Of a stretch of DNA of 54,250 nucleotides, positions 1 through 54,250 are shown piece after piece. The stretch is taken from NCBI GenBank assembly GCA_016869145.1, contig VGEU01000012.1, positions 1 through 54,250 of the forward strand, in the 5' to 3' direction. The position numbers and the translations under genes were made by a program. The first letter of the stretch is position 1. The number at the start of each line of letters is the position of its first letter. The notes below the pieces were generated by a model. That model made no database searches. It saw nothing but the letters and a program-made list of their open reading frames with translations, and had not been told where the DNA came from. Source of the DNA: Alphaproteobacteria bacterium (GTDB taxonomy: Bacteria; Pseudomonadota; Alphaproteobacteria; MPNO01; VGEU01).

Positions 1-29
1 TCGCGCCGAACGGCGACGGGGCGCCCGCC

Positions 30-788
30 TCACGCCCCGGCGCGCTCGAGCGCGCGCCAGCGGCCGACGCGGCGCTCGAGCCAGGTGAGACCGAGATTGA
101 CCGCAAGCACGCAGACGAGCGACAGCGCGATCCCGAGATAGACGTGGCCGGTATTGAACAGGGTGCGGTGATAGGTGACCCAGAAGCCGATCCCGGCGAG
201 CGAGGCCAGCATCTCGGCGACGATCACCGCGATGACGACGAGCGCGGTGCCGACGCGAAGCCCCGAGATCACCGCCGGCAAGGCGAGCGGGATCAGGATG
301 CGGAACAGGATCTGCACCCGGCTCGCGCCGATCGAGCGGCCGAGAAGCGTGTAGCTCCGATCGAGGAGGCGCACGCCGTACATGGTGTTGAGCGCGATCG
401 GGAAGAAACCGCTCAGCACGGCGAACACGACCTTCGATTCCGGGCCGATCCCGAACCAGATCATGAATAGCGGGTACCAGACGACCAGCGGGATCGCGAA
501 CAGGGACGACAGGATCGGCCCCGCGGTCAGCCCGAGATAGGGAATCGACCCGGCCACCAGCCCGACGCCGATCCCGAGCGACCAGGTGATCGCCATCGAG
601 ACCGCGATCTCGGCCAGCGTGACGCGGAAGGCGGCGAGGAATTGCGGCCCGACCGCGAGATAGGACCGCCAGATCTCGCTCGGGCTCGCGAGAATGATCT
701 GGTTGACGAGATCGAAGCGCCGCACGCCCTCCCATAGCACCAGGACGACCACGATCCACGCCCAGCGGATCACCGCGGCGCGGCTCAC
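30..788 (-). CDS. ABC transporter permease (SsuC/TauC type), first importer
   Basis: Inner-membrane permease of a nitrate/sulfonate/taurine-type ABC importer, 252 aa. Several hydrophobic helices are visible, with an EAA-type cytoplasmic loop (SIGASRVQILFRILIPLALP, about residues 150-170) that contacts the ATPase. The GTG start at 788 overlaps the stop of the upstream ATPase gene by 4 bases (GTGA), so the two are probably translationally coupled. It is the last gene of a leftward four-gene operon (binding protein, permease, ATPase, permease). Two different permeases imply a heterodimeric channel. The substrate cannot be read from the sequence. Confidence 0.9.
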   Translation of the reverse strand: MSRAAVIRWAWIVVVLVLWEGVRRFDLVNQIILASPSEIWRSYLAVGPQFLAAFRVTLAEIAVSMAITWSLGIGVGLVAGSIPYLGLTAGPILSSLFAIPLVVWYPLFMIWFGIGPESKVVFAVLSGFFPIALNTMYGVRLLDRSYTLLGRSIGASRVQILFRILIPLALPAVISGLRVGTALVVIAVIVAEMLASLAGIGFWVTYHRTLFNTGHVYLGIALSLVCVLAVNLGLTWLERRVGRWRALERAGA

Positions 789-1582
789 GGCTCGACCGCC
801 CCCTCGGCCTCGTCGGCGGTGATCAGCGACCAGATGCGGTTGCGGGCGCGGCCGAACTCGACGCCGCCGATCATGTCGTAGGTGCGCGGGCGCGGCAGGT
901 CGATCGTCAGCGTCTCGACGATGCGTCCCGGCCGGTGGCTCATGACCAGGACGCGGTCGGAGAGATAGATCGCCTCGGTCAGGCTGTGGGTGATGAGGAA
1001 GATCGTCTTCCGCGTCGCCTCCCAGATGCGCAGGAGCTCCTGGCCCATCTTGATCCGGGTCTGCTCGTCGAGTGCGCCGAATGGCTCGTCCATCAGGATG
1101 ATGCGCGGTTCCTGCGCGAGCCCACGCGCGATCGAGACGCGCTGCTTCATGCCGCCCGAGAGCTCATGCGGAAAACGCTCGGTGAAATCGCCGAGCCCGA
1201 CGAGGTTGAGCATGTCGTCGGACCGCCGCCGCCGCTCAGCCGCGCCGATGCCCTGGAGCTCGAGCGGGAACTCGACATTGGCGCGCGCGGTCTTCCACGG
1301 CAGGAGCGTCGCATCCTGGAACACGATCGCGATCTTGCCCGGCATCGGCTTCGCCACGCGCTCGCGGTCGATCAGCACCTCGCCCTCGGTCGAGGGCACG
1401 AGCCCGCCCATGATCTGGAGCAGCGTCGACTTGCCGCAGCCCGACGGGCCGACGAGCGAGACGAACGCCGCTTCCGGCACCGCGAAGCTCACGCCGTCGA
1501 GCGCGCGGACCGGCGCGCGGCCGACGCCATAGGTCTTGCCGACCGTCTTCGCCTCGATGACGGGCGCGCCGATCGCGTTCAT
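785..1582 (-). CDS. ABC transporter ATP-binding protein (SsuB/TauB type)
   Basis: Cytoplasmic ATPase of the first importer, 265 aa. Visible motifs are Walker A (GPSGCGKST), the Q-loop (VFQDATLLPW), the ABC signature (LSGGMKQR), Walker B with catalytic Glu ([13 protein letters not shown]) and the switch His (LITHS). The ATG at 1580-1582 overlaps the stop of the preceding permease by 4 bases (ATGA), and its own stop overlaps the next permease start. A longer reading in the same frame runs back to 2287, but it only shadows the permease gene and has no ABC homology, so the inner ATG is chosen. The aromatic residue after the Q-loop is typical of the nitrate/sulfonate/taurine family. Confidence 0.93.
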   Translation of the reverse strand: MNAIGAPVIEAKTVGKTYGVGRAPVRALDGVSFAVPEAAFVSLVGPSGCGKSTLLQIMGGLVPSTEGEVLIDRERVAKPMPGKIAIVFQDATLLPWKTARANVEFPLELQGIGAAERRRRSDDMLNLVGLGDFTERFPHELSGGMKQRVSIARGLAQEPRIILMDEPFGALDEQTRIKMGQELLRIWEATRKTIFLITHSLTEAIYLSDRVLVMSHRPGRIVETLTIDLPRPRTYDMIGGVEFGRARNRIWSLITADEAEGAVEP

Positions 1583-2343
1583 CGCGCGTCCATCGCCGTC
1601 TGCCAGCGGCCGAGACGGTGCTCCCAGATGCGCATGATCTCGTTGAGCATGATGGTCACGACCGAGATCAGCACGATGCCCGCCATCAGCTCGGGTGTCC
1701 TGTATTCCTCGCCCCAGCGGAACAGGAGGAGGCCGATCCCCGTCCGCGCGCCGTACATCTCGGCCAGGATGACACCGAGGATGTTGAAGATCATGCCGAG
1801 CCGGAGCCCGGTCACCACGATCGGCAGCATCGCCGGCAGATAGATGCGGAGATAGATCTGGAGCGGGCTCGCCCCGAACGAGCGCGCGGCGAGGACGAGC
1901 GGCTTCGGCACGGCATGGACGGCCGCGACCGTATTGACGATGACGACGAACAGGATGTGCGTGATGCCGAACACGACCTTCTGCAGGAACTCGATCCCGA
2001 ACACCAGGATGAACACCGGCAGGAAGATCGACTGCGGCACGCCGAGGATGAAATGGATGACGGGGTTGAAGATCTCGCCGAGATGGATCTTCTCGCCGAG
2101 GAGAAAGCCGATCGAGACCGCGAGCGGCGCACCGATCGCGAAGGCAACCAGGACGCGCACGAGCGTCACCCCGCATTCGTCGAGGAATTTCGGATTGCCG
2201 AGGAGATCGACCAGCGTCGCTACCACGATGGTGACGGGCGGCAGGTCGGCCGGGTCCACCCAGCACATCCGGCTCGCCAGCTCCCACAGGCCGAGGAAGG
2301 CGACGGCGAAGAGGAGCTGGCCGACGAGAACGTTGCGACGCAT
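1579..2343 (-). CDS. ABC transporter permease (SsuC/TauC type), partner permease
   Basis: Second inner-membrane permease of the first importer, 254 aa. It has an N-terminal hydrophobic helix (about residues 7-25), further helices and an EAA loop near residues 150-170 (SFGASPLQIYLRIYLPAMLP). It lies 70 bases downstream of the binding-protein gene and overlaps the ATPase start by 4 bases. It differs clearly from the permease at 30-788, so the pair looks like an old heterodimer rather than a recent duplication. The family imports sulfonates, nitrate, thiamine precursors or aromatic acids; the ligand is unknown here. Confidence 0.9.
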   Translation of the reverse strand: MRRNVLVGQLLFAVAFLGLWELASRMCWVDPADLPPVTIVVATLVDLLGNPKFLDECGVTLVRVLVAFAIGAPLAVSIGFLLGEKIHLGEIFNPVIHFILGVPQSIFLPVFILVFGIEFLQKVVFGITHILFVVIVNTVAAVHAVPKPLVLAARSFGASPLQIYLRIYLPAMLPIVVTGLRLGMIFNILGVILAEMYGARTGIGLLLFRWGEEYRTPELMAGIVLISVVTIMLNEIMRIWEHRLGRWQTAMDAR

Positions 2344-2413
2344 CGGGTATCGACGGCGATCGACCGCCGCCCTCCGCCGGAACCGGCGTGGTCCCGGCGG
2401 AGCGCGGCCGCGC

Positions 2414-3379
2414 CTATTCCGCCTTCACGGGCTGGAACTTGTCGGTCCAGATATCCTCGACCGGCGGAAGCCCGCCGATCCCGGCCGTCTCGGCGAGCTG
2501 GTAGGCATTGCGGAGCCACGCCACCTCGATCCGGCCGTCGGTGCGGGCACCCTTGATCACCGAATCATAGGCGAGCTTGACGATCGCGTCGTCCTTCTCC
2601 TCGGTATATTTCTTGAGATAAGCGAGGCCGAAGGTCTCGTCCTTCTGCATCCGCACCGTCGCCGCCATCACCGACTCGAGGAAGCGGCGGGTGACGTCGG
2701 CCTTGCCGTCGATCATCGCCTGGGTCGCGACCCAGACCTCGGGCAGGTTGGGCGGCATCTCCTTGCCGAGATCGATCAGCGAGCGCGCCTCGTTCCCGGC
2801 GATGAGACGAAAGGTGAGGTTCGGCCACAGGACGGCGGCGTCGATCTGCTTCGACTTGAGCGCCGGGATGATGCCACCGCCGCCGAGCGGGATGCCCTGC
2901 ACGTCGCCGCCACCGGTCTTGCCCGCCCACAGCGCATAGAAGTCCGTCGTCGAGCCCTTCGAGGTGATGCCGATCTTCTTGCCGACGAGGTCATTGAGCG
3001 TCCGGATGTTCGAATCCGGCGGCACCAGTATGTGCCAGCCCTGCGGCGTCACGGTCGCGGCGCCTGCGACGATCTTCTGCTTCACGCCCTTGGAGATGCC
3101 GATCGCGACGCCGGGGGGGAAGAAGCTGATGATGTCGGCCGCGCCGGCGGCGACCGCCTCCTGCGCCGCGCCGCCGCCGCGATAGACGGTGAGCTCGACG
3201 TCGAGGTTCTTCGCCTTGTAGATGCCGAGCTCCTGCGCGGCATAGACCGGCGCATAGGGTGTGAAGCCGCTGACCGCGAGGCCGACGCGCACCTTGTCCT
3301 GCGCCGCCGCCGCGTGCGCGAGGCCGAGCAAGGCCGTGCCCGCGACGATCCATGCCAATCCCGTCCGACGTCCGATCAT
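2414..3379 (-). CDS. ABC transporter substrate-binding protein (NMT1/SsuA-like)
   Basis: Periplasmic solute-binding protein, 321 aa. The signal peptide ends near residue 27 (LGLAHAAAAQ). The mature protein opens with KVRVGLAVSGFTPYAPVYAA, the usual first strand of NMT1/SsuA-like proteins, followed by the GIYKAKNLDVEL segment. The ATG at 3377-3379 follows a strong Shine-Dalgarno (GGGAGGA). The frame stays open upstream to about 4891, but that stretch is antisense to the amidohydrolase. It is the first gene of the operon, with a candidate promoter at 3446-3474. The ligand is unknown; the neighbouring amidohydrolase and SDR hint at an organic acid or aromatic compound. Confidence 0.9.
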   Translation of the reverse strand: MIGRRTGLAWIVAGTALLGLAHAAAAQDKVRVGLAVSGFTPYAPVYAAQELGIYKAKNLDVELTVYRGGGAAQEAVAAGAADIISFFPPGVAIGISKGVKQKIVAGAATVTPQGWHILVPPDSNIRTLNDLVGKKIGITSKGSTTDFYALWAGKTGGGDVQGIPLGGGGIIPALKSKQIDAAVLWPNLTFRLIAGNEARSLIDLGKEMPPNLPEVWVATQAMIDGKADVTRRFLESVMAATVRMQKDETFGLAYLKKYTEEKDDAIVKLAYDSVIKGARTDGRIEVAWLRNAYQLAETAGIGGLPPVEDIWTDKFQPVKAE

Positions 3380-3445
3380 TCTGTCCTCCCGGGTCTCCGG
3401 CTCGTGCGTGATCGACGGCCGGTTTTCTTGTGCTCGTATCGCGTC

Positions 3446-3474
3446 ACGATAGGCAGGCGGATTCTCCCGGTCAA
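3446..3474 (-). promoter_or_regulatory. Candidate sigma-70 promoter of the first ABC operon
   Basis: On the minus strand, TTGACC (3474-3469) and TATCGT (3451-3446) are separated by exactly 17 bases. A perfect inverted repeat TATCG-N5-CGATA (3437-3451) covers the -10 hexamer and could bind a repressor. The predicted start is about 60 bases before the ATG of the binding-protein gene. This is read by eye from consensus only. Confidence 0.45.
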
Positions 3475-3556
3475 CGGCGCCCGCATCGGCTGCATCGATT
3501 GACCGCCCCCGGGCGCGCGGTACTAACGCCGGAATGCGTCTGCCGGGAAGGAGAAC

Positions 3557-4714
3557 ATGGCCTATATAGACGCCGACTCGCATGTCTACGAGGTCGAGGA
3601 GACCTGGGACTACCTCCCGAAGAAGTTCCGCCACCGTCGTCCGATCCCGATCACGGTGCCACGCGACCAGGCGCCTTATATGGGCGTCGACAACGCCTTC
3701 TGGCTGGTCGACGGCAAGGCGATGCAGTGGACGATCGGGCCGGGCACGATCCAGATCGGCTGCCCGCTCACCTCGATCCACGCCGGGATCAAGGAGTTCT
3801 CGGTCGGCAACCAGTCGCTGATGGACGTGCCGGCACGGCTCCGCGATCTCGACCGCGCCGGGGTCGATGTCCAGGTCATCTACTCGACCCTGTTGTTCGC
3901 GCCGATGACGATCGATGATGAGTTCGAGACCGCACTCCAGATCAGCTACAACCGCTGGCTCGACGATCGTTGCGCCGAGGCGCCGCACCGTCTCAAGTGG
4001 TCGGCCGTGATCCCGCTCCGCGATCCCAAGGCGGCCGTGAAGGAGATCTACCGCGTCAAGGACCGGGGCGCCGTGAGCCTGATGTGCTTCGGCACGGTGG
4101 GCGAGAGAATGCTCCATCGGCCCGAGTTCGATCCGGTATGGGCGGCGGCGGCCGAGACGAACCTCCCGATCGCATGCCATGTCGGGTGGCCGACGGATTC
4201 GCTCCGCGCCATGTGCGACGAGCACTCGAGCTCGCTCAACGTCTCGTTCACGCTGCCGCTCCTGATCGGGTTCTATTCCTTCGCCGGCGGCGGCATCCTC
4301 GACCGTCACCCGAAGCTCCGCGTCATCTTCCTCGAGGGCGGCTGCGGCTGGCTGCCGTGGTATCTCGACCGCATGACCCACTACTACCCGGTCGCCGAGT
4401 TCTTCCGCTCCTCGTTCGGGCTCGGGAAGATCACGCGGAAGCCCGCGATCGCCTACAAGGACCGGATCTATCTCACCGCCGAGGCCGACGAGCGGCTCTT
4501 GCCCGAAGTGCTCGCCTATCTCGGCGACGACAACGTGATGGTGTCGGAGGACATGCCGCATCTCGAGGCGCGCGAGGGCTCGGGCGACGAGCTCGCCGAG
4601 CGCAAGGACATCACGGCGAAGCAGAAGGAGAAGATCCTCTTCCACAACCCGTCGCGGTTCTACGGCATCAAGGTGAAGGCCGCGAAACAGGCTCTCCGCG
4701 CCGCCGCCGAGTAG
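3557..4714 (+). CDS. Amidohydrolase-family metal-dependent hydrolase (Amidohydro_2)
   Basis: Predicted cytoplasmic TIM-barrel hydrolase or decarboxylase, 385 aa. The N-terminal metal-binding motif is DADSHVYE (residues 5-12), in place of the HxH of classical amidohydrolases, as in the PF04909 group. Later motifs are ACHVGW, EGGCGWLP and SEDMPH, which normally supply a His ligand and the catalytic Asp region. The start is supported by GGAAGGAGAAC directly before the ATG. It is divergent from the ABC importer and is followed 4 bases later by an SDR gene, so the two are likely co-transcribed. Relatives include aromatic decarboxylases and lactone hydrolases; the exact reaction is unknown. Confidence 0.85.
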   Translation: MAYIDADSHVYEVEETWDYLPKKFRHRRPIPITVPRDQAPYMGVDNAFWLVDGKAMQWTIGPGTIQIGCPLTSIHAGIKEFSVGNQSLMDVPARLRDLDRAGVDVQVIYSTLLFAPMTIDDEFETALQISYNRWLDDRCAEAPHRLKWSAVIPLRDPKAAVKEIYRVKDRGAVSLMCFGTVGERMLHRPEFDPVWAAAAETNLPIACHVGWPTDSLRAMCDEHSSSLNVSFTLPLLIGFYSFAGGGILDRHPKLRVIFLEGGCGWLPWYLDRMTHYYPVAEFFRSSFGLGKITRKPAIAYKDRIYLTAEADERLLPEVLAYLGDDNVMVSEDMPHLEAREGSGDELAERKDITAKQKEKILFHNPSRFYGIKVKAAKQALRAAAE

Positions 4715-4718
4715 CGCC

Positions 4719-5486
4719 GTGGACGTCGGCTCGATGTCGGGCCGCGCCTGCCTCGTCACCAGGGCGGGCTCGGGCATCGCGCGCGAGGCCGCGCTCCTTC
4801 TCGCCACGGAGGGCGTCCGCCTCGCGATCGCCGATCGCAACGCCAAGGGCGCCGAGGACACCGCCGCGACCATCGCGGCGGCGGGCGGCACGGCCGAGGC
4901 CTTCGCGCTCGACGTCGCGGATGCGGCCGCGGTCGGAGCGGTCGTCGCGGCCGCCGAGCGGCGGGTCGGGCCGATCGACTATCTCGTCAACATCGCCGGC
5001 ATCTATCAGTGGATCGCGATCGAGGACATCTCGGACGCCGACTGGCGGCGGATGTTCGCGGTCCACGTCGACGGCACGTTCCACACCTGCCGCGCGGTGC
5101 TGCCGGGCATGATGGCGCGTCGCTTCGGCGCCATCGTCAACACGACCTCGCTGCACGCGCTCCGCGGTCAGGCGCGCGCCGCCCACTACGCCGCGGCCAA
5201 GGGCGCGATCCTCTCCTTCACCAAATCGCTCGCGCGCGAGAAGGCCGCATACGGGATCCGTGCCAACGCGATCGCGCCCGGCCCGATCGACACGCCGTTG
5301 TGGCGCGGCACGATGACCGACGACGAGATCGCCCGCACCAAGACCTCGCGCGCGACGGTGATCCCGCTCGGCCGTCTCGGCGAGGTGAGCGAGGTCGCGC
5401 CGTGGATCGTGTTCCTGCTCAGCCCGGCCGCGAGCTACATGACTGGCCAGGCGGTGACGATCGACGGCGGCGAGCTGATGGCCTGA
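4719..5486 (+). CDS. Short-chain dehydrogenase/reductase with altered glycine motif
   Basis: SDR-fold oxidoreductase, 255 aa from the GTG at 4719; an ATG at 4734 is an alternative start. The catalytic residues look intact: Ser in NTTSLHALRG and YxxxK as HYAAAKGA. NAG appears as NIAG, and the C-terminus has the usual GQAVTIDGG. The cofactor motif is odd: TGxxxGIG reads TRAGSGIA (residues 14-21), so two of the three glycines are replaced. That may weaken nucleotide binding or mean a degenerate enzyme. It lies 4 bases after the amidohydrolase and converges on the next gene with a 7-base gap. The substrate is unknown. Confidence 0.87.
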   Translation: MDVGSMSGRACLVTRAGSGIAREAALLLATEGVRLAIADRNAKGAEDTAATIAAAGGTAEAFALDVADAAAVGAVVAAAERRVGPIDYLVNIAGIYQWIAIEDISDADWRRMFAVHVDGTFHTCRAVLPGMMARRFGAIVNTTSLHALRGQARAAHYAAAKGAILSFTKSLAREKAAYGIRANAIAPGPIDTPLWRGTMTDDEIARTKTSRATVIPLGRLGEVSEVAPWIVFLLSPAASYMTGQAVTIDGGELMA

Positions 5487-5493
5487 GGACGCC

Positions 5494-6486
5494 CTACTCG
5501 GCGTGGCCCGTCTTCTGCGCGAGATCGCTCAGGCCCCGCGCCGGCTCGGCGGAGGCCGCATGCATGCCGGCCGCCTCCCACAGCGCATCGTAGTAGCGCG
5601 CGAGCGCGCGGTTGAAGCGCTCGCTCTCGATCGACACCTCGGCGACACCGAGCTCCTTCAACCGCGCGATGTCGGCCGCCATGCGCTCCTCGAGCGCGGC
5701 CATGCCGGTGATCTCGAGCCGCTTGCCGATCTCGACCAGCATGGTCCGGTCGCCCGCGGCGAGCCGTCGCAAGCGGTCGCCGTTGATGGCGAGCACGAAG
5801 GCGCGGCGCCCGAAGGTCGGACGCAGCATGACGCGGGCATGCTCGTGCCAGCGGAAATCGATCGCGCCGCCGACCGGCCAGGCGACGCCGTCGATCGTGC
5901 CGGCCTGGAGCCCGGCGGCGATCTCGGCGTCGGGCATCAGGACCACGAGGCCGCCGAGACCCTCGATCAGCGGCTGGTAGTTGCGGCTCCCCCGGATTCT
6001 CTGGCCGGCGAGCTCGCCGCCGGCGGAGCTCTGACGCATGAGGAGCTGATAGGCGCCGCTCTCGGCCCGCTCGCCGTGGACGACGGCGAGGAGCTTCAGA
6101 TTGTGGCGCTCGTAATCCTTCTCGAACGCCTCGAACAGCCCGTTGTCGCGCCACGCGACGGGATCGGGCCGCATCGCGTAGGTCGCGAGCGCGAGCGAGA
6201 TCGCGCCGGCGTGAAACGCGGGCGTCGTGAACACGAGATCGAACAGGCCCTTCGAGACCGCGTCGAACTGGTCGGGCGGGCGGACGGCATCGGGACCGGC
6301 GATGCGGACGGTGATCCGGCCGTTGGAGCCGGCGCGGACGCGCTCGGCCAAGTTGGCGACCACGAGCTGCGAGACCGCGAGCGAGGCGTCGAAGGCGTTG
6401 AGGAGGCGGAGCTACGTCTGCGCCGACACCGGCCGCACCAGCATTGCAAGTGCAATGGCGGCCACCCACGCGATACGCCTGATCAT
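5494..6486 (-). pseudogene. TRAP-type (DctP-like) solute-binding protein, interrupted by an in-frame amber codon
   Basis: The frame encodes a signal peptide (MIRRIAWVAAIALAML, then VRPVSAQT), an in-frame TAG at 6412-6414, and then LRLLNAFDASLAVSQLVVAN continuing as a complete DctP-like domain. Both halves are in the same frame and join exactly where a signal peptide should meet the first strand of the mature protein. One nonsense substitution, or one base error, explains this. The domain carries a recognisable substrate-contact region (RGSRNYQPLIEGLGG). A GTG at 6363 could restart translation, but without export or the first strand. No TRAP membrane subunits are in the window. It converges on the SDR at 4719-5486. 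Confidence 0.75.
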
Positions 6487-6623
6487 GTGCGTTCCCCGAC
6501 GTCCCCGCGCCATTGTCGCCGACCGGGGCCGGTCCGACAACGGGCAAGCGGCTGTAATCCTTGCCCTAAAGGTTAACGCAACCGTCAGCGGATCGACTCG
6601 GTGGACCGTCTCAGTGGCCCGTC

Positions 6624-7391
6624 TCAGTGGACAGTCTGGCCGCCGTCGACCACGAACGCCGTGCCATGGACATAGGAGGCGGCATCCGAGGCGAGGAAGA
6701 TCGCCGCGTTCGCGACCTCCTTGCATTCGGCGAGCCGGCCGAGGAGCGCGAGGCGCTTGATCGCATCGCCGTCGACCAGCTTGTTGTCGATATAGCCCTT
6801 CACGCGCGGCGACAGCGTGGCGCCGGGGCAGAGCGAGTTCACGCGGAGCCCCGCCTTGCCGTAGTCGACCGCGAGCTGGCGGGTGAGCGACAGCACGCCG
6901 CCCTTGGCCGCGCAATAGACCGGCATCTCCGGGCTGCCGATGATGCCGAAGGTCGAGGAGACATTGACGATCGAGCCGCCGCCCGGTGCCTTCAGGAGCA
7001 TCGGAATGAACGCCCGGCACATGTAGAAGATGCTGGTCAGGTCGATCGCGATGATGCGGTTCCAGTCGTCGGTCTTGAGCTCGGCGAGCTTGGAGACGAA
7101 ATTGGTGCCGGCGTTGTTGATCAGCGCCTTGACGTGGCCGTGGCGCGCGGCGACGGCGGCGTGGAGGCGCTGCACCTCGGCCTCGACCGAGACGTCGACC
7201 GCGTGGACCTCGCTGCCGGCGCCGTATTTCTCGATCAGCGCCGCGGTCGCGCGGAGCTTCGCTTCGGTGCGTCCGACCAGGATCACCCGCGCGCCGAGCT
7301 CGGCGAGCCCCTCGGCGCAGGCCTCGCCGATGCCCGAGCCCGCACCCGTCACGATCACCGGCGCGCCGTTGAACTTGAGATCAGCGAGCAT
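6624..7391 (-). CDS. Short-chain dehydrogenase/reductase
   Basis: Classical SDR, 255 aa from the ATG at 7389-7391. That ATG follows GGGGAGG by 5 bases; a GTG one codon upstream sits too close to the Shine-Dalgarno. All family motifs are present: TGAGSGIG for the cofactor, NNAG, Ser in NVSSTFG, YCAAK as YxxxK, and FVVDGG near the end. It lies 30 bases downstream of the HCHL-like gene in the same direction, so the pair is probably an operon under the divergent MarR regulator. By context it could oxidise an alcohol, an aldehyde or a 3-hydroxyacyl-CoA made by its neighbour; that is inference. Confidence 0.9.
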   Translation of the reverse strand: MLADLKFNGAPVIVTGAGSGIGEACAEGLAELGARVILVGRTEAKLRATAALIEKYGAGSEVHAVDVSVEAEVQRLHAAVAARHGHVKALINNAGTNFVSKLAELKTDDWNRIIAIDLTSIFYMCRAFIPMLLKAPGGGSIVNVSSTFGIIGSPEMPVYCAAKGGVLSLTRQLAVDYGKAGLRVNSLCPGATLSPRVKGYIDNKLVDGDAIKRLALLGRLAECKEVANAAIFLASDAASYVHGTAFVVDGGQTVH

Positions 7392-7421
7392 CACATCCTC
7401 CCCTCGGCCGGTCGACGGCCG

Positions 7422-8240
7422 CTATTTCTTGGCGTGTTCGTGGCCGCCGAGGCCGGGCTTGTACTTTCCTTTCAGGAAGTCGCCGATGCCCTCGGTGCGA
7501 AACGCGTCCTTCTGACGCTGCTCGTGCTCGGCGACCTTGGCGCCCGAATAGTTCATCGCCGTGTCCCAGTCCATGCCGAGCGAGAAGCGGAACGTCTCCT
7601 TGGTCTGCTGCAGCGCCGAAGCGTCCTTCGCCGCGATCTCGCGGGCGAGCGCCATCGTCTCGTCGCGGAGCTCTGCGCGCGGCACCGCGTAGTTGACGAA
7701 GCCGATCTCGGCCGCGCGCCTGCCGTCGAACGGCCGCCCGGTCAGGGCATAGAGCATGTAGTCGCGCGGGCGCAGGAGATTGCCCATCGACTTCGATACC
7801 GTGCCGCCCGGGAACATCTTGAAATTGATCTCGGAGAGCCCCATCCGCGCATCCTCGGCCGCGACCGCGAGATCGCACGCCTCGACGATCGTGAACGCGC
7901 CGCCGAAGCAATTGCCGTTGACCATCGCGATCGTCGGCTTCGGGAAATAGCGGATCGTGCGCCCGCGCCATTCGAGCGCGAGACGATGGATGCGGTCGTG
8001 CTCGGCCGGGTTCGATTGCAGCTCGATGAAGAACTCCTTGAGGTCCATGCCGGCGGAGAAGGAATCGCCCGCACCGGTCAGAATCAGAACCTTCGCTCTG
8101 TCATCGTAGCGGACGTCCTCGAGCGCCTGCGTCATCTCGCGATGCAGCTGCGGGCTCATCGCGTTCTTCTTGGCCGGGCGGTTCATGGTGATGGTCGCGA
8201 TGCCGTCCTCGACATCGATGATCAGGGTCTCATAGGCCAT
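7422..8240 (-). CDS. Enoyl-CoA hydratase/isomerase family protein, hydroxycinnamoyl-CoA hydratase/lyase-like
   Basis: Crotonase-fold protein, 272 aa. Blocks resemble 4-hydroxycinnamoyl-CoA (feruloyl-CoA) hydratase/lyase, as remembered: NAMSPQLHREM, GMDLKEFF, KPTIAMVNGNCFGG and ACDLAVAAEDARMGLSEIN. The Glu of GLSEIN (E137) matches the catalytic Glu of HCHL, and the basic C-terminus containing KPGL is also HCHL-like. One difference: the position of an HCHL active-site Tyr in the KEYF motif is Phe (F70), so the preferred substrate may not be a 4-hydroxycinnamoyl thioester. It is divergent from a MarR regulator, as in several hydroxycinnamate loci. An ordinary enoyl-CoA hydratase remains possible. 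Confidence 0.85.
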   Translation of the reverse strand: MAYETLIIDVEDGIATITMNRPAKKNAMSPQLHREMTQALEDVRYDDRAKVLILTGAGDSFSAGMDLKEFFIELQSNPAEHDRIHRLALEWRGRTIRYFPKPTIAMVNGNCFGGAFTIVEACDLAVAAEDARMGLSEINFKMFPGGTVSKSMGNLLRPRDYMLYALTGRPFDGRRAAEIGFVNYAVPRAELRDETMALAREIAAKDASALQQTKETFRFSLGMDWDTAMNYSGAKVAEHEQRQKDAFRTEGIGDFLKGKYKPGLGGHEHAKK

Positions 8241-8304
8241 GGCCGCCTCCCAGGATGACGACGCACCGGCGGGCGGGGACGCCTTCCGGTGGACGCGCGT
8301 TCAG

Positions 8305-8318
8305 TAGTTATCTAAGTA
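8305..8318. promoter_or_regulatory. Imperfect palindrome, candidate MarR operator
   Basis: TAGTTATCTAAGTA is an imperfect inverted repeat in an AT-rich pocket of otherwise GC-rich DNA. It overlaps the -10 region of the leftward promoter at 8315-8344 and lies between the HCHL-like gene and marR. MarR-family proteins usually bind such palindromes in divergent intergenic regions. One pair of the dyad is mismatched, so the assignment is tentative. Confidence 0.4.
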
Positions 8319-8344
8319 TCAGGGCGCGCTCGTCCCGCTGTCAA
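8315..8344 (-). promoter_or_regulatory. Candidate sigma-70 promoter of the HCHL-like/SDR operon
   Basis: On the minus strand a perfect TTGACA (8344-8339) is followed after 18 bases by GATACT (8320-8315). The predicted start is roughly 65-70 bases upstream of the ATG at 8240. This is one of the best promoter matches in the window, and its -10 region overlaps the candidate MarR operator. Confidence 0.5.
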
Positions 8345-8381
8345 ACCGGCCGGGCGGGAGAACGGGGGACGCGGACGCCTC

Positions 8382-8903
8382 ATGGTCGAACGGAAGCGCA
8401 ACAACGGCGCGACGAAGCACCACGCGAAGCCGGTGGCGGCGACGCGGACGAAACCGTCCGGCGCCACGCCCGCGATTTTCCCCGCCGAGGAGACGATCGG
8501 ATTCCTGATCTGGGACACGAGCCGCGCGGTCACCCGCGAGTTCACCCAGCGCATCACCCGTCACGGGCTGAGCTTCGGTCTGTGGCCGTTTCTCCGCGCG
8601 TTGTGGGAGGAGGACGGACTGAGCCAGCGCCAGTTGAGCGAGCGCGTGCGCATGAAGGGGCCGACGACGGTCGCGGCGATCAACCGGCTCGAGGCCAAGG
8701 GCTTCGTCCGGCGCGTCGCCGATCCGCGCGACGGGCGCAGGATCAACGTCTATCTCACCGAGAAGGGACGCCGCACCTTCGATGTCGCGATGCCGGAGGT
8801 CGAGGCGGTCAACCGACGCAGCCTCGCGCGGCTCGCGAAGTCGGATCAGGAGACCATCAAGACCTATCTGCGGACCATCCGCGCCAATATCGGACGGTCG
8901 TGA
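8382..8903 (+). CDS. MarR-family transcriptional regulator
   Basis: Winged-helix repressor, 173 aa. A basic N-terminal tail of about 30 residues precedes the MarR fold. The recognition region (LSQRQLSERVRMKGPTTVAA, about residues 82-101) is followed by INRLEAKGFVRR, and the wing contains DPRDGRRINVYLTEKG. This DPRDxR wing is the family hallmark. It is divergent from the HCHL-like/SDR operon. MarR proteins beside hydroxycinnamoyl-CoA genes commonly respond to the acyl-CoA intermediate; that role is inferred from context. The N-terminal extension is longer than in most relatives, and a later start is possible. Confidence 0.9.
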   Translation: MVERKRNNGATKHHAKPVAATRTKPSGATPAIFPAEETIGFLIWDTSRAVTREFTQRITRHGLSFGLWPFLRALWEEDGLSQRQLSERVRMKGPTTVAAINRLEAKGFVRRVADPRDGRRINVYLTEKGRRTFDVAMPEVEAVNRRSLARLAKSDQETIKTYLRTIRANIGRS

Positions 8904-9042
8904 CGAGACGGCACGCGCCCGCCGCGCGATCGCGCGGCCGCGGCGGTTCGTCATAATTCTGAAACAAATCTCGCCTTGCGCGCGCGAGACAAGCCGCGCA
9001 CCGTCCGCTACTCTCGCGTGACAGGGCTCTATCCGGGACGCA

Positions 9043-10626
9043 ATGCATTACGAGATCGAATTGAAGCTCGCGCTCGCGCCCGAGCATGTCGGTCGCGTGC
9101 TCGACGCACCGGTCGTCGCCGCGCACGCGGCGCGCGGGTGGCGATCGCAGGTTCTGACCAGCACCTATTTCGACACCCCGGATCGGGCGCTCTGGGCGCA
9201 AGGCATGGCGATCCGCGTCCGCGCCGCCGGCAAGCGCCGCGTCCAGACCCTCAAGGTGCCGCTCGCCGCCGACGGCACCGCACAACGGTTCCGCGAATAC
9301 GAGGCGCGTATCGCGGGCGACCGCCCGGATCCCATCGCGCTCCCGGCCGATGAGACCTGCATGGCGCTTGTCACCGGCGGCGTCTTCGACCGGCTGGAGC
9401 CCGTGTTCACCACCGTGTTCCGGAGACGCATTCGTCGCGTCGCGTTCGATGCGGCGACAATCGAGATCGCGCTCGACACCGGTACGATCGAGGCCGGCCC
9501 GAGCGAGGCCGGCCCGATCGAGGCCGGCGCGGCGTCCATCGCGGTCTCCGAGATCGAGCTCGAGCTGATCGAGGGGCCCGAGGCGGCGCTCTACGACCTT
9601 GCACTTGCGCTCCTCGCTCTGGTTCCGCTCCGGATCGAGGCCGAGACCAAGGCCGCGCGCGGCATGGCGCTCGCTGCGGGCCGGACACCGCCGGCGGCGG
9701 TGCGGGCGAAGGCGGCCGCGCTCGACGAGGCGATGTCGGTCGGCGAAGCGCTCGGCGCGCTCACCGCGTCCTGTCTTCGCCAGCTCCGCGACAACGAGCC
9801 GGTCGTGGTCGGGACGGAGGACCCGGAGGGCGTCCACCAGATGCGCGTCGCGATCCGCCGTCTGCGGGCGCTCCTCGACGCCTTCAAGCCGACCCTCGCG
9901 GCGGATGTGTTCGCGCATCTCCGCGACGAGCTCCGCTGGCTGCAGCAGGCGCTCGGCCCGGCGCGTGAGTGGGACGTCTTCATCGCCGAGACCATCGATC
10001 GCATGATCCACCGGATGCCGGAGGAAAAGAGCCTGCAGGCGCTCCGCGACCGCGCGCTCGAAATGCGCGCCGAGGCCTATCGTGCCGCCCGCGCGGCGAT
10101 CGGCACGCCGCGCTACACCGCGCTTCTCCTCCGCCTCGAGCGCCACCGCATGGGCGGCTCGTGGCTCGCCGCGATCGCCGAGGAGGCGCCGGTCGCCCGG
10201 TCGGTCGAGACGATCGCCGACCGCACGCTCGCGCGCCATGACAAGCGGCTCCGGCGTCTCGGTGCCGACCACGACCGGCTGACGCTCCCCGAGCTCCACG
10301 ACGTCCGCATCCGGGCGAAGAAGCTCCGCTACGCCGTCGAGTTCTTCCGCGATCTCTATGCCCGCGGCGGCAAGCGGACATGGCGCAAATATGCCCGCGC
10401 GCTCGCCGACATCCAGGACGCGCTCGGCGCCATCAACGACACGGTGGAGACCGAGCGTCTCCTCGGCGTGATCGGCGCGGCGCGGCCGGCCGGCGCGAAC
10501 GACGATGCCGCGCGCGCGGCCGCGATCGTCACCGGCTGGGAAGCGGCCCGCGTCGAGATCGGTCTCGCCCGCTTCCCCGGCGTCTGGCGCAGCTACCGGA
10601 AATCGAAGCCGTTCTGGGACCGCTGA
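9043..10626 (+). CDS. CYTH-CHAD protein, probable inorganic triphosphatase
   Basis: Two-domain protein, 527 aa. The N-terminus carries the CYTH signature ExExK as MHYEIELKL, followed by strand motifs such as TYFDTPDRALWAQGMAIRVR. CYTH tunnels hydrolyse triphosphate with a divalent metal. From about residue 220 a helical CHAD domain begins, with conserved histidines and basic residues (VHQMRVAIRRLRALL, LHDVRIRAKKLRYAVEFF). CHAD domains bind polyphosphate. The gene sits beside sixA, ppk1 and ppx, which supports a role in polyphosphate metabolism. It converges on sixA with 9 bases between the stop codons. A short GCCGGCC-type repeat near residues 150-165 looks like a low-complexity insert. Confidence 0.92.
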   Translation: MHYEIELKLALAPEHVGRVLDAPVVAAHAARGWRSQVLTSTYFDTPDRALWAQGMAIRVRAAGKRRVQTLKVPLAADGTAQRFREYEARIAGDRPDPIALPADETCMALVTGGVFDRLEPVFTTVFRRRIRRVAFDAATIEIALDTGTIEAGPSEAGPIEAGAASIAVSEIELELIEGPEAALYDLALALLALVPLRIEAETKAARGMALAAGRTPPAAVRAKAAALDEAMSVGEALGALTASCLRQLRDNEPVVVGTEDPEGVHQMRVAIRRLRALLDAFKPTLAADVFAHLRDELRWLQQALGPAREWDVFIAETIDRMIHRMPEEKSLQALRDRALEMRAEAYRAARAAIGTPRYTALLLRLERHRMGGSWLAAIAEEAPVARSVETIADRTLARHDKRLRRLGADHDRLTLPELHDVRIRAKKLRYAVEFFRDLYARGGKRTWRKYARALADIQDALGAINDTVETERLLGVIGAARPAGANDDAARAAAIVTGWEAARVEIGLARFPGVWRSYRKSKPFWDR

Positions 10627-10635
10627 GGCTCCGGC

Positions 10636-11148
10636 TCAGTCGAGGTCGTTCGGGCGGACGAAATCGGCGAGCCGGCCCGATGCAGCTTCGACCGACCGCC
10701 AGGCGGCGACGTCGAAGCGGAAGACCGCGAGCGCCGCGGTCGGGAACTTGGCGTGGAGCCGCTTGAGGTGCGCCGGCGCGCCGCCCCCGGCGAGGCGCGA
10801 TGCGAACGCCTCCATGCCGGGATTGTGGCCGACGATCAGGACCGACCCGGCAGCTGGCGGCAGCCGCGCGACCATCGTCGCGAGCCGCGACGGCGGCGCG
10901 AGGTAGAGGGTCTTGAGATAGCGCACGCTCGGCTCGTCGAGCCTCTCGGCCATCAGCGCCCAGGTCTCGCGCGCCCGACGGGCGGGCGAGCAGAGGACGA
11001 GGTCGGGGCGGAAGCCGTGACGATGCATGTAGTCCGCGATCCGCGCCGCGGCGCGCCGGCCGCGCGGGGCGAGCGGCCGTTCGTAGTCCTCGACGCTGGG
11101 GTCGATCCAGCTCGACTTGGCGTGGCGCAGGAGATACAGGGTCCTCAT
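10636..11148 (-). CDS. sixA: SixA-type histidine phosphatase
   Basis: Small histidine phosphatase, 170 aa. Key motifs are LYLLRHAKSSW with the nucleophilic His, DYERPLAPRGRRAA, LCSPARRARETW with the second catalytic region, and VGHNPGMEAF with the second His. The ATG at 11146-11148 is chosen because the RHAK strand follows it at once; longer frames to 11238 add unrelated sequence. SixA-like enzymes remove phosphate from phosphohistidine proteins or small molecules. It is divergent from ppk1 with a 100-base spacer. Its link to polyphosphate here is from position only. Confidence 0.88.
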   Translation of the reverse strand: MRTLYLLRHAKSSWIDPSVEDYERPLAPRGRRAAARIADYMHRHGFRPDLVLCSPARRARETWALMAERLDEPSVRYLKTLYLAPPSRLATMVARLPPAAGSVLIVGHNPGMEAFASRLAGGGAPAHLKRLHAKFPTAALAVFRFDVAAWRSVEAASGRLADFVRPNDLD

Positions 11149-11193
11149 GATCGGCGGCCTCCCCGTCTTTGCCCTCTGTTTCACCCGTCCGTC

Positions 11194-11222
11194 ATGACAT
11201 TTTAAAGACTTGTGACTAGACT
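11194..11222 (+). promoter_or_regulatory. Candidate ppk promoter, overlapping a possible Pho-box
   Basis: ATGACA (11194-11199), a 17-base spacer and TAGACT (11217-11222) make a reasonable sigma-70 promoter, giving a leader of about 20 bases before the ppk ATG. The minus strand of 11194-11211 reads AAGTCTTTAAAATGTCAT, which resembles a degenerate Pho-box (two CTGTCAT-like heptamers 11 bases apart). One heptamer matches at 6 of 7 positions and the other at 4 of 7. Confidence 0.4.
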
Positions 11223-11248
11223 GGTGGTCCAGAGGCATAGCCGAGGCG

Positions 11249-13450
11249 ATGGACGAATCCCGAAACGCGGCCTACGCCGTCGCGCCTGCGGCCGGCGGGT
11301 CGGCCCCCGCCGAGCGGCCGGCGGTCGAGGCCCTGGCGATCGCGGCCGACGACCCGGCGCGGTTTATCAACCGCGAGGTGTCGTGGCTCGCCTTCAACGA
11401 GCGTGTCCTCGCGCAGGCCCGGAACCCCCGCCACCCGCTTCTCGAACGGCTCCGCTTCCTGTCGATCTCGGCGAGCAATCTCAACGAGTTCTACATGGTC
11501 CGCGTGGCCGGTCTGAAGGGTATGGTGCGGGCCGGGCTGACCACGCGGAGCGACAACGGGCTGACCCCGGCCGAGCAGCTCGAGGGCGTCACCCGGCGCG
11601 CCCGCCTCCTGATGGACGATCAGCAACGCTGCTGGCGCGCGCTCCGCGTCGAGCTCGACGCCGCCGGCATCTCGCTCCTCGACATGAGCGCGCTCACCGC
11701 CGCCGACTGCCAGTGGCTCGCCGGCCATTTCCTCGAGCACATCTTCCCGGTCCTGACGCCGGTCGCGATTGATCCCGCGCATCCCTTCCCCTTCATCCCC
11801 AATCTCGGCTTCAGCATGGTCCTGAAGCTGATCCGCCCGGACGACGGGCACGAGATCACCGGGCTGATCGCGCTGCCCGTGCAGGTGCGCCGTTTCATCC
11901 GTCTTCCCGGCGCCGGGTTCCGCTTCACCTCGCTCGAGACCGCGGTCTTTCTCAACCTGCACCGGCTGTTCCCCGGGTTCCAGGTCTCAGCCCTCGGCCA
12001 CTTCCGTCTCTTGCGCGACAGCGACATCGAGATCGAGGAGGAGGCGGAAGACCTCGTCCGCGTGTTCGAAAGCGCGCTCAAGCGGCGCCGCCGCGGCTCG
12101 GTGATCCGGCTCACCGTCAACAAGGAGATGCCGGAGACGCTCCGCCAGTTCGTGATCCGCCAGCTCCAGGTCAACCCGGACGACGTGGTGCCGATCGACG
12201 GGCTGATCGGTCTCGCCGACACGAGCCAGCTCATCTGCCGCGAGCGCACCGATCTCCTCTATCCGCCTTACGCGCCGCGCTCGCCGGAACGGCTGCGCGA
12301 TTTCGGCGGCGACTGCTTCGCCGCGATCCGCCAGAAGGACTTCGTCGTCCACCATCCCTATGAGAGCTTCGACGTCGTGGTGCAGTTCGTGCGCCAGGCC
12401 GCGCTCGATCCGGACGTCGTCGCGATCAAGCAGACGCTCTACCGGACGAGCGAGGATTCGCCGATCGTCCGCGCGCTCGCCGAGGCGGCCGAGGCCGGCA
12501 AGTCGGTGACCGCGCTCGTCGAGCTCAAGGCGCGCTTCGACGAGGAGCGCAACATCCGCTGGGCGCGCAATCTCGAGCAGGCCGGCGTCCAGGTCGTCTA
12601 CGGCTTCATCGAGCTCAAGACCCACGCCAAGGTCTCGCTGGTCGTCCGCCGCGAGGGCGACGGGCTCCGCTCCTACGCCCATTTCGGCACCGGCAACTAC
12701 CACCCGCTCACCGCGCGGGTCTATACCGACCTCTCCTTCTTCACCTGCGATCCGGCGCTCTGCCGCGACGCGATGCGGCTGTTCAACTACATGACCGGCT
12801 ACGCCAAGCCGGAGCAGATGGAGAAGATCGCCTTCGCGCCGATCACGCTCCGCGAGACGCTGACGAAGCTGATCGAGGGCGAGATCGCGCATGCGCGCGC
12901 CGGGCGGCCGGCGGCGATCTGGGCCAAGATGAACGCGCTCGTCGATCCGGCGATCATCGATGCGCTCTATCGTGCCTCGCGCGCCGGGGTGCAGATCGAT
13001 CTCGTGGTGCGCGGCATATGCTGCCTGCGGCCGGGGCTCCCGGGACTCTCCTACAATATCAGGGTCCGGAGCCTGATCGGCCGTTTCCTCGAGCACGGGC
13101 GAATCGTCTGCGTCGGCGCGGGCCACGGGCTTCCCTCGCCCGAGGCGAAGGTCTTCATCTCGTCGGCGGACTGGATGCCGCGCAATCTCGACCGCCGCGT
13201 CGAGACGCTGATCCCGATCGAGAACCCGACCGTGCACAAGCAGGTGCTCGAGCAGGTGATGATGGTCAACCTGCGTGACGAGGCGAACGCCTGGACGCTC
13301 CGCGCGGACGGGCACTACGGGATGGCGAGCCGCGACGGCGCAGGGTTCAGCGCGCACGATTACTTCATGACCAACCCGAGCCTCTCCGGGCGCGGCAGCG
13401 CGCTCAAGCGCACGCGCTACACGCCGACCGTGGTCTCGCCGGGAACCTGA
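11249..13450 (+). CDS. ppk: Polyphosphate kinase 1
   Basis: Makes polyphosphate from ATP, reversibly, via a phosphohistidine. At 733 aa it has the usual family length. The N domain begins with [18 protein letters not shown], and [14 protein letters not shown] follows near residue 80. The core has [11 protein letters not shown] and the KTHAK motif, whose His (about residue 459) corresponds to the autophosphorylated His of the family. [13 protein letters not shown] follows. The first about 35 residues are low complexity. It is 13 bases upstream of ppx in the same direction, the common ppk-ppx pairing, so synthesis and breakdown are probably co-expressed. Confidence 0.97.
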
Positions 13451-13463
13451 GCCGATACGGTCG

Positions 13464-14960
13464 ATGGCCCGCGGACCCCTCGCCAGGCGCGAACCGACGC
13501 AACGGGTCGCGGTCATCGACATCGGATCCAACTCGATCCGTCTCGTCGTTTTCGATCGCCCGTGGCGCGCCTTCGTCGCGATCTTCAACGAGAAGGTCCT
13601 GTGCGGCCTCGGCCGCGGGCTCGGCGAGACCGGCCGGCTCAATCCCGACGGGATCGCGCTCGCCCTTCCGAACCTCGTCCGTTTCGCCCGCCTCGCCGAG
13701 GCGATGGATGTCGGGCGCCTCGATCTGTTCGCGACCGCCGCCGTGCGCGACGCCACCGACGGCGCGAGCTTCGTCGCCGAGGTCGAGCGGCGCTGCGGCC
13801 ACCGCGTGCGCATTCTTTCCGGTGAGGAGGAGGCGCGGCTCTCCGCGCAAGGCGTCGTCGCCGGCATTCCCGATGCCGACGGTCTGGCCGGCGATCTCGG
13901 CGGCGGCAGCCTCGAGCTCGTCGAGATCGATCGCGGCCGGCCCGGCGACCACGCGACGCTCGCGCTCGGACCGTTCCGGCTCATGGAACGCTTCCGCCGG
14001 GAACCGGCGCGCACCATCGCCGAGATCGACGCGGCCCTCGGCGCGACACCGTGGCTCGATCGGCTGCGCGGCCGAACGTTCTATCCGGTCGGCGGCGCCT
14101 GGCGCGGGCTCGCCCGCATCCGAATGGCCCAGATCGACCATCCGCTCCGCATCATCCACACATACGCCGTGGCGCGTAAGGAGCTCGAGGCGCTGTCGCG
14201 GCTGATCGGCACGATGAGCGCGCGTTCGCTCGCCCAGCTCGCCGGGCTGTCGCGCCGGCGCATCGAGACGCTGCCGCTCGCCGCCATCGTGCTCGAGCGC
14301 GTGCTCCGCCACATGCGCCCCAAGCGTGTGGTCTTCTCGGCCTACGGGCTCCGCGAGGGGTACATGTTCGATCTTCTCGACGCCGGCGAGCGGCGCCGCG
14401 ATCCGCTGATCGCCGCCGCCGAGGACATCGCGCGGCGCGAGGGCCGCTTCGGCGATCTCGGCGACGATCTCGTGCGCTGGACCGACGCGCTATTCGCCGG
14501 CGAGGGCCCCGAGACCGCACGGCTCCGTCACGCCGCCTGCCACCTCTCCGACCTCGCGTGGCGGTCGCATCCTGACTACCGCGCCGAGCAGGCCATGCTC
14601 CACATGCTGCGCGCACCTTTCGTCGGCCTCGACCATCCCGGCCGCGCCTTCCTCGCAGTCACCGCCTACGCCCGCTACGAGGGGATCCCGGAGCCCGAGA
14701 ATCTCGACCGCGCGCTGTCGCTCCTCGAGCCGGATGCGCGGCGCGACGCGATCAGGCTCGGCCTCGCGCTCCGCCTCGCCTATACGATTTCCGGCGGCGC
14801 GCGCGACATCCTGGCGCTCGCCCGGCTCGAGATGGACGAGGGATCGCCGCGTCTCGTGCTGCCCGACGAGATCCGCGTGCCGGGCGGCGACGCCGTGGAG
14901 CGTCGCTTCAACGCGCTGGCGCGAAGCTTCGACGCGGCGGGCGCCCGCATCCTGTCATAG
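13464..14960 (+). CDS. ppx: Exopolyphosphatase / guanosine pentaphosphate phosphohydrolase (Ppx/GppA)
   Basis: Actin-like-fold phosphatase, 498 aa. Phosphate-binding loops are VIDIGSNSIRLVVFD near residue 18 and GDLGGGSLELVEI near residue 145. The middle has ATAAVRDATDGASF and RILSGEEEARLSAQG, both typical. A C-terminal helical domain follows from about residue 300, as in Ppx rather than short GppA proteins. It lies 13 bases after ppk. Its stop codon overlaps the 3' end of the convergent NicO gene by 6 bases. A second, shorter Ppx/GppA homologue is at 34693-35796. Confidence 0.93.
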   Translation: MARGPLARREPTQRVAVIDIGSNSIRLVVFDRPWRAFVAIFNEKVLCGLGRGLGETGRLNPDGIALALPNLVRFARLAEAMDVGRLDLFATAAVRDATDGASFVAEVERRCGHRVRILSGEEEARLSAQGVVAGIPDADGLAGDLGGGSLELVEIDRGRPGDHATLALGPFRLMERFRREPARTIAEIDAALGATPWLDRLRGRTFYPVGGAWRGLARIRMAQIDHPLRIIHTYAVARKELEALSRLIGTMSARSLAQLAGLSRRRIETLPLAAIVLERVLRHMRPKRVVFSAYGLREGYMFDLLDAGERRRDPLIAAAEDIARREGRFGDLGDDLVRWTDALFAGEGPETARLRHAACHLSDLAWRSHPDYRAEQAMLHMLRAPFVGLDHPGRAFLAVTAYARYEGIPEPENLDRALSLLEPDARRDAIRLGLALRLAYTISGGARDILALARLEMDEGSPRLVLPDEIRVPGGDAVERRFNALARSFDAAGARILS

Positions 14961-15887
14961 CGTATCGACGAAGAGCCAGACCCCGAGCGTGCCGATCAGG
15001 AGCGGCCCGGCGAGGTCGAAGACGACCGCGAGCCGCGACCGGCGCCCGCCCGTCCCGCTCGCCCAGCGCCGGATGCGTCCGCGCGCGAGGATCGACACCA
15101 CGCCGAGGATCGCGAGGAAGGCCGCCATGCCGAGCCCGATCGCGACCACCATCAGGAAGCCGGCGACGAGGACGTTGTTCGCGATCGCGAACAGGAGAAC
15201 GAGGATGGCGCCGGTGCACGGCACCATGCCGGCGAGCGCCGACAGCGCGCTTTGGCCGCGATGATAGTGGTGGTGGCCATGGTCGTGCCCGTGCCCATGG
15301 TCGTGCCCGTGCCCGTGGCCATGGTTGCCGCCCGGCGCGACGGCGCGCCTGAGCGCCTGCACCAGCATCGCGATGCCGATCAGCGCGATCGCGCCGTAGC
15401 TGAACAGCCTGATGGCGCGAAACTCGTCGACCGACATCGCGAACAGGCGGTCGAAGACGAGATGGGCGAGGCCGACGATCACCAGCGCGGCGAGGACGTG
15501 CGTGGTCGCAATCTGGAGCCCCATCAGGACGCCGCGCGCGAGCCGCGCCTCGCGGGCGAGGAAATAGGTGAGGACGACGCCCTTGGCATGTCCCGGCCCG
15601 GCGGCGTGCGCCATGCCGTAGAGGAAGGCGGCGAGGATGCCGGCGACGAGCGGCTCGAGCAACGAGCCGTCGCGCATCGCCTTGAGCGCCTCGGTGAGCT
15701 CGCGCGTCAGGCGCCGCTGCGCATCGAGGACGAAGGCGCCGAGCGCGCCGAGGACCCCCGGCGCCGCCTCCTCGCGCGTCGTCTCGGCCGTGCGCGGCGG
15801 AGCCCCGCCGCCGAGGAGCGGGTTGCCGACCGCCGGACCGAACGGCAGGTAAACGAGTAGAAGGAGGATGAGCGCGCGGAGCCGCAA
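14955..15887 (-). CDS. NicO/RcnA-like metal transport protein (ZevB-like)
   Basis: Polytopic inner-membrane protein of the nickel/cobalt transporter family, 310 aa. A signal-like first helix is followed by a second with the signature HAAGPGHAKG (about residues 94-103). A strongly His-rich loop spans residues 189-209 and then MVPCTGAILV. It is the last gene of the leftward zur-znuC-znuB-DUF1007-NicO series, 10 bases after the DUF1007 gene. DUF1007 plus NicO pairs match ZevA/ZevB, reported to support zinc use in Haemophilus. Context therefore favours zinc over nickel or cobalt; the transport direction is unknown. Confidence 0.87.
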   Translation of the reverse strand: MRLRALILLLLVYLPFGPAVGNPLLGGGAPPRTAETTREEAAPGVLGALGAFVLDAQRRLTRELTEALKAMRDGSLLEPLVAGILAAFLYGMAHAAGPGHAKGVVLTYFLAREARLARGVLMGLQIATTHVLAALVIVGLAHLVFDRLFAMSVDEFRAIRLFSYGAIALIGIAMLVQALRRAVAPGGNHGHGHGHDHGHGHDHGHHHYHRGQSALSALAGMVPCTGAILVLLFAIANNVLVAGFLMVVAIGLGMAAFLAILGVVSILARGRIRRWASGTGGRRSRLAVVFDLAGPLLIGTLGVWLFVDTL

Positions 15888-15897
15888 GGATCGGCCC

Positions 15898-16521
15898 CTA
15901 GAGCCCCGGGCAGGCGAGCGTGGCCTGGAGCGGATGGATGAGGCCGAAATAGATCCGGTTCTCCTTGTCCTCGCCGATCGCGTAGCGGCAAATGCCGCTC
16001 GGCACGCCCTCGAAGCGGATCGGGTCGTTGCGATCGAGCAGCACCTCGACGAAATAGCTCTCGTCGTAGACCGAGACGCGGACCGGCTTGGCGCTCGGGG
16101 CGACGGGCTCGCGCAAGTGCACCTCGAAGCGGTAGTGGACGAGCCTGCCGTCGATGCGGGCTGCGAAGCCGGCGACGTCGTCGGGGCGGAACGTCTCGGG
16201 CCCGAGGCGAACGACGACGAAGTAATTGTGTTCCTTCAGGTTGTCGAAGCCCTTCCGCTTGACCTCGGCGAGCTCGGCCTCGTCGAACCGGCCGTCCTTG
16301 TTCTTGTCGAACTCGGCGATCAGGAAATCGCTGAAGATGTCGTCGAACGTCCAGTCGAGCCGAAGACCGACGACTCTGCCCTTGTCGAACAGGAAGGTGG
16401 TGATGTTGGTGATCCAGACATGGGGATGCGCGCAGACCGGCGCGGCCGCGGCGGCGAGGACGAGAACCGCCGCGGCGAGCGCGAGAGGCGTGCGCGCGCG
16501 ATCAGGACGCTTCGGCCGCAT
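15898..16521 (-). CDS. DUF1007 family periplasmic protein (ZevA-like)
   Basis: Exported protein of 207 aa. The signal peptide runs to about residue 34 (LVLAAAAAPVCAHPHVWI), and the mature protein begins with the typical HPHVWI. An EF-hand-like loop (FDKNKDGRFDEAEL, near residue 73) is present. The ATG at 16519-16521 overlaps the znuB stop by 20 bases, so coupling is likely. The frame is open further upstream, but that stretch lies inside znuB and has no signal peptide. In ZevAB systems the DUF1007 protein is the periplasmic partner of the NicO membrane protein; a zinc-handling role is inferred. Confidence 0.87.
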   Translation of the reverse strand: MRPKRPDRARTPLALAAAVLVLAAAAAPVCAHPHVWITNITTFLFDKGRVVGLRLDWTFDDIFSDFLIAEFDKNKDGRFDEAELAEVKRKGFDNLKEHNYFVVVRLGPETFRPDDVAGFAARIDGRLVHYRFEVHLREPVAPSAKPVRVSVYDESYFVEVLLDRNDPIRFEGVPSGICRYAIGEDKENRIYFGLIHPLQATLACPGL

Positions 16522-17314
16522 GGCGTCCGCCGGCGCCGGCCGGCCACAGGACGGTCGCGATGAACGCGAGCGTCGCCGCGACGACGATCGTCGCGCCGGC
16601 CGGTACGTCCCAGGTGAGCGAGCCCATGACACCCATGATGACGGAGCCGCAGCCGATGACGCTCGCCAGGATAGCCATGGCGGTCGGCGTCGTCGAGAAT
16701 CGACGGGCGGCGGCGGCCGGAATCACGAGGAGCGAGACCATCAGGAGGATGCCGACGATCTTCATCGCGACCGCGATCACGACCGCGAACAGGAGCATCA
16801 GGACGAGGCGAACCGCGCTGACCGGTACCCCCTCGACGCGGGCGAGGTCCTCGTGGATGGTGACCATCAGGAGCTGCCGCCACAGGAGGACGAGAAGCCC
16901 GATCGTCATCGCGCCGCCGGCATAGACCCAGACGATATCGCCCCAGGTGATCGCGAGGATGTCGCCGAAGAGATAGGACATCAGGTCGATGCGCACGCGC
17001 TCGAGGAACGCTGCGGCGACGAGGCCGAGGGCGAGCGAGGCGTGCGCGAGGATGCCGAGGAGCGTGTCCGTCGGCAGCCGACGCTGGCGTTGCAGCGCGA
17101 CCAGGATCAGCGAGACCGCGAGGCAGACGACGATGATCGCGGCCGTGACGCTCGCCTCGAGGAGGATGCCGAGCGCGATCCCGAGGAGCGCCGAGTGCGC
17201 CAGGGTCTCGCCGAAATAGGCCATCCGCCGCCACACGACGAAGCAGCCGAGCGGCCCGGCGACGAGCGCGACGCCGATGCCCCCGATCAGCGCGCGGACG
17301 ACGAAATCATCCAT
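16502..17314 (-). CDS. znuB: Zinc ABC transporter permease ZnuB
   Basis: Membrane subunit of the zinc importer (ABC-3 family), 270 aa with about eight hydrophobic helices. The N-terminus ([20 protein letters not shown]) and [11 protein letters not shown] are characteristic. The EAA-like loop includes [18 protein letters not shown], and [20 protein letters not shown] is a hallmark block. The ATG at 17312-17314 overlaps the znuC stop by 8 bases, and its own stop overlaps the DUF1007 start. It works with ZnuC and the periplasmic ZnuA, encoded divergently at 18639-19640, and is very probably Zur-controlled as part of this operon. Confidence 0.94.
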
Positions 17315-18074
17315 GGCGCGTGCTGTGGCTGAGCGCGACGACGCCGTCGTCGGTGTGGACATGGTCGTGGTGGTGCTCGTAGCGCGCGAGCGACAGCGCG
17401 GCGTCGAGGCCGAACAGCGAGCGGAATGCGGGATCCGCCGTCACCTGTTCGGGCCGGCCGCGGCAGCAGACGTGGCGGTTGAGGCAGAGCACCTGGTCGG
17501 TCGCCGCCATGACCAGATTGAGGTCGTGCGAGACGAGGAGCACGCCGCAGCGACGCCGGTCGCGGAGCCGCATCAGGAGCCGGTAGAACTCACCTTGGCC
17601 GAGCACGTCGACGCCGGCCGTGGGCTCATCGAGGACGAGGAGGTCGGGCTCGCGCAGAAGCGCGCGTGCGAGGAGTGTGCGCTTGAACTCCCCGCCCGAG
17701 ATGCGCTGGAGCGGCCGGTCGATCACCGCGCCGGCGCCGACCTCGGCGAGCGCGCGGTCGATCCCGTCGCCACCGGCACCTGCGAGCATCAGGAACCGGC
17801 GCACGGTGAGCGGCATGGTCTGGTCGATATGGAGCGACTGCGGCACGTAGCCGATGCGGAGCGACGGCCTGAGCCGCACCGTGCCGGCGTTCGGGCGGAC
17901 GAGGCCGAGGACGGCGCGGATCAGGCTCGTCTTGCCCGAGCCGTTGGGTCCGATCAGCGTGACGATCTCGCGTTCCGAGACCGTGAGGTCGATCGCATCG
18001 AGCGCGACGGTCGCGCCGTAGCGGACGACGAGGCCTTCGACGGCGACGAGGATGCCTTCCGTCTCAGGCCGCAC
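17307..18074 (-). CDS. znuC: Zinc ABC transporter ATP-binding protein ZnuC
   Basis: ATPase of the zinc importer, 255 aa. Motifs are Walker A (GPNGSGKTS), Q-loop ([11 protein letters not shown]), signature (ISGGEFKRT), Walker B ([12 protein letters not shown]) and switch His ([10 protein letters not shown]). A His-rich C-terminal tail ([12 protein letters not shown]) is typical of ZnuC. There is no ATG near the expected start. The GTG at 18072-18074 is the only credible in-frame initiator and overlaps the zur 3' end by 11 bases, implying translational coupling. The longer frame to 18266 only shadows zur. Confidence 0.92.
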
Positions 18075-18558
18075 GGGTGCCGCCGCATTGCGGGCAGAGG
18101 CCCGCGATCTCGATCGTCTGCCGCTCGACCGTGAAGCCGAGGCCGCGCGCCTTGCGCGCCACGGTGCGCGCGATCTCGCCGTCGTTGAGCTCGGCGACGG
18201 CGCTGCATTTGCGGCAAATGAGGAACTGGCCGACATGCGGGTTGCGCGGCCCGGCGCAGCCGACATAGGCGTTGAGCGACTCGATCCGGTGCACGAGCCG
18301 GTTCGCGATCAGGAAATCGAGCGCGCGGTAGACGGTCGGCGGCGCAGCCCGGCGCCGCTCGGCGCGCAGATCCTCGAGGAGGTCGTAGGCACGGACCGGC
18401 TGGTGCCTCGACCACACGAGCTCGAGCACGCGACGGCGGAGCGCGGTCAGCCGGAGGCCCTTCTCGGCGCACAGCGCCTCGGCGGTGGCGAGCGCGTCAT
18501 CGGTGCAGCGGCCATGATCGTGGACGCCGCGGAAGGTGGACAGGACATCACCGGCCAT
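18064..18558 (-). CDS. zur: Zinc uptake regulator Zur (Fur family)
   Basis: Zinc-sensing repressor, 164 aa. A winged-helix N-terminal part carries [20 protein letters not shown] and [13 protein letters not shown], the Fur-family recognition region. The dimerisation part has [13 protein letters not shown] and a second CxxC pair (LCPQC), which form the structural zinc site. It is the first gene of the leftward znuCB-DUF1007-NicO operon and faces znuA across an 80-base gap holding a perfect Zur-box palindrome. It should therefore repress both directions and itself when zinc is plentiful. Confidence 0.94.
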
Positions 18559-18588
18559 GGCGTTCCCCGCCCATTTGCAGAGCTATCA

Positions 18589-18603
18589 TGTTATAGTATA
18601 ACA
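18589..18603. promoter_or_regulatory. Zur box (operator) between zur and znuA
   Basis: TGTTATAGTATAACA is a perfect 15-base palindrome around a central G and matches the known GTTATANTATAAC-type Zur operator. It lies 30 bases upstream of the zur ATG and 35 bases upstream of the znuA GTG, in an AT-rich patch that must contain both promoters. Zn-loaded Zur bound here would shut both transcription units. Confidence 0.9.
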
Positions 18604-18638
18604 ACCCACGCCCGCCGTCGCAACGAAGGGAGCTCGAC

Positions 18639-19640
18639 GTGAGTCTACCGCGCCCGAGGACACGCGGCGTCACGCTCGCCGCCTTGTCGATCCTGCTCGC
18701 GCTGGTCGCCGCGCCGGCCGCCGCCACCGCACCCAAGGTGGTGGCGAGCATCGTCCCGGTGCACAGCCTGGTCGCCGCCGTGATGGGCGAGGTCGGCACG
18801 CCCGAGCTCCTGGTCCGCGGCGGCGCCTCGCCGCACTCCTACGCGATGAACCCCTCGGACGCGCGCATGGTCGAGCAGGCCGATGTCATCATCTGGGTCG
18901 GACCGATGCTCGAGAGCTACCTCGACAAGGGGATGCGGAGCCTGCCGCGGCAGACCCGGATCCTCACGCTGACGCGCGAAGCCGGGATCGAGCTCCTCGC
19001 CGGGCGCGAGGGTGGCCCGTGGGATTCGCATGATCACGCGCACGGCCACGGGCACGGCCATGGGCATGGCCACGGGCATGCGCATGGCGGCAAGGGAAAG
19101 AAGGCCGACCCCGTGCTCGAGATGGACCATCATGTCTGGCTCGATCCCGACAATGCGCGCCGCATCGTCGCGCGGATCGCCGCCGTCCTCGCCGAGGCCG
19201 ATCCTGCCAACGCGGCGCGCTATGCCGCCAACGCCGCCGCCGCCGACCGCCGCATCGTCGCGCTCGATGCCTCGATCGCAGCGACGCTCGCCCCTGTCCG
19301 GAGCCAGCCCTTCGTCGTCTTCCACGACGCCTACCAGTATTTCGAGAAGCACTACGGGCTCAACGCGGTCGGCTCGGTCACCGTGTCGCCCGACCGCCAG
19401 CCGTCGGCCAAGCGCCTCAACGCGCTCCGCGCCAAGATCACGCGGCTCGGGGCGCGCTGTGTCTTCGCCGAGCCGCAGTTCGAGCCCGCGCTGGTCCGCA
19501 CCGTGGTCGAGAAGACGAATGCGAGAACGGGCGTCCTCGACCCCGAGGGCACCGCGCTCGCGCCCGGCCCCGAGGCGTGGTTCACGCTGATGCAGGGGCT
19601 CGCGACGTCGCTCGCGGGCTGCCTCGGCACGACGAGTTGA
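18639..19640 (+). CDS. znuA: Zinc ABC transporter substrate-binding protein ZnuA
   Basis: Periplasmic zinc-binding protein, 333 aa. The GTG start at 18639 follows AAGGGAG by 6 bases. The signal peptide ends near residue 30 (APAAATAPKVV). Metal-ligand regions of the family are present: GGASPHSYAM (His66), EMDHHVWLDPDN and FHDAYQYFEKHYG, plus the late acidic EPQFEP. A His-rich loop (residues 131-149, mostly HG repeats) lies at the usual ZnuA position and probably gathers zinc. It is divergent from zur-znuCB with the Zur box between. The stop is 21 bases from the convergent UbiD gene. Confidence 0.95.
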   Translation: MSLPRPRTRGVTLAALSILLALVAAPAAATAPKVVASIVPVHSLVAAVMGEVGTPELLVRGGASPHSYAMNPSDARMVEQADVIIWVGPMLESYLDKGMRSLPRQTRILTLTREAGIELLAGREGGPWDSHDHAHGHGHGHGHGHGHAHGGKGKKADPVLEMDHHVWLDPDNARRIVARIAAVLAEADPANAARYAANAAAADRRIVALDASIAATLAPVRSQPFVVFHDAYQYFEKHYGLNAVGSVTVSPDRQPSAKRLNALRAKITRLGARCVFAEPQFEPALVRTVVEKTNARTGVLDPEGTALAPGPEAWFTLMQGLATSLAGCLGTTS

Positions 19641-19661
19641 GCGCGCGCGTCGGTCGCGCGG

Positions 19662-21329
19662 TCAGAAGTCGGGCAGAATCTTCTTGAGCGCGGCGAAGGT
19701 CAGAAGCTCGCGCTTCTCGTCCGACAGATAGGGGATCCCGATCCCGTACTCGGCCCAGCGCGCCTTGATCTTCGCCTCGAGCGCGGACGGGATCGTGTTG
19801 ACCGGCGGGAAGCGTCGCCCGCCCCAGCCCGGGTTGGGCTCGTACTCCCACGACCGGGTCGCGTCGATCAGGACGCGCGTCCAGAGACCGGTGCCGTATT
19901 TCGGCACGTTGGCCTCCTCGACCGGCGTCGAGGGATCGAGCACCGAGCCGAAGGTCGGCCCGAAGGTGAGGAGCTGGCCTTTGCCGGCGTTGACGCGGAA
20001 CGCGATCGCCCACTCGACCGCCTGCGGGTCGCGGATGTCGATGTCCTCCTCGACCACGGTGACGTTCTTGAAGAACCACTGGCCGGCGCTCGTCCCCCAC
20101 AGCGCGTTCGCCACCTGCTGCGCGTGGCCGCGATAGCGCTTGCGGATCTGGACGATGATGTTGACGCCCGTCGAGACCGGCGGCATCCACACATCGGTGA
20201 CGCCGACGACGCCCGCGTCCTCCAGCATGTTCCACGCGATCGCCGACCACGAATAGCAGCAGAGGAGCGAGTCCTCGCTCGGGAAGCCCGGCCGCGCGCC
20301 CTCGAGCGCGCCGCGGAGCGTCGGGTCGTCGCGGTGGGTGATCGCGGTGACGCGGAGCACCGGCTTGGGCGAGGGCTTGCCGCCGGAATAGCCGGGATAC
20401 TCGGCGAACGGACCTTCCATCGCGAACGTCTTCGGGTCGGGATCGATATAGCCCTCGACCACGATCTCGGCCGAGGCCGGCACCGCGAGCGGCACCGTCT
20501 CGCACGCAACGAGCCTCACCGGCTCGCCCAGGATCGCGCCCATCATGTCCCACTCGCAGACCTGCATCGGGAACGGACTGCCGGCGCAGAACGGCAGCAC
20601 ATCGTGCCAGCCGTGCACGACCGCGACCGGCATCGGCGCGCGGCTCGCGCGGTGCTGGCTGAAATGGTTGCCCCAGCCCTGGCTCGGCACCAGGAGCTTC
20701 CCGATCCGATCGCGACCGAGCACCTGGCCGCGATAGATGCCGATATTGGGACGGTTGGTGCGCGGATCGTGGGTGACGACGCCGCAGTAGGTGTCGAGAA
20801 AGCGTCCGCCGTCGAGCGGGTGCCAGCGCGCGGCGGGGAACTGGCCGAGATCGATGCGCAGGCCTCTGAGAATGTTCTCCTTGACGGGCCCGTTCTTCAC
20901 CATCACCGGCGGGATCGGCTTCCGGTAGGTGTCCTTGAGATGGCGGACGACGGCGCGGTCGGTGGTGTCCGGCAGCAGCCCGAGCACGAGCAGCACCTCG
21001 GCCTTGGTGCCGAGGCCGCAGGTCATCAGCCGCGTGCAGCGCGTCCTGGTGTGGCCCTTGATGGTCTCGAACACGAGCGCGGGTCCGCCGAGGCCGAGAT
21101 TGATCCGCGCCAGCGCGCCGATCTCGTCCTTCCAGTCGACCTCGGCCGAGACGCGGCGGAGAAGCCCGGCGCGGTCGAGATCACGCATCCAACTGCGGAG
21201 CGACGGCGCGTCGGCATCGCTGTCGTCGAGCCATCGCGCCCGCGTCGAGGTCGCACGGCGACCGCGCGGGGCGGCTACGCGCGCCTTGCCGCGGGCGGTC
21301 TTCGCCTTGGAACGGACGCTGCCGGCCAT
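19662..21329 (-). CDS. UbiD-family prFMN-dependent decarboxylase
   Basis: Predicted reversible (de)carboxylase of aromatic or alpha,beta-unsaturated acids using prenylated FMN, 555 aa. The family's Arg is in NIGIYRGQVLGRD (R200), and its two glutamates are in MEGPFAEYPGYSGG (E305, E310), the Arg-Glu-Glu set of UbiD/Fdc1. Other UbiD blocks are present (VFETIKGH, WHPLDGGRF). The ATG at 21329 is preferred because AGGAG lies 6 bases before it; an ATG two codons earlier touches the Shine-Dalgarno. A Lys/Arg-rich extension of about 35 residues precedes the domain. No UbiX flavin prenyltransferase is in the window, so the cofactor must come from elsewhere. It could serve aromatic catabolism rather than ubiquinone synthesis. 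Confidence 0.9.
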   Translation of the reverse strand: MAGSVRSKAKTARGKARVAAPRGRRATSTRARWLDDSDADAPSLRSWMRDLDRAGLLRRVSAEVDWKDEIGALARINLGLGGPALVFETIKGHTRTRCTRLMTCGLGTKAEVLLVLGLLPDTTDRAVVRHLKDTYRKPIPPVMVKNGPVKENILRGLRIDLGQFPAARWHPLDGGRFLDTYCGVVTHDPRTNRPNIGIYRGQVLGRDRIGKLLVPSQGWGNHFSQHRASRAPMPVAVVHGWHDVLPFCAGSPFPMQVCEWDMMGAILGEPVRLVACETVPLAVPASAEIVVEGYIDPDPKTFAMEGPFAEYPGYSGGKPSPKPVLRVTAITHRDDPTLRGALEGARPGFPSEDSLLCCYSWSAIAWNMLEDAGVVGVTDVWMPPVSTGVNIIVQIRKRYRGHAQQVANALWGTSAGQWFFKNVTVVEEDIDIRDPQAVEWAIAFRVNAGKGQLLTFGPTFGSVLDPSTPVEEANVPKYGTGLWTRVLIDATRSWEYEPNPGWGGRRFPPVNTIPSALEAKIKARWAEYGIGIPYLSDEKRELLTFAALKKILPDF

Positions 21330-21398
21330 CGTCATCTCCTGGTTGCGCGCCGCACTATAGCGAGGGCGGCGGGCGGGTGACCATGGCCGGCGCGCCGC

Positions 21399-21908
21399 TC
21401 AGTGCCGGTGCTGGTGATGGTGCTGGTGCGCGGGCGGCGCCGAGGCAGCGACGGGTTGCACCTCGACCTCGAGCGTCACCGATCCCGCCTTGTCGAAGGT
21501 GAGGGTGAGCGGGAACCTGTCGCCCGCCTTGAGGGGCGCCTTGAGGCCGATCAGCATGACGTGGAGCCCGCCCGGCGCGAGCTTCACCTCCTTGCCGGGC
21601 GCGAGATCGATCGCCGGCACTTTTCGCATCCGCATCACGTCGCCGTCGCGGATATGGGTGTGGAGCTCGACCGTCGCGGCGGCCGGACTGGCCGCGGAAA
21701 CGAGCTTGTCCGGCTGACCGCCGCCGTTCCTGATCTCGAGATAGGCCGCGCCGGCCTTGCCGGCGGTGGCGCGCGCCCAGGCGTGTCCGATCTGGAGCGG
21801 CCCTAGCCGGGTCTCGTGCGCCCCCGCAGCCGTCCCGGTCGCGAACGTCGCGAGCGTCGCAAACGCCGCAAAGGCCGCCCCGAGCGCGGCGCTGCGTAAT
21901 GTCCTCAT
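21399..21908 (-). CDS. PCuAC-family periplasmic copper chaperone
   Basis: Exported Cu(I)-binding protein, 169 aa. The signal peptide ends near residue 30, before AHETRLGPLQIGHAWARAT. The copper-site pattern of the family is present: HTHIRDGDVMRMRKV, then GGLHVMLIGL. The tail is His-rich (HQHHHQHRH), which may add a metal site. The ATG at 21906-21908 follows GAGGAC; longer frames to 21986 add no signal-like sequence. PCuAC proteins deliver copper to cytochrome c oxidase, normally with a Sco partner that is not in this window. It lies 41 bases after the VOC gene in the same direction. Confidence 0.9.
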   Translation of the reverse strand: MRTLRSAALGAAFAAFATLATFATGTAAGAHETRLGPLQIGHAWARATAGKAGAAYLEIRNGGGQPDKLVSAASPAAATVELHTHIRDGDVMRMRKVPAIDLAPGKEVKLAPGGLHVMLIGLKAPLKAGDRFPLTLTFDKAGSVTLEVEVQPVAASAPPAHQHHHQHRH

Positions 21909-21949
21909 GATGTCCTCGATGATGGGATCGTAATGGGATCGGCCGCGGA

Positions 21950-22456
21950 TCAGCGCCATCCCTCGCGGCGTTTGCGCTCGGTCCACGCCGCGAGCATCGG
22001 GCCGGCCTCGTTCTCCTGCGCCGTCGCCTCGGCCGCGTTCGTCGTCCGCGTCGTGAGCTCGAGCCGATGCCCGCTCGGATCGCGGAAATAGATCGACTTG
22101 CAGAAGCCGTGATCGGTCGGGCCGAGGACGTCGATGCCGCAGGATTTGAGCCGCGCCTTACCCGCCATCAGCGCCGTCTCGTCGGCGACCTCGAGCGCGA
22201 GATGCTGCACCCAGTCGGGCGTGTTGGGATCGCTGCCCATCGGCGGCGAGACGGGAACCTCGAAGAACGCGATGTAGCTGCCGTCGGCCATCTCGAAGAA
22301 GAGATGGAAATGCGGGCTGAACGCACGCATCGACGGCACATGGTCGTTGGTGACGGCGGCGGCGTATTTCATCCCGAGCACGCGGGTGTAGAAATCGTGC
22401 GTCGCGACGGCGTCGACGCAGCGATAGGCGACGTGGTGGAGCTTCCGGAGCAGCAT
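21950..22456 (-). CDS. VOC-family (glyoxalase/bleomycin resistance/dioxygenase) protein
   Basis: Metal-dependent vicinal-oxygen-chelate fold, 168 aa. The first module begins LRKLHHVAYRCVDAVATHDF with a likely metal His. The later part has VQHLALEVADE (His) and IYFRDPSGHRLELTTRT (Glu), the usual ligand positions. The ATG at 22454-22456 follows GAGGT by 5 bases; the longer frame to 22549 overlaps der and is rejected. It sits 40 bases downstream of der. The substrate is unknown; relatives include glyoxalases and ring-cleavage dioxygenases. Confidence 0.85.
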   Translation of the reverse strand: MLLRKLHHVAYRCVDAVATHDFYTRVLGMKYAAAVTNDHVPSMRAFSPHFHLFFEMADGSYIAFFEVPVSPPMGSDPNTPDWVQHLALEVADETALMAGKARLKSCGIDVLGPTDHGFCKSIYFRDPSGHRLELTTRTTNAAEATAQENEAGPMLAAWTERKRREGWR

Positions 22457-22496
22457 GGCGCACCTCAGAGCGGCAGTGTAGCGCGGCGCGGCCCGA

Positions 22497-23882
22497 TCAC
22501 GAAGCCTCGTCGGCGTCGGCGGCGAACGGATTGCGGCCCTTGCGGACATTGATCCGGATCGGGACTCCGGGCAGGTCGAAGCTGTCGCGGAGCCCGTTGA
22601 CGAGATAGCGGAGATAGGAATCCGGCAGCGCGCCCGCGCCGCCCGCGAACAGCGCGAAGGTCGGCGGCCGCGATTTCACCTGCGTCAGATAGCGGAGCCT
22701 GACCCGTCGCCCGCGCACCAGAGGCGGCGGGTGGCGATCCTCGACCGCACCGAGCCAGCGGTTGAGGGGCCCGGTCGCGATGCGCTTCTGCCAGCGTTCG
22801 GCCGCGCCCCAGACCGCGGGCAGGAGCCCATCGAGCCCGCTGCCGCCGAGCGCCGAGACCGTGACGAGCACGACGCCCTGCACCTGCGGCAGTGAATGTC
22901 CGATCCTGCGCCTGATGTCGGCGAGCGTCGCCTTCGGGTCCTTGACGAGATCCCACTTGTTGACGGCGAGCACGAGCGCGCGGCCCTCGCTCTCGACCAT
23001 GCGCGCGATCGTCAGATCCTGCTGCTCGAGCGCGGCGGTGGCGTCCAGGACGACGACGACGACATGCGCGAAGCGGATCGCGCGGAGCGTGTCGCCGACC
23101 GACAGCCGCTCGATGCGCGCGACGACGCGCGGCCGGCGGCGCAGTCCGGCCGTGTCGATCAGCCGGATCGCGCGGCCCTGCCAGATCCAGTCGATCGCGA
23201 TGGCATCGCGCGTGATGCCGGGCTCGGGCCCGGTGATCACCCGCTCCTCGCCGAGGAGGCGGTTGACGAGCGTCGACTTGCCGACATTGGGCCGGCCGAC
23301 GATCGCGAGCTGGAGGGGTCGCCCCTCGGTGCCGAGCGCCGGGCCGTCCTCGGCCTCCTCGTCCGCCGGATCCACCGCCGCCGACGGCGCATCGGGGCGG
23401 AGTGCTGCGATCGCGGCGGCGAGATCGGGCGTGCCATAGCCGTGCTCGGCCGAGAGCGCGATCGGCGCGCCCAGCCCCAGCCCATAGGCCTCGAGCGCGA
23501 GCCTGTCGCTGCCGTCGTCGCACTTGTTGGCGATCAGGATGACGGGCTTCGCCGCGCTCCGGAGATGGTTGGCGAAATGGCGGTCGAGCGGCGTGATCCC
23601 GGCGCGCGCGTCGATGACGAAGAGCGCGATGTCGGCGTCGGCGAGCGCGCGGTCGGTCTGGCGCCGCATCGCGGCCTCGAGCGTGTCGCCCGCGGCGTCC
23701 TCGAGGCCGGCGGTGTCGATCGCGGTGAACTCGATCGCGCCGATCCGCGCCGCGCCCGTCCGCCGGTCGCGCGTCACCCCGGGCGTCGCGTCGACGAGCG
23801 CGACGCGCCGTCCGACCAGACGGTTGAACAGCGTCGACTTGCCGACATTGGGCCGTCCGACGATCGCGACGGTGAACGGCAT
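22497..23882 (-). CDS. der: Ribosome biogenesis GTPase Der (EngA)
   Basis: Double-Era-like GTPase needed for 50S assembly, 461 aa. Two G domains are seen, each with GRPNVGKST (near residues 8 and 200). Each carries DTAGL and a specificity loop (ANKCD in the first, VNKWD in the second), and the C-terminal KH-like domain runs from about residue 370. Between the G domains is an acidic linker (DPADEEAEDGPAL). The start codon overlaps the bamB stop by one base, so bamB and der are probably co-translated. This bamB-der order is common in proteobacteria. Confidence 0.96.
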   Translation of the reverse strand: MPFTVAIVGRPNVGKSTLFNRLVGRRVALVDATPGVTRDRRTGAARIGAIEFTAIDTAGLEDAAGDTLEAAMRRQTDRALADADIALFVIDARAGITPLDRHFANHLRSAAKPVILIANKCDDGSDRLALEAYGLGLGAPIALSAEHGYGTPDLAAAIAALRPDAPSAAVDPADEEAEDGPALGTEGRPLQLAIVGRPNVGKSTLVNRLLGEERVITGPEPGITRDAIAIDWIWQGRAIRLIDTAGLRRRPRVVARIERLSVGDTLRAIRFAHVVVVVLDATAALEQQDLTIARMVESEGRALVLAVNKWDLVKDPKATLADIRRRIGHSLPQVQGVVLVTVSALGGSGLDGLLPAVWGAAERWQKRIATGPLNRWLGAVEDRHPPPLVRGRRVRLRYLTQVKSRPPTFALFAGGAGALPDSYLRYLVNGLRDSFDLPGVPIRINVRKGRNPFAADADEAS

Positions 23883-25213
23883 CAGCGCAGCGCGACGAGG
23901 TCCGCGCCGTCGGTGAGCACGAAAACGGTTTCGCCGGCGACGATCGGCGGCAGCAGGACCGGGCCGGAGACCCGGATGCGCCCGAGCGCATCGCCGCTAT
24001 AGGGCGAGAACGACCAGACCTCGCCGTTCGAGCCGGCGACGATCAGCCGGTCGCCGACCAGAAGCGGTCCGGTCCAGACGATCGGTCGGCGCTTCCGCCG
24101 CTCGTCGGCGAAGCGCTGCAGCGTCTGCACCCAGCGCACCCGCCCGTCGGCGCGCGCGAGGCAGACGAGCTCGCCCGCCGAGGAGACCACGTAGACGAAA
24201 TCACCCGCCACCCACGGCATGTTCGTGCCGCCGATGCCCTGCTCCCACAGACGGTTGCCGGTGCGGAGATCGATCGCGACCATGCGCCCGGAGTGGCTGA
24301 CGACGAAGACGCGCCCGCGGTCGATCACCGGATGGCCGCGGATATGGGCGAGCGCGGAGACGGGATCGGTCTGGCGCACCGCCGACAGCGCTTCGGTCCA
24401 GACCACGCGCCCGTTCTCGACCCGGAGCGCAGCGACCTCGCCGGAGGAGAACGGCGCGACGACGACGTCGGAGTCCGCCGCGGGGCTGGCTCCGCCGAGA
24501 AGGCCCGCGGTTTCGGCGATGCCGGTGTTCGACCACAGGAGCCGGCCATCGTCGGCGGCGAGCGCGGTGAGCTGGTTGGCGATGTTGACGACGTAGATGC
24601 GCTCGCCCAGCACCGTCGGCGCGGCGCGCATCGGGCCGCCGGCCGTCCGCCGCCACACCTCCTCGCCGGTCGCCGCGTCGAGCGCGATGACGAAGCCGAA
24701 GCCGGTGGTGACGAAGAGCCGTCCGCCCGCGACCGCGATGCCGCCACCGAGAATGCCGTCGTCGTCGTTGCGGGGCGCCAGCGGGCGGCGCCAGATCTGG
24801 CGTCCGGTCGCGGCGTCGAAGGCGCGGGCCTCAGCGCGGACGTCGAGCGTGAACACCCGGCCGTCCGCGACGACGGGCTGGGCGAGGAGCTGGGTGTCGC
24901 CGGACGCACCGCGTCCGATGTCGGTGCGCCACAGCCGCTCGAGCCGGCCGCTCGCCTCGGGGTGCTGGAGCGCGTGGCTCGCGATGCCGCCGGCCTGCGG
25001 CCAGTCGGCGTTGGGCTCGGGCCGCGGCAGGCTGACGCGGAGATCGGCGAGCTGCGGATCGGCATCGACGCGACGATCGAGAGCGAGCACCGGGATGCGC
25101 TCGCCCGGGAGCGGCGGCGGCTTGTAGCCCTGGAAGACGTCGTCGAAGGTCGAGCACGCGGCGAGCGCGCCGCCGGCGGCGAGGACCAGGACGATGGTGC
25201 GGAGGCGGCGCAT
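23882..25213 (-). CDS. bamB: Outer-membrane assembly lipoprotein BamB
   Basis: Beta-propeller lipoprotein of the BAM complex that inserts outer-membrane proteins, 443 aa. The lipobox is GALAACSTF, with the lipid-modified Cys at residue 20. PQQ-like propeller repeats follow, for example DAATGRQIWRRPL, DAATGEEVWRRTA, ADDGRLLWSNTG and LRTGNRLWEQGIG. It is 12 bases downstream of the YfgM-like gene and overlaps der by one base. The three genes form the common yfgM-bamB-der arrangement of envelope and ribosome biogenesis functions. Confidence 0.94.
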   Translation of the reverse strand: MRRLRTIVLVLAAGGALAACSTFDDVFQGYKPPPLPGERIPVLALDRRVDADPQLADLRVSLPRPEPNADWPQAGGIASHALQHPEASGRLERLWRTDIGRGASGDTQLLAQPVVADGRVFTLDVRAEARAFDAATGRQIWRRPLAPRNDDDGILGGGIAVAGGRLFVTTGFGFVIALDAATGEEVWRRTAGGPMRAAPTVLGERIYVVNIANQLTALAADDGRLLWSNTGIAETAGLLGGASPAADSDVVVAPFSSGEVAALRVENGRVVWTEALSAVRQTDPVSALAHIRGHPVIDRGRVFVVSHSGRMVAIDLRTGNRLWEQGIGGTNMPWVAGDFVYVVSSAGELVCLARADGRVRWVQTLQRFADERRKRRPIVWTGPLLVGDRLIVAGSNGEVWSFSPYSGDALGRIRVSGPVLLPPIVAGETVFVLTDGADLVALR

Positions 25214-25225
25214 GCGGCCTGTCGC

Positions 25226-25876
25226 TCAGCCGCCGAGCGAGAAGAGTAGCTCGGTCGCCCGCGCGCGGAGCCCCTCCGGCGCCTCGAGGTCGTCGGCGAG
25301 GCGCTGCAGATGGCCGCGCGCCGCCGCCTGATCACCGGCGCGGAGCGCGAGGATCGCCATCAGCTCGAGCGCCGACGACCGCCATGCGCCGCGACCCTCG
25401 GCCAAGGGCGCGAGGCGGCCGATCAGGACGCGCGGGTCGGCGCTCGCGTCGTCGACGCGGAGCTGGACCGATTGCAGGAGGGCGAGCCGGCGGAGCGGGT
25501 CCTCGATGCGCGTATCGGCCGAGATCGCCTCATACGCGGCGGCCGCGCCCGCGAGATCGCCGAGGCGGACCTGCATCCCGGCCTCCTGCAGGCAGGCGAG
25601 CCCGGCATAGCCGGTCGAAGCCTCGCGGGCAATCGCGGCGAAGAGGTCGCGCGCCTCCTTGTGCTTGCCCTCGCGCACCAGCTCGAGGGCGGCACCGTAG
25701 CGGGCGCTGTCGGCGAGGCGCTGGCTGGCACGGTATTGCTGCCAGCCCTGGTAGCCGGCGACGGCGAGGACGATCAGGACCGCGAACGCGAGGACGAACT
25801 TGCCATACTGCTTCCACAGCTTGGCGGCGCGGTCCTGCCGCAATTCCTCGTCGATTTCGCGAAAGATGTCTGCCAC
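25226..25876 (-). CDS. YfgM-like membrane-anchored TPR protein
   Basis: Single-pass inner-membrane protein, 216 aa. A short cytoplasmic part (DIFREIDEELRQDRAAKLW) leads to a transmembrane helix at about residues 26-44. A periplasmic alpha-helical region resembling tetratricopeptide repeats follows. The start taken is the GTG at 25874-25876, because the conserved ADIFREIDEEL begins there; the longer frame to 26059 reads through the intergenic region. It is followed 12 bases later by bamB. In E. coli YfgM cooperates with PpiD at the SecYEG exit; the same role is inferred here. Confidence 0.87.
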   Translation of the reverse strand: MADIFREIDEELRQDRAAKLWKQYGKFVLAFAVLIVLAVAGYQGWQQYRASQRLADSARYGAALELVREGKHKEARDLFAAIAREASTGYAGLACLQEAGMQVRLGDLAGAAAAYEAISADTRIEDPLRRLALLQSVQLRVDDASADPRVLIGRLAPLAEGRGAWRSSALELMAILALRAGDQAAARGHLQRLADDLEAPEGLRARATELLFSLGG

Positions 25877-26036
25877 GAACGGCCGCCCCGGCTGCGAGGG
25901 CGCCACCATACAGGCGCCGCCCCCCCGAATCAAACTGCCCCCCGCCCGCGGCCGGCCGCCGCCGGGCGTCTGGACGCTGGTCTTGAAATGGGGAATCATT
26001 TGAGGAAAACGACAGTCGGGGGAAGGCTGGACGACG

Positions 26037-26378
26037 ATGATGTCCAACGTAATCCGCATGGGCCATCAGGCTGCCGCGCGCCGGGTGGTCGCCTTCAATC
26101 GACGGGAGCTGAGCCAGATGCTCTCGATCTACAGCGATCGGGTCATGCGCGGCGAATGGCGGGACTATGCGATCGACCACGGGCCCGCGGTCGCCTCGTT
26201 CTCGATCTACCGGGATTCGACCAACGGGCCGATCTACACGATCGTCAAATACCCGCCCGGAAGCCAGCGCAAGGGCGACTTCATGGTCAAGAGCGGGCCG
26301 TCGACATTGCGGCGCGGCTCGACGCTCGCCGATGTGCTGACGGTGTTCCGCCCGGCGCTCCGCCTCCTCACCACCTGA
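26037..26378 (+). CDS. DUF2794 domain protein
   Basis: Small conserved alphaproteobacterial protein, 113 aa, of unknown function. It matches the remembered DUF2794 pattern: FNRRELSQMLSIYSDRVMRG, then EWRDYAIDHGPAVASFSIYR, a YTIVKYP-type strand and an RRGSTLADVL helix near the end. There is no signal peptide or membrane segment, so it is probably cytoplasmic. It is divergent from the YfgM-bamB-der operon across 160 bases and converges on the 2OG oxygenase with a 34-base gap containing a GC hairpin (26384-26405). Confidence 0.85.
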   Translation: MMSNVIRMGHQAAARRVVAFNRRELSQMLSIYSDRVMRGEWRDYAIDHGPAVASFSIYRDSTNGPIYTIVKYPPGSQRKGDFMVKSGPSTLRRGSTLADVLTVFRPALRLLTT

Positions 26379-26383
26379 ACGGA

Positions 26384-26405
26384 CCGCCGCGGCGCCGGAC
26401 GGCGG
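26384..26405. terminator. GC-rich hairpin between convergent genes
   Basis: CCGCCG (26384-26389) and CGGCGG (26400-26405) form a perfect 6-bp stem around a 10-base loop between the stop codons of the DUF2794 gene and the 2OG oxygenase. There is no T-run on either side, so intrinsic termination is uncertain. Confidence 0.3.
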
Positions 26406-26412
26406 CCCCGCC

Positions 26413-27429
26413 CTACGACGTCGCGACCCGGGCGTCCTCCTCGGTCGCATCGAGCCGGGCGTGCGCCGCCTTCATGACCTTGCCGAGATAGTGCTCGGCG
26501 GTGGTGATCGGCGGGTATTTCTCGCCGGCGCCGGCGCAGGTCGGGATGCAGCGGATCACCGCGTCCTGGTTCGGCATCTGGAAGAAGACGAGCGAGATGC
26601 GGTCGCCGTGCACGGTGCCGGGCGGCGGGTTGCCGACGCGGTGGAGCGTCGAGACCCAACGGTCATTGGTCCAGCGCGCCATGAGATCGCCGATATTGAC
26701 CACGAAGCCCTCGGCCGGGCAGCGCACCTCGGTCCAGCCGCCGTCGAGGCGCTTGACCTCGAGCCCGCCCGGCACCGGATCGCCGCGGACGAAGGTGAGC
26801 GTCCCGTAATCGGTGTGCGCGCCGGCGCGCAATTGTCCCGGTTCGGGCGTCGCATCCTGCTTGGGGTAGCGGATGAGGCGGACGTGGCTCGGGTGGCGGT
26901 CGAACTTGTCGTCGAAGAAGCTCTCCGGCACGTCGAGCGCATGCGCCAGGATCCACATCATCCGATCGCCGAGGTCCGACATCGCCGCGTAATAGGCGAG
27001 CATCTGGGCGCGGAAACCGGCCGGGTGCTCCGGCCAGATATTGCGCGCCAGCATCGCCTGGCCCAGATCGCCCGACCGGTAGGCCGCATCGCCGGCCACC
27101 TCGCGGCCCAGCGCATAGGCCTCCTGAACATCGGGCGGCGCTGCGATTCCAAGGGAATAGGAGAGCGAGCGGTCCTTGAACTTGAAGTAACCGCGGCTGA
27201 TCTTGGTCGGCGGCCGCTCCACCTTCATCTTCTCGGCGTCGGGCTGGGCGAAGAACGCAACCGCCATCGCGCGCGTCGACTGCACGAGATCCATCGGCAC
27301 GCCGTGGCCGACGACCGAGAAGAACCCGGTGTCGCGGCAGGCGCGGTCGATCGCGCCGGCGACGGCGCCCTTGCTGGCCGCATCGCCCGTGAGCGCCCGC
27401 GAGACGTCGATGATCGGGATGTCGTCCAT
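26413..27429 (-). CDS. 2-oxoglutarate/Fe(II) oxygenase, isopenicillin-N-synthase-like
   Basis: Predicted non-haem iron oxygenase, 338 aa. The N-terminal DIOX_N domain is clear (IPIIDVS, RACRDTGFFSVVGHGVP). The iron triad is His205 and Asp207 in AGAHTDYGTLT and His263 in STLHRVGN. The 2-oxoglutarate-binding R-x-S is RIS (R277, S279). The ATG at 27427-27429 starts the conserved IPIIDVS strand; the frame continues to 27702 through the NUDIX gene and is rejected. It is downstream of the NUDIX gene on the same strand with a 107-base gap. The substrate is unknown; plant-type relatives hydroxylate small molecules or make ethylene. Confidence 0.9.
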   Translation of the reverse strand: MDDIPIIDVSRALTGDAASKGAVAGAIDRACRDTGFFSVVGHGVPMDLVQSTRAMAVAFFAQPDAEKMKVERPPTKISRGYFKFKDRSLSYSLGIAAPPDVQEAYALGREVAGDAAYRSGDLGQAMLARNIWPEHPAGFRAQMLAYYAAMSDLGDRMMWILAHALDVPESFFDDKFDRHPSHVRLIRYPKQDATPEPGQLRAGAHTDYGTLTFVRGDPVPGGLEVKRLDGGWTEVRCPAEGFVVNIGDLMARWTNDRWVSTLHRVGNPPPGTVHGDRISLVFFQMPNQDAVIRCIPTCAGAGEKYPPITTAEHYLGKVMKAAHARLDATEEDARVATS

Positions 27430-27536
27430 CGCACCCTTCCGTTGCCGGGCCAAGGATGGCCGGCGAGGAAAGGCTAGTGCGCCGCCGGCGCCGACGCAAC
27501 CGCCGGGCGCGTCGCGGGGCGGCCGGGCGGCCCGGC

Positions 27537-28274
27537 CTATTCCTCGAACTGGCGGTGGACGCCGTGGATGTTGCGGAACATCGGGATCAGGCGGTCGGCC
27601 GAGGGCGCGCGCGGCGCGACGGTCAGCGTCTCGATGAAGCCCAGGATCTTGCCGGTGATCACCGGGATCTCGAGCCGGCGCGCATCGGCGATCGGCACCC
27701 AATGGAGATTGAGGAGCTCACCGCTGCCGCCGATCTCGCCCGTGATATGGCGGGCGTCGACCATGAAGAACCGCGCATTGAAGCGGATCGGACGCAAAGG
27801 CGGCGTCACCGCGCGCGCGATATATTCGAGATGCGCGAGCGAGGGCGCGAGCCCGGTCGCGAAGAACGCCTTCCAGCTCTCCGGCACCGGCTTGCCCGGG
27901 CTCGGATCGGGAGCGCCGAGGAGAAGGCCGGTCTCCTCGAAGGTCTCGCGCACCGCGGCCGCAGCGAGCGCCGCCGCGCGGCGCGGCGTCACCATGCGCG
28001 CCATCTGCGCCGCGACCGCCGCATCGAGGGGCGCGCCGACCCGCACCCGTGAATCGCTCGCGTCGAGCCGGCCGCCCGGGAACACGTAGCGCTGCGGCAG
28101 AAAGCGGTGCTTGACGTGGCGCTCGCCCATCAGCACCTCGGTCGTCGCGCCGACCCGGCGATAGATGATCAGCGTCGCGGCATCGCGCGGCTTGACGGCG
28201 CGGGTTCCGGGCGGGCGAACCGGCAGCGTCGGGTCGTACTGGGTCTTCTTCGGCGGCTCGGCCTTGTCGTTCAT
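27537..28274 (-). CDS. NUDIX hydrolase with split Nudix box (NUDT19-like)
   Basis: NUDIX-fold hydrolase, 245 aa. The catalytic helix VRETFEETGLL supplies the REuxEExGu half of the Nudix box. The preceding glycine part (VFPGGRLD) is separated from it by about 40 residues instead of the usual few, as in NUDT19-type enzymes, which act on CoA derivatives. An N-terminal segment (KPRDAATLIIYRR) precedes the fold. It lies between idi2 and the 2OG oxygenase, all on the minus strand. Substrate prediction as CoA or acyl-CoA rests only on the split-box resemblance. Confidence 0.87.
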   Translation of the reverse strand: MNDKAEPPKKTQYDPTLPVRPPGTRAVKPRDAATLIIYRRVGATTEVLMGERHVKHRFLPQRYVFPGGRLDASDSRVRVGAPLDAAVAAQMARMVTPRRAAALAAAAVRETFEETGLLLGAPDPSPGKPVPESWKAFFATGLAPSLAHLEYIARAVTPPLRPIRFNARFFMVDARHITGEIGGSGELLNLHWVPIADARRLEIPVITGKILGFIETLTVAPRAPSADRLIPMFRNIHGVHRQFEE

Positions 28275-28324
28275 GACGCTCTCGGCGCGGGTGCGGGATC
28301 GGCTGGGGGCGCCACTCTATAGAG

Positions 28325-29395
28325 TCAGGCGACGACCGACCAGTCGTCGACGCGGCGGAGCGGCGCCCGGCGGAGTTGCGCGAGGTCGCCGGCGCCGGCG
28401 CAGAAGGCCGCGATCCGAAGCGCATCGATGAGGTCCTGGACGCGCGCGGCGACGGCATCGGCCGTCGCGGTGGCGCCGGCGAGGACGGGTGCCGCCGTGC
28501 CGACCAACGCGGCGCCGAGCCGGATCGCCTTCGCCGCGTCGATCCCGGTCCGGATCCCGCCCGAGGCGAACACCGGCCGGTCGGGAACCGCGGCGACCGT
28601 CTCGATCAGCGCGAGCGCGGTCGGGATGCCCCAGCCCGCGAACGCGTGCGCGATGCGCCGGACGCGCGGGTCGGGCTGGCGGTGCGCCTCGACCTCGCTC
28701 CACGACGTGCCGCCGGCGCCGGCGACATCGATCGCCGCGACACCGGCCTCGTCGAGCCGGCGCGCGAGCGCGCCCGAGATGCCGTTGCCCACCTCCTTGA
28801 CCGCGACCGGCACGGGAAGCGCGCGGCACAGCGTCTCGATGCGCGCGAGGACACCGGACCACGCCCGGTCGCCGCCGGCCTGCACCGCCTCCTGGAGGGG
28901 GTTGAGATGGAGAAAGAGCGCATCGGCGCCGATCATGTCGACCGCGCGCCGCGCCTCGTCGAGGCCGTAGCCGAGCGTGAGCTGGACCGCGCCGATATTG
29001 GCGAAGAGGAGGATGTCGGGCGCGACGTCGCGGACGCGGTAGGTCGCGGCGAGGTCGGCGCGCTCGATCGCGGCGCGCTGCGAGCCGAGGCCCATCGCGA
29101 TGCCGAGGCGCTGTGCTGCCTCGGCGAGGTGGCGGTTGATCGCGCGCGCGGGCTCGGTCCCGCCGGTCATGCTCGAGATCAGGAACGGCGCGGCGAGGCG
29201 GCGGCCGAGCACCGTGGTCGACAGGTCGACCGCGTCGAGGTCGGTCTCCGGCAGCGCGGCGTGCTCGAAGAAGAACCGCTCGAAGCCGGTCGTCACGCCC
29301 TTGGCGGCGACGTCCTCGTTGAGAACGGTCTCGATATGGGCGCGCTTCCTTGCCTCCGTCGTGCCGCCGGGCCTGCCTCTATCGTCCGCCGCCAT
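28325..29395 (-). CDS. fni: Isopentenyl-diphosphate delta-isomerase, type 2 (FMN-dependent)
   Basis: Interconverts IPP and DMAPP in isoprenoid synthesis using reduced FMN, 356 aa. TIM-barrel signatures are APFLISSMTGG, GLGSQRAAIE, LFLHLNPLQEAVQ, KEVGNGIS and GGIRTGIDAAKAIRLGA. The ATG at 29393-29395 is chosen; it overlaps the 3' end of the upstream GNAT-transmembrane ORF by 17 bases. The upstream continuation to 29509 is unrelated sequence. It may be the organism's only IPP isomerase or a supplement to the MEP pathway; neither can be seen in this window. Confidence 0.93.
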   Translation of the reverse strand: MAADDRGRPGGTTEARKRAHIETVLNEDVAAKGVTTGFERFFFEHAALPETDLDAVDLSTTVLGRRLAAPFLISSMTGGTEPARAINRHLAEAAQRLGIAMGLGSQRAAIERADLAATYRVRDVAPDILLFANIGAVQLTLGYGLDEARRAVDMIGADALFLHLNPLQEAVQAGGDRAWSGVLARIETLCRALPVPVAVKEVGNGISGALARRLDEAGVAAIDVAGAGGTSWSEVEAHRQPDPRVRRIAHAFAGWGIPTALALIETVAAVPDRPVFASGGIRTGIDAAKAIRLGAALVGTAAPVLAGATATADAVAARVQDLIDALRIAAFCAGAGDLAQLRRAPLRRVDDWSVVA

Positions 29396-29756
29396 GCCGA
29401 TCCACGCGAGAGCGCGCCACCCATCTATAGACCCATAGCCCGATCGCGAGCGCAAGGACGAGCCCGAGCAAGGCCTTGAGGATCGACAGGATGCCGACGA
29501 TCCAGACATAGATCAGGAACACGACGAGGCCGGGTGCCGGCGCGCCTGCCGCGAGCGCCCGGAGCCGCGCCTTCCGCACATCGGCGAGCCGCGCGCCCGG
29601 CGGCACGACCGGGCGGCCGGTCTCGCGATAGGCCATGCACCAGCACGCGCGCGCGAATGAGCAGCCCTTGCCGGCGAACACCGCCTCGAGATCGCTCCAG
29701 CGTTCGGGCGTGAGCGGGTGCGTGGTGATCCGCGCGACCGATGCCCGTCCGCTCAT
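29379..29756 (-). CDS. Truncated GNAT N-terminal region fused to a transmembrane hairpin
   Basis: ORF of 125 aa with two unlike halves. Residues 1-75 resemble the start of a GNAT acetyltransferase (HPLTPERWSDLEAVF, then CWCMAYRETGRP). The acetyl-CoA-binding half is missing, and from about residue 77 the frame continues as two hydrophobic segments (VVFLIYVWIVGILSILKALL, then a second helix with LALAIGLWVYRWV). It overlaps idi2 by 17 bases and lies 13 bases after guaA. It may be a broken GNAT gene joined to a small membrane-protein gene, whose own start could be the GTG at 29520-29522, or a real fusion. The function is unknown. Confidence 0.6.
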   Translation of the reverse strand: MSGRASVARITTHPLTPERWSDLEAVFAGKGCSFARACWCMAYRETGRPVVPPGARLADVRKARLRALAAGAPAPGLVVFLIYVWIVGILSILKALLGLVLALAIGLWVYRWVARSRVDRHGGGR

Positions 29757-29769
29757 CGCGGCGCGCCCC

Positions 29770-31309
<1,540 letters not shown>

Positions 31310-31317
<8 letters not shown>

Positions 31318-31331
31318 CGGTCATGCATCGG
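31310..31331. repeat. 11-base tandem duplication at the guaA start codon
   Basis: TCATGCATCGG occurs twice head to tail (31310-31320 and 31321-31331). One copy contains the guaA ATG; the other supplies an identical ATG 11 bases upstream and out of frame. It looks like replication slippage. Confidence 0.85.
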
Positions 31332-31355
31332 GCGCGAACGGTCGGGGCGCGGCGC

Positions 31356-31904
31356 TCACGCCCGCCCGTAGCGGCCGTGCGCGAGGAGCGTGCGCACGTC
31401 GCTCCAGCCATAGGCGAGCTCCTCGATCGGCGCGCCCGCCATCGTGCCCGGCCGGCGCGCCACCATGCGCCCGCCGAGCGCCTCGTAGAAGAAGCGCGAC
31501 GGGTTGCCGCCGAGCACCCACACCACGAGCGACGGCCCACGCTCGGCGAGCACGCGCTCGGAGAGCGCGGTGAAGAGCCGCCGGCCGTGGCCCTCGCCGT
31601 GGAAGGCGCGGTCGAGATAGAGCGTGTAGACCTCGCCCTTGAACGGCAGCGACGGATCGCGCGACGGCCCAGCGGAGCCGAAGCCGACGACGCCCGCCTC
31701 CTCGTCCTCGGCGACATAGACGAAGCTGTGGCGGCGGCGCTGGCCGAGCGCATGGCGCCACCAGCGCGCCTCGTGCTCGGCGCTGTTGAGATTGATCAGG
31801 AGCCGATCGGGGAGAAGGCCCGGATAGGTCGTCCGCCAGCTCTCGACATGGACGCGCGCGATCGCCTTGGCATCGGCTTCGACCGCCGGGCGGATCGCGA
31901 CCAT
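31356..31904 (-). CDS. GNAT family N-acetyltransferase
   Basis: Acetyltransferase of 182 aa using acetyl-CoA. The N-terminal strand-helix IRPAVEADAKAIARVHVESW and the TYPGLLPDRLL element are typical of the subgroup. The acetyl-CoA loop Q/RxxGxG/A appears as FHGEGHGRRLF (about residue 107), then NPSRFFYEALGG in the last strand-helix. It sits between guaB (4 bases away) and guaA (38 bases away), so it is probably expressed with the guanine nucleotide genes. Substrate unknown. Confidence 0.88.
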   Translation of the reverse strand: MVAIRPAVEADAKAIARVHVESWRTTYPGLLPDRLLINLNSAEHEARWWRHALGQRRRHSFVYVAEDEEAGVVGFGSAGPSRDPSLPFKGEVYTLYLDRAFHGEGHGRRLFTALSERVLAERGPSLVVWVLGGNPSRFFYEALGGRMVARRPGTMAGAPIEELAYGWSDVRTLLAHGRYGRA

Positions 31905-31908
31905 CGCC

Positions 31909-33426
<1,518 letters not shown>

Positions 33427-33526
33427 CTATAGAGCCCGTTCGGGCGCGGCGGTCGGTCGCGCGCGCTTGAAACCGCGTCGAACCGTGCCGACATCGAAGA
33501 GCGTAACGGGCCGGAGGAGAGCCGCG

Positions 33527-33982
33527 ATGGCGAGGAAGATCACGACCTGGGTGCTGGTCGCCGACGGCGCCAACGCGACCGTCTATGCCAACGACCGGCC
33601 GGGCAAGGGGCTCGCGGCGGTTCCCGACTTCGCCTTCGCCGGCAGTCGAGCGAACACGCGCGACATCGTCTCGGACCGCGGCGGGCGCGAGACCAACGTG
33701 CCGGGCGGCGCCGCGCGCCACGGCCTCGAGCCGCGGACCGACATCCGCCAGAACCTCGAGCGCGAATTCGCGCGCACCGTCGTCGCGGCGCTCGCCCTGG
33801 CCGAGAGCGCGGGGAAGTTCGACCGCCTCGTCGTCGGCGCCGCGCCGCATGCGCTGGGCGATGTCCGTGCACTGATGCCGGCCGCGCTCACCAAGCGCGT
33901 CACGGCCGAGGTGGCGAAGGACTATGTCCGCCTGTCGCCGAAACAGATCGCCGAGAACCTCGCCGAAATCGCGAATTTCTGA
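33527..33982 (+). CDS. Host-attachment family protein
   Basis: Small cytoplasmic protein, 151 aa, of the family annotated as required for attachment to host cells (PF10116-type), with no signal peptide or membrane segment. Typical blocks are [50 protein letters not shown] and [17 protein letters not shown]. The fold resembles the eRF1-related baeRF proteins, so a role in translation or stress is as likely as attachment. The ATG at 33527 follows GGAGGAG. It is divergent from guaB and converges on rlmE with a 6-base gap. Confidence 0.85.
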
Positions 33983-33988
33983 CCGCGC

Positions 33989-34696
33989 TCAGCCGCGGAA
34001 GCCGGTGGCGACGAGATAGATCTCGGCCGAACCGCTCCGGCTCGCCGCCGGCTTGACGTGGCGGACCTCCGCGAAGTCACGCTTGAGGAGCGCGACGAGC
34101 TCGGGCGCGGTCGCGCCGTGGAAGGTCTTGGTGACGAGCGCGCCGCCGGGTGCGAGAACATCGCGCGCGAAGGCGACGACGGCCTCGGCGAGAACCTCGG
34201 CGCGGAGACGATCGGTGTCGCGATGGCCGGTCGCGGGCGCCGCCATGTCGGAGAGCACGACATCCGCCGCGCCGCCCAGCGAGGCCTTGATCGCGGCCTT
34301 GATCGCGGCCTCCGCCGTCTCGGCGAGAAAGTCGAGACGGAGGAGCTCGGCGCCGGCGATCGGGTCCATAGCGAGGAGGTCGACGGCGACGACGCATCCG
34401 CCGCCCGGATCGGCCGCGCCGGTGCGCTCGACCGCGACCTGGGTCCAGCCGCCCGGCGCGGCGCCGAGATCGACGATGCGCCGGCCACGGCGGAACAGGC
34501 GGAACTTGTCGTCGAGCTGGATCAGCTTGAACGCCGCGCGCGAGCGATAGCCGGTCCGCCGCGCCTCGGCGACATAGGGATCGTTCAGCTGGCGCTCGAG
34601 CCAGCGCTGCGAGGACGCGGTTCGCGTCCGGTCGCGCATCGGCTTGACGGTCTTGCCACGCCGCGCGCGTCCGGCGGCGCCGCCGTCGCTGGTCAT
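33989..34696 (-). CDS. rlmE: 23S rRNA 2'-O-methyltransferase RlmE (FtsJ/RrmJ)
   Basis: SAM-dependent methyltransferase of 23S rRNA U2552, 235 aa. The K-D-K-E set is visible: Lys in RAAFKLIQLD, Asp in VVLSDMAAP, Lys in LVTKTFHG and Glu in SAEIYLVATGF. The SAM loop is VDLGAAPGGWTQ. The basic N-terminal tail suits RNA binding. The ATG overlaps the stop of the upstream Ppx/GppA gene by 4 bases (ATGA at 34693-34696), so the two are translationally coupled. This gppA-rlmE pairing is common in alphaproteobacteria. Confidence 0.95.
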   Translation of the reverse strand: MTSDGGAAGRARRGKTVKPMRDRTRTASSQRWLERQLNDPYVAEARRTGYRSRAAFKLIQLDDKFRLFRRGRRIVDLGAAPGGWTQVAVERTGAADPGGGCVVAVDLLAMDPIAGAELLRLDFLAETAEAAIKAAIKASLGGAADVVLSDMAAPATGHRDTDRLRAEVLAEAVVAFARDVLAPGGALVTKTFHGATAPELVALLKRDFAEVRHVKPAASRSGSAEIYLVATGFRG

Positions 34697-35796
34697 GCGT
34701 GGCGTGGTGCGCGGCCGCGGCCGTCGGCGGATCGGCGACGCCGTGCCGCCATCATCTCGACCAGGATCCCCTCGCGCACGCCGCGGTCGGCGACGCGGAG
34801 TTGGTCGATCGGCCAGGTGTTGCAGATCGCCTCGAGCACGGCGCAGCCGGCGACGACGAGATCGGCGCGGTTCTCGCCGATGCAGGGATGGCGGAGCCGC
34901 TCGGCGAAGGTCGTGCGCGCGAGATCGCCGGTGACGCGGCGGATCGCCTCGACGGTGACGAACGAGCCGTCGACGAGTCTCCGGTTGTAGCGCGGCAGAC
35001 CCAGATTGACGCCGGCGACGGTCGTCACGGTGCCGGCGGTGCCGAGCATCTGGACGCCGCCCGCGGCGATCGCATCGCGGATGGCGAACCGCGTCTCGAA
35101 GGGCGCCAGCATCGCCTCGACCTCGGCGACGACGGCGGCATAGGCGGCGGGCGTGAAGTCGTGGCCGCCGTTCCGCTCGGTGATCGTGACGACGCCGCAG
35201 GGGAGCGACACCCAGCCCAGAATGTTCGACCCGCCGTCCGGCTCGCGCCGGAGCCAGACGATCTCGGCGCTGCCGCCGCCGACATCGAAGACGAGCGCGT
35301 GCGGCGCCGCGGTCTCCAGAAGCGGCAGACAACCGGCGAGCGTGAGCTCGGCCTCCTCGCGCGAGGAGATGATCTCGAGCGAGATGCCGGTCGCCTCGCG
35401 CGCGCGGGCGATGAAGTCGGTGCCGTTGGCGGCCGCGCGGCAGGCCTCGGTGGCGACGGCGCGGACCGCGGCGGGATGGCGCCGCGCGAGCTTGCCGGCG
35501 CACACCTTGAGCGCCTCGATCGCGCGCGCCATGGCGGCATCGGAGAGCGCGCCGGTCTCGCCGACGCCCTCGCCGAGCCGCACCACGCGCGAGAAGCCGT
35601 CGACGACGCGGAAGCCGTCGCGCGACGGGCGGGCGAGGAGAAGACGGCAATTATTGGTTCCGAGATCGAGCGCGCCGAACACCGGCCCCGGTGGCGCGCG
35701 TCGGGCGCCGGGCGGACCGCGGCGGGCGGCGCGCGGCCCTAGCGCCGCGGTGGGCTCGGGCGACACGGCAGCCGAATCGGACTCGCCGTCGTTCAT
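34693..35796 (-). CDS. Ppx/GppA phosphatase family protein (second copy)
   Basis: Actin-like-fold phosphatase, 367 aa. Phosphate loops are GALDLGTNNCRLLLARP (about residue 40) and FDVGGGSAEIVWL, and the ATEACRAAANGTDF and EIISSREEAELTLAG blocks are typical. It lacks the long C-terminal helical domain of the copy at 13464-14960, so it is closer to the short GppA form. A low-complexity Pro/Arg/Ala segment of about 35 residues precedes the fold. The ATG at 35794-35796 is chosen; the frame is open to 35886. It could degrade pppGpp or polyphosphate. Confidence 0.9.
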   Translation of the reverse strand: MNDGESDSAAVSPEPTAALGPRAARRGPPGARRAPPGPVFGALDLGTNNCRLLLARPSRDGFRVVDGFSRVVRLGEGVGETGALSDAAMARAIEALKVCAGKLARRHPAAVRAVATEACRAAANGTDFIARAREATGISLEIISSREEAELTLAGCLPLLETAAPHALVFDVGGGSAEIVWLRREPDGGSNILGWVSLPCGVVTITERNGGHDFTPAAYAAVVAEVEAMLAPFETRFAIRDAIAAGGVQMLGTAGTVTTVAGVNLGLPRYNRRLVDGSFVTVEAIRRVTGDLARTTFAERLRHPCIGENRADLVVAGCAVLEAICNTWPIDQLRVADRGVREGILVEMMAARRRRSADGRGRAPRHA

Positions 35797-35908
35797 GCCG
35801 CTCGCCCACCTTTCGAACCTGGGGACGGCCGTGCCCTGCCGTCCCGCGCCTGACGGCCATGGTAGTCGGGTGTGCGGGCCGGTCAAGCCGGGCCATACTT
35901 CCTGTTAA

Positions 35909-35936
35909 TCGACGCCCGGGTATGCTACACACCGTG
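35909..35936 (+). promoter_or_regulatory. Possible promoter of the tRNA-Gln gene
   Basis: TCGACG (35909-35914) and TATGCT (35931-35936) are 16 bases apart and end 25 bases before the mature tRNA. Each hexamer matches consensus at 4 of 6 positions. A weak visual call. Confidence 0.3.
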
Positions 35937-35961
35937 CCCGCCCGTCCGACACCCTTCCGCT

Positions 35962-36035
35962 TGGGGGATAGTTTAGCGGTAGAACTCTCGGCTCTGACCC
36001 GAGCAGCCCTGGTTCGAATCCAGGTCCCCCAGCCA
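35962..36035 (+). tRNA. tRNA-Gln (anticodon CUG)
   Basis: A complete cloverleaf of 74 bases including an encoded CCA. The acceptor stem is TGGGGGA with TCCCCCA, and the discriminator base is G. The D stem is GTTT with GAAC. The anticodon stem is CTCGG with CCGAG around loop CTCTGAC, so the anticodon is CTG (35994-35996), reading CAG. The T stem is CCTGG with CCAGG and the loop is TTCGAAT. A U1-A72 first pair and G73 are normal for tRNA-Gln. It stands alone between the Ppx/GppA gene and the GFA gene. Confidence 0.97.
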
Positions 36036-36278
36036 AATCTCCCTTTTGCGCCGTTTTCGCGTCGTCCGCCGCCGTGCGCCCGTGGCGATGGCCGGGGTCC
36101 CGCATGCGCCCCGGACCAACGCAAGCGCGGTGGTTGTGGACCTCGCCCTATCGGTCGCGCGGCGGCGCGGCCGGGCCGCCTTGTCGCGCGCCCCGGCAAT
36201 CTGGGCCAGCATCGACAGGTTCGAGGAGCGTGGCGTCGGAAATCCGGGTTCAATAAGCCAGAAGGCGAGGAGGAAGAG

Positions 36279-36716
36279 ATGGCGCACAAATACGCTGGAG
36301 GATGCGAGCACGTTCATACGCATTCGGATCGTGATCCGATCGACAACCACACCTGCCATTGCTCGGTGTGCAAGCGCGTCACCGGGCAGGCGACGACGCA
36401 TGTCGTGTTCTTCAAGTACGGGGACCTCGCGATCGACAACCCGGCCGGCCTGAAGCGCCAGCCGTTCAACGACCAGAATCCGAACGGGCCGCTCGAGCTC
36501 TGCACCTGCGCCAAATGCGGCAAGCCGATCATGCTCGACGACAAGGTCAAGCGGATCCGGGTGATCGTGCCCAATCTGATGGGCTACGACGCGAAAGGGC
36601 TGCCCGCGACCTATCACGCCTTCTTCGATCCGGCGGCGGGCGCGGCAGCACCCAAGGACGGTCGTCCGGTCCACCCCGGGCTGCGTCCCGATTTCGTCTG
36701 GCCGACGCCCGCGTAG
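36279..36716 (+). CDS. GFA/CENP-V family zinc-binding protein
   Basis: Small Cys-rich protein, 145 aa, of the glutathione-dependent formaldehyde-activating (GFA) family. Zinc-ligand cysteines are in GGCEHVH, TCHCSVCKR and ELCTCAKCGKP. The motif order is right, but with more histidines than usual in the first part (HVHTHSD). The ATG at 36279 follows GAGGAGG. The frame is open far upstream through the tRNA; that part is not coding. The enzymatic role of most family members is unproven. It converges on the FG-GAP gene with a 5-base gap. Confidence 0.85.
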   Translation: MAHKYAGGCEHVHTHSDRDPIDNHTCHCSVCKRVTGQATTHVVFFKYGDLAIDNPAGLKRQPFNDQNPNGPLELCTCAKCGKPIMLDDKVKRIRVIVPNLMGYDAKGLPATYHAFFDPAAGAAAPKDGRPVHPGLRPDFVWPTPA

Positions 36717-36721
36717 GACCG

Positions 36722-37582
36722 TCACATGAGCATCCAGTCGGCCGGAACGTGGGTGTAGTGCCGGCTCTCGGCGACGCCCGCGCCGTCCATCAGCCAGATC
36801 GCGACCTCGCCCGTGTCGTGGCGCCACACGAGGTCGGCGCGGCCGTCGCCGTCGAGATCGCCCGCCCGCAGGATCGACCAGTCCGGGCCGATATCGCCGC
36901 AGTGGTGGCTCTCGCGCGGGCCGACCCCGTCCATCAGCCAGAAGGCGATCTCACCCGTCGCGTGGCGCCAGACGAGGTCGGCGCGGCCGGCGCGGTCGAG
37001 GTCCCCGGTCGCGGCCAGTGACCATGCGCCGGCGAGCTCGCTCCGGTGCTCGCGCGCCTTGACGCTCGCGCCGTCCATCAGCCAGATCGCGACCTCGCCG
37101 CCCGCGTGGCGCCAGATCAGGTCGGCCCGTCCGTCGCCGTCGACATCGCCGGCCCCGGCCGCCGACCACGCCGAGGGCAGGCGGCCGAGCGCGTGGCTCT
37201 CGGTCGCCGTCGGGCCGTCCATCAGCCAGAGGCGGAGCTCGCCCGCGGCATGGCGCCAGACGAGGTCCGCCTTCCCGTCGCCGCTCGCGTCCGCGGTCGC
37301 GACGAGCGCCCAGTCCGGCCCGATGTCGCCGCGGTGCTCGCTCGTCCGCACCGTCGCGCCGTCCATCAGCCAGACCGCGACCTCGCCCGCGTCGCGACGC
37401 CACACGAGGTCGGACATCCCGTCGCCGTCGAGATCGCCGCGACCGGCGACCGACCACCCCGGATCGACGTCGTGCCGGTGGCGGCTCTCGCGCGGGCTCG
37501 ACCCGTCCATCAGCCAGACCGCGACCTCGCCCGTCGCATGGCGCCAGACCAGGTCCGATCTTCCGTCGCCGTCGAGATCGTC
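36722..37582 (-). repeat. Six tandem 144-base repeats encoding FG-GAP units
   Basis: Six in-frame units of 144 bases (the last is 138 plus the stop) lie head to tail inside the gene at 36722-38803. Boundaries fall near 37438, 37294, 37150, 37006 and 36862. The WRHATGE and WLMDG cores are nearly constant, while the 18 or so residues between WLMDG and the next GDLDGDG vary. Confidence 0.85.
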
Positions 37583-38803
37583 GAGGGTGCGGCCCGCCCT
37601 GCTCGGCGGTGGCGGTGGCGGCGGCGGCGCGGCGGTCTCGAGCTTGTAGAGCCAGATCGCCGCATCCTCGCCGTGACGCCACAGCGCGTAGACATCGTCA
37701 TAGGGATCGGGCAGCGCGAACCAGCGATGATAGGGACCGGCATCGAAGTCGAGCCGCGCCGGCCCGGTCGCCGGGTCGTGCGACGTCCAGGTCCAGCGCG
37801 ACGGATCGGACAGTGCGTCGAGAAAATAGATCGTCTTGCCGCCGTCGGAGGCGACGAACTTGTCGATGTCCTCGTCGTAGACGAGATGGAGCCGCCAGTA
37901 CCAGGGCGGGGCGTAGCGCGCACCCGAGGCGTCGTAGGTGGGCCCGCCGCCGTGATTGCCGACGGCCGATATGTCGTCGGTGAGACTCGCGGCGCCGCTC
38001 TCGCCGATCATCCACGCGCTGACCCGCCCGCCGAACGCGCTCGGGTCCTCGATCTTGACGAAGATCCGATGCTCCCAGTCCCAGCCACCGCTATAGGCGG
38101 CGGCGTCGTAGTCCCGCCCGCTCGCGTTGATCTCGGTATCGGTCGCGTAGTCGATGACGCGGAGCCGGCCGGGCGAGCTCACGAACACGGTCCAGCCCGT
38201 CGGCGGGTCGATGAAGGCGACGGTGCCCTCGGCGTTGTCGGCCCGGTCGGCGAGCCGCATCCAGTAGTCCGGCGCGCCGGCGTGGAGCTTGGCGAGATCG
38301 AGGGCGTAGACTGAAGGCGTCGACGATCCCGCCTCCTGGTAGGGCGCGCCGCCGATCAGGATGACGCTCCCCTTCTCGCCGCGGTTCCGCTCGTAGACGA
38401 CGCCGGCATAGCTCTCGCGCGCGGACGGCCGCGCCCCGCCGTCGATCAGGCAGGGCGGGTTCTCGCCATAGCACAACGGGTCGTCGTAGCTGTCGGCGTC
38501 GGTCAGGCGGTGGAGCGTCAGATCGGCCCAGCGCAGCCAGTAGACCTGGTTGCCGCCATAGTTGTTGTGGCCGCCCGCCGCGGCGAGGTAGTAGCCGTCG
38601 ATGTCGGTATCGCCGATGAACACCGGCGCGCCGCTGTTCCAGGTGGCGAAGAGCTGGTCGAGCCGCGCCCCGTTGTCGGGTGCCCAGGCCGGCATGCTTG
38701 CGGTAACGCCGGTGATCGTTCCGGTGATCGGAACCGATACCCACGCGCCGGGCTCGAGCGCGCCGGTGGCGGCGAATAACGGGCTCGACGATGGATAGAC
38801 CAT
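36722..38803 (-). CDS. Large FG-GAP/VCBS-type repeat protein
   Basis: Protein of about 693 aa from the ATG at 38801-38803; a TTG at 38857 would add 18 residues. The N-terminal about 390 residues are unlike any family I can name, rich in Trp, Tyr and Asp, with YYLAAAGGHNNYGGNQVYWL, and could form a propeller. A polyproline linker follows, then six repeats of about 48 residues with the pattern DLDGDGxxDLVWRHATGE and VAVWLMDG. DxDGDGxxD loops bind calcium in FG-GAP proteins; repeats 3 and 5 have altered loops. No signal peptide is seen and the upstream frame is closed by a stop, so export may use another route or the 5' end may be lost. Confidence 0.8.
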   Translation of the reverse strand: MVYPSSSPLFAATGALEPGAWVSVPITGTITGVTASMPAWAPDNGARLDQLFATWNSGAPVFIGDTDIDGYYLAAAGGHNNYGGNQVYWLRWADLTLHRLTDADSYDDPLCYGENPPCLIDGGARPSARESYAGVVYERNRGEKGSVILIGGAPYQEAGSSTPSVYALDLAKLHAGAPDYWMRLADRADNAEGTVAFIDPPTGWTVFVSSPGRLRVIDYATDTEINASGRDYDAAAYSGGWDWEHRIFVKIEDPSAFGGRVSAWMIGESGAASLTDDISAVGNHGGGPTYDASGARYAPPWYWRLHLVYDEDIDKFVASDGGKTIYFLDALSDPSRWTWTSHDPATGPARLDFDAGPYHRWFALPDPYDDVYALWRHGEDAAIWLYKLETAAPPPPPPPPSRAGRTLDDLDGDGRSDLVWRHATGEVAVWLMDGSSPRESRHRHDVDPGWSVAGRGDLDGDGMSDLVWRRDAGEVAVWLMDGATVRTSEHRGDIGPDWALVATADASGDGKADLVWRHAAGELRLWLMDGPTATESHALGRLPSAWSAAGAGDVDGDGRADLIWRHAGGEVAIWLMDGASVKAREHRSELAGAWSLAATGDLDRAGRADLVWRHATGEIAFWLMDGVGPRESHHCGDIGPDWSILRAGDLDGDGRADLVWRHDTGEVAIWLMDGAGVAESRHYTHVPADWMLM

Positions 38804-38950
38804 CGTGGGCCCGACAGGCGAGCTGTCAGAATTCGGAGCGGACTTTCGCCGTACCAAAGTGAACTGGGAACAGAATCCGCAGAAATACCGATGTGATCTT
38901 GGATTATCCGACGATTGTCGTAGTCATTTTGTCCCAGATTTTCCTGCATC

Positions 38951-38985
38951 TGATCGTGCCTTGTCTATAATGACATGCACGATCA
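38951..38985. repeat. Long hairpin-forming inverted repeat in an AT-richer intergenic region
   Basis: TGATCGTGC (38951-38959) and GCACGATCA (38977-38985) are perfect 9-base arms. Inside them TGTC and GACA pair around a TATAAT hexamer. The result is a 13-bp stem with one small internal bulge. It lies between the end of the second ABC importer operon and the start of the FG-GAP gene, in DNA that is visibly less GC-rich than its surroundings. There is no T-run, so it is not a classical terminator; an operator or a mobile-element end is possible. Confidence 0.6.
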
Positions 38986-39096
38986 CTTGCCCCAATGTTG
39001 GCTCTTTTCGCTCGTTACATTTCGGGAGCAAGGTTGTGGCGCGTCGTCCCCGGCGCCGGTGGCGACGACCGGCGACGACCGGGGACCGCGCACGCC

Positions 39097-39909
39097 TCAG
39101 GCGTGGTCGGTCGTCTCCTCGTGCCAGACGAGGACGCGCGCGCGGAGATATTCGCCGAGGCGGATCACGGCGAAGCCGAGGATCGAGGCGCCGATGACGC
39201 CGACCAGCACGGTCGGGATGTCGGCGAGCCGGCCCGCGAGCATGATCATCGAGCCGAGACCGATGCCGCCCGACAGCATCTCGGTCAGCACGATCAGGAT
39301 GAATGCGAACGGGATGATGGTCTGGATGCCGGTCAGGATGTCGGGCACCGCGGCGCGGAAGATCACCTTCCACAGCATGCGCCGCTCGCCGGTGCCGAGC
39401 GCGCGCGCCGACCACAGAAGATAGCGGTCGACGTCGCGCGTCGCGAGATAGGTCGCGCTCACCAGCGGGAACGCGCAGGCGAAGGTGGTGAGGTAGATCT
39501 TCGACTGGTCGTGGAAACCGAACCACAGGACGAAGATCGGCCACAGCGCGATCTTGGGCGTCGGCAGGCCGAGCGAGATCAGGGGATCGAAGAACCAGCG
39601 CACGGCGGCGATCCGCGCCATCGCGATGCCGAGCGACACCCCGATCGCGATCGCGAGCAGGATCGCGCCGAGCGCGCGGAGAAGCGTCGCCCCCATATGC
39701 GGCAGAAGCTCGCCCTGAAGCGTCAGCTTGACCGCCTGCACGACGAGGAGCGAGGGCGCCGGCATGAAGAACGGATTGATCAGCGCGGTCCGGCTCGCGA
39801 TCTCCCAGGCGAGGAGAACGAGGACGACGGAGTAGACCGCGCGGTAGGCGAGCCAGGACGGCGTCTCCCGCTGCCGCGTCGTCCGATCGCTGAGCGCGTT
39901 CGCCGCCAT
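39097..39909 (-). CDS. ABC transporter permease (SsuC/TauC type), second importer
   Basis: Inner-membrane permease, 270 aa, with an N-terminal helix near residues 26-43 (VYSVVLVLLAWEIA) and about five more. The EAA loop is ALGTGERRMLWKVIFRAAVP (near residue 165). It follows directly after the stop of the preceding permease (no gap) and is the last gene of the leftward operon 42579-39097. Its stop codon sits in a small CACGCC-TCA-GGCGTG hairpin. The substrate is unknown. Confidence 0.9.
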   Translation of the reverse strand: MAANALSDRTTRQRETPSWLAYRAVYSVVLVLLAWEIASRTALINPFFMPAPSLLVVQAVKLTLQGELLPHMGATLLRALGAILLAIAIGVSLGIAMARIAAVRWFFDPLISLGLPTPKIALWPIFVLWFGFHDQSKIYLTTFACAFPLVSATYLATRDVDRYLLWSARALGTGERRMLWKVIFRAAVPDILTGIQTIIPFAFILIVLTEMLSGGIGLGSMIMLAGRLADIPTVLVGVIGASILGFAVIRLGEYLRARVLVWHEETTDHA

Positions 39910-40668
39910 CTATTCCTCGTCGCGCCAGCTGAGCAGCCGGCGGATCAGCGCCAGATAGAGCCGGTCGGCGACGAAGCCGACCAGCCCGATCGTGAGAATG
40001 CCGGCGAACATGCCAGTATAGAACCCGTTCTCGCCCGCCGACAGCGTGAACGCGCCGATGCCGCCGAGCGCGCCGAGCTGCTCCGAGGCGACGAGGAGCA
40101 CGAACGAGAGCGCGAGCGTGACGCGGATCCCGCTCAGGATGCCGGGGAGCGCCGCCGGCAGCACGATCTTCCACAACAGCCGCTCGGGCGAGGTTCCCAT
40201 GCTGAGCGCCGACCAGGCGAGATAGTGGTCGACGCCCCTGGCCGCGTTATAGGCGCTCAGGATCACGGGCAGGATCGAGCCGAGGAGGATCACCGTGATC
40301 TGGAGCTGGTCGCCGAGCTTGAGGATGAGGACGAGCACCGGAAAGAGCGCGACCACCGGCACCGGATACCAGAGCGTCACCAGCGGGCGGAAGGCGAGCT
40401 CGACGGCGCGCACCCGGGCCATGCCGATCCCGAGCGCGACGCCGATGACGACGGCGAGGCTGAAACCGGCCGCCTGGCGGTACATCGAGATGCCGAGATT
40501 CTCCGGCAGCTCGAGCGACAGCGTGAGCGCCCACAGCGTGCCGGCGACGGCGCTGAACTCGGGCAGGAAGTTGGGCGAGATCACGCCGTAGCGGACGGCA
40601 AGCTCCCAGGCGATGACCAGGAGGACGAGCGGTGCGTAGCGGAAGGCCTCGACGCCGAGCCGCGCCAC
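39910..40668 (-). CDS. ABC transporter permease (SsuC/TauC type), second importer partner
   Basis: Inner-membrane permease, 252 aa, from the GTG at 40666-40668, two bases after the ATPase stop. No ATG exists near the expected start, and the longer frame to 41214 shadows the ATPase gene. Helices include YAPLVLLVIAWELAVRYG near the start, and the EAA loop is SMGTSPERLLWKIVLPAALP (near residue 150). It pairs with the permease at 39097-39909, so this importer also has a heterodimeric channel. Confidence 0.9.
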   Translation of the reverse strand: MARLGVEAFRYAPLVLLVIAWELAVRYGVISPNFLPEFSAVAGTLWALTLSLELPENLGISMYRQAAGFSLAVVIGVALGIGMARVRAVELAFRPLVTLWYPVPVVALFPVLVLILKLGDQLQITVILLGSILPVILSAYNAARGVDHYLAWSALSMGTSPERLLWKIVLPAALPGILSGIRVTLALSFVLLVASEQLGALGGIGAFTLSAGENGFYTGMFAGILTIGLVGFVADRLYLALIRRLLSWRDEE

Positions 40669-40670
40669 GC

Positions 40671-41507
40671 TCAGCCACCGCGGCCGCTGGACGAGACCGC
40701 CTCCTGCCGCTGCGCGAGCGCGACCTCGTCGCGCAAATGCTCCCAGATCTCGTTCACCTTGCGCGCGATCTCGGGGCTCTCGCGGACATTGGCGGCATCC
40801 GGCGCGTGCGCCTCGCGCGCATCGATGATCGCCTTGATCCGACCGGGCCGCGCCGTCATGACGACGACGCGGTCGGCGAGGCGGACCGCCTCGTGCACGT
40901 CGTGGGTGACGAAGAGGACGGTCTTCTTGCGCTGGTTCCAGATGCGCAGGAGTTCGTCCTGCATGACGGTGCGCGTCTGGGCATCGAGCGCGCCGAACGG
41001 CTCGTCCATGAGGAGGATCTCGGGATCGATCGCGAGCGTGCGCGCGATCGCGACGCGCTGCTTCATGCCGCCCGATAGCTGCTTCGGGTAGACGTCCTCG
41101 AAACCGCGGAGCCCGATCAGTGCGATCAGCTCGGCGGTTGTCGCCTCGCGCTCGGCCTCGGCGACCTTCCTCTCGCGGAGCCCGTAGAGGATGTTCTCCC
41201 GGACGGTGAGCCACGGGAACAGCGCGAAGTGCTGGAACACGATGCCGCGGTCGGTGCCGGGGCCCGTGACGCGTCGGCCATCGACGAGGATCTCGCCCTC
41301 GCTCACCTCGAGGAAGCCGCCCACCATGTAGAGGAACGTGCTCTTGCCGCAGCCCGACGGCCCGACGATCGCGAGGAGCTCGTTCTCCTCGACGTCGAGA
41401 TCGACACCGTCGACGGCGATGACGTCGGCGCGGCGGCGGACGGCGAAGCGCTTGGTGACGCCGCGCGCGCGGATCTTGACCGCATTCGATCCAGCGATCG
41501 CGTTCAC
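40671..41507 (-). CDS. ABC transporter ATP-binding protein (SsuB/TauB type), second importer
   Basis: Cytoplasmic ATPase, 278 aa. Walker A is GPSGCGKST, the Q-loop [13 protein letters not shown], the signature LSGGMKQR, Walker [13 protein letters not shown] and the switch His [11 protein letters not shown] tail of about 50 residues rich in Glu and Arg follows the core. It starts 43 bases after the binding-protein gene and runs into the permease gene with a 2-base gap. The gene order (binding protein, ATPase, permease, permease) differs from the first importer, so the two are not simple copies. Confidence 0.93.
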
Positions 41508-41550
41508 GCCCGCGTTTTCGCCCGGTTTCGCCGCCGCTCGCGCACGCCGC

Positions 41551-42579
41551 CTAGCGCTTCGCGTTCTCCGCCGCCTTCCGCATATACGACATGTCGACCC
41601 ATTGCTCGATCTCGACCACGTCGTTGATGACGCCGAATTCCTTGAGGATCAGCATCTCGGCGCGGATCGCCCTCGTGTTCACGAGGCCCGTCTTCTCGCG
41701 ATAGAAGTCGTCCTTCTGGTTCCACCAGGCCTTGAAGTTCTCGGGCGGGATGTTCTGCATCTTGGCGCCGATCTCGATCATCTCGTCGCGGTTCTTGGGA
41801 TCGAGGGCGTATTGCAGATAGCGGTAGTAGTCGTCGAAGAAGGCCTGCACCCGGCGCGGGTTCCTGGTGAGGAATTCCTGGCGCCCGGCGAGGAAGAGGG
41901 TCTGCGTCTCGCCGAGCGAATCGGCTGAGGTGAACAGGCTGCGGAGCCCGCCCTTGCCGGTCGCGATCTGGTAGAACGGAGGCACGAACTGCGCGAGGTC
42001 GACCTTCCGCTCGCGCAGGTTCGCCTCCATCGCCGGCAGCGGCACCTGGACGATCGTCACGTCCTTGGCCGGATCGAGCCCGCCCTTCCTCATACCGACG
42101 CGCATCGAGAGGTCGATGAAGGTGCCGAAGCCGAGCGTCGCGACGGTCTTGCCCTTGAGGTCCTGCACGGTCCGGATCGGAGAATCGTCGCGCACCAGGA
42201 ACCAGTTGGCGTTGTGGCCGTGGACGCCGTTCTGCACCACGTCGGCGACGATGCGGAGATCGGCGCGGAGCCGCGTGTTGGTGTTGATCACGGCGCCGAC
42301 CGCGGAAAAGCCCAGGTCGGAACCGCCACCGGCGAGCACGTTGGCGACCTCCGAGCTCGCATCGATGCGCCGGCCCTCGATCGTGTAGGCCTTGCCGTGG
42401 TTGGGCAGGATGTCCCGCTTCGAGTCCATCATCGAGAAGATGGTGGCGGTCGGGATGCCCCAGACGAGCCGCACCCTGAGCGGCGTGTCGGGTTCCTGCG
42501 CGGCGGCGGTGAAGATCGTGCCGCAGGCGATCGCGATCGCCCCGATGGCGGTGATGCACGTGGCCAGCATTCGGCGCAT
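41551..42579 (-). CDS. ABC transporter substrate-binding protein (NMT1-like), second importer
   Basis: Periplasmic binding protein, 342 aa. The signal peptide ends near residue 27 ([13 protein letters not shown]). The mature part begins [17 protein letters not shown], then has the ligand-domain blocks [15 protein letters not shown] and [18 protein letters not shown], typical of NMT1-like proteins. The ATG at 42577-42579 is the first Met giving a signal peptide. It is the first gene of the operon, with a candidate promoter at 42661-42689. The ligand is not predictable; it is distinct from the first importer's binding protein. Confidence 0.9.
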
Positions 42580-42660
42580 CGTCGTCTCCCTGTCTCCGCC
42601 GGTGCTCGGTCTTGGCGGATGCGACCCGTCGCCGGCGGGGACGGGGCGCCCCTGCCGAGT

Positions 42661-42689
42661 CCTATACTTCATCGAGGGTGTGCCAGCAA
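42661..42689 (-). promoter_or_regulatory. Candidate promoter of the second ABC operon
   Basis: On the minus strand TTGCTG (42689-42684) and TATAGG (42666-42661) are 17 bases apart. The predicted start lies about 75 bases before the binding-protein ATG. The -35 matches consensus at 3 of 6 positions and the -10 at 4 of 6. Confidence 0.35.
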
Positions 42690-42762
42690 GCGCCGGGCCG
42701 CCGCAGCCTGTCACGAGGGGATGACCGGGTCACGACCCGCTCGAGCTCGACCGGCCCGGACC

Positions 42763-42780
42763 GGCGCCGGGACCGGCGCC
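42763..42780 (-). terminator. Very stable GC hairpin downstream of sthA
   Basis: GGCGCCGG (42763-42770) and CCGGCGCC (42773-42780) are perfect 8-base arms with only GA between them, 22 bases after the sthA stop. No T-run follows, so it could be a processing or pause site rather than an intrinsic terminator. Confidence 0.35.
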
Positions 42781-42801
42781 TCAACCGACAACGCGCCCAA
42801 C

Positions 42802-44235
42802 TCAGAGCATCAGCTTGTTGTAGGCGTCGAGCGCGGCGACCTTGTAGCACTCGGCGAGCGTCGGATAGTTGAACACCGTCGACAGGAAATAGTCGATGCC
42901 GCCGCCCAGCGCGAGCACGGCCTGGCCGATATGGACGAGCTCGGTCGCGCCGGTGCCGATCGCGTGCACGCCGAGGAGCTTCTGCGTCGTCGCGTGGAAG
43001 ATGAGCTTCAGCATCCCCGATTCATCGCCGAGGATCTGGCCGCGCGCGATCTCGCGGTAATGGGCGACGCCGGTCTCGTAGGGCACCTTGTCGCGCGTGA
43101 GCTGGTGCTCGGGCGCGCCGACCATCGAGATCTCGGGAATGGCGTAGATGCCGATCGGGAAATGATCGGGCATCGGCTCGGCGGCGACGCCGAAGGCGTG
43201 GCAGGCGGCGAGGCGGCCCTGCTCGGAGGACGTCGCGGCGAGCGAGGGATAGCCGATGATGTCGCCGGCGGCATAGATGTGCGGCACCGCGGAGCGGAAG
43301 CTCCCGTCGACGGTGATGCGGCCGCAGTCGTCGGCGGCGAGCCCGGCGCGCTCGAGCGCGAGCGTGTCCGAGGCGCCGACGCGGCCGGTGCAGGCGAGGA
43401 CGAGATCGGCGGCCATGCGCTTGCCCGACTGGAGATGAACAATCGCCTGCCGCGGCGGGCCGTCGCGGCACTCGATCCGCTCGACCACCTCGCCGAGCCG
43501 GAACGTCACCATGTGTCTCCGGAACTGATGGAGGAGCTCGTCGACGATCTCGCGGTCGAGGAACTCGAGCGGCCGGTCGCGGCCGTCGACGAGGGTGACC
43601 TTGACGCCGAGGGTCGCGAACATCGAGGCATACTCGATGCCGATCACGCCGCAGCCGATCACGATCAGGCTGCGCGGCAGCTCGAGGAGCTTCAGGATCT
43701 CGTCGCTTGTGATGACGCACGGCTCGCCGTTCGCGACACCGTCGCAGGCGCGCGCCCGCGTGCCGACTGCGATCAGCACCTTCGCCGCCGTCACCGCGCG
43801 CCGACCGGCGCCGGTCGTCACCGCGACGGTGTTGGGCCCCTCGAAGGTCGCGGCGCCAGGGATGATGTCGATGCCGTTCCGGCGGAGCTGGTCCTGCTGG
43901 ATGCGCGCCTCGCGCGCAACAATCGTGCCGACGCGCGCGAGGAGCTTCTCGACCGTGACGCGCTCGGCCCCAGCGTAACCGTGACCGTGGCTGTTGGCGA
44001 GGCCGGCGCCGGGGCGCGGCTGGGCGAGCGCGAGGACCGCCTCGCGGAAGGTCTTGGACGGGATGGTCCCGGTGTGGACGCAGACGCCGCCGATATCGAG
44101 ATCGCGCTCGACGATGCCGACGCGTTTCCTGAGCTTCACCGCCTGGACCGCCGCGCGCTGGCCGGCCGGCCCGCTCCCGATGCACAGGAGATCGAACTCG
44201 TGGCCGTCCGACCCGGGATTCCGCGCGCCATCCAT
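42802..44235 (-). CDS. sthA: Soluble pyridine nucleotide transhydrogenase SthA
   Basis: Flavoprotein of the disulfide-reductase superfamily that moves hydride between NADPH and NAD, 477 aa. The FAD-binding loop is LLCIGSGPAGQRAA, and the NAD(P) loop is VIGCGVIGIEYASMF. The redox disulfide is absent: GGVCVHTGTIPSKT has only the first Cys, as in SthA and unlike lipoamide dehydrogenase. The C-terminus (FNYPTLAECYKVAALDAYN) is the SthA hallmark. The ATG at 44233-44235 is chosen; upstream codons to 44328 are not conserved. It is transcribed alone, leftwards. Confidence 0.94.
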   Translation of the reverse strand: MDGARNPGSDGHEFDLLCIGSGPAGQRAAVQAVKLRKRVGIVERDLDIGGVCVHTGTIPSKTFREAVLALAQPRPGAGLANSHGHGYAGAERVTVEKLLARVGTIVAREARIQQDQLRRNGIDIIPGAATFEGPNTVAVTTGAGRRAVTAAKVLIAVGTRARACDGVANGEPCVITSDEILKLLELPRSLIVIGCGVIGIEYASMFATLGVKVTLVDGRDRPLEFLDREIVDELLHQFRRHMVTFRLGEVVERIECRDGPPRQAIVHLQSGKRMAADLVLACTGRVGASDTLALERAGLAADDCGRITVDGSFRSAVPHIYAAGDIIGYPSLAATSSEQGRLAACHAFGVAAEPMPDHFPIGIYAIPEISMVGAPEHQLTRDKVPYETGVAHYREIARGQILGDESGMLKLIFHATTQKLLGVHAIGTGATELVHIGQAVLALGGGIDYFLSTVFNYPTLAECYKVAALDAYNKLML

Positions 44236-44320
44236 GCGGCGAACCCTAGCGCAGGCCCGTGAACACGGCGTTACAGGCGCAACGTCCGGGGCGCGAGGTC
44301 TTACCGGTTCCTTAAACCCG

Positions 44321-44356
44321 AAAAGCAAGACGGCGGCGGCCTACCGGCCGCCGCCG
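44321..44356 (-). terminator. Intrinsic terminator of the VanA-like oxygenase gene
   Basis: On the minus strand an 11-bp GC stem (CGGCGGCGGCC with GGCCGCCGCCG, 44331-44356) with a four-base loop is followed by the T-rich TCTTGCTTTT (44330-44321). It lies 22 bases after the stop codon at 44378 and is the clearest terminator in the window. Confidence 0.75.
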
Positions 44357-44377
44357 CCCAAATGCCGTCGTTGGTGC

Positions 44378-45445
44378 CTACTCGGCGGCCTGTCCGAGCT
44401 GGGCCTGTTCGTCGTCGTACATGCGCCGGAGCGCGCGGCGGGCGAGGGTGAGCGCGCCATCGGCCCGGATCGGGACCAGCGCGCGCTCCGGGTTCAGAAT
44501 CACCCGCGCGTGCTGGACCTCCATGATCTCCTTGTCCTCGAGGAAGGTCGGGTAGATCTCGTTATACATGTCCTCGGTCGCCTGCGGATCGTCCTGGCGG
44601 TAGCCGTTCGCCGTCGACCAGAAATAGAAGAACGTGTTCTCGGTCTCCGGCGTCGCGCCGTGATAGAGGCGGAGATGGAAGCCGTCCTGGTCGCGGTTCG
44701 CCTGCGCGCCCTTGCCGATGTCGAGTGCGCCCGACCACTGCAGGACCGAGGCCGGCGCCACGTACTCGAACTCCTGCCAGCGATCGACGCGGCCCTTGAA
44801 ATTGGCGCCCTTCTGGTAGGTCGGCGGCGGGATGCAGTCGAGCATCCAGCGGATGAAGTGCACGCCCGTCGGCGTCGGGGTGATGTCCATGTCGGCGGCG
44901 ACATGGGTCGCGGGGTTGCCGCCGATCGTCTTGGTGTGGACGTAGCCGAGATGCGTCAGATCCATCAGGTTGTCGATCATCAGCATGTAGTTGCACTTCA
45001 TGTGGAACATCGCCTTGCGATGCGGGAACTTCTCCGGCATGTCGTGGATCGGGAAGTCGACGAGCTTCGCGGTGTCGGCGAGCGCCGCATCACCCATCCA
45101 GATCCAGATGAAGCCCTGGCGCTCGACGATCGGATAGCTCTTCACGCGCGCCTCGCGCGGGACGTTCTTCTGGCCGGGGATGACCACGCACTCGCCGTTG
45201 GTGTCGTAGATCAGCCCGTGATAGCCGCACTGGAGCCCTTCCTGCACGACCTTGCCGTGGGTCAAGGGCGCGCCGCGATGGCAGCAGCGGTCCTCGAGCG
45301 CCCCGACCTTGCCGTTGGCGTCGCGATAGAGGACGATCGGCTCGTTCATGATGGTGCGGGCGAGGAGACCCTTCTCGAGCTCCTCGGGCCACGCCGCGAC
45401 ATACCAGGCGTTGCGGACGAACGGTTCGATCGTGGTGACGGCCAT
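44378..45445 (-). CDS. Rieske non-haem iron oxygenase, VanA-like
   Basis: Oxygenase component, 355 aa, of the vanillate O-demethylase/phthalate oxygenase group. The [2Fe-2S] Rieske ligands are CCHRGAPL and CGYHGL (about residues 54 and 73). The mononuclear iron site is in the DNLMDLTHLGYVH segment near residue 155, with the two His ligands and the bridging Asp. The ATG at 45443-45445 follows GGAGG by 6 bases. It probably demethylates or hydroxylates an aromatic acid, but no reductase partner (VanB) is in the window. It sits next to a second Rieske gene on the same strand. Confidence 0.9.
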   Translation of the reverse strand: MAVTTIEPFVRNAWYVAAWPEELEKGLLARTIMNEPIVLYRDANGKVGALEDRCCHRGAPLTHGKVVQEGLQCGYHGLIYDTNGECVVIPGQKNVPREARVKSYPIVERQGFIWIWMGDAALADTAKLVDFPIHDMPEKFPHRKAMFHMKCNYMLMIDNLMDLTHLGYVHTKTIGGNPATHVAADMDITPTPTGVHFIRWMLDCIPPPTYQKGANFKGRVDRWQEFEYVAPASVLQWSGALDIGKGAQANRDQDGFHLRLYHGATPETENTFFYFWSTANGYRQDDPQATEDMYNEIYPTFLEDKEIMEVQHARVILNPERALVPIRADGALTLARRALRRMYDDEQAQLGQAAE

Positions 45446-45570
45446 GATGTTCCTCCCAGGGACAGGACGGTTGGCAGAGCGCGGGCCCCTTACGCGCGTG
45501 ACGGCACACTCTAAGCCAAAAATCGTCCGGATTGAAGCCGTCGAATCGTTAGAATCATATTGCCCGCCCC

Positions 45571-46812
45571 CTACTCCGCGGCCCGGTCGGCCGCCTGGCG
45601 CGGGGCGGCCGGCGCATCGGCCGGGCGGCGTGCGTTCTCGACCATGAAGCGCCGCCACGCGACGACGCCGACATCGGAGCGCGAGAGCTGCTCGGCGTCC
45701 GAGCGCACGCTCTCGACCAGCATTTTGTCCTGGTCGGAGAAGATCCAGTCATGGGTCCACGACTGCCAGGCCGTCCAGCCGATCCGGTCGAGGAGGGTGC
45801 GCAACGGGCCGCCGCGGCGATAGGCGTTGAACGAGTAGAACAGCGTCGTCTCGTCGTCGATCGGGGTGACCCAGCGGACCATGAAATAGTCGCCGCTCGG
45901 ACGGCCCACCAGCGTGACCGCCGGCAGCCGCGACATGTGGCGGTACTTGATGCCGTAGCGCGTGACCGCGGTGGCGCGCTCGGTGTCCATCTCCTTGCCG
46001 CGACCCTTGGGCTTCATCCGGCGCCAGAACGCCTCGCCGGGCGGCGGGAACGGCCCGAGCCCGGGATAGTCCGCGCTCGTGATGCCGTCGCGCGCGGTGT
46101 AGCCGAGACCCTTGCCGTCTTCGAGCGGCGTCGTCGTGACCCGGCTCGCGAACGGGAAGATCGGCTGCAGCACCAGCTCGGGCGAGTTGCGGTGCACGAA
46201 CGGCGCGTGCAGGTCGTAGCAGAGATTGTCGTTGAGGACGCGCCAGTTGCAGCGATAGGTGCGCCACGTCGGGATCGCGTGCCAGGCGCCGGTGTCGACG
46301 AGGCAGTCGGGGAGATCGTCCTCGAGCGGGACCGCGTCCATGTCGCCGACGAAGAGCCAGAGGACGCCGAGATGCTCGCGCACCGGATAGGACCGGACGC
46401 GGGCCTCGGGCGGGATCGGCGTCGCCGGCCCCTCCATGAGCTTGGCCACGCACCGTCCGGTCTCGCCGGCATAGGTCCAGCCGTGATAGGGGCAGGTCAG
46501 CGTGCCGGTGCCGGGGTAGAGGCACTTGCCGCGCGACAGACGCGCGCCGCGATGGGCGCATTGGTCCTTGAGCGCGAACACCTTACCCTGGTCGCGGAAC
46601 AAAACGACGTCCTCGCCGAGGAGCTTGACCGCCTTGGGCCGGCGCCGGAGCCGCCACGCGGCGAGGACCGGGTACCAGTAATTGCGGAAGCCGAGCACCG
46701 GGAGCCCGGTGCCGTCATAGACGTTGGCGGCAACTCTCGCCGCGCCGGGCGCGGCCTGGGGCGGCCGGGCGGCCGCCGCCTCGCCCGTCCCGGTCAGGGC
46801 CTCCTCGCTCAT
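45571..46812 (-). CDS. Rieske non-haem iron oxygenase (phthalate/PaO-like)
   Basis: A second Rieske oxygenase, 413 aa, different from the previous one. The Rieske ligands are CAHRGARLSRGKC and CPYHGWTY (about residues 90 and 113). The iron-site helix is NWRVLNDNLCYDLHAPFVHR near residue 215, with Asp and two His in usual spacing. The ATG at 46810-46812 follows GGAGG by 5 bases. The N-terminal 40 residues are low complexity. It lies 125 bases upstream of the VanA-like gene on the same strand, and its 5' side abuts the truncated RND pump at 46892, so the block may have replaced part of that gene. Confidence 0.87.
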   Translation of the reverse strand: MSEEALTGTGEAAAARPPQAAPGAARVAANVYDGTGLPVLGFRNYWYPVLAAWRLRRRPKAVKLLGEDVVLFRDQGKVFALKDQCAHRGARLSRGKCLYPGTGTLTCPYHGWTYAGETGRCVAKLMEGPATPIPPEARVRSYPVREHLGVLWLFVGDMDAVPLEDDLPDCLVDTGAWHAIPTWRTYRCNWRVLNDNLCYDLHAPFVHRNSPELVLQPIFPFASRVTTTPLEDGKGLGYTARDGITSADYPGLGPFPPPGEAFWRRMKPKGRGKEMDTERATAVTRYGIKYRHMSRLPAVTLVGRPSGDYFMVRWVTPIDDETTLFYSFNAYRRGGPLRTLLDRIGWTAWQSWTHDWIFSDQDKMLVESVRSDAEQLSRSDVGVVAWRRFMVENARRPADAPAAPRQAADRAAE

Positions 46813-46891
46813 CTCAGCCTCCCTCCGCATCGCCCGGTCCGGCGGCGGTGCCGCGCCGGGGAAGTCTGCATGCGGGGATGCGTCGCGGCAA

Positions 46892-47833
46892 GCCGTGAAG
46901 CTCGTCACCAACGGGCTCGAGATCAGCGAATACCGGCCGAACGATGCGATCGACGAGGTCGACATCGTCGTCCGCTTCCCAGAGGCCTACCGCACGATCG
47001 ACCAGCTCGACCAGATCCGCGTCCAGGCCACGCAGGGCCTGATCCCGATCGGCAATTTCGTCACCCGCGTCGCCAAGCCGAAGACGGGCGAGCTCAATCG
47101 CGTCGGCGGCAAGCGGATGATCGCGGTCAAGGCCGACGTCGAGCCGGGCGTGCTCGCCGACACCAAGGTGCGCGAGATCCAGGCGTGGCTCAGGGACGCC
47201 GGCCTCGACCCGCGCATCGAGGTGAGCTTCAAGGGCGAGGACGAGGAGCAGAAGAAGGCCGAGGCGTTCCTGTCGACCGCGTTCATGTTCGCGCTGTTCC
47301 TGATCGCGGTGATCCTGGTCGCGCAGTTCAACAGCTTCTATGCGGCCTTCCTCGTGCTCACCGCCGTCATCATGTCGACGATCGGCGTGATGCTCGGCCT
47401 CCTTGCGATCGGCCAGCCGTTCGGGATCGTCATGAGCGGCATCGGCGTGATCGCGCTGGCGGGCGTCGTCGTCAACAACAACATCGTCCTCATCGACACC
47501 TGGAACCGGCTCAAGCGCGACTATGCCGATCCGGTCGAGGCGATCGTCAGGACCGGGGCGCAGCGGCTCCGCCCGGTCCTCCTCACCACCATCACCACGA
47601 TACTCGGCGTGATCCCGATGGTGCTCGGCGTCAACATCGACTTCTTCGAGCGCACGGTCTCGGTCGGCGCGCCGTCGACGCAGTGGTGGACCCAGATCGC
47701 GACCGCGATGGCCTTCGGTCTCGCCTTCGCGACGCTCCTGACTCTCGTCGTGACGCCGTGCGCGCTCTACCTCCAGGTCCGGACCGGCGCCTGGCTCGCG
47801 CGCCGGCGCCCGGCCCCGGTCGCGGCGCAATAG
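46892..47833 (+). pseudogene. 3' remnant of an RND efflux pump permease
   Basis: About 313 codons matching the last third of an AcrB/HAE1-type RND transporter, which normally has about 1040 residues. They carry the end of the second periplasmic domain (AVKLVTNGLEISEYRP, RIEVSFKGEDEEQKKAE) and the C-terminal helices with GVVVNNNIVLIDTWNR and TTITTILGVIPM, both RND landmarks. The in-frame start further upstream (46724) lies inside the antisense Rieske gene and has no RND homology. The 5' two thirds, including the first helix, are absent, so it cannot make a working pump. No adaptor or outer-membrane gene is nearby. Confidence 0.8.
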
Positions 47834-47864
47834 CGGCGGCGGCCGCCGCGGGCTAGACTCCGCC

Positions 47865-48776
47865 ATGGACAACGTCCTCGACATGGCGCCCGAGATCAGG
47901 GCCGCGCGCGACGCGGGCCGCGCCGTCGTCGCGATCGAATCGACCGTGTTCGCCCACGGCCTGCCGCATCCGACCAATCTCGAGACCGCGGCGCGGCTAG
48001 ACGCCGCCGTCCGGCACGAGGGCGCGCTGCCGGCTATCGTCGCGATCATCGCGGGCCGCATCCGAATCGGGCTCGACGCGGCCGAGCTCGCCCGGCTCGC
48101 GGCGCGCCCCGACACCGCCAAGGTCAGCCGGCGCGATCTCGCCTATGTCCTCGCCGCGGGCGGCTATGGCGCGACCACCGTCTCGGGCACGATGATCGCG
48201 GCCGCCATGGCCGGCATCCGCGTGTTCTCGACCGGTGGCATCGGCGGCGTCCATCGCGGCGTCGAGGAGACGATGGACGTCTCGGCCGATCTCGACGAGC
48301 TCGCCCGCACCGACGTCGCCGTCGTCTGCGCCGGCGCCAAGGCGATCCTCGATCTGCCGCGCACGCTCGAATATCTCGAGACCAAGGGCGTGCCGGTGAT
48401 CGGCTACGGCACCGACCGCTTTCCCGCGTTCTATGTGCGCCGGACCGCGCTCCGGCTCGACCAGCGTTGCGACACCCCGGAGGCGATCGCCCGGCTGCTC
48501 CGCACCAAGTGGTCGCTCGGGCTCGCCGGCGGTGTTCTCGTCTGCAACCCGATCCCCGAGCCGCACGCGATGGACGCGGACGTGCTCGAGCGCGCGACTG
48601 AGCACGCGATCGCGGCGGCGGCGGCGGCGGGCGTGACCGGCAAGGCGATCACGCCCTTCCTCCTCGACCGTATCGCCGCGCTGACCGGTGGCGAGAGCAT
48701 CGCGGCGAATGTCGCGCTGCTCGAGAACAACGCCCGCCTCGCCGCCCGCATCGCCGTGGCGTTCGCGGCGCGCTGA
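47865..48776 (+). CDS. psuG: Pseudouridine-5'-phosphate glycosidase
   Basis: Splits pseudouridine 5'-phosphate into uracil and ribose 5-phosphate, 303 aa, the usual length. Motifs are IESTVFAHGLPHPTN with the catalytic Glu, FSTGGIGGVHRGVEETMDVS, CAGAKAILDLPRTLEYLETK with the Schiff-base Lys region, and GYGTDRFPAFYVR. The C-terminal helix contains NPIPEPHAMD. A short GC hairpin (47834-47848) sits between the RND remnant and this gene. A pseudouridine kinase (psuK) partner is not adjacent, which is unusual, and may be elsewhere. Confidence 0.95.
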   Translation: MDNVLDMAPEIRAARDAGRAVVAIESTVFAHGLPHPTNLETAARLDAAVRHEGALPAIVAIIAGRIRIGLDAAELARLAARPDTAKVSRRDLAYVLAAGGYGATTVSGTMIAAAMAGIRVFSTGGIGGVHRGVEETMDVSADLDELARTDVAVVCAGAKAILDLPRTLEYLETKGVPVIGYGTDRFPAFYVRRTALRLDQRCDTPEAIARLLRTKWSLGLAGGVLVCNPIPEPHAMDADVLERATEHAIAAAAAAGVTGKAITPFLLDRIAALTGGESIAANVALLENNARLAARIAVAFAAR

Positions 48777-48854
48777 TCCGGCCGCGCTGGACAGCGCGCG
48801 GACCGTCGGCCATCATCGCCACGCCGATCCCGACCCGAACCGGATAGTCCGACC

Positions 48855-49562
48855 GTGATCACCCGGGCGCTCGCCCTGATTCTCGTCGGTCTCGCGCTCG
48901 CCGCGTGCCGATCCGACCCCTATGCGACGATCGAGAGCCTCGTCGGGCGCGAGGCGGGCCCGCGGGTCCTCCTGATGCCGATCGATCTCGAGCTCTCGGA
49001 GGTGGCGGCGGGCGGGCTGGTCGAGCCCAAGGCGGCGTGGACCGATACGGCGCGGACGCTGATGACGGCGGCGCTCGCCGAGCTTCTCGCCGAACGCCGC
49101 GCGACGCTCGTCCCCTATAGCGCGCCGGCGGACGACCCCGGCCGCGCCGCGCTCCACGACCAGCTCATCAAGCTCCACGACACGGTCGGCGAGGCGATCC
49201 TCGTCCACCACTACGAGCCGTCGTTCCGGCTTCCCGGCAAGGGCGAGCGGCTCGACTGGTCGCTCGGGCCGCCGGTCGCCCTTCTCCACCACGAGTTCGA
49301 TGCCGACTATGCGCTCTCGATCTTCTTCCGCGACAGCTACAAGTCGGCGGGGCGAACCGCCGCCATGGCAGTGGCGGCGCCGCTCTCGTTCCTCGGCGTC
49401 GGGCTGTCGGGCGGCGCCCAGGTCGGCGTCGCCTCGCTGGTCGATCTCAGGACCGGGGCCGTCGTCTGGTTCAACCGGCTGATCCGGAACCAGGGCGAGC
49501 TCCGGAGCGCCGACGGCGCGCGGGAATCGGTCGCGACGCTGCTCGAGGGCTTTCCGCCGTGA
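48855..49562 (+). CDS. Uncharacterised lipoprotein (first of a coupled trio)
   Basis: Predicted outer-membrane or periplasmic lipoprotein, 235 aa, with lipobox LALAACRSD (Cys18). I do not recognise a family. The mature part has a beta-alpha start (PRVLLMPIDLELSE), a middle with HHYEPSFRLPGKGERLDWSL, and a glycine-rich segment LGVGLSGGAQVGVASLVDLR. This layout loosely resembles CsgG/LpoB-type lipoproteins. The stop overlaps the GTG of the M48 protease gene by 4 bases (GTGA at 49559-49562). Coupling with that gene suggests a shared envelope job. Confidence 0.75.
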   Translation: MITRALALILVGLALAACRSDPYATIESLVGREAGPRVLLMPIDLELSEVAAGGLVEPKAAWTDTARTLMTAALAELLAERRATLVPYSAPADDPGRAALHDQLIKLHDTVGEAILVHHYEPSFRLPGKGERLDWSLGPPVALLHHEFDADYALSIFFRDSYKSAGRTAAMAVAAPLSFLGVGLSGGAQVGVASLVDLRTGAVVWFNRLIRNQGELRSADGARESVATLLEGFPP

Positions 49563-50791
49563 CGCGTGCGCGTGCGCTTCTGTTCGCGCTCGCGCTCGCG
49601 CTCGCGGCCTGCGCGCCGCCGGCCGAGCCGCCGATCGTGCTCGATCTCAGCGGTGCGACCGCACCCCTCATCGATCCGTACCGCTTCGGCGAGGGCGGCG
49701 CGACCACCGACCAGCGGCCCGGCGCGCGGCCGGCGCAAGAGACCGACGAGGGCGGGCTCTGGATGCGCATGGACCGGGTCGAGCAGGATCTGCGCACATC
49801 GGGCAACCTGGTCCGCGACCCCGAGCTCAATACCTATGTGCAGGGTCTCGTCTGCGCCCTCGCCGGGCCCTATTGCAGCGACATCCGGAGCTATGTGATG
49901 CGGCTTCCCGCGTTCAACGCCTCGATGGCGCCGAACGGCGTCATGCAGGTGTGGACCGGGCTCCTCGTCCGCTGTCGCGACGAGGCGCAGCTCGCCGCCG
50001 TCATCGGCCACGAGATCGGTCATTACGTGCGCCGACACTCGATGCAGCTCTGGCGCGACGCGCGCGACAAGACCGACTTCCTCGTCTTCTTCCAGATCGC
50101 GATCGCCGCCGCGCGCGTGCCCTTCGTCACCGACGTCGTCACCTATGGCGTGATCGGCTCGATCTACGCCTTCGGCCGCGATGCCGAGCGCGAGGCCGAT
50201 CGCATCGGGCTCGCGCTGATGGCGCGCGCCGGCTACGATCCCGCCGCCGTGCCCGCGATCTGGCGCCAGGTCGTGCGCGAGGACGAGGCGGACCGCTACC
50301 GCGCCTTCCGCACCATCTATTTCGCGACGCACCCGACGCCGCGCGAACGGCTCGAGACGCTCGATCTGCTCGCGCGCGGCACGCGCACCGAGCGGCGCGA
50401 GTCCGGCGCCGAGCGCTACCGCGCGATCATGAAGCCGCGCCGGCTCGACTGGCTCCGCGACGAGCTCGCCCTGCGGCGCTTCGACCGCATGGAGATCCTC
50501 CTCGCCACGCTCGTCGAGGACGAGCCGGCGGCGGGCGATCTCCGCTACATGCAGGGCGAGGTCTATCGCCTCCGCGGCGATCCGGGCGACGAGGCGAAGG
50601 CGCTCGATGCGTTCCGCGCCGCCGCCGCCGCCGAGGCGCCGCCGGCCGAGACGCACCGCTCGCTCGGGCTCGTGCTCCGCCGCACCGGCGAGCGCGCCGC
50701 CGCTGATGCCGCCTTCGCCGACTATCTCCGCCTCAAGCCGGCCGCCGAGGACCGCGCCATGATCGAGGCGCTGATCGGCGAGGCGCCATGA
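49559..50791 (+). CDS. M48-family metalloprotease lipoprotein, BepA-like
   Basis: Periplasmic zinc protease with lipid anchor, 410 aa from the GTG at 49559. The lipobox is LALAACAPP (Cys18). The zinc motif HEIGHYVRRH has His151, Glu152 and His155, and a third-ligand region is DAEREADRIG. After about residue 275 the protein is helical, with TPR-like segments (DLRYMQGEVYRLRGD, HRSLGLVLRRTGE). BepA-type proteins check or degrade stalled outer-membrane assembly intermediates; that role is inferred. Its stop overlaps the next lipoprotein ATG by 4 bases (ATGA at 50788-50791). Confidence 0.88.
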   Translation: MTRARALLFALALALAACAPPAEPPIVLDLSGATAPLIDPYRFGEGGATTDQRPGARPAQETDEGGLWMRMDRVEQDLRTSGNLVRDPELNTYVQGLVCALAGPYCSDIRSYVMRLPAFNASMAPNGVMQVWTGLLVRCRDEAQLAAVIGHEIGHYVRRHSMQLWRDARDKTDFLVFFQIAIAAARVPFVTDVVTYGVIGSIYAFGRDAEREADRIGLALMARAGYDPAAVPAIWRQVVREDEADRYRAFRTIYFATHPTPRERLETLDLLARGTRTERRESGAERYRAIMKPRRLDWLRDELALRRFDRMEILLATLVEDEPAAGDLRYMQGEVYRLRGDPGDEAKALDAFRAAAAAEAPPAETHRSLGLVLRRTGERAAADAAFADYLRLKPAAEDRAMIEALIGEAP

Positions 50792-51375
50792 CCCGGCTCG
50801 GTCGGCTCGCGCTCGCGCTCGGCTTCGCCGCGACGCCGCTCCTCGCCGCGTGCGACCGCTATACGCTGACCGAGACCGCGCCGGTCACCATGGCGGACGC
50901 CTATGTCGTCGACCCGCGCATCGCCTGGAACCGGCGGTCGCAGGGCAGGACCGAGATCTGGACCGTCGACGGGCCGATGCTCCAGGAGCTCCGCTTCGTC
51001 AACGGGCTCGAGGACGGCGAGGTGCTGTTCGGCGGCACCGATGCGAAGAAGCTGCCCCCGTTCTCGCCGCGCATGACGGCGATCGAGGTGGTCGAGTTCT
51101 TCGCGCTCTCCTTCACCCGCGCCGGGGTCACCAATTTCGAGCACCGCGCGCTGCGGCCGACCGCCTTCGCCGGGCGCGGCGGGTTCCGCTTCGAGTTCGC
51201 CTACAGCCTCGAGGACGGCCTCGCGCGCGAGGGCTTCGCGGTCGGCGCGGTCCGCGACAGCCGGCTCTATCTCGTGGTCTATTCCGGCACGCAGCTCCAT
51301 TTCTTCGCCAAGCACAAGGCCGATGCCGAGGCGGTCGTCGCCTCGATCAGGCCGCGCGGCGGGCCCGCGCCTTGA
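50788..51375 (+). CDS. Uncharacterised lipoprotein (third of a coupled trio)
   Basis: Predicted lipoprotein of 195 aa, lipobox TPLLAACDRY (Cys22). No family is recognised. The mature part is beta-rich, with WTVDGPMLQELRFVNGLEDG and KKLPPFSPRMTAIEVVEFF, and ends in HFFAKHKADAEAVVASIRPR. It has no repeats or catalytic motif that I can see. It is the last of three overlapping genes (48855-51375) that are probably one translational unit with the M48 protease. It is separated by 96 bases from the following ligase gene. Confidence 0.75.
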   Translation: MTRLGRLALALGFAATPLLAACDRYTLTETAPVTMADAYVVDPRIAWNRRSQGRTEIWTVDGPMLQELRFVNGLEDGEVLFGGTDAKKLPPFSPRMTAIEVVEFFALSFTRAGVTNFEHRALRPTAFAGRGGFRFEFAYSLEDGLAREGFAVGAVRDSRLYLVVYSGTQLHFFAKHKADAEAVVASIRPRGGPAP

Positions 51376-51471
51376 CCCTCCCGCGCCGCCGCGCCGCGCC
51401 TTGACCCTCAACCCTGGGGCCGGATAAACCGGGGCCGGGTGCCGCGCGGGCGGCACGGCGTGGAGGCAAGG

Positions 51472-53052
51472 ATGGCGACCGGCGTCAATGCGCAACACGA
51501 TCTGGCGATCCCGTTCGCCTCGACCGCGGCGCTGCTCGCGCGCTACCGGACGCGCGATCCGAACAAGACCGCGATCGTCGATCTCGACCAGGACAAGTCG
51601 ATCAGTTTCGGCGCGCTCGCCGGCCTCGCCAACCGCATCGCGCATGCACTCGAGCGTCGCGGACTGAAGCAGGGCGACCGCATCGCGGTCCTCGCCGACG
51701 AGACCATCGAGAAGCTCCTGGTCTGGATCGGCATCTGGCGCTTCGGGGCGGTCGTCTGCCCGCTCAATGTCGAGATGAACCAGCACGTGCTGCACGAGCT
51801 TCTGGCGACCATCGGGCCGAAGCTCACGCTCATCCACGCCGCGCTCGATACGCCCGAGATGCGGGCCGGCATTCCGGGCCCTGTGGTCCGGTTCGACTCG
51901 TGGTCGGATGACCTCGCCGGCGATGCGGCGTCGGGCGAGTTCTTCCGCGAGGTCGCGACGCTGCCCGCCCTGCCCGAGCATCCCAACCAGAACGGGCGCG
52001 ACGACGTCTCGGCGATCTTCTGCACCTCGGGCACGACCGCGAAGCCCAAATGCGTCGTCTACAACCATTTCTGCTACTGGCTGAGCGGGCTCTCGACGCT
52101 CGACATGCTCGGGCTCGACGAGAACGACCGCACGCTCGAATACCGCTCGTTCGGCTGGAACTCGGCGCAGATCCTGAGCTTCATGCCGTTCCTGCAGACC
52201 GGGCTCACGCTCCACATCGCCAAGCGCTTCTCGCACAGCCGCTTCTTCGACTGGATCCAGCGCTACGGTCTCACCTTCGCCGCCGGCGTGCCGACGGTCG
52301 TGAACATGCTCCTCAACGAGCCGCGCGGCATCACCGCCGACGACGTGCCGACGCTCCGGCTGATGACCTGCTCGACCGCGCCGCTCAGCCCCGAGCAGTG
52401 GGAGAAGTTCGAGCGCATGTACGGCGTCACGCTTCTCCAGCTCTACGGCATGTCGGAGGCGGGTTGGATCTGCGGCAACCGCCACTACCGCCGCCGGATG
52501 GGAACGGTCGGACCGCCGGCCAAGCACCAGGAGTTCCTGATCGTCGACGGCGCGGGCCGCCTGTGCCCGCCCGGCGCCGAAGGCGAGGTCGAGATCGGCG
52601 GCCCGCAGACCCATATCGGCGTCATCACGCCCGAGGGCGTCTACGAGGACCGCCGCGGCACGCGGATGCGGACCGGCGATCTCGCGGTGATGGACGAGGA
52701 CGGCTTCGTCCGCGTCACCGGGCGGACCAAGGATCTGATCATCCGCGGCGGCGTCAACATCGCGCCGGTCGAGATCGACAACGTCCTCCTCACACACCCC
52801 GATGTGCTCGAGGCGGCGGTGGTCGGCGTGCCCGATGCGATCTATGGCGAGGAGGTCGTCGCCTATGTGACCGCGAAGCCGGGCGCGCAGCTCTCGCCCG
52901 ACGACGTGAAGGCCCATTGCGCCCGCGCACTGCCCGCGTTCAAGGCGCCGAAGCGGATCGTCGTCCTCGACACGCTGCCCCGCTCGGATCGCGGCAAGGT
53001 CCGGCGCGACGCCCTCAAGGACCAGTGGCTCAAGGCGAACGCGCCGGCGTGA
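51472..53052 (+). CDS. AMP-dependent acyl-CoA synthetase/ligase (ANL superfamily)
   Basis: Adenylate-forming ligase, 526 aa. Core motifs: the phosphate loop FCTSGTTAKPKCV (near residue 190), LYGMSEAG, TGDLAVMDEDGF, GRTKDLIIRGGVNIAP, and the C-terminal catalytic Lys in PRSDRGKVRR. The phosphate loop has Ala where most relatives have Gly (TTGxPK). The ATG at 51472 follows GGAGGCAAGG; an upstream GTG at 51439 is less favoured. It probably activates a carboxylic acid, perhaps aromatic or fatty, as a CoA thioester. The substrate is unknown. It is followed by a small unknown gene. Confidence 0.88.
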   Translation: MATGVNAQHDLAIPFASTAALLARYRTRDPNKTAIVDLDQDKSISFGALAGLANRIAHALERRGLKQGDRIAVLADETIEKLLVWIGIWRFGAVVCPLNVEMNQHVLHELLATIGPKLTLIHAALDTPEMRAGIPGPVVRFDSWSDDLAGDAASGEFFREVATLPALPEHPNQNGRDDVSAIFCTSGTTAKPKCVVYNHFCYWLSGLSTLDMLGLDENDRTLEYRSFGWNSAQILSFMPFLQTGLTLHIAKRFSHSRFFDWIQRYGLTFAAGVPTVVNMLLNEPRGITADDVPTLRLMTCSTAPLSPEQWEKFERMYGVTLLQLYGMSEAGWICGNRHYRRRMGTVGPPAKHQEFLIVDGAGRLCPPGAEGEVEIGGPQTHIGVITPEGVYEDRRGTRMRTGDLAVMDEDGFVRVTGRTKDLIIRGGVNIAPVEIDNVLLTHPDVLEAAVVGVPDAIYGEEVVAYVTAKPGAQLSPDDVKAHCARALPAFKAPKRIVVLDTLPRSDRGKVRRDALKDQWLKANAPA

Positions 53053-53121
53053 CGGGCCCGTTCAGGCTCCGTTAACGACCGCGGTGCAGCGTTCGAGGGT
53101 CCACCACCCCGGGGTTGCGCC

Positions 53122-53571
53122 ATGGACAACTCGACCGAGGCCGAACGGTCTCAGCCCGCCGACATGGCCGAGGCCTTTCTCGGCGGCGACGGCCGCGACA
53201 TCGCGCTGAAGCTGCCGAAGCGGTTTGGCTTCGCCCTCTTCGGCGTGCCGTTCCAGGCCACCGCCGACGACAGCGGCAACGGTCCGACGATCTCGATCGT
53301 CGGCAATGTCTGTCCGGTCCCCTATAGCGCCGAATCGCCCGCGCGCCGGGTCGAGCTCGGCGCGTTCGTCGCCCTCGTCCAGCCGCCCGGCAATGTCCGC
53401 TTCGCCGTCGATCGCCACCAGATGCTGACGCTGGTCGCGCGCGGCCCGGTGCCGCAGCCGACGACGCCCGACACGCTCGTCGCCGCGGCCGTCGCGCTGT
53501 TGGCGCCGCCCCGGCCCTATGTCGAAGTCGCCCAGCGCATCGCCCGCCTGACCACGCCGGCTCGCGCCTGA
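53122..53571 (+). CDS. Hypothetical protein, 149 aa
   Basis: Not recognised. The 149-residue product has no signal peptide, membrane helix or known motif; a short polar start is followed by ALKLPKRFGFALFGVPFQAT, a beta-rich centre (GAFVALVQPPGNVRFAVDRH), and an Ala/Pro-rich helix near the end. The ATG at 53122 lies 69 bases after the ligase stop, with GGGG nearby but no clear Shine-Dalgarno. It converges on the LysM gene with an 18-base gap. Codon use matches the neighbours, so it is probably real. Confidence 0.6.
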   Translation: MDNSTEAERSQPADMAEAFLGGDGRDIALKLPKRFGFALFGVPFQATADDSGNGPTISIVGNVCPVPYSAESPARRVELGAFVALVQPPGNVRFAVDRHQMLTLVARGPVPQPTTPDTLVAAAVALLAPPRPYVEVAQRIARLTTPARA

Positions 53572-53589
53572 CGCTGACGGCGCGCGCGG

Positions 53590-54250
53590 TCAGTTCACCG
53601 AGGTCGCGGGAAGCCGGAACACCTGGCCCGGATAGATGAGGTCGGGATCGCGGATGCGGTCGCGGTTCGCATCATAGATCACCGAATAGAGCGTGCCCTG
53701 GCCGAGCGTGCGCCGCGCGATCCGCCATAGGCTGTTGCCCGGCTCGACGATCACGGTGGCGCGCTGGCCGACGGCGAGCGCGATATCGGCGCGCGCAAAC
53801 GGCGCCTGGATGCGCGCCAGCACCTTGCCGCCTTCGTCGACGGTCTCGACACGGAGCGCGTACTCGCCGACCGCCACGGGCGCTGCGGGCGCGAGTTGCC
53901 AGCGGCCGTCGGCACCCGCCGTCGCGCGGCCGAGGAAGGTCGTGTCGAGATAGACGTGCACCACCGCGCCGGCGGGCGCGCGGCCGGCGATCGCGACATG
54001 GCCGGCGCCGTCATAGTCGATCGCCTCGAGCGCGACCGCGGCACCCGCGGCACCGGGCGTCGCGCGCGCGGCGGGCGCGACGGCGGAGGGTGCGGCGGCG
54101 GAGGGTGCAGCAATCGGCGGCGCGACCGTCGGCGGCACGACCGTCGGCGGGAGGACCATCGGCGGGACGACCATCGAAGGGACACTGGCGGCATCGCCGG
54201 CGAGCGGCCCGCCCGATGCACCCGGTCCGGTCGTCGCGCCGCCGCGTGCG
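53590..54250 (-). CDS. LysM-domain protein (5' end beyond window)
   Basis: Partial protein; the frame is open to the right edge, so the N-terminus is not visible. About 220 residues are seen. From the left of the product: a Pro/Ala/Val-rich low-complexity stretch, an Ig/carboxypeptidase-like domain (VHVYLDTTFLGRATAGADGR), and a C-terminal LysM (VEPGNSLWRIARRTLGQGTL, then DPDLIYPGQVFRLP) that binds peptidoglycan. It is thus an envelope protein, probably anchored to the cell wall and resembling LysM cell-wall-binding proteins of alphaproteobacteria. It converges on the gene at 53122-53571. Confidence 0.85.
   Translation of the reverse strand, partial: ARGGATTGPGASGGPLAGDAASVPSMVVPPMVLPPTVVPPTVAPPIAAPSAAAPSAVAPAARATPGAAGAAVALEAIDYDGAGHVAIAGRAPAGAVVHVYLDTTFLGRATAGADGRWQLAPAAPVAVGEYALRVETVDEGGKVLARIQAPFARADIALAVGQRATVIVEPGNSLWRIARRTLGQGTLYSVIYDANRDRIRDPDLIYPGQVFRLPATSVN
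54070..54174 (-). repeat. 15-base minisatellite-like repeat encoding xVxPP units
   Basis: The start of the visible LysM gene carries repeats of about 15 bases (GTCGTCCCGCCGATG-like) encoding VVPPM, VLPPT, VVPPT and VAPPI, then more degenerate AAPSA units. Such repeats often vary in number by slippage. Confidence 0.65.

Follow-up and report, generated by a model that had tools for sequence, protein, structure and literature searches.

An in-frame TAG interrupts a DctP-type gene

The window, which is the whole stretch of 54,250 nucleotides analysed here, is contig 12 of a draft alphaproteobacterial genome (3.93 Mb in 247 contigs, 99.2% complete, 2.7% contaminated). A gene for a DctP-type solute-binding protein on its minus strand is interrupted by a TAG shortly after the signal peptide, and the features of the locus are as follows.

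6624-7394, minus strand: short-chain dehydrogenase (PF13561), 137 bases upstream of the ATG and on the same strand
6415-6486, minus strand: signal-peptide reading frame, 24 codons from the ATG at 6486, ended by TAG (sequence and translation; cleavage site by eye)
6412-6414, minus strand: in-frame TAG (sequence; no stop there in any of 80 related loci)
6361-6363, minus strand: GTG at codon 42, the earliest start-like codon past the stop (list of open reading frames and sequence)
5497-6411, minus strand: mature part of the DctP-type solute-binding protein, 305 codons, open (PF03480, E 1.3e-10; aligns with the paralogue on contig C49 from its first residue)
5494-5496, minus strand: terminal TAG of the interrupted gene (sequence)
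4719-5486, plus strand: short-chain dehydrogenase (PF13561), convergent neighbour

The 24-residue signal peptide is translated as MIRRIAWVAAIALAMLVRPVSAQT (6486-6415, minus strand), and after the TAG the same frame resumes with LRLLNAFDASLAVS... and runs from 6411 to 5497 on that strand. The 305 codons past the stop contain no further stop and have a third-position GC of 0.94. Judged by eye, a signal peptide precedes the mature DctP part, though cut off from it by the TAG, and the signal-peptidase site lies between the A and the Q of V-S-A-Q, two residues ahead of the stop. The preliminary description had placed the stop exactly at the signal-peptide boundary; this holds to within two residues of the cleavage site judged by eye. 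The order it gave, a signal peptide, then TAG, then a DctP protein in the same frame, is borne out by the sequence, the translation and the 305-codon open frame. Both halves do look otherwise intact, with an open frame on either side and a family match. Since the frame is intact on both sides of an in-frame stop where homologues have a sense codon, the gene is classed as interrupted.

The part past the stop is a family-7 TRAP solute-binding protein; it matched the DctP family (PF03480) with 41.6 bits against a cut-off of 23.4, while the NCBIfam profile scored 44.1 against a cut-off of 50 and was thus below this stricter threshold. Homology to the paralogue on contig C49 of the same genome begins at the first residue past the TAG. 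The upstream neighbours are the short-chain dehydrogenase, an enoyl-CoA hydratase and a MarR-type regulator, and on the other side lie the convergent short-chain dehydrogenase, an amidohydrolase and two ABC-transporter permeases. The TRAP membrane subunits DctQ and DctM were not found among the seven neighbouring proteins scanned. Membership of the DctP family as such needs no adjacent DctQ or DctM, and proteins of this family normally bear a signal peptide.

Homologues carry ordinary residues at the stop position

No close orthologue was found when GTDB contigs were scanned with the protein. Scanning them with an alignment gave 80 related loci, the best at 39% identity. In genomes of the same order, only the C49 paralogue from the genome itself was recovered at E 1e-55, and a search for relatives returned no other genome of the same family. 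The stop site was therefore compared with distant homologues only, none closer than 39%.

None of the 80 loci has a stop at the place equivalent to the TAG; the residues found there are T, D, E, N, Q and others. In L136 the match begins further in, and in L089 it begins near a contig end; neither has a preceding stop. The closest homologues, C49 (38%) and L079 (39%), read A-Q-T-S-E before Leu or Ile, with GAG adjacent. These two, which have glutamate at the site, carry one extra residue there. Two paralogues on contig C1 read A-Q-T-K and so have lysine at the site. Position 6363 is the first base of the GTG that starts the downstream open reading frame, and the possibility raised earlier, that orthologues simply start there without a signal peptide, is not the case in the homologues.

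L079, the closest homologue in the database, lies on a small contig of a record titled as a Klebsiella pneumoniae metagenome-assembled genome. This title probably does not fit the contig, because the tree groups L079 with proteins of the present genome. L034, from genome G022 of the same order, is a distant DctP match (26% identity) with one TAG within the matched stretch.

TAG is an ordinary terminator in this genome

One explanation offered for the stop was that UAG is decoded as an amino acid, by reassignment across the genome or by a suppressor tRNA. The sample comprised the window and 40 stretches of 20 kb each, 854,250 bases in all. Its 526 training frames terminate in TGA (349), TAG (153) and TAA (24), and the interrupted DctP gene itself ends in TAG. 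Genome-wide, no internal stop was seen within 42 DctP, 54 short-chain dehydrogenase and 79 ABC-ATPase matches, where the DctP match of the window gene starts past its own stop. The interrupting TAGs stand opposite different residues, Glu in the nearest homologues of both interrupted DctP genes described here and Ser or Thr in an acetolactate-synthase-like gene, and TAA and TGA interrupt genes as well. Both hallmarks of amber reassignment, TAG as a rare terminator and TAG as the only stop inside genes, are thus absent.

A suppressor tRNA was looked for with Rfam models, which found 38 tRNAs (30 + 8 loci), none with a CTA anticodon. The set is incomplete, with Tyr, Asp and Ile tRNAs missing from it despite 99% completeness of the genome, so a CTA tRNA could have been missed. 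Terminator usage and the mixture of interrupting stops led to the rejection of genome-wide amber recoding. Decoding of this kind is not supported, whether genome-wide or tRNA-based, and appears extremely improbable. The two other origins proposed for the stop, a nonsense mutation and an assembly error, fit all the findings.

Other genes in the genome are interrupted by all three stop codons

A coding-potential scan for split genes in the 854 kb gave 58 raw stops with coding-like sequence on either side, many of which, on inspection by eye, were taken for ordinary adjacent genes that share a frame. Twenty-four stops were taken further (22 plus those in two DctP genes), and 20 protein stretches were read with X at the stop. 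Outside the DctP genes, twelve stops interrupt a recognised family; six are TAG, five are TAA and one is TGA.

TAG: DUF547 protein, MBOAT acyltransferase, acetolactate-synthase-like, reductive-dehalogenase-like and TPR protein (twice)
TAA: GlgB (L266 14638, contig C6, minus strand), LonB-like protease, zinc dehydrogenase, AsmA-like and saccharopine-dehydrogenase-like
TGA: CcoO (L267 6007, contig C7, plus strand)

In homologues from the PDB, the TGA of CcoO corresponds to Trp, the TAA of GlgB to Phe and the TAG of the acetolactate-synthase-like gene to Ser or Thr. Both stops in L277 were counted for lying within a run of TPR repeats, taken as a whole and not repeat by repeat. Other candidates were not counted among the 12. 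L257 13777 and L264 4324 have no family match, the match at L276 18889 ends two residues past the stop, and L291 5134 has repeats on one side only. Different or separate domains lie on the two sides of L290 9872, L275 18221, L275 13840 and L281 1765. L291 3832 and 4432 were outside the domain-checked set.

Some of these stops lie near one another. On contig C32, L291 3832, 4432 and 5134 (plus strand; TAG, TGA and TAG) fall in one long TPR-type frame, which is probably a decayed gene. In L264 (contig C4, minus strand), the TAG at 5353 is inside the MBOAT acyltransferase, and another TAG, at 4324, lies about 1 kb on, within a following frame that has no Pfam match. The TAA codons at L294 7350 and 6160 (contig C35, minus strand) are in two nearby genes, the AsmA-like and the saccharopine-dehydrogenase-like one.

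The 14 best-supported stops, which include those of two DctP genes, comprise eight TAG, five TAA and one TGA. Given the codon usage, 67-70% of one-step nonsense changes are expected to yield TAG. Compared with random one-step changes, the excess among the 14 is in TAA, not TAG (Monte Carlo p of 0.10, 0.04 and 0.01 under three transition weights). The wider list of 20 stops is clustered, with 5 close pairs against 0.63 expected, a value reached in 7 of 20,000 random placements. Clustering is only weak in the strict list of 14, with 2 pairs, a value reached in 701 of 20,000 placements. Taking 12 to 17 stops for the sample gives a rate of 4.8e-5 to 6.8e-5 per codon. An in-frame stop as such is not special in this genome, and a lone one where a signal peptide ends is just a single event out of many.

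A second DctP gene carries TAG at the same place

One other DctP gene has its stop in a matching position.

L290 12928-13953 (contig C31; also in L076), plus strand: second TAG-carrying DctP gene

It reads ...LPARAQS, TAG, IKIGLVTIND..., so the stop comes directly past the signal peptide. Its intact tandem neighbour, 65% identical, reads AQS-E-IKIGLLTINE, with GAG at the site. Two of the 42 DctP genes, from distant subfamilies, thus carry TAG two residues beyond the cleavage site, and each of the remaining 40 has a frame free of stops over at least 330 codons. The seven binding proteins of PF13458 have open frames of 369-479 codons, a count that does not cover their upstream ends. The motif A-Q-x-TAG occurs at 46 places in the genome, and among the 30 that were read, a signal-peptide-like opening combined with a long coding frame past the stop was seen in the two DctP genes only. 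In the 854 kb scan as well, these two genes are the only clean cases of a signal-peptide-like opening before a stop. At L291 3832 the TAG comes some way past the leader, in the frame with two more stops.

This recurrence could mean that in some DctP genes of the lineage the amber codon is kept as a leaky export gate, the window gene and the C31 gene being two independent cases. Most ribosomes would then release the signal peptide only, and a small share would read through and make the binding protein. At the measured rate, the chance of a second DctP stop is 0.002-0.003 at the same codon and 0.010-0.014 within five codons, figures that are post hoc, as the coincidence was tested after it had been seen. 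The C31 gene has 9 private changes compared with 11 in its intact neighbour and shows no acceleration, a further point for such a gate. Against such a gate, no relative shares either stop. None of the 80 loci related to the window gene has one (identity of at most 39%). The C31 protein has 79 matches in 143 genomes, 77 of which begin at its residue 1 or 2. Of those 77 frames, its own alone falls short of 330 codons; all 61 from other genomes reach that length, as counted from the matches listed. The two TAGs are also followed by unlike bases, CTC CGC in the window gene and ATC AAG in the C31 gene, with no common sequence, and the window gene looks relaxed. That another DctP gene has its stop there too is less expected than a lone stop, and this curiosity weakly raises the leaky-stop reading. 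Overall, we think it improbable that the window TAG is a maintained leaky stop, and a gate used by several DctP genes of the lineage appears just as doubtful.

A recent nonsense mutation is the most likely explanation

The most likely explanation is that the TAG is real and arose recently, by nonsense mutation of one of the roughly 42 DctP-type genes, with a product that is probably lost and a loss that is probably tolerated (probability of roughly 0.6). A base error comes next. With the stop in place, translation would make the 24-residue signal peptide and end at the TAG. A restart at the GTG 16 codons on would give a product without a signal peptide, which could not be exported. The interrupted gene is probably inactive, judging from its sequence, because there is no start for 16 codons and the restart product could not be exported.

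The protein of the window gene has the longest end branch in a tree of 24 rows, 1.22 compared with 0.52 for each of its two nearest relatives, and the tree program warns that the placement of this long-branch row is unsure. Its composition is also unusual. The frame past the stop has been kept open in the window gene, yet the branch is long; the C31 gene is not accelerated. The interrupted gene is apparently a fast-evolving, dispensable paralogue. Its loss would probably be tolerated, considering its fast evolution, the lack of a TRAP membrane subunit among the seven neighbours and the many paralogues (42 matches to PF03480 in the genome). Further support for mutation comes from the rest of the sample, where the twelve domain-interrupting stops are of three kinds and the wider list of 20 is clustered.

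Another possible explanation is that the TAG reflects a wrongly called base, or a minority strain variant that entered the consensus of this fragmented draft, and that the gene is intact in the organism. An assembly in 247 contigs with 2.7% contamination may hold base errors. Single stops also occur in otherwise pristine conserved genes such as GlgB and CcoO, a pattern more in line with error or strain variants than with decay, and the C31 gene, with the same stop and no acceleration relative to its intact neighbour, is not what simple decay predicts. The long branch of the window protein itself argues against an error, as does the clustering of the wider stop list by gene or neighbourhood, although poor coverage could also cluster errors. 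We regard a base error or strain variant as a possible but tentative second explanation, and a nonsense mutation as the preferred one.

Relation to known in-frame stops

The window stop has the look of common gene breakage, or of a base error, and not of a new reading of the code. In the part of their survey available to us, Belinky et al. (2021, PMC7918605) report that in-frame stops within bacterial genes that are intact in other respects are widespread and, for the most part, short-lived, with TAG, TAA and TGA all occurring. The window gene resembles these nonsense-interrupted genes, being intact apart from one in-frame stop. It differs in that the stops kept in that survey, as described there, were shared by at least two species, whereas the window stop is common to no relative. 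An earlier stop-codon survey (PMC1914089) states, in the portion available, that species-specific in-frame stops cannot be distinguished from pseudogenes and sequencing errors. The window gene fits the descriptions of in-frame stops in the available parts of both sources. It also shares an in-frame TAG in an open frame with the pyrrolysine-type amber recoding treated in the same portion of PMC1914089, and differs from it in the lack of a CTA tRNA among the 38, the common use of TAG as a terminator and the ordinary residues in homologues.

Our literature search returned no paper that combines amber, signal peptide, readthrough and solute-binding protein, and a search on pseudogenes in metagenomes found no matching paper. 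The title of a 1989 paper by Jalajakumari and colleagues is said to concern the bypass of an amber codon in CS3 pilus biosynthesis in E. coli. The likeness to the window gene lies in an in-frame amber within a gene set for surface or exported proteins. The difference is that bypass is given there, by the title, while the window gene belongs to an unrelated family and is known from its sequence alone.

As an ordinary nonsense codon, the TAG would mean little beyond correct annotation, which calls for an interrupted label on the gene and for not listing this genome under amber reassignment. A leaky stop placed where a signal peptide ends would, if true, offer an easy means of tuning how much of an exported protein is made. 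What is noteworthy is only that TAG recurs at this position in two DctP genes of distant kinship, a small unexplained coincidence.
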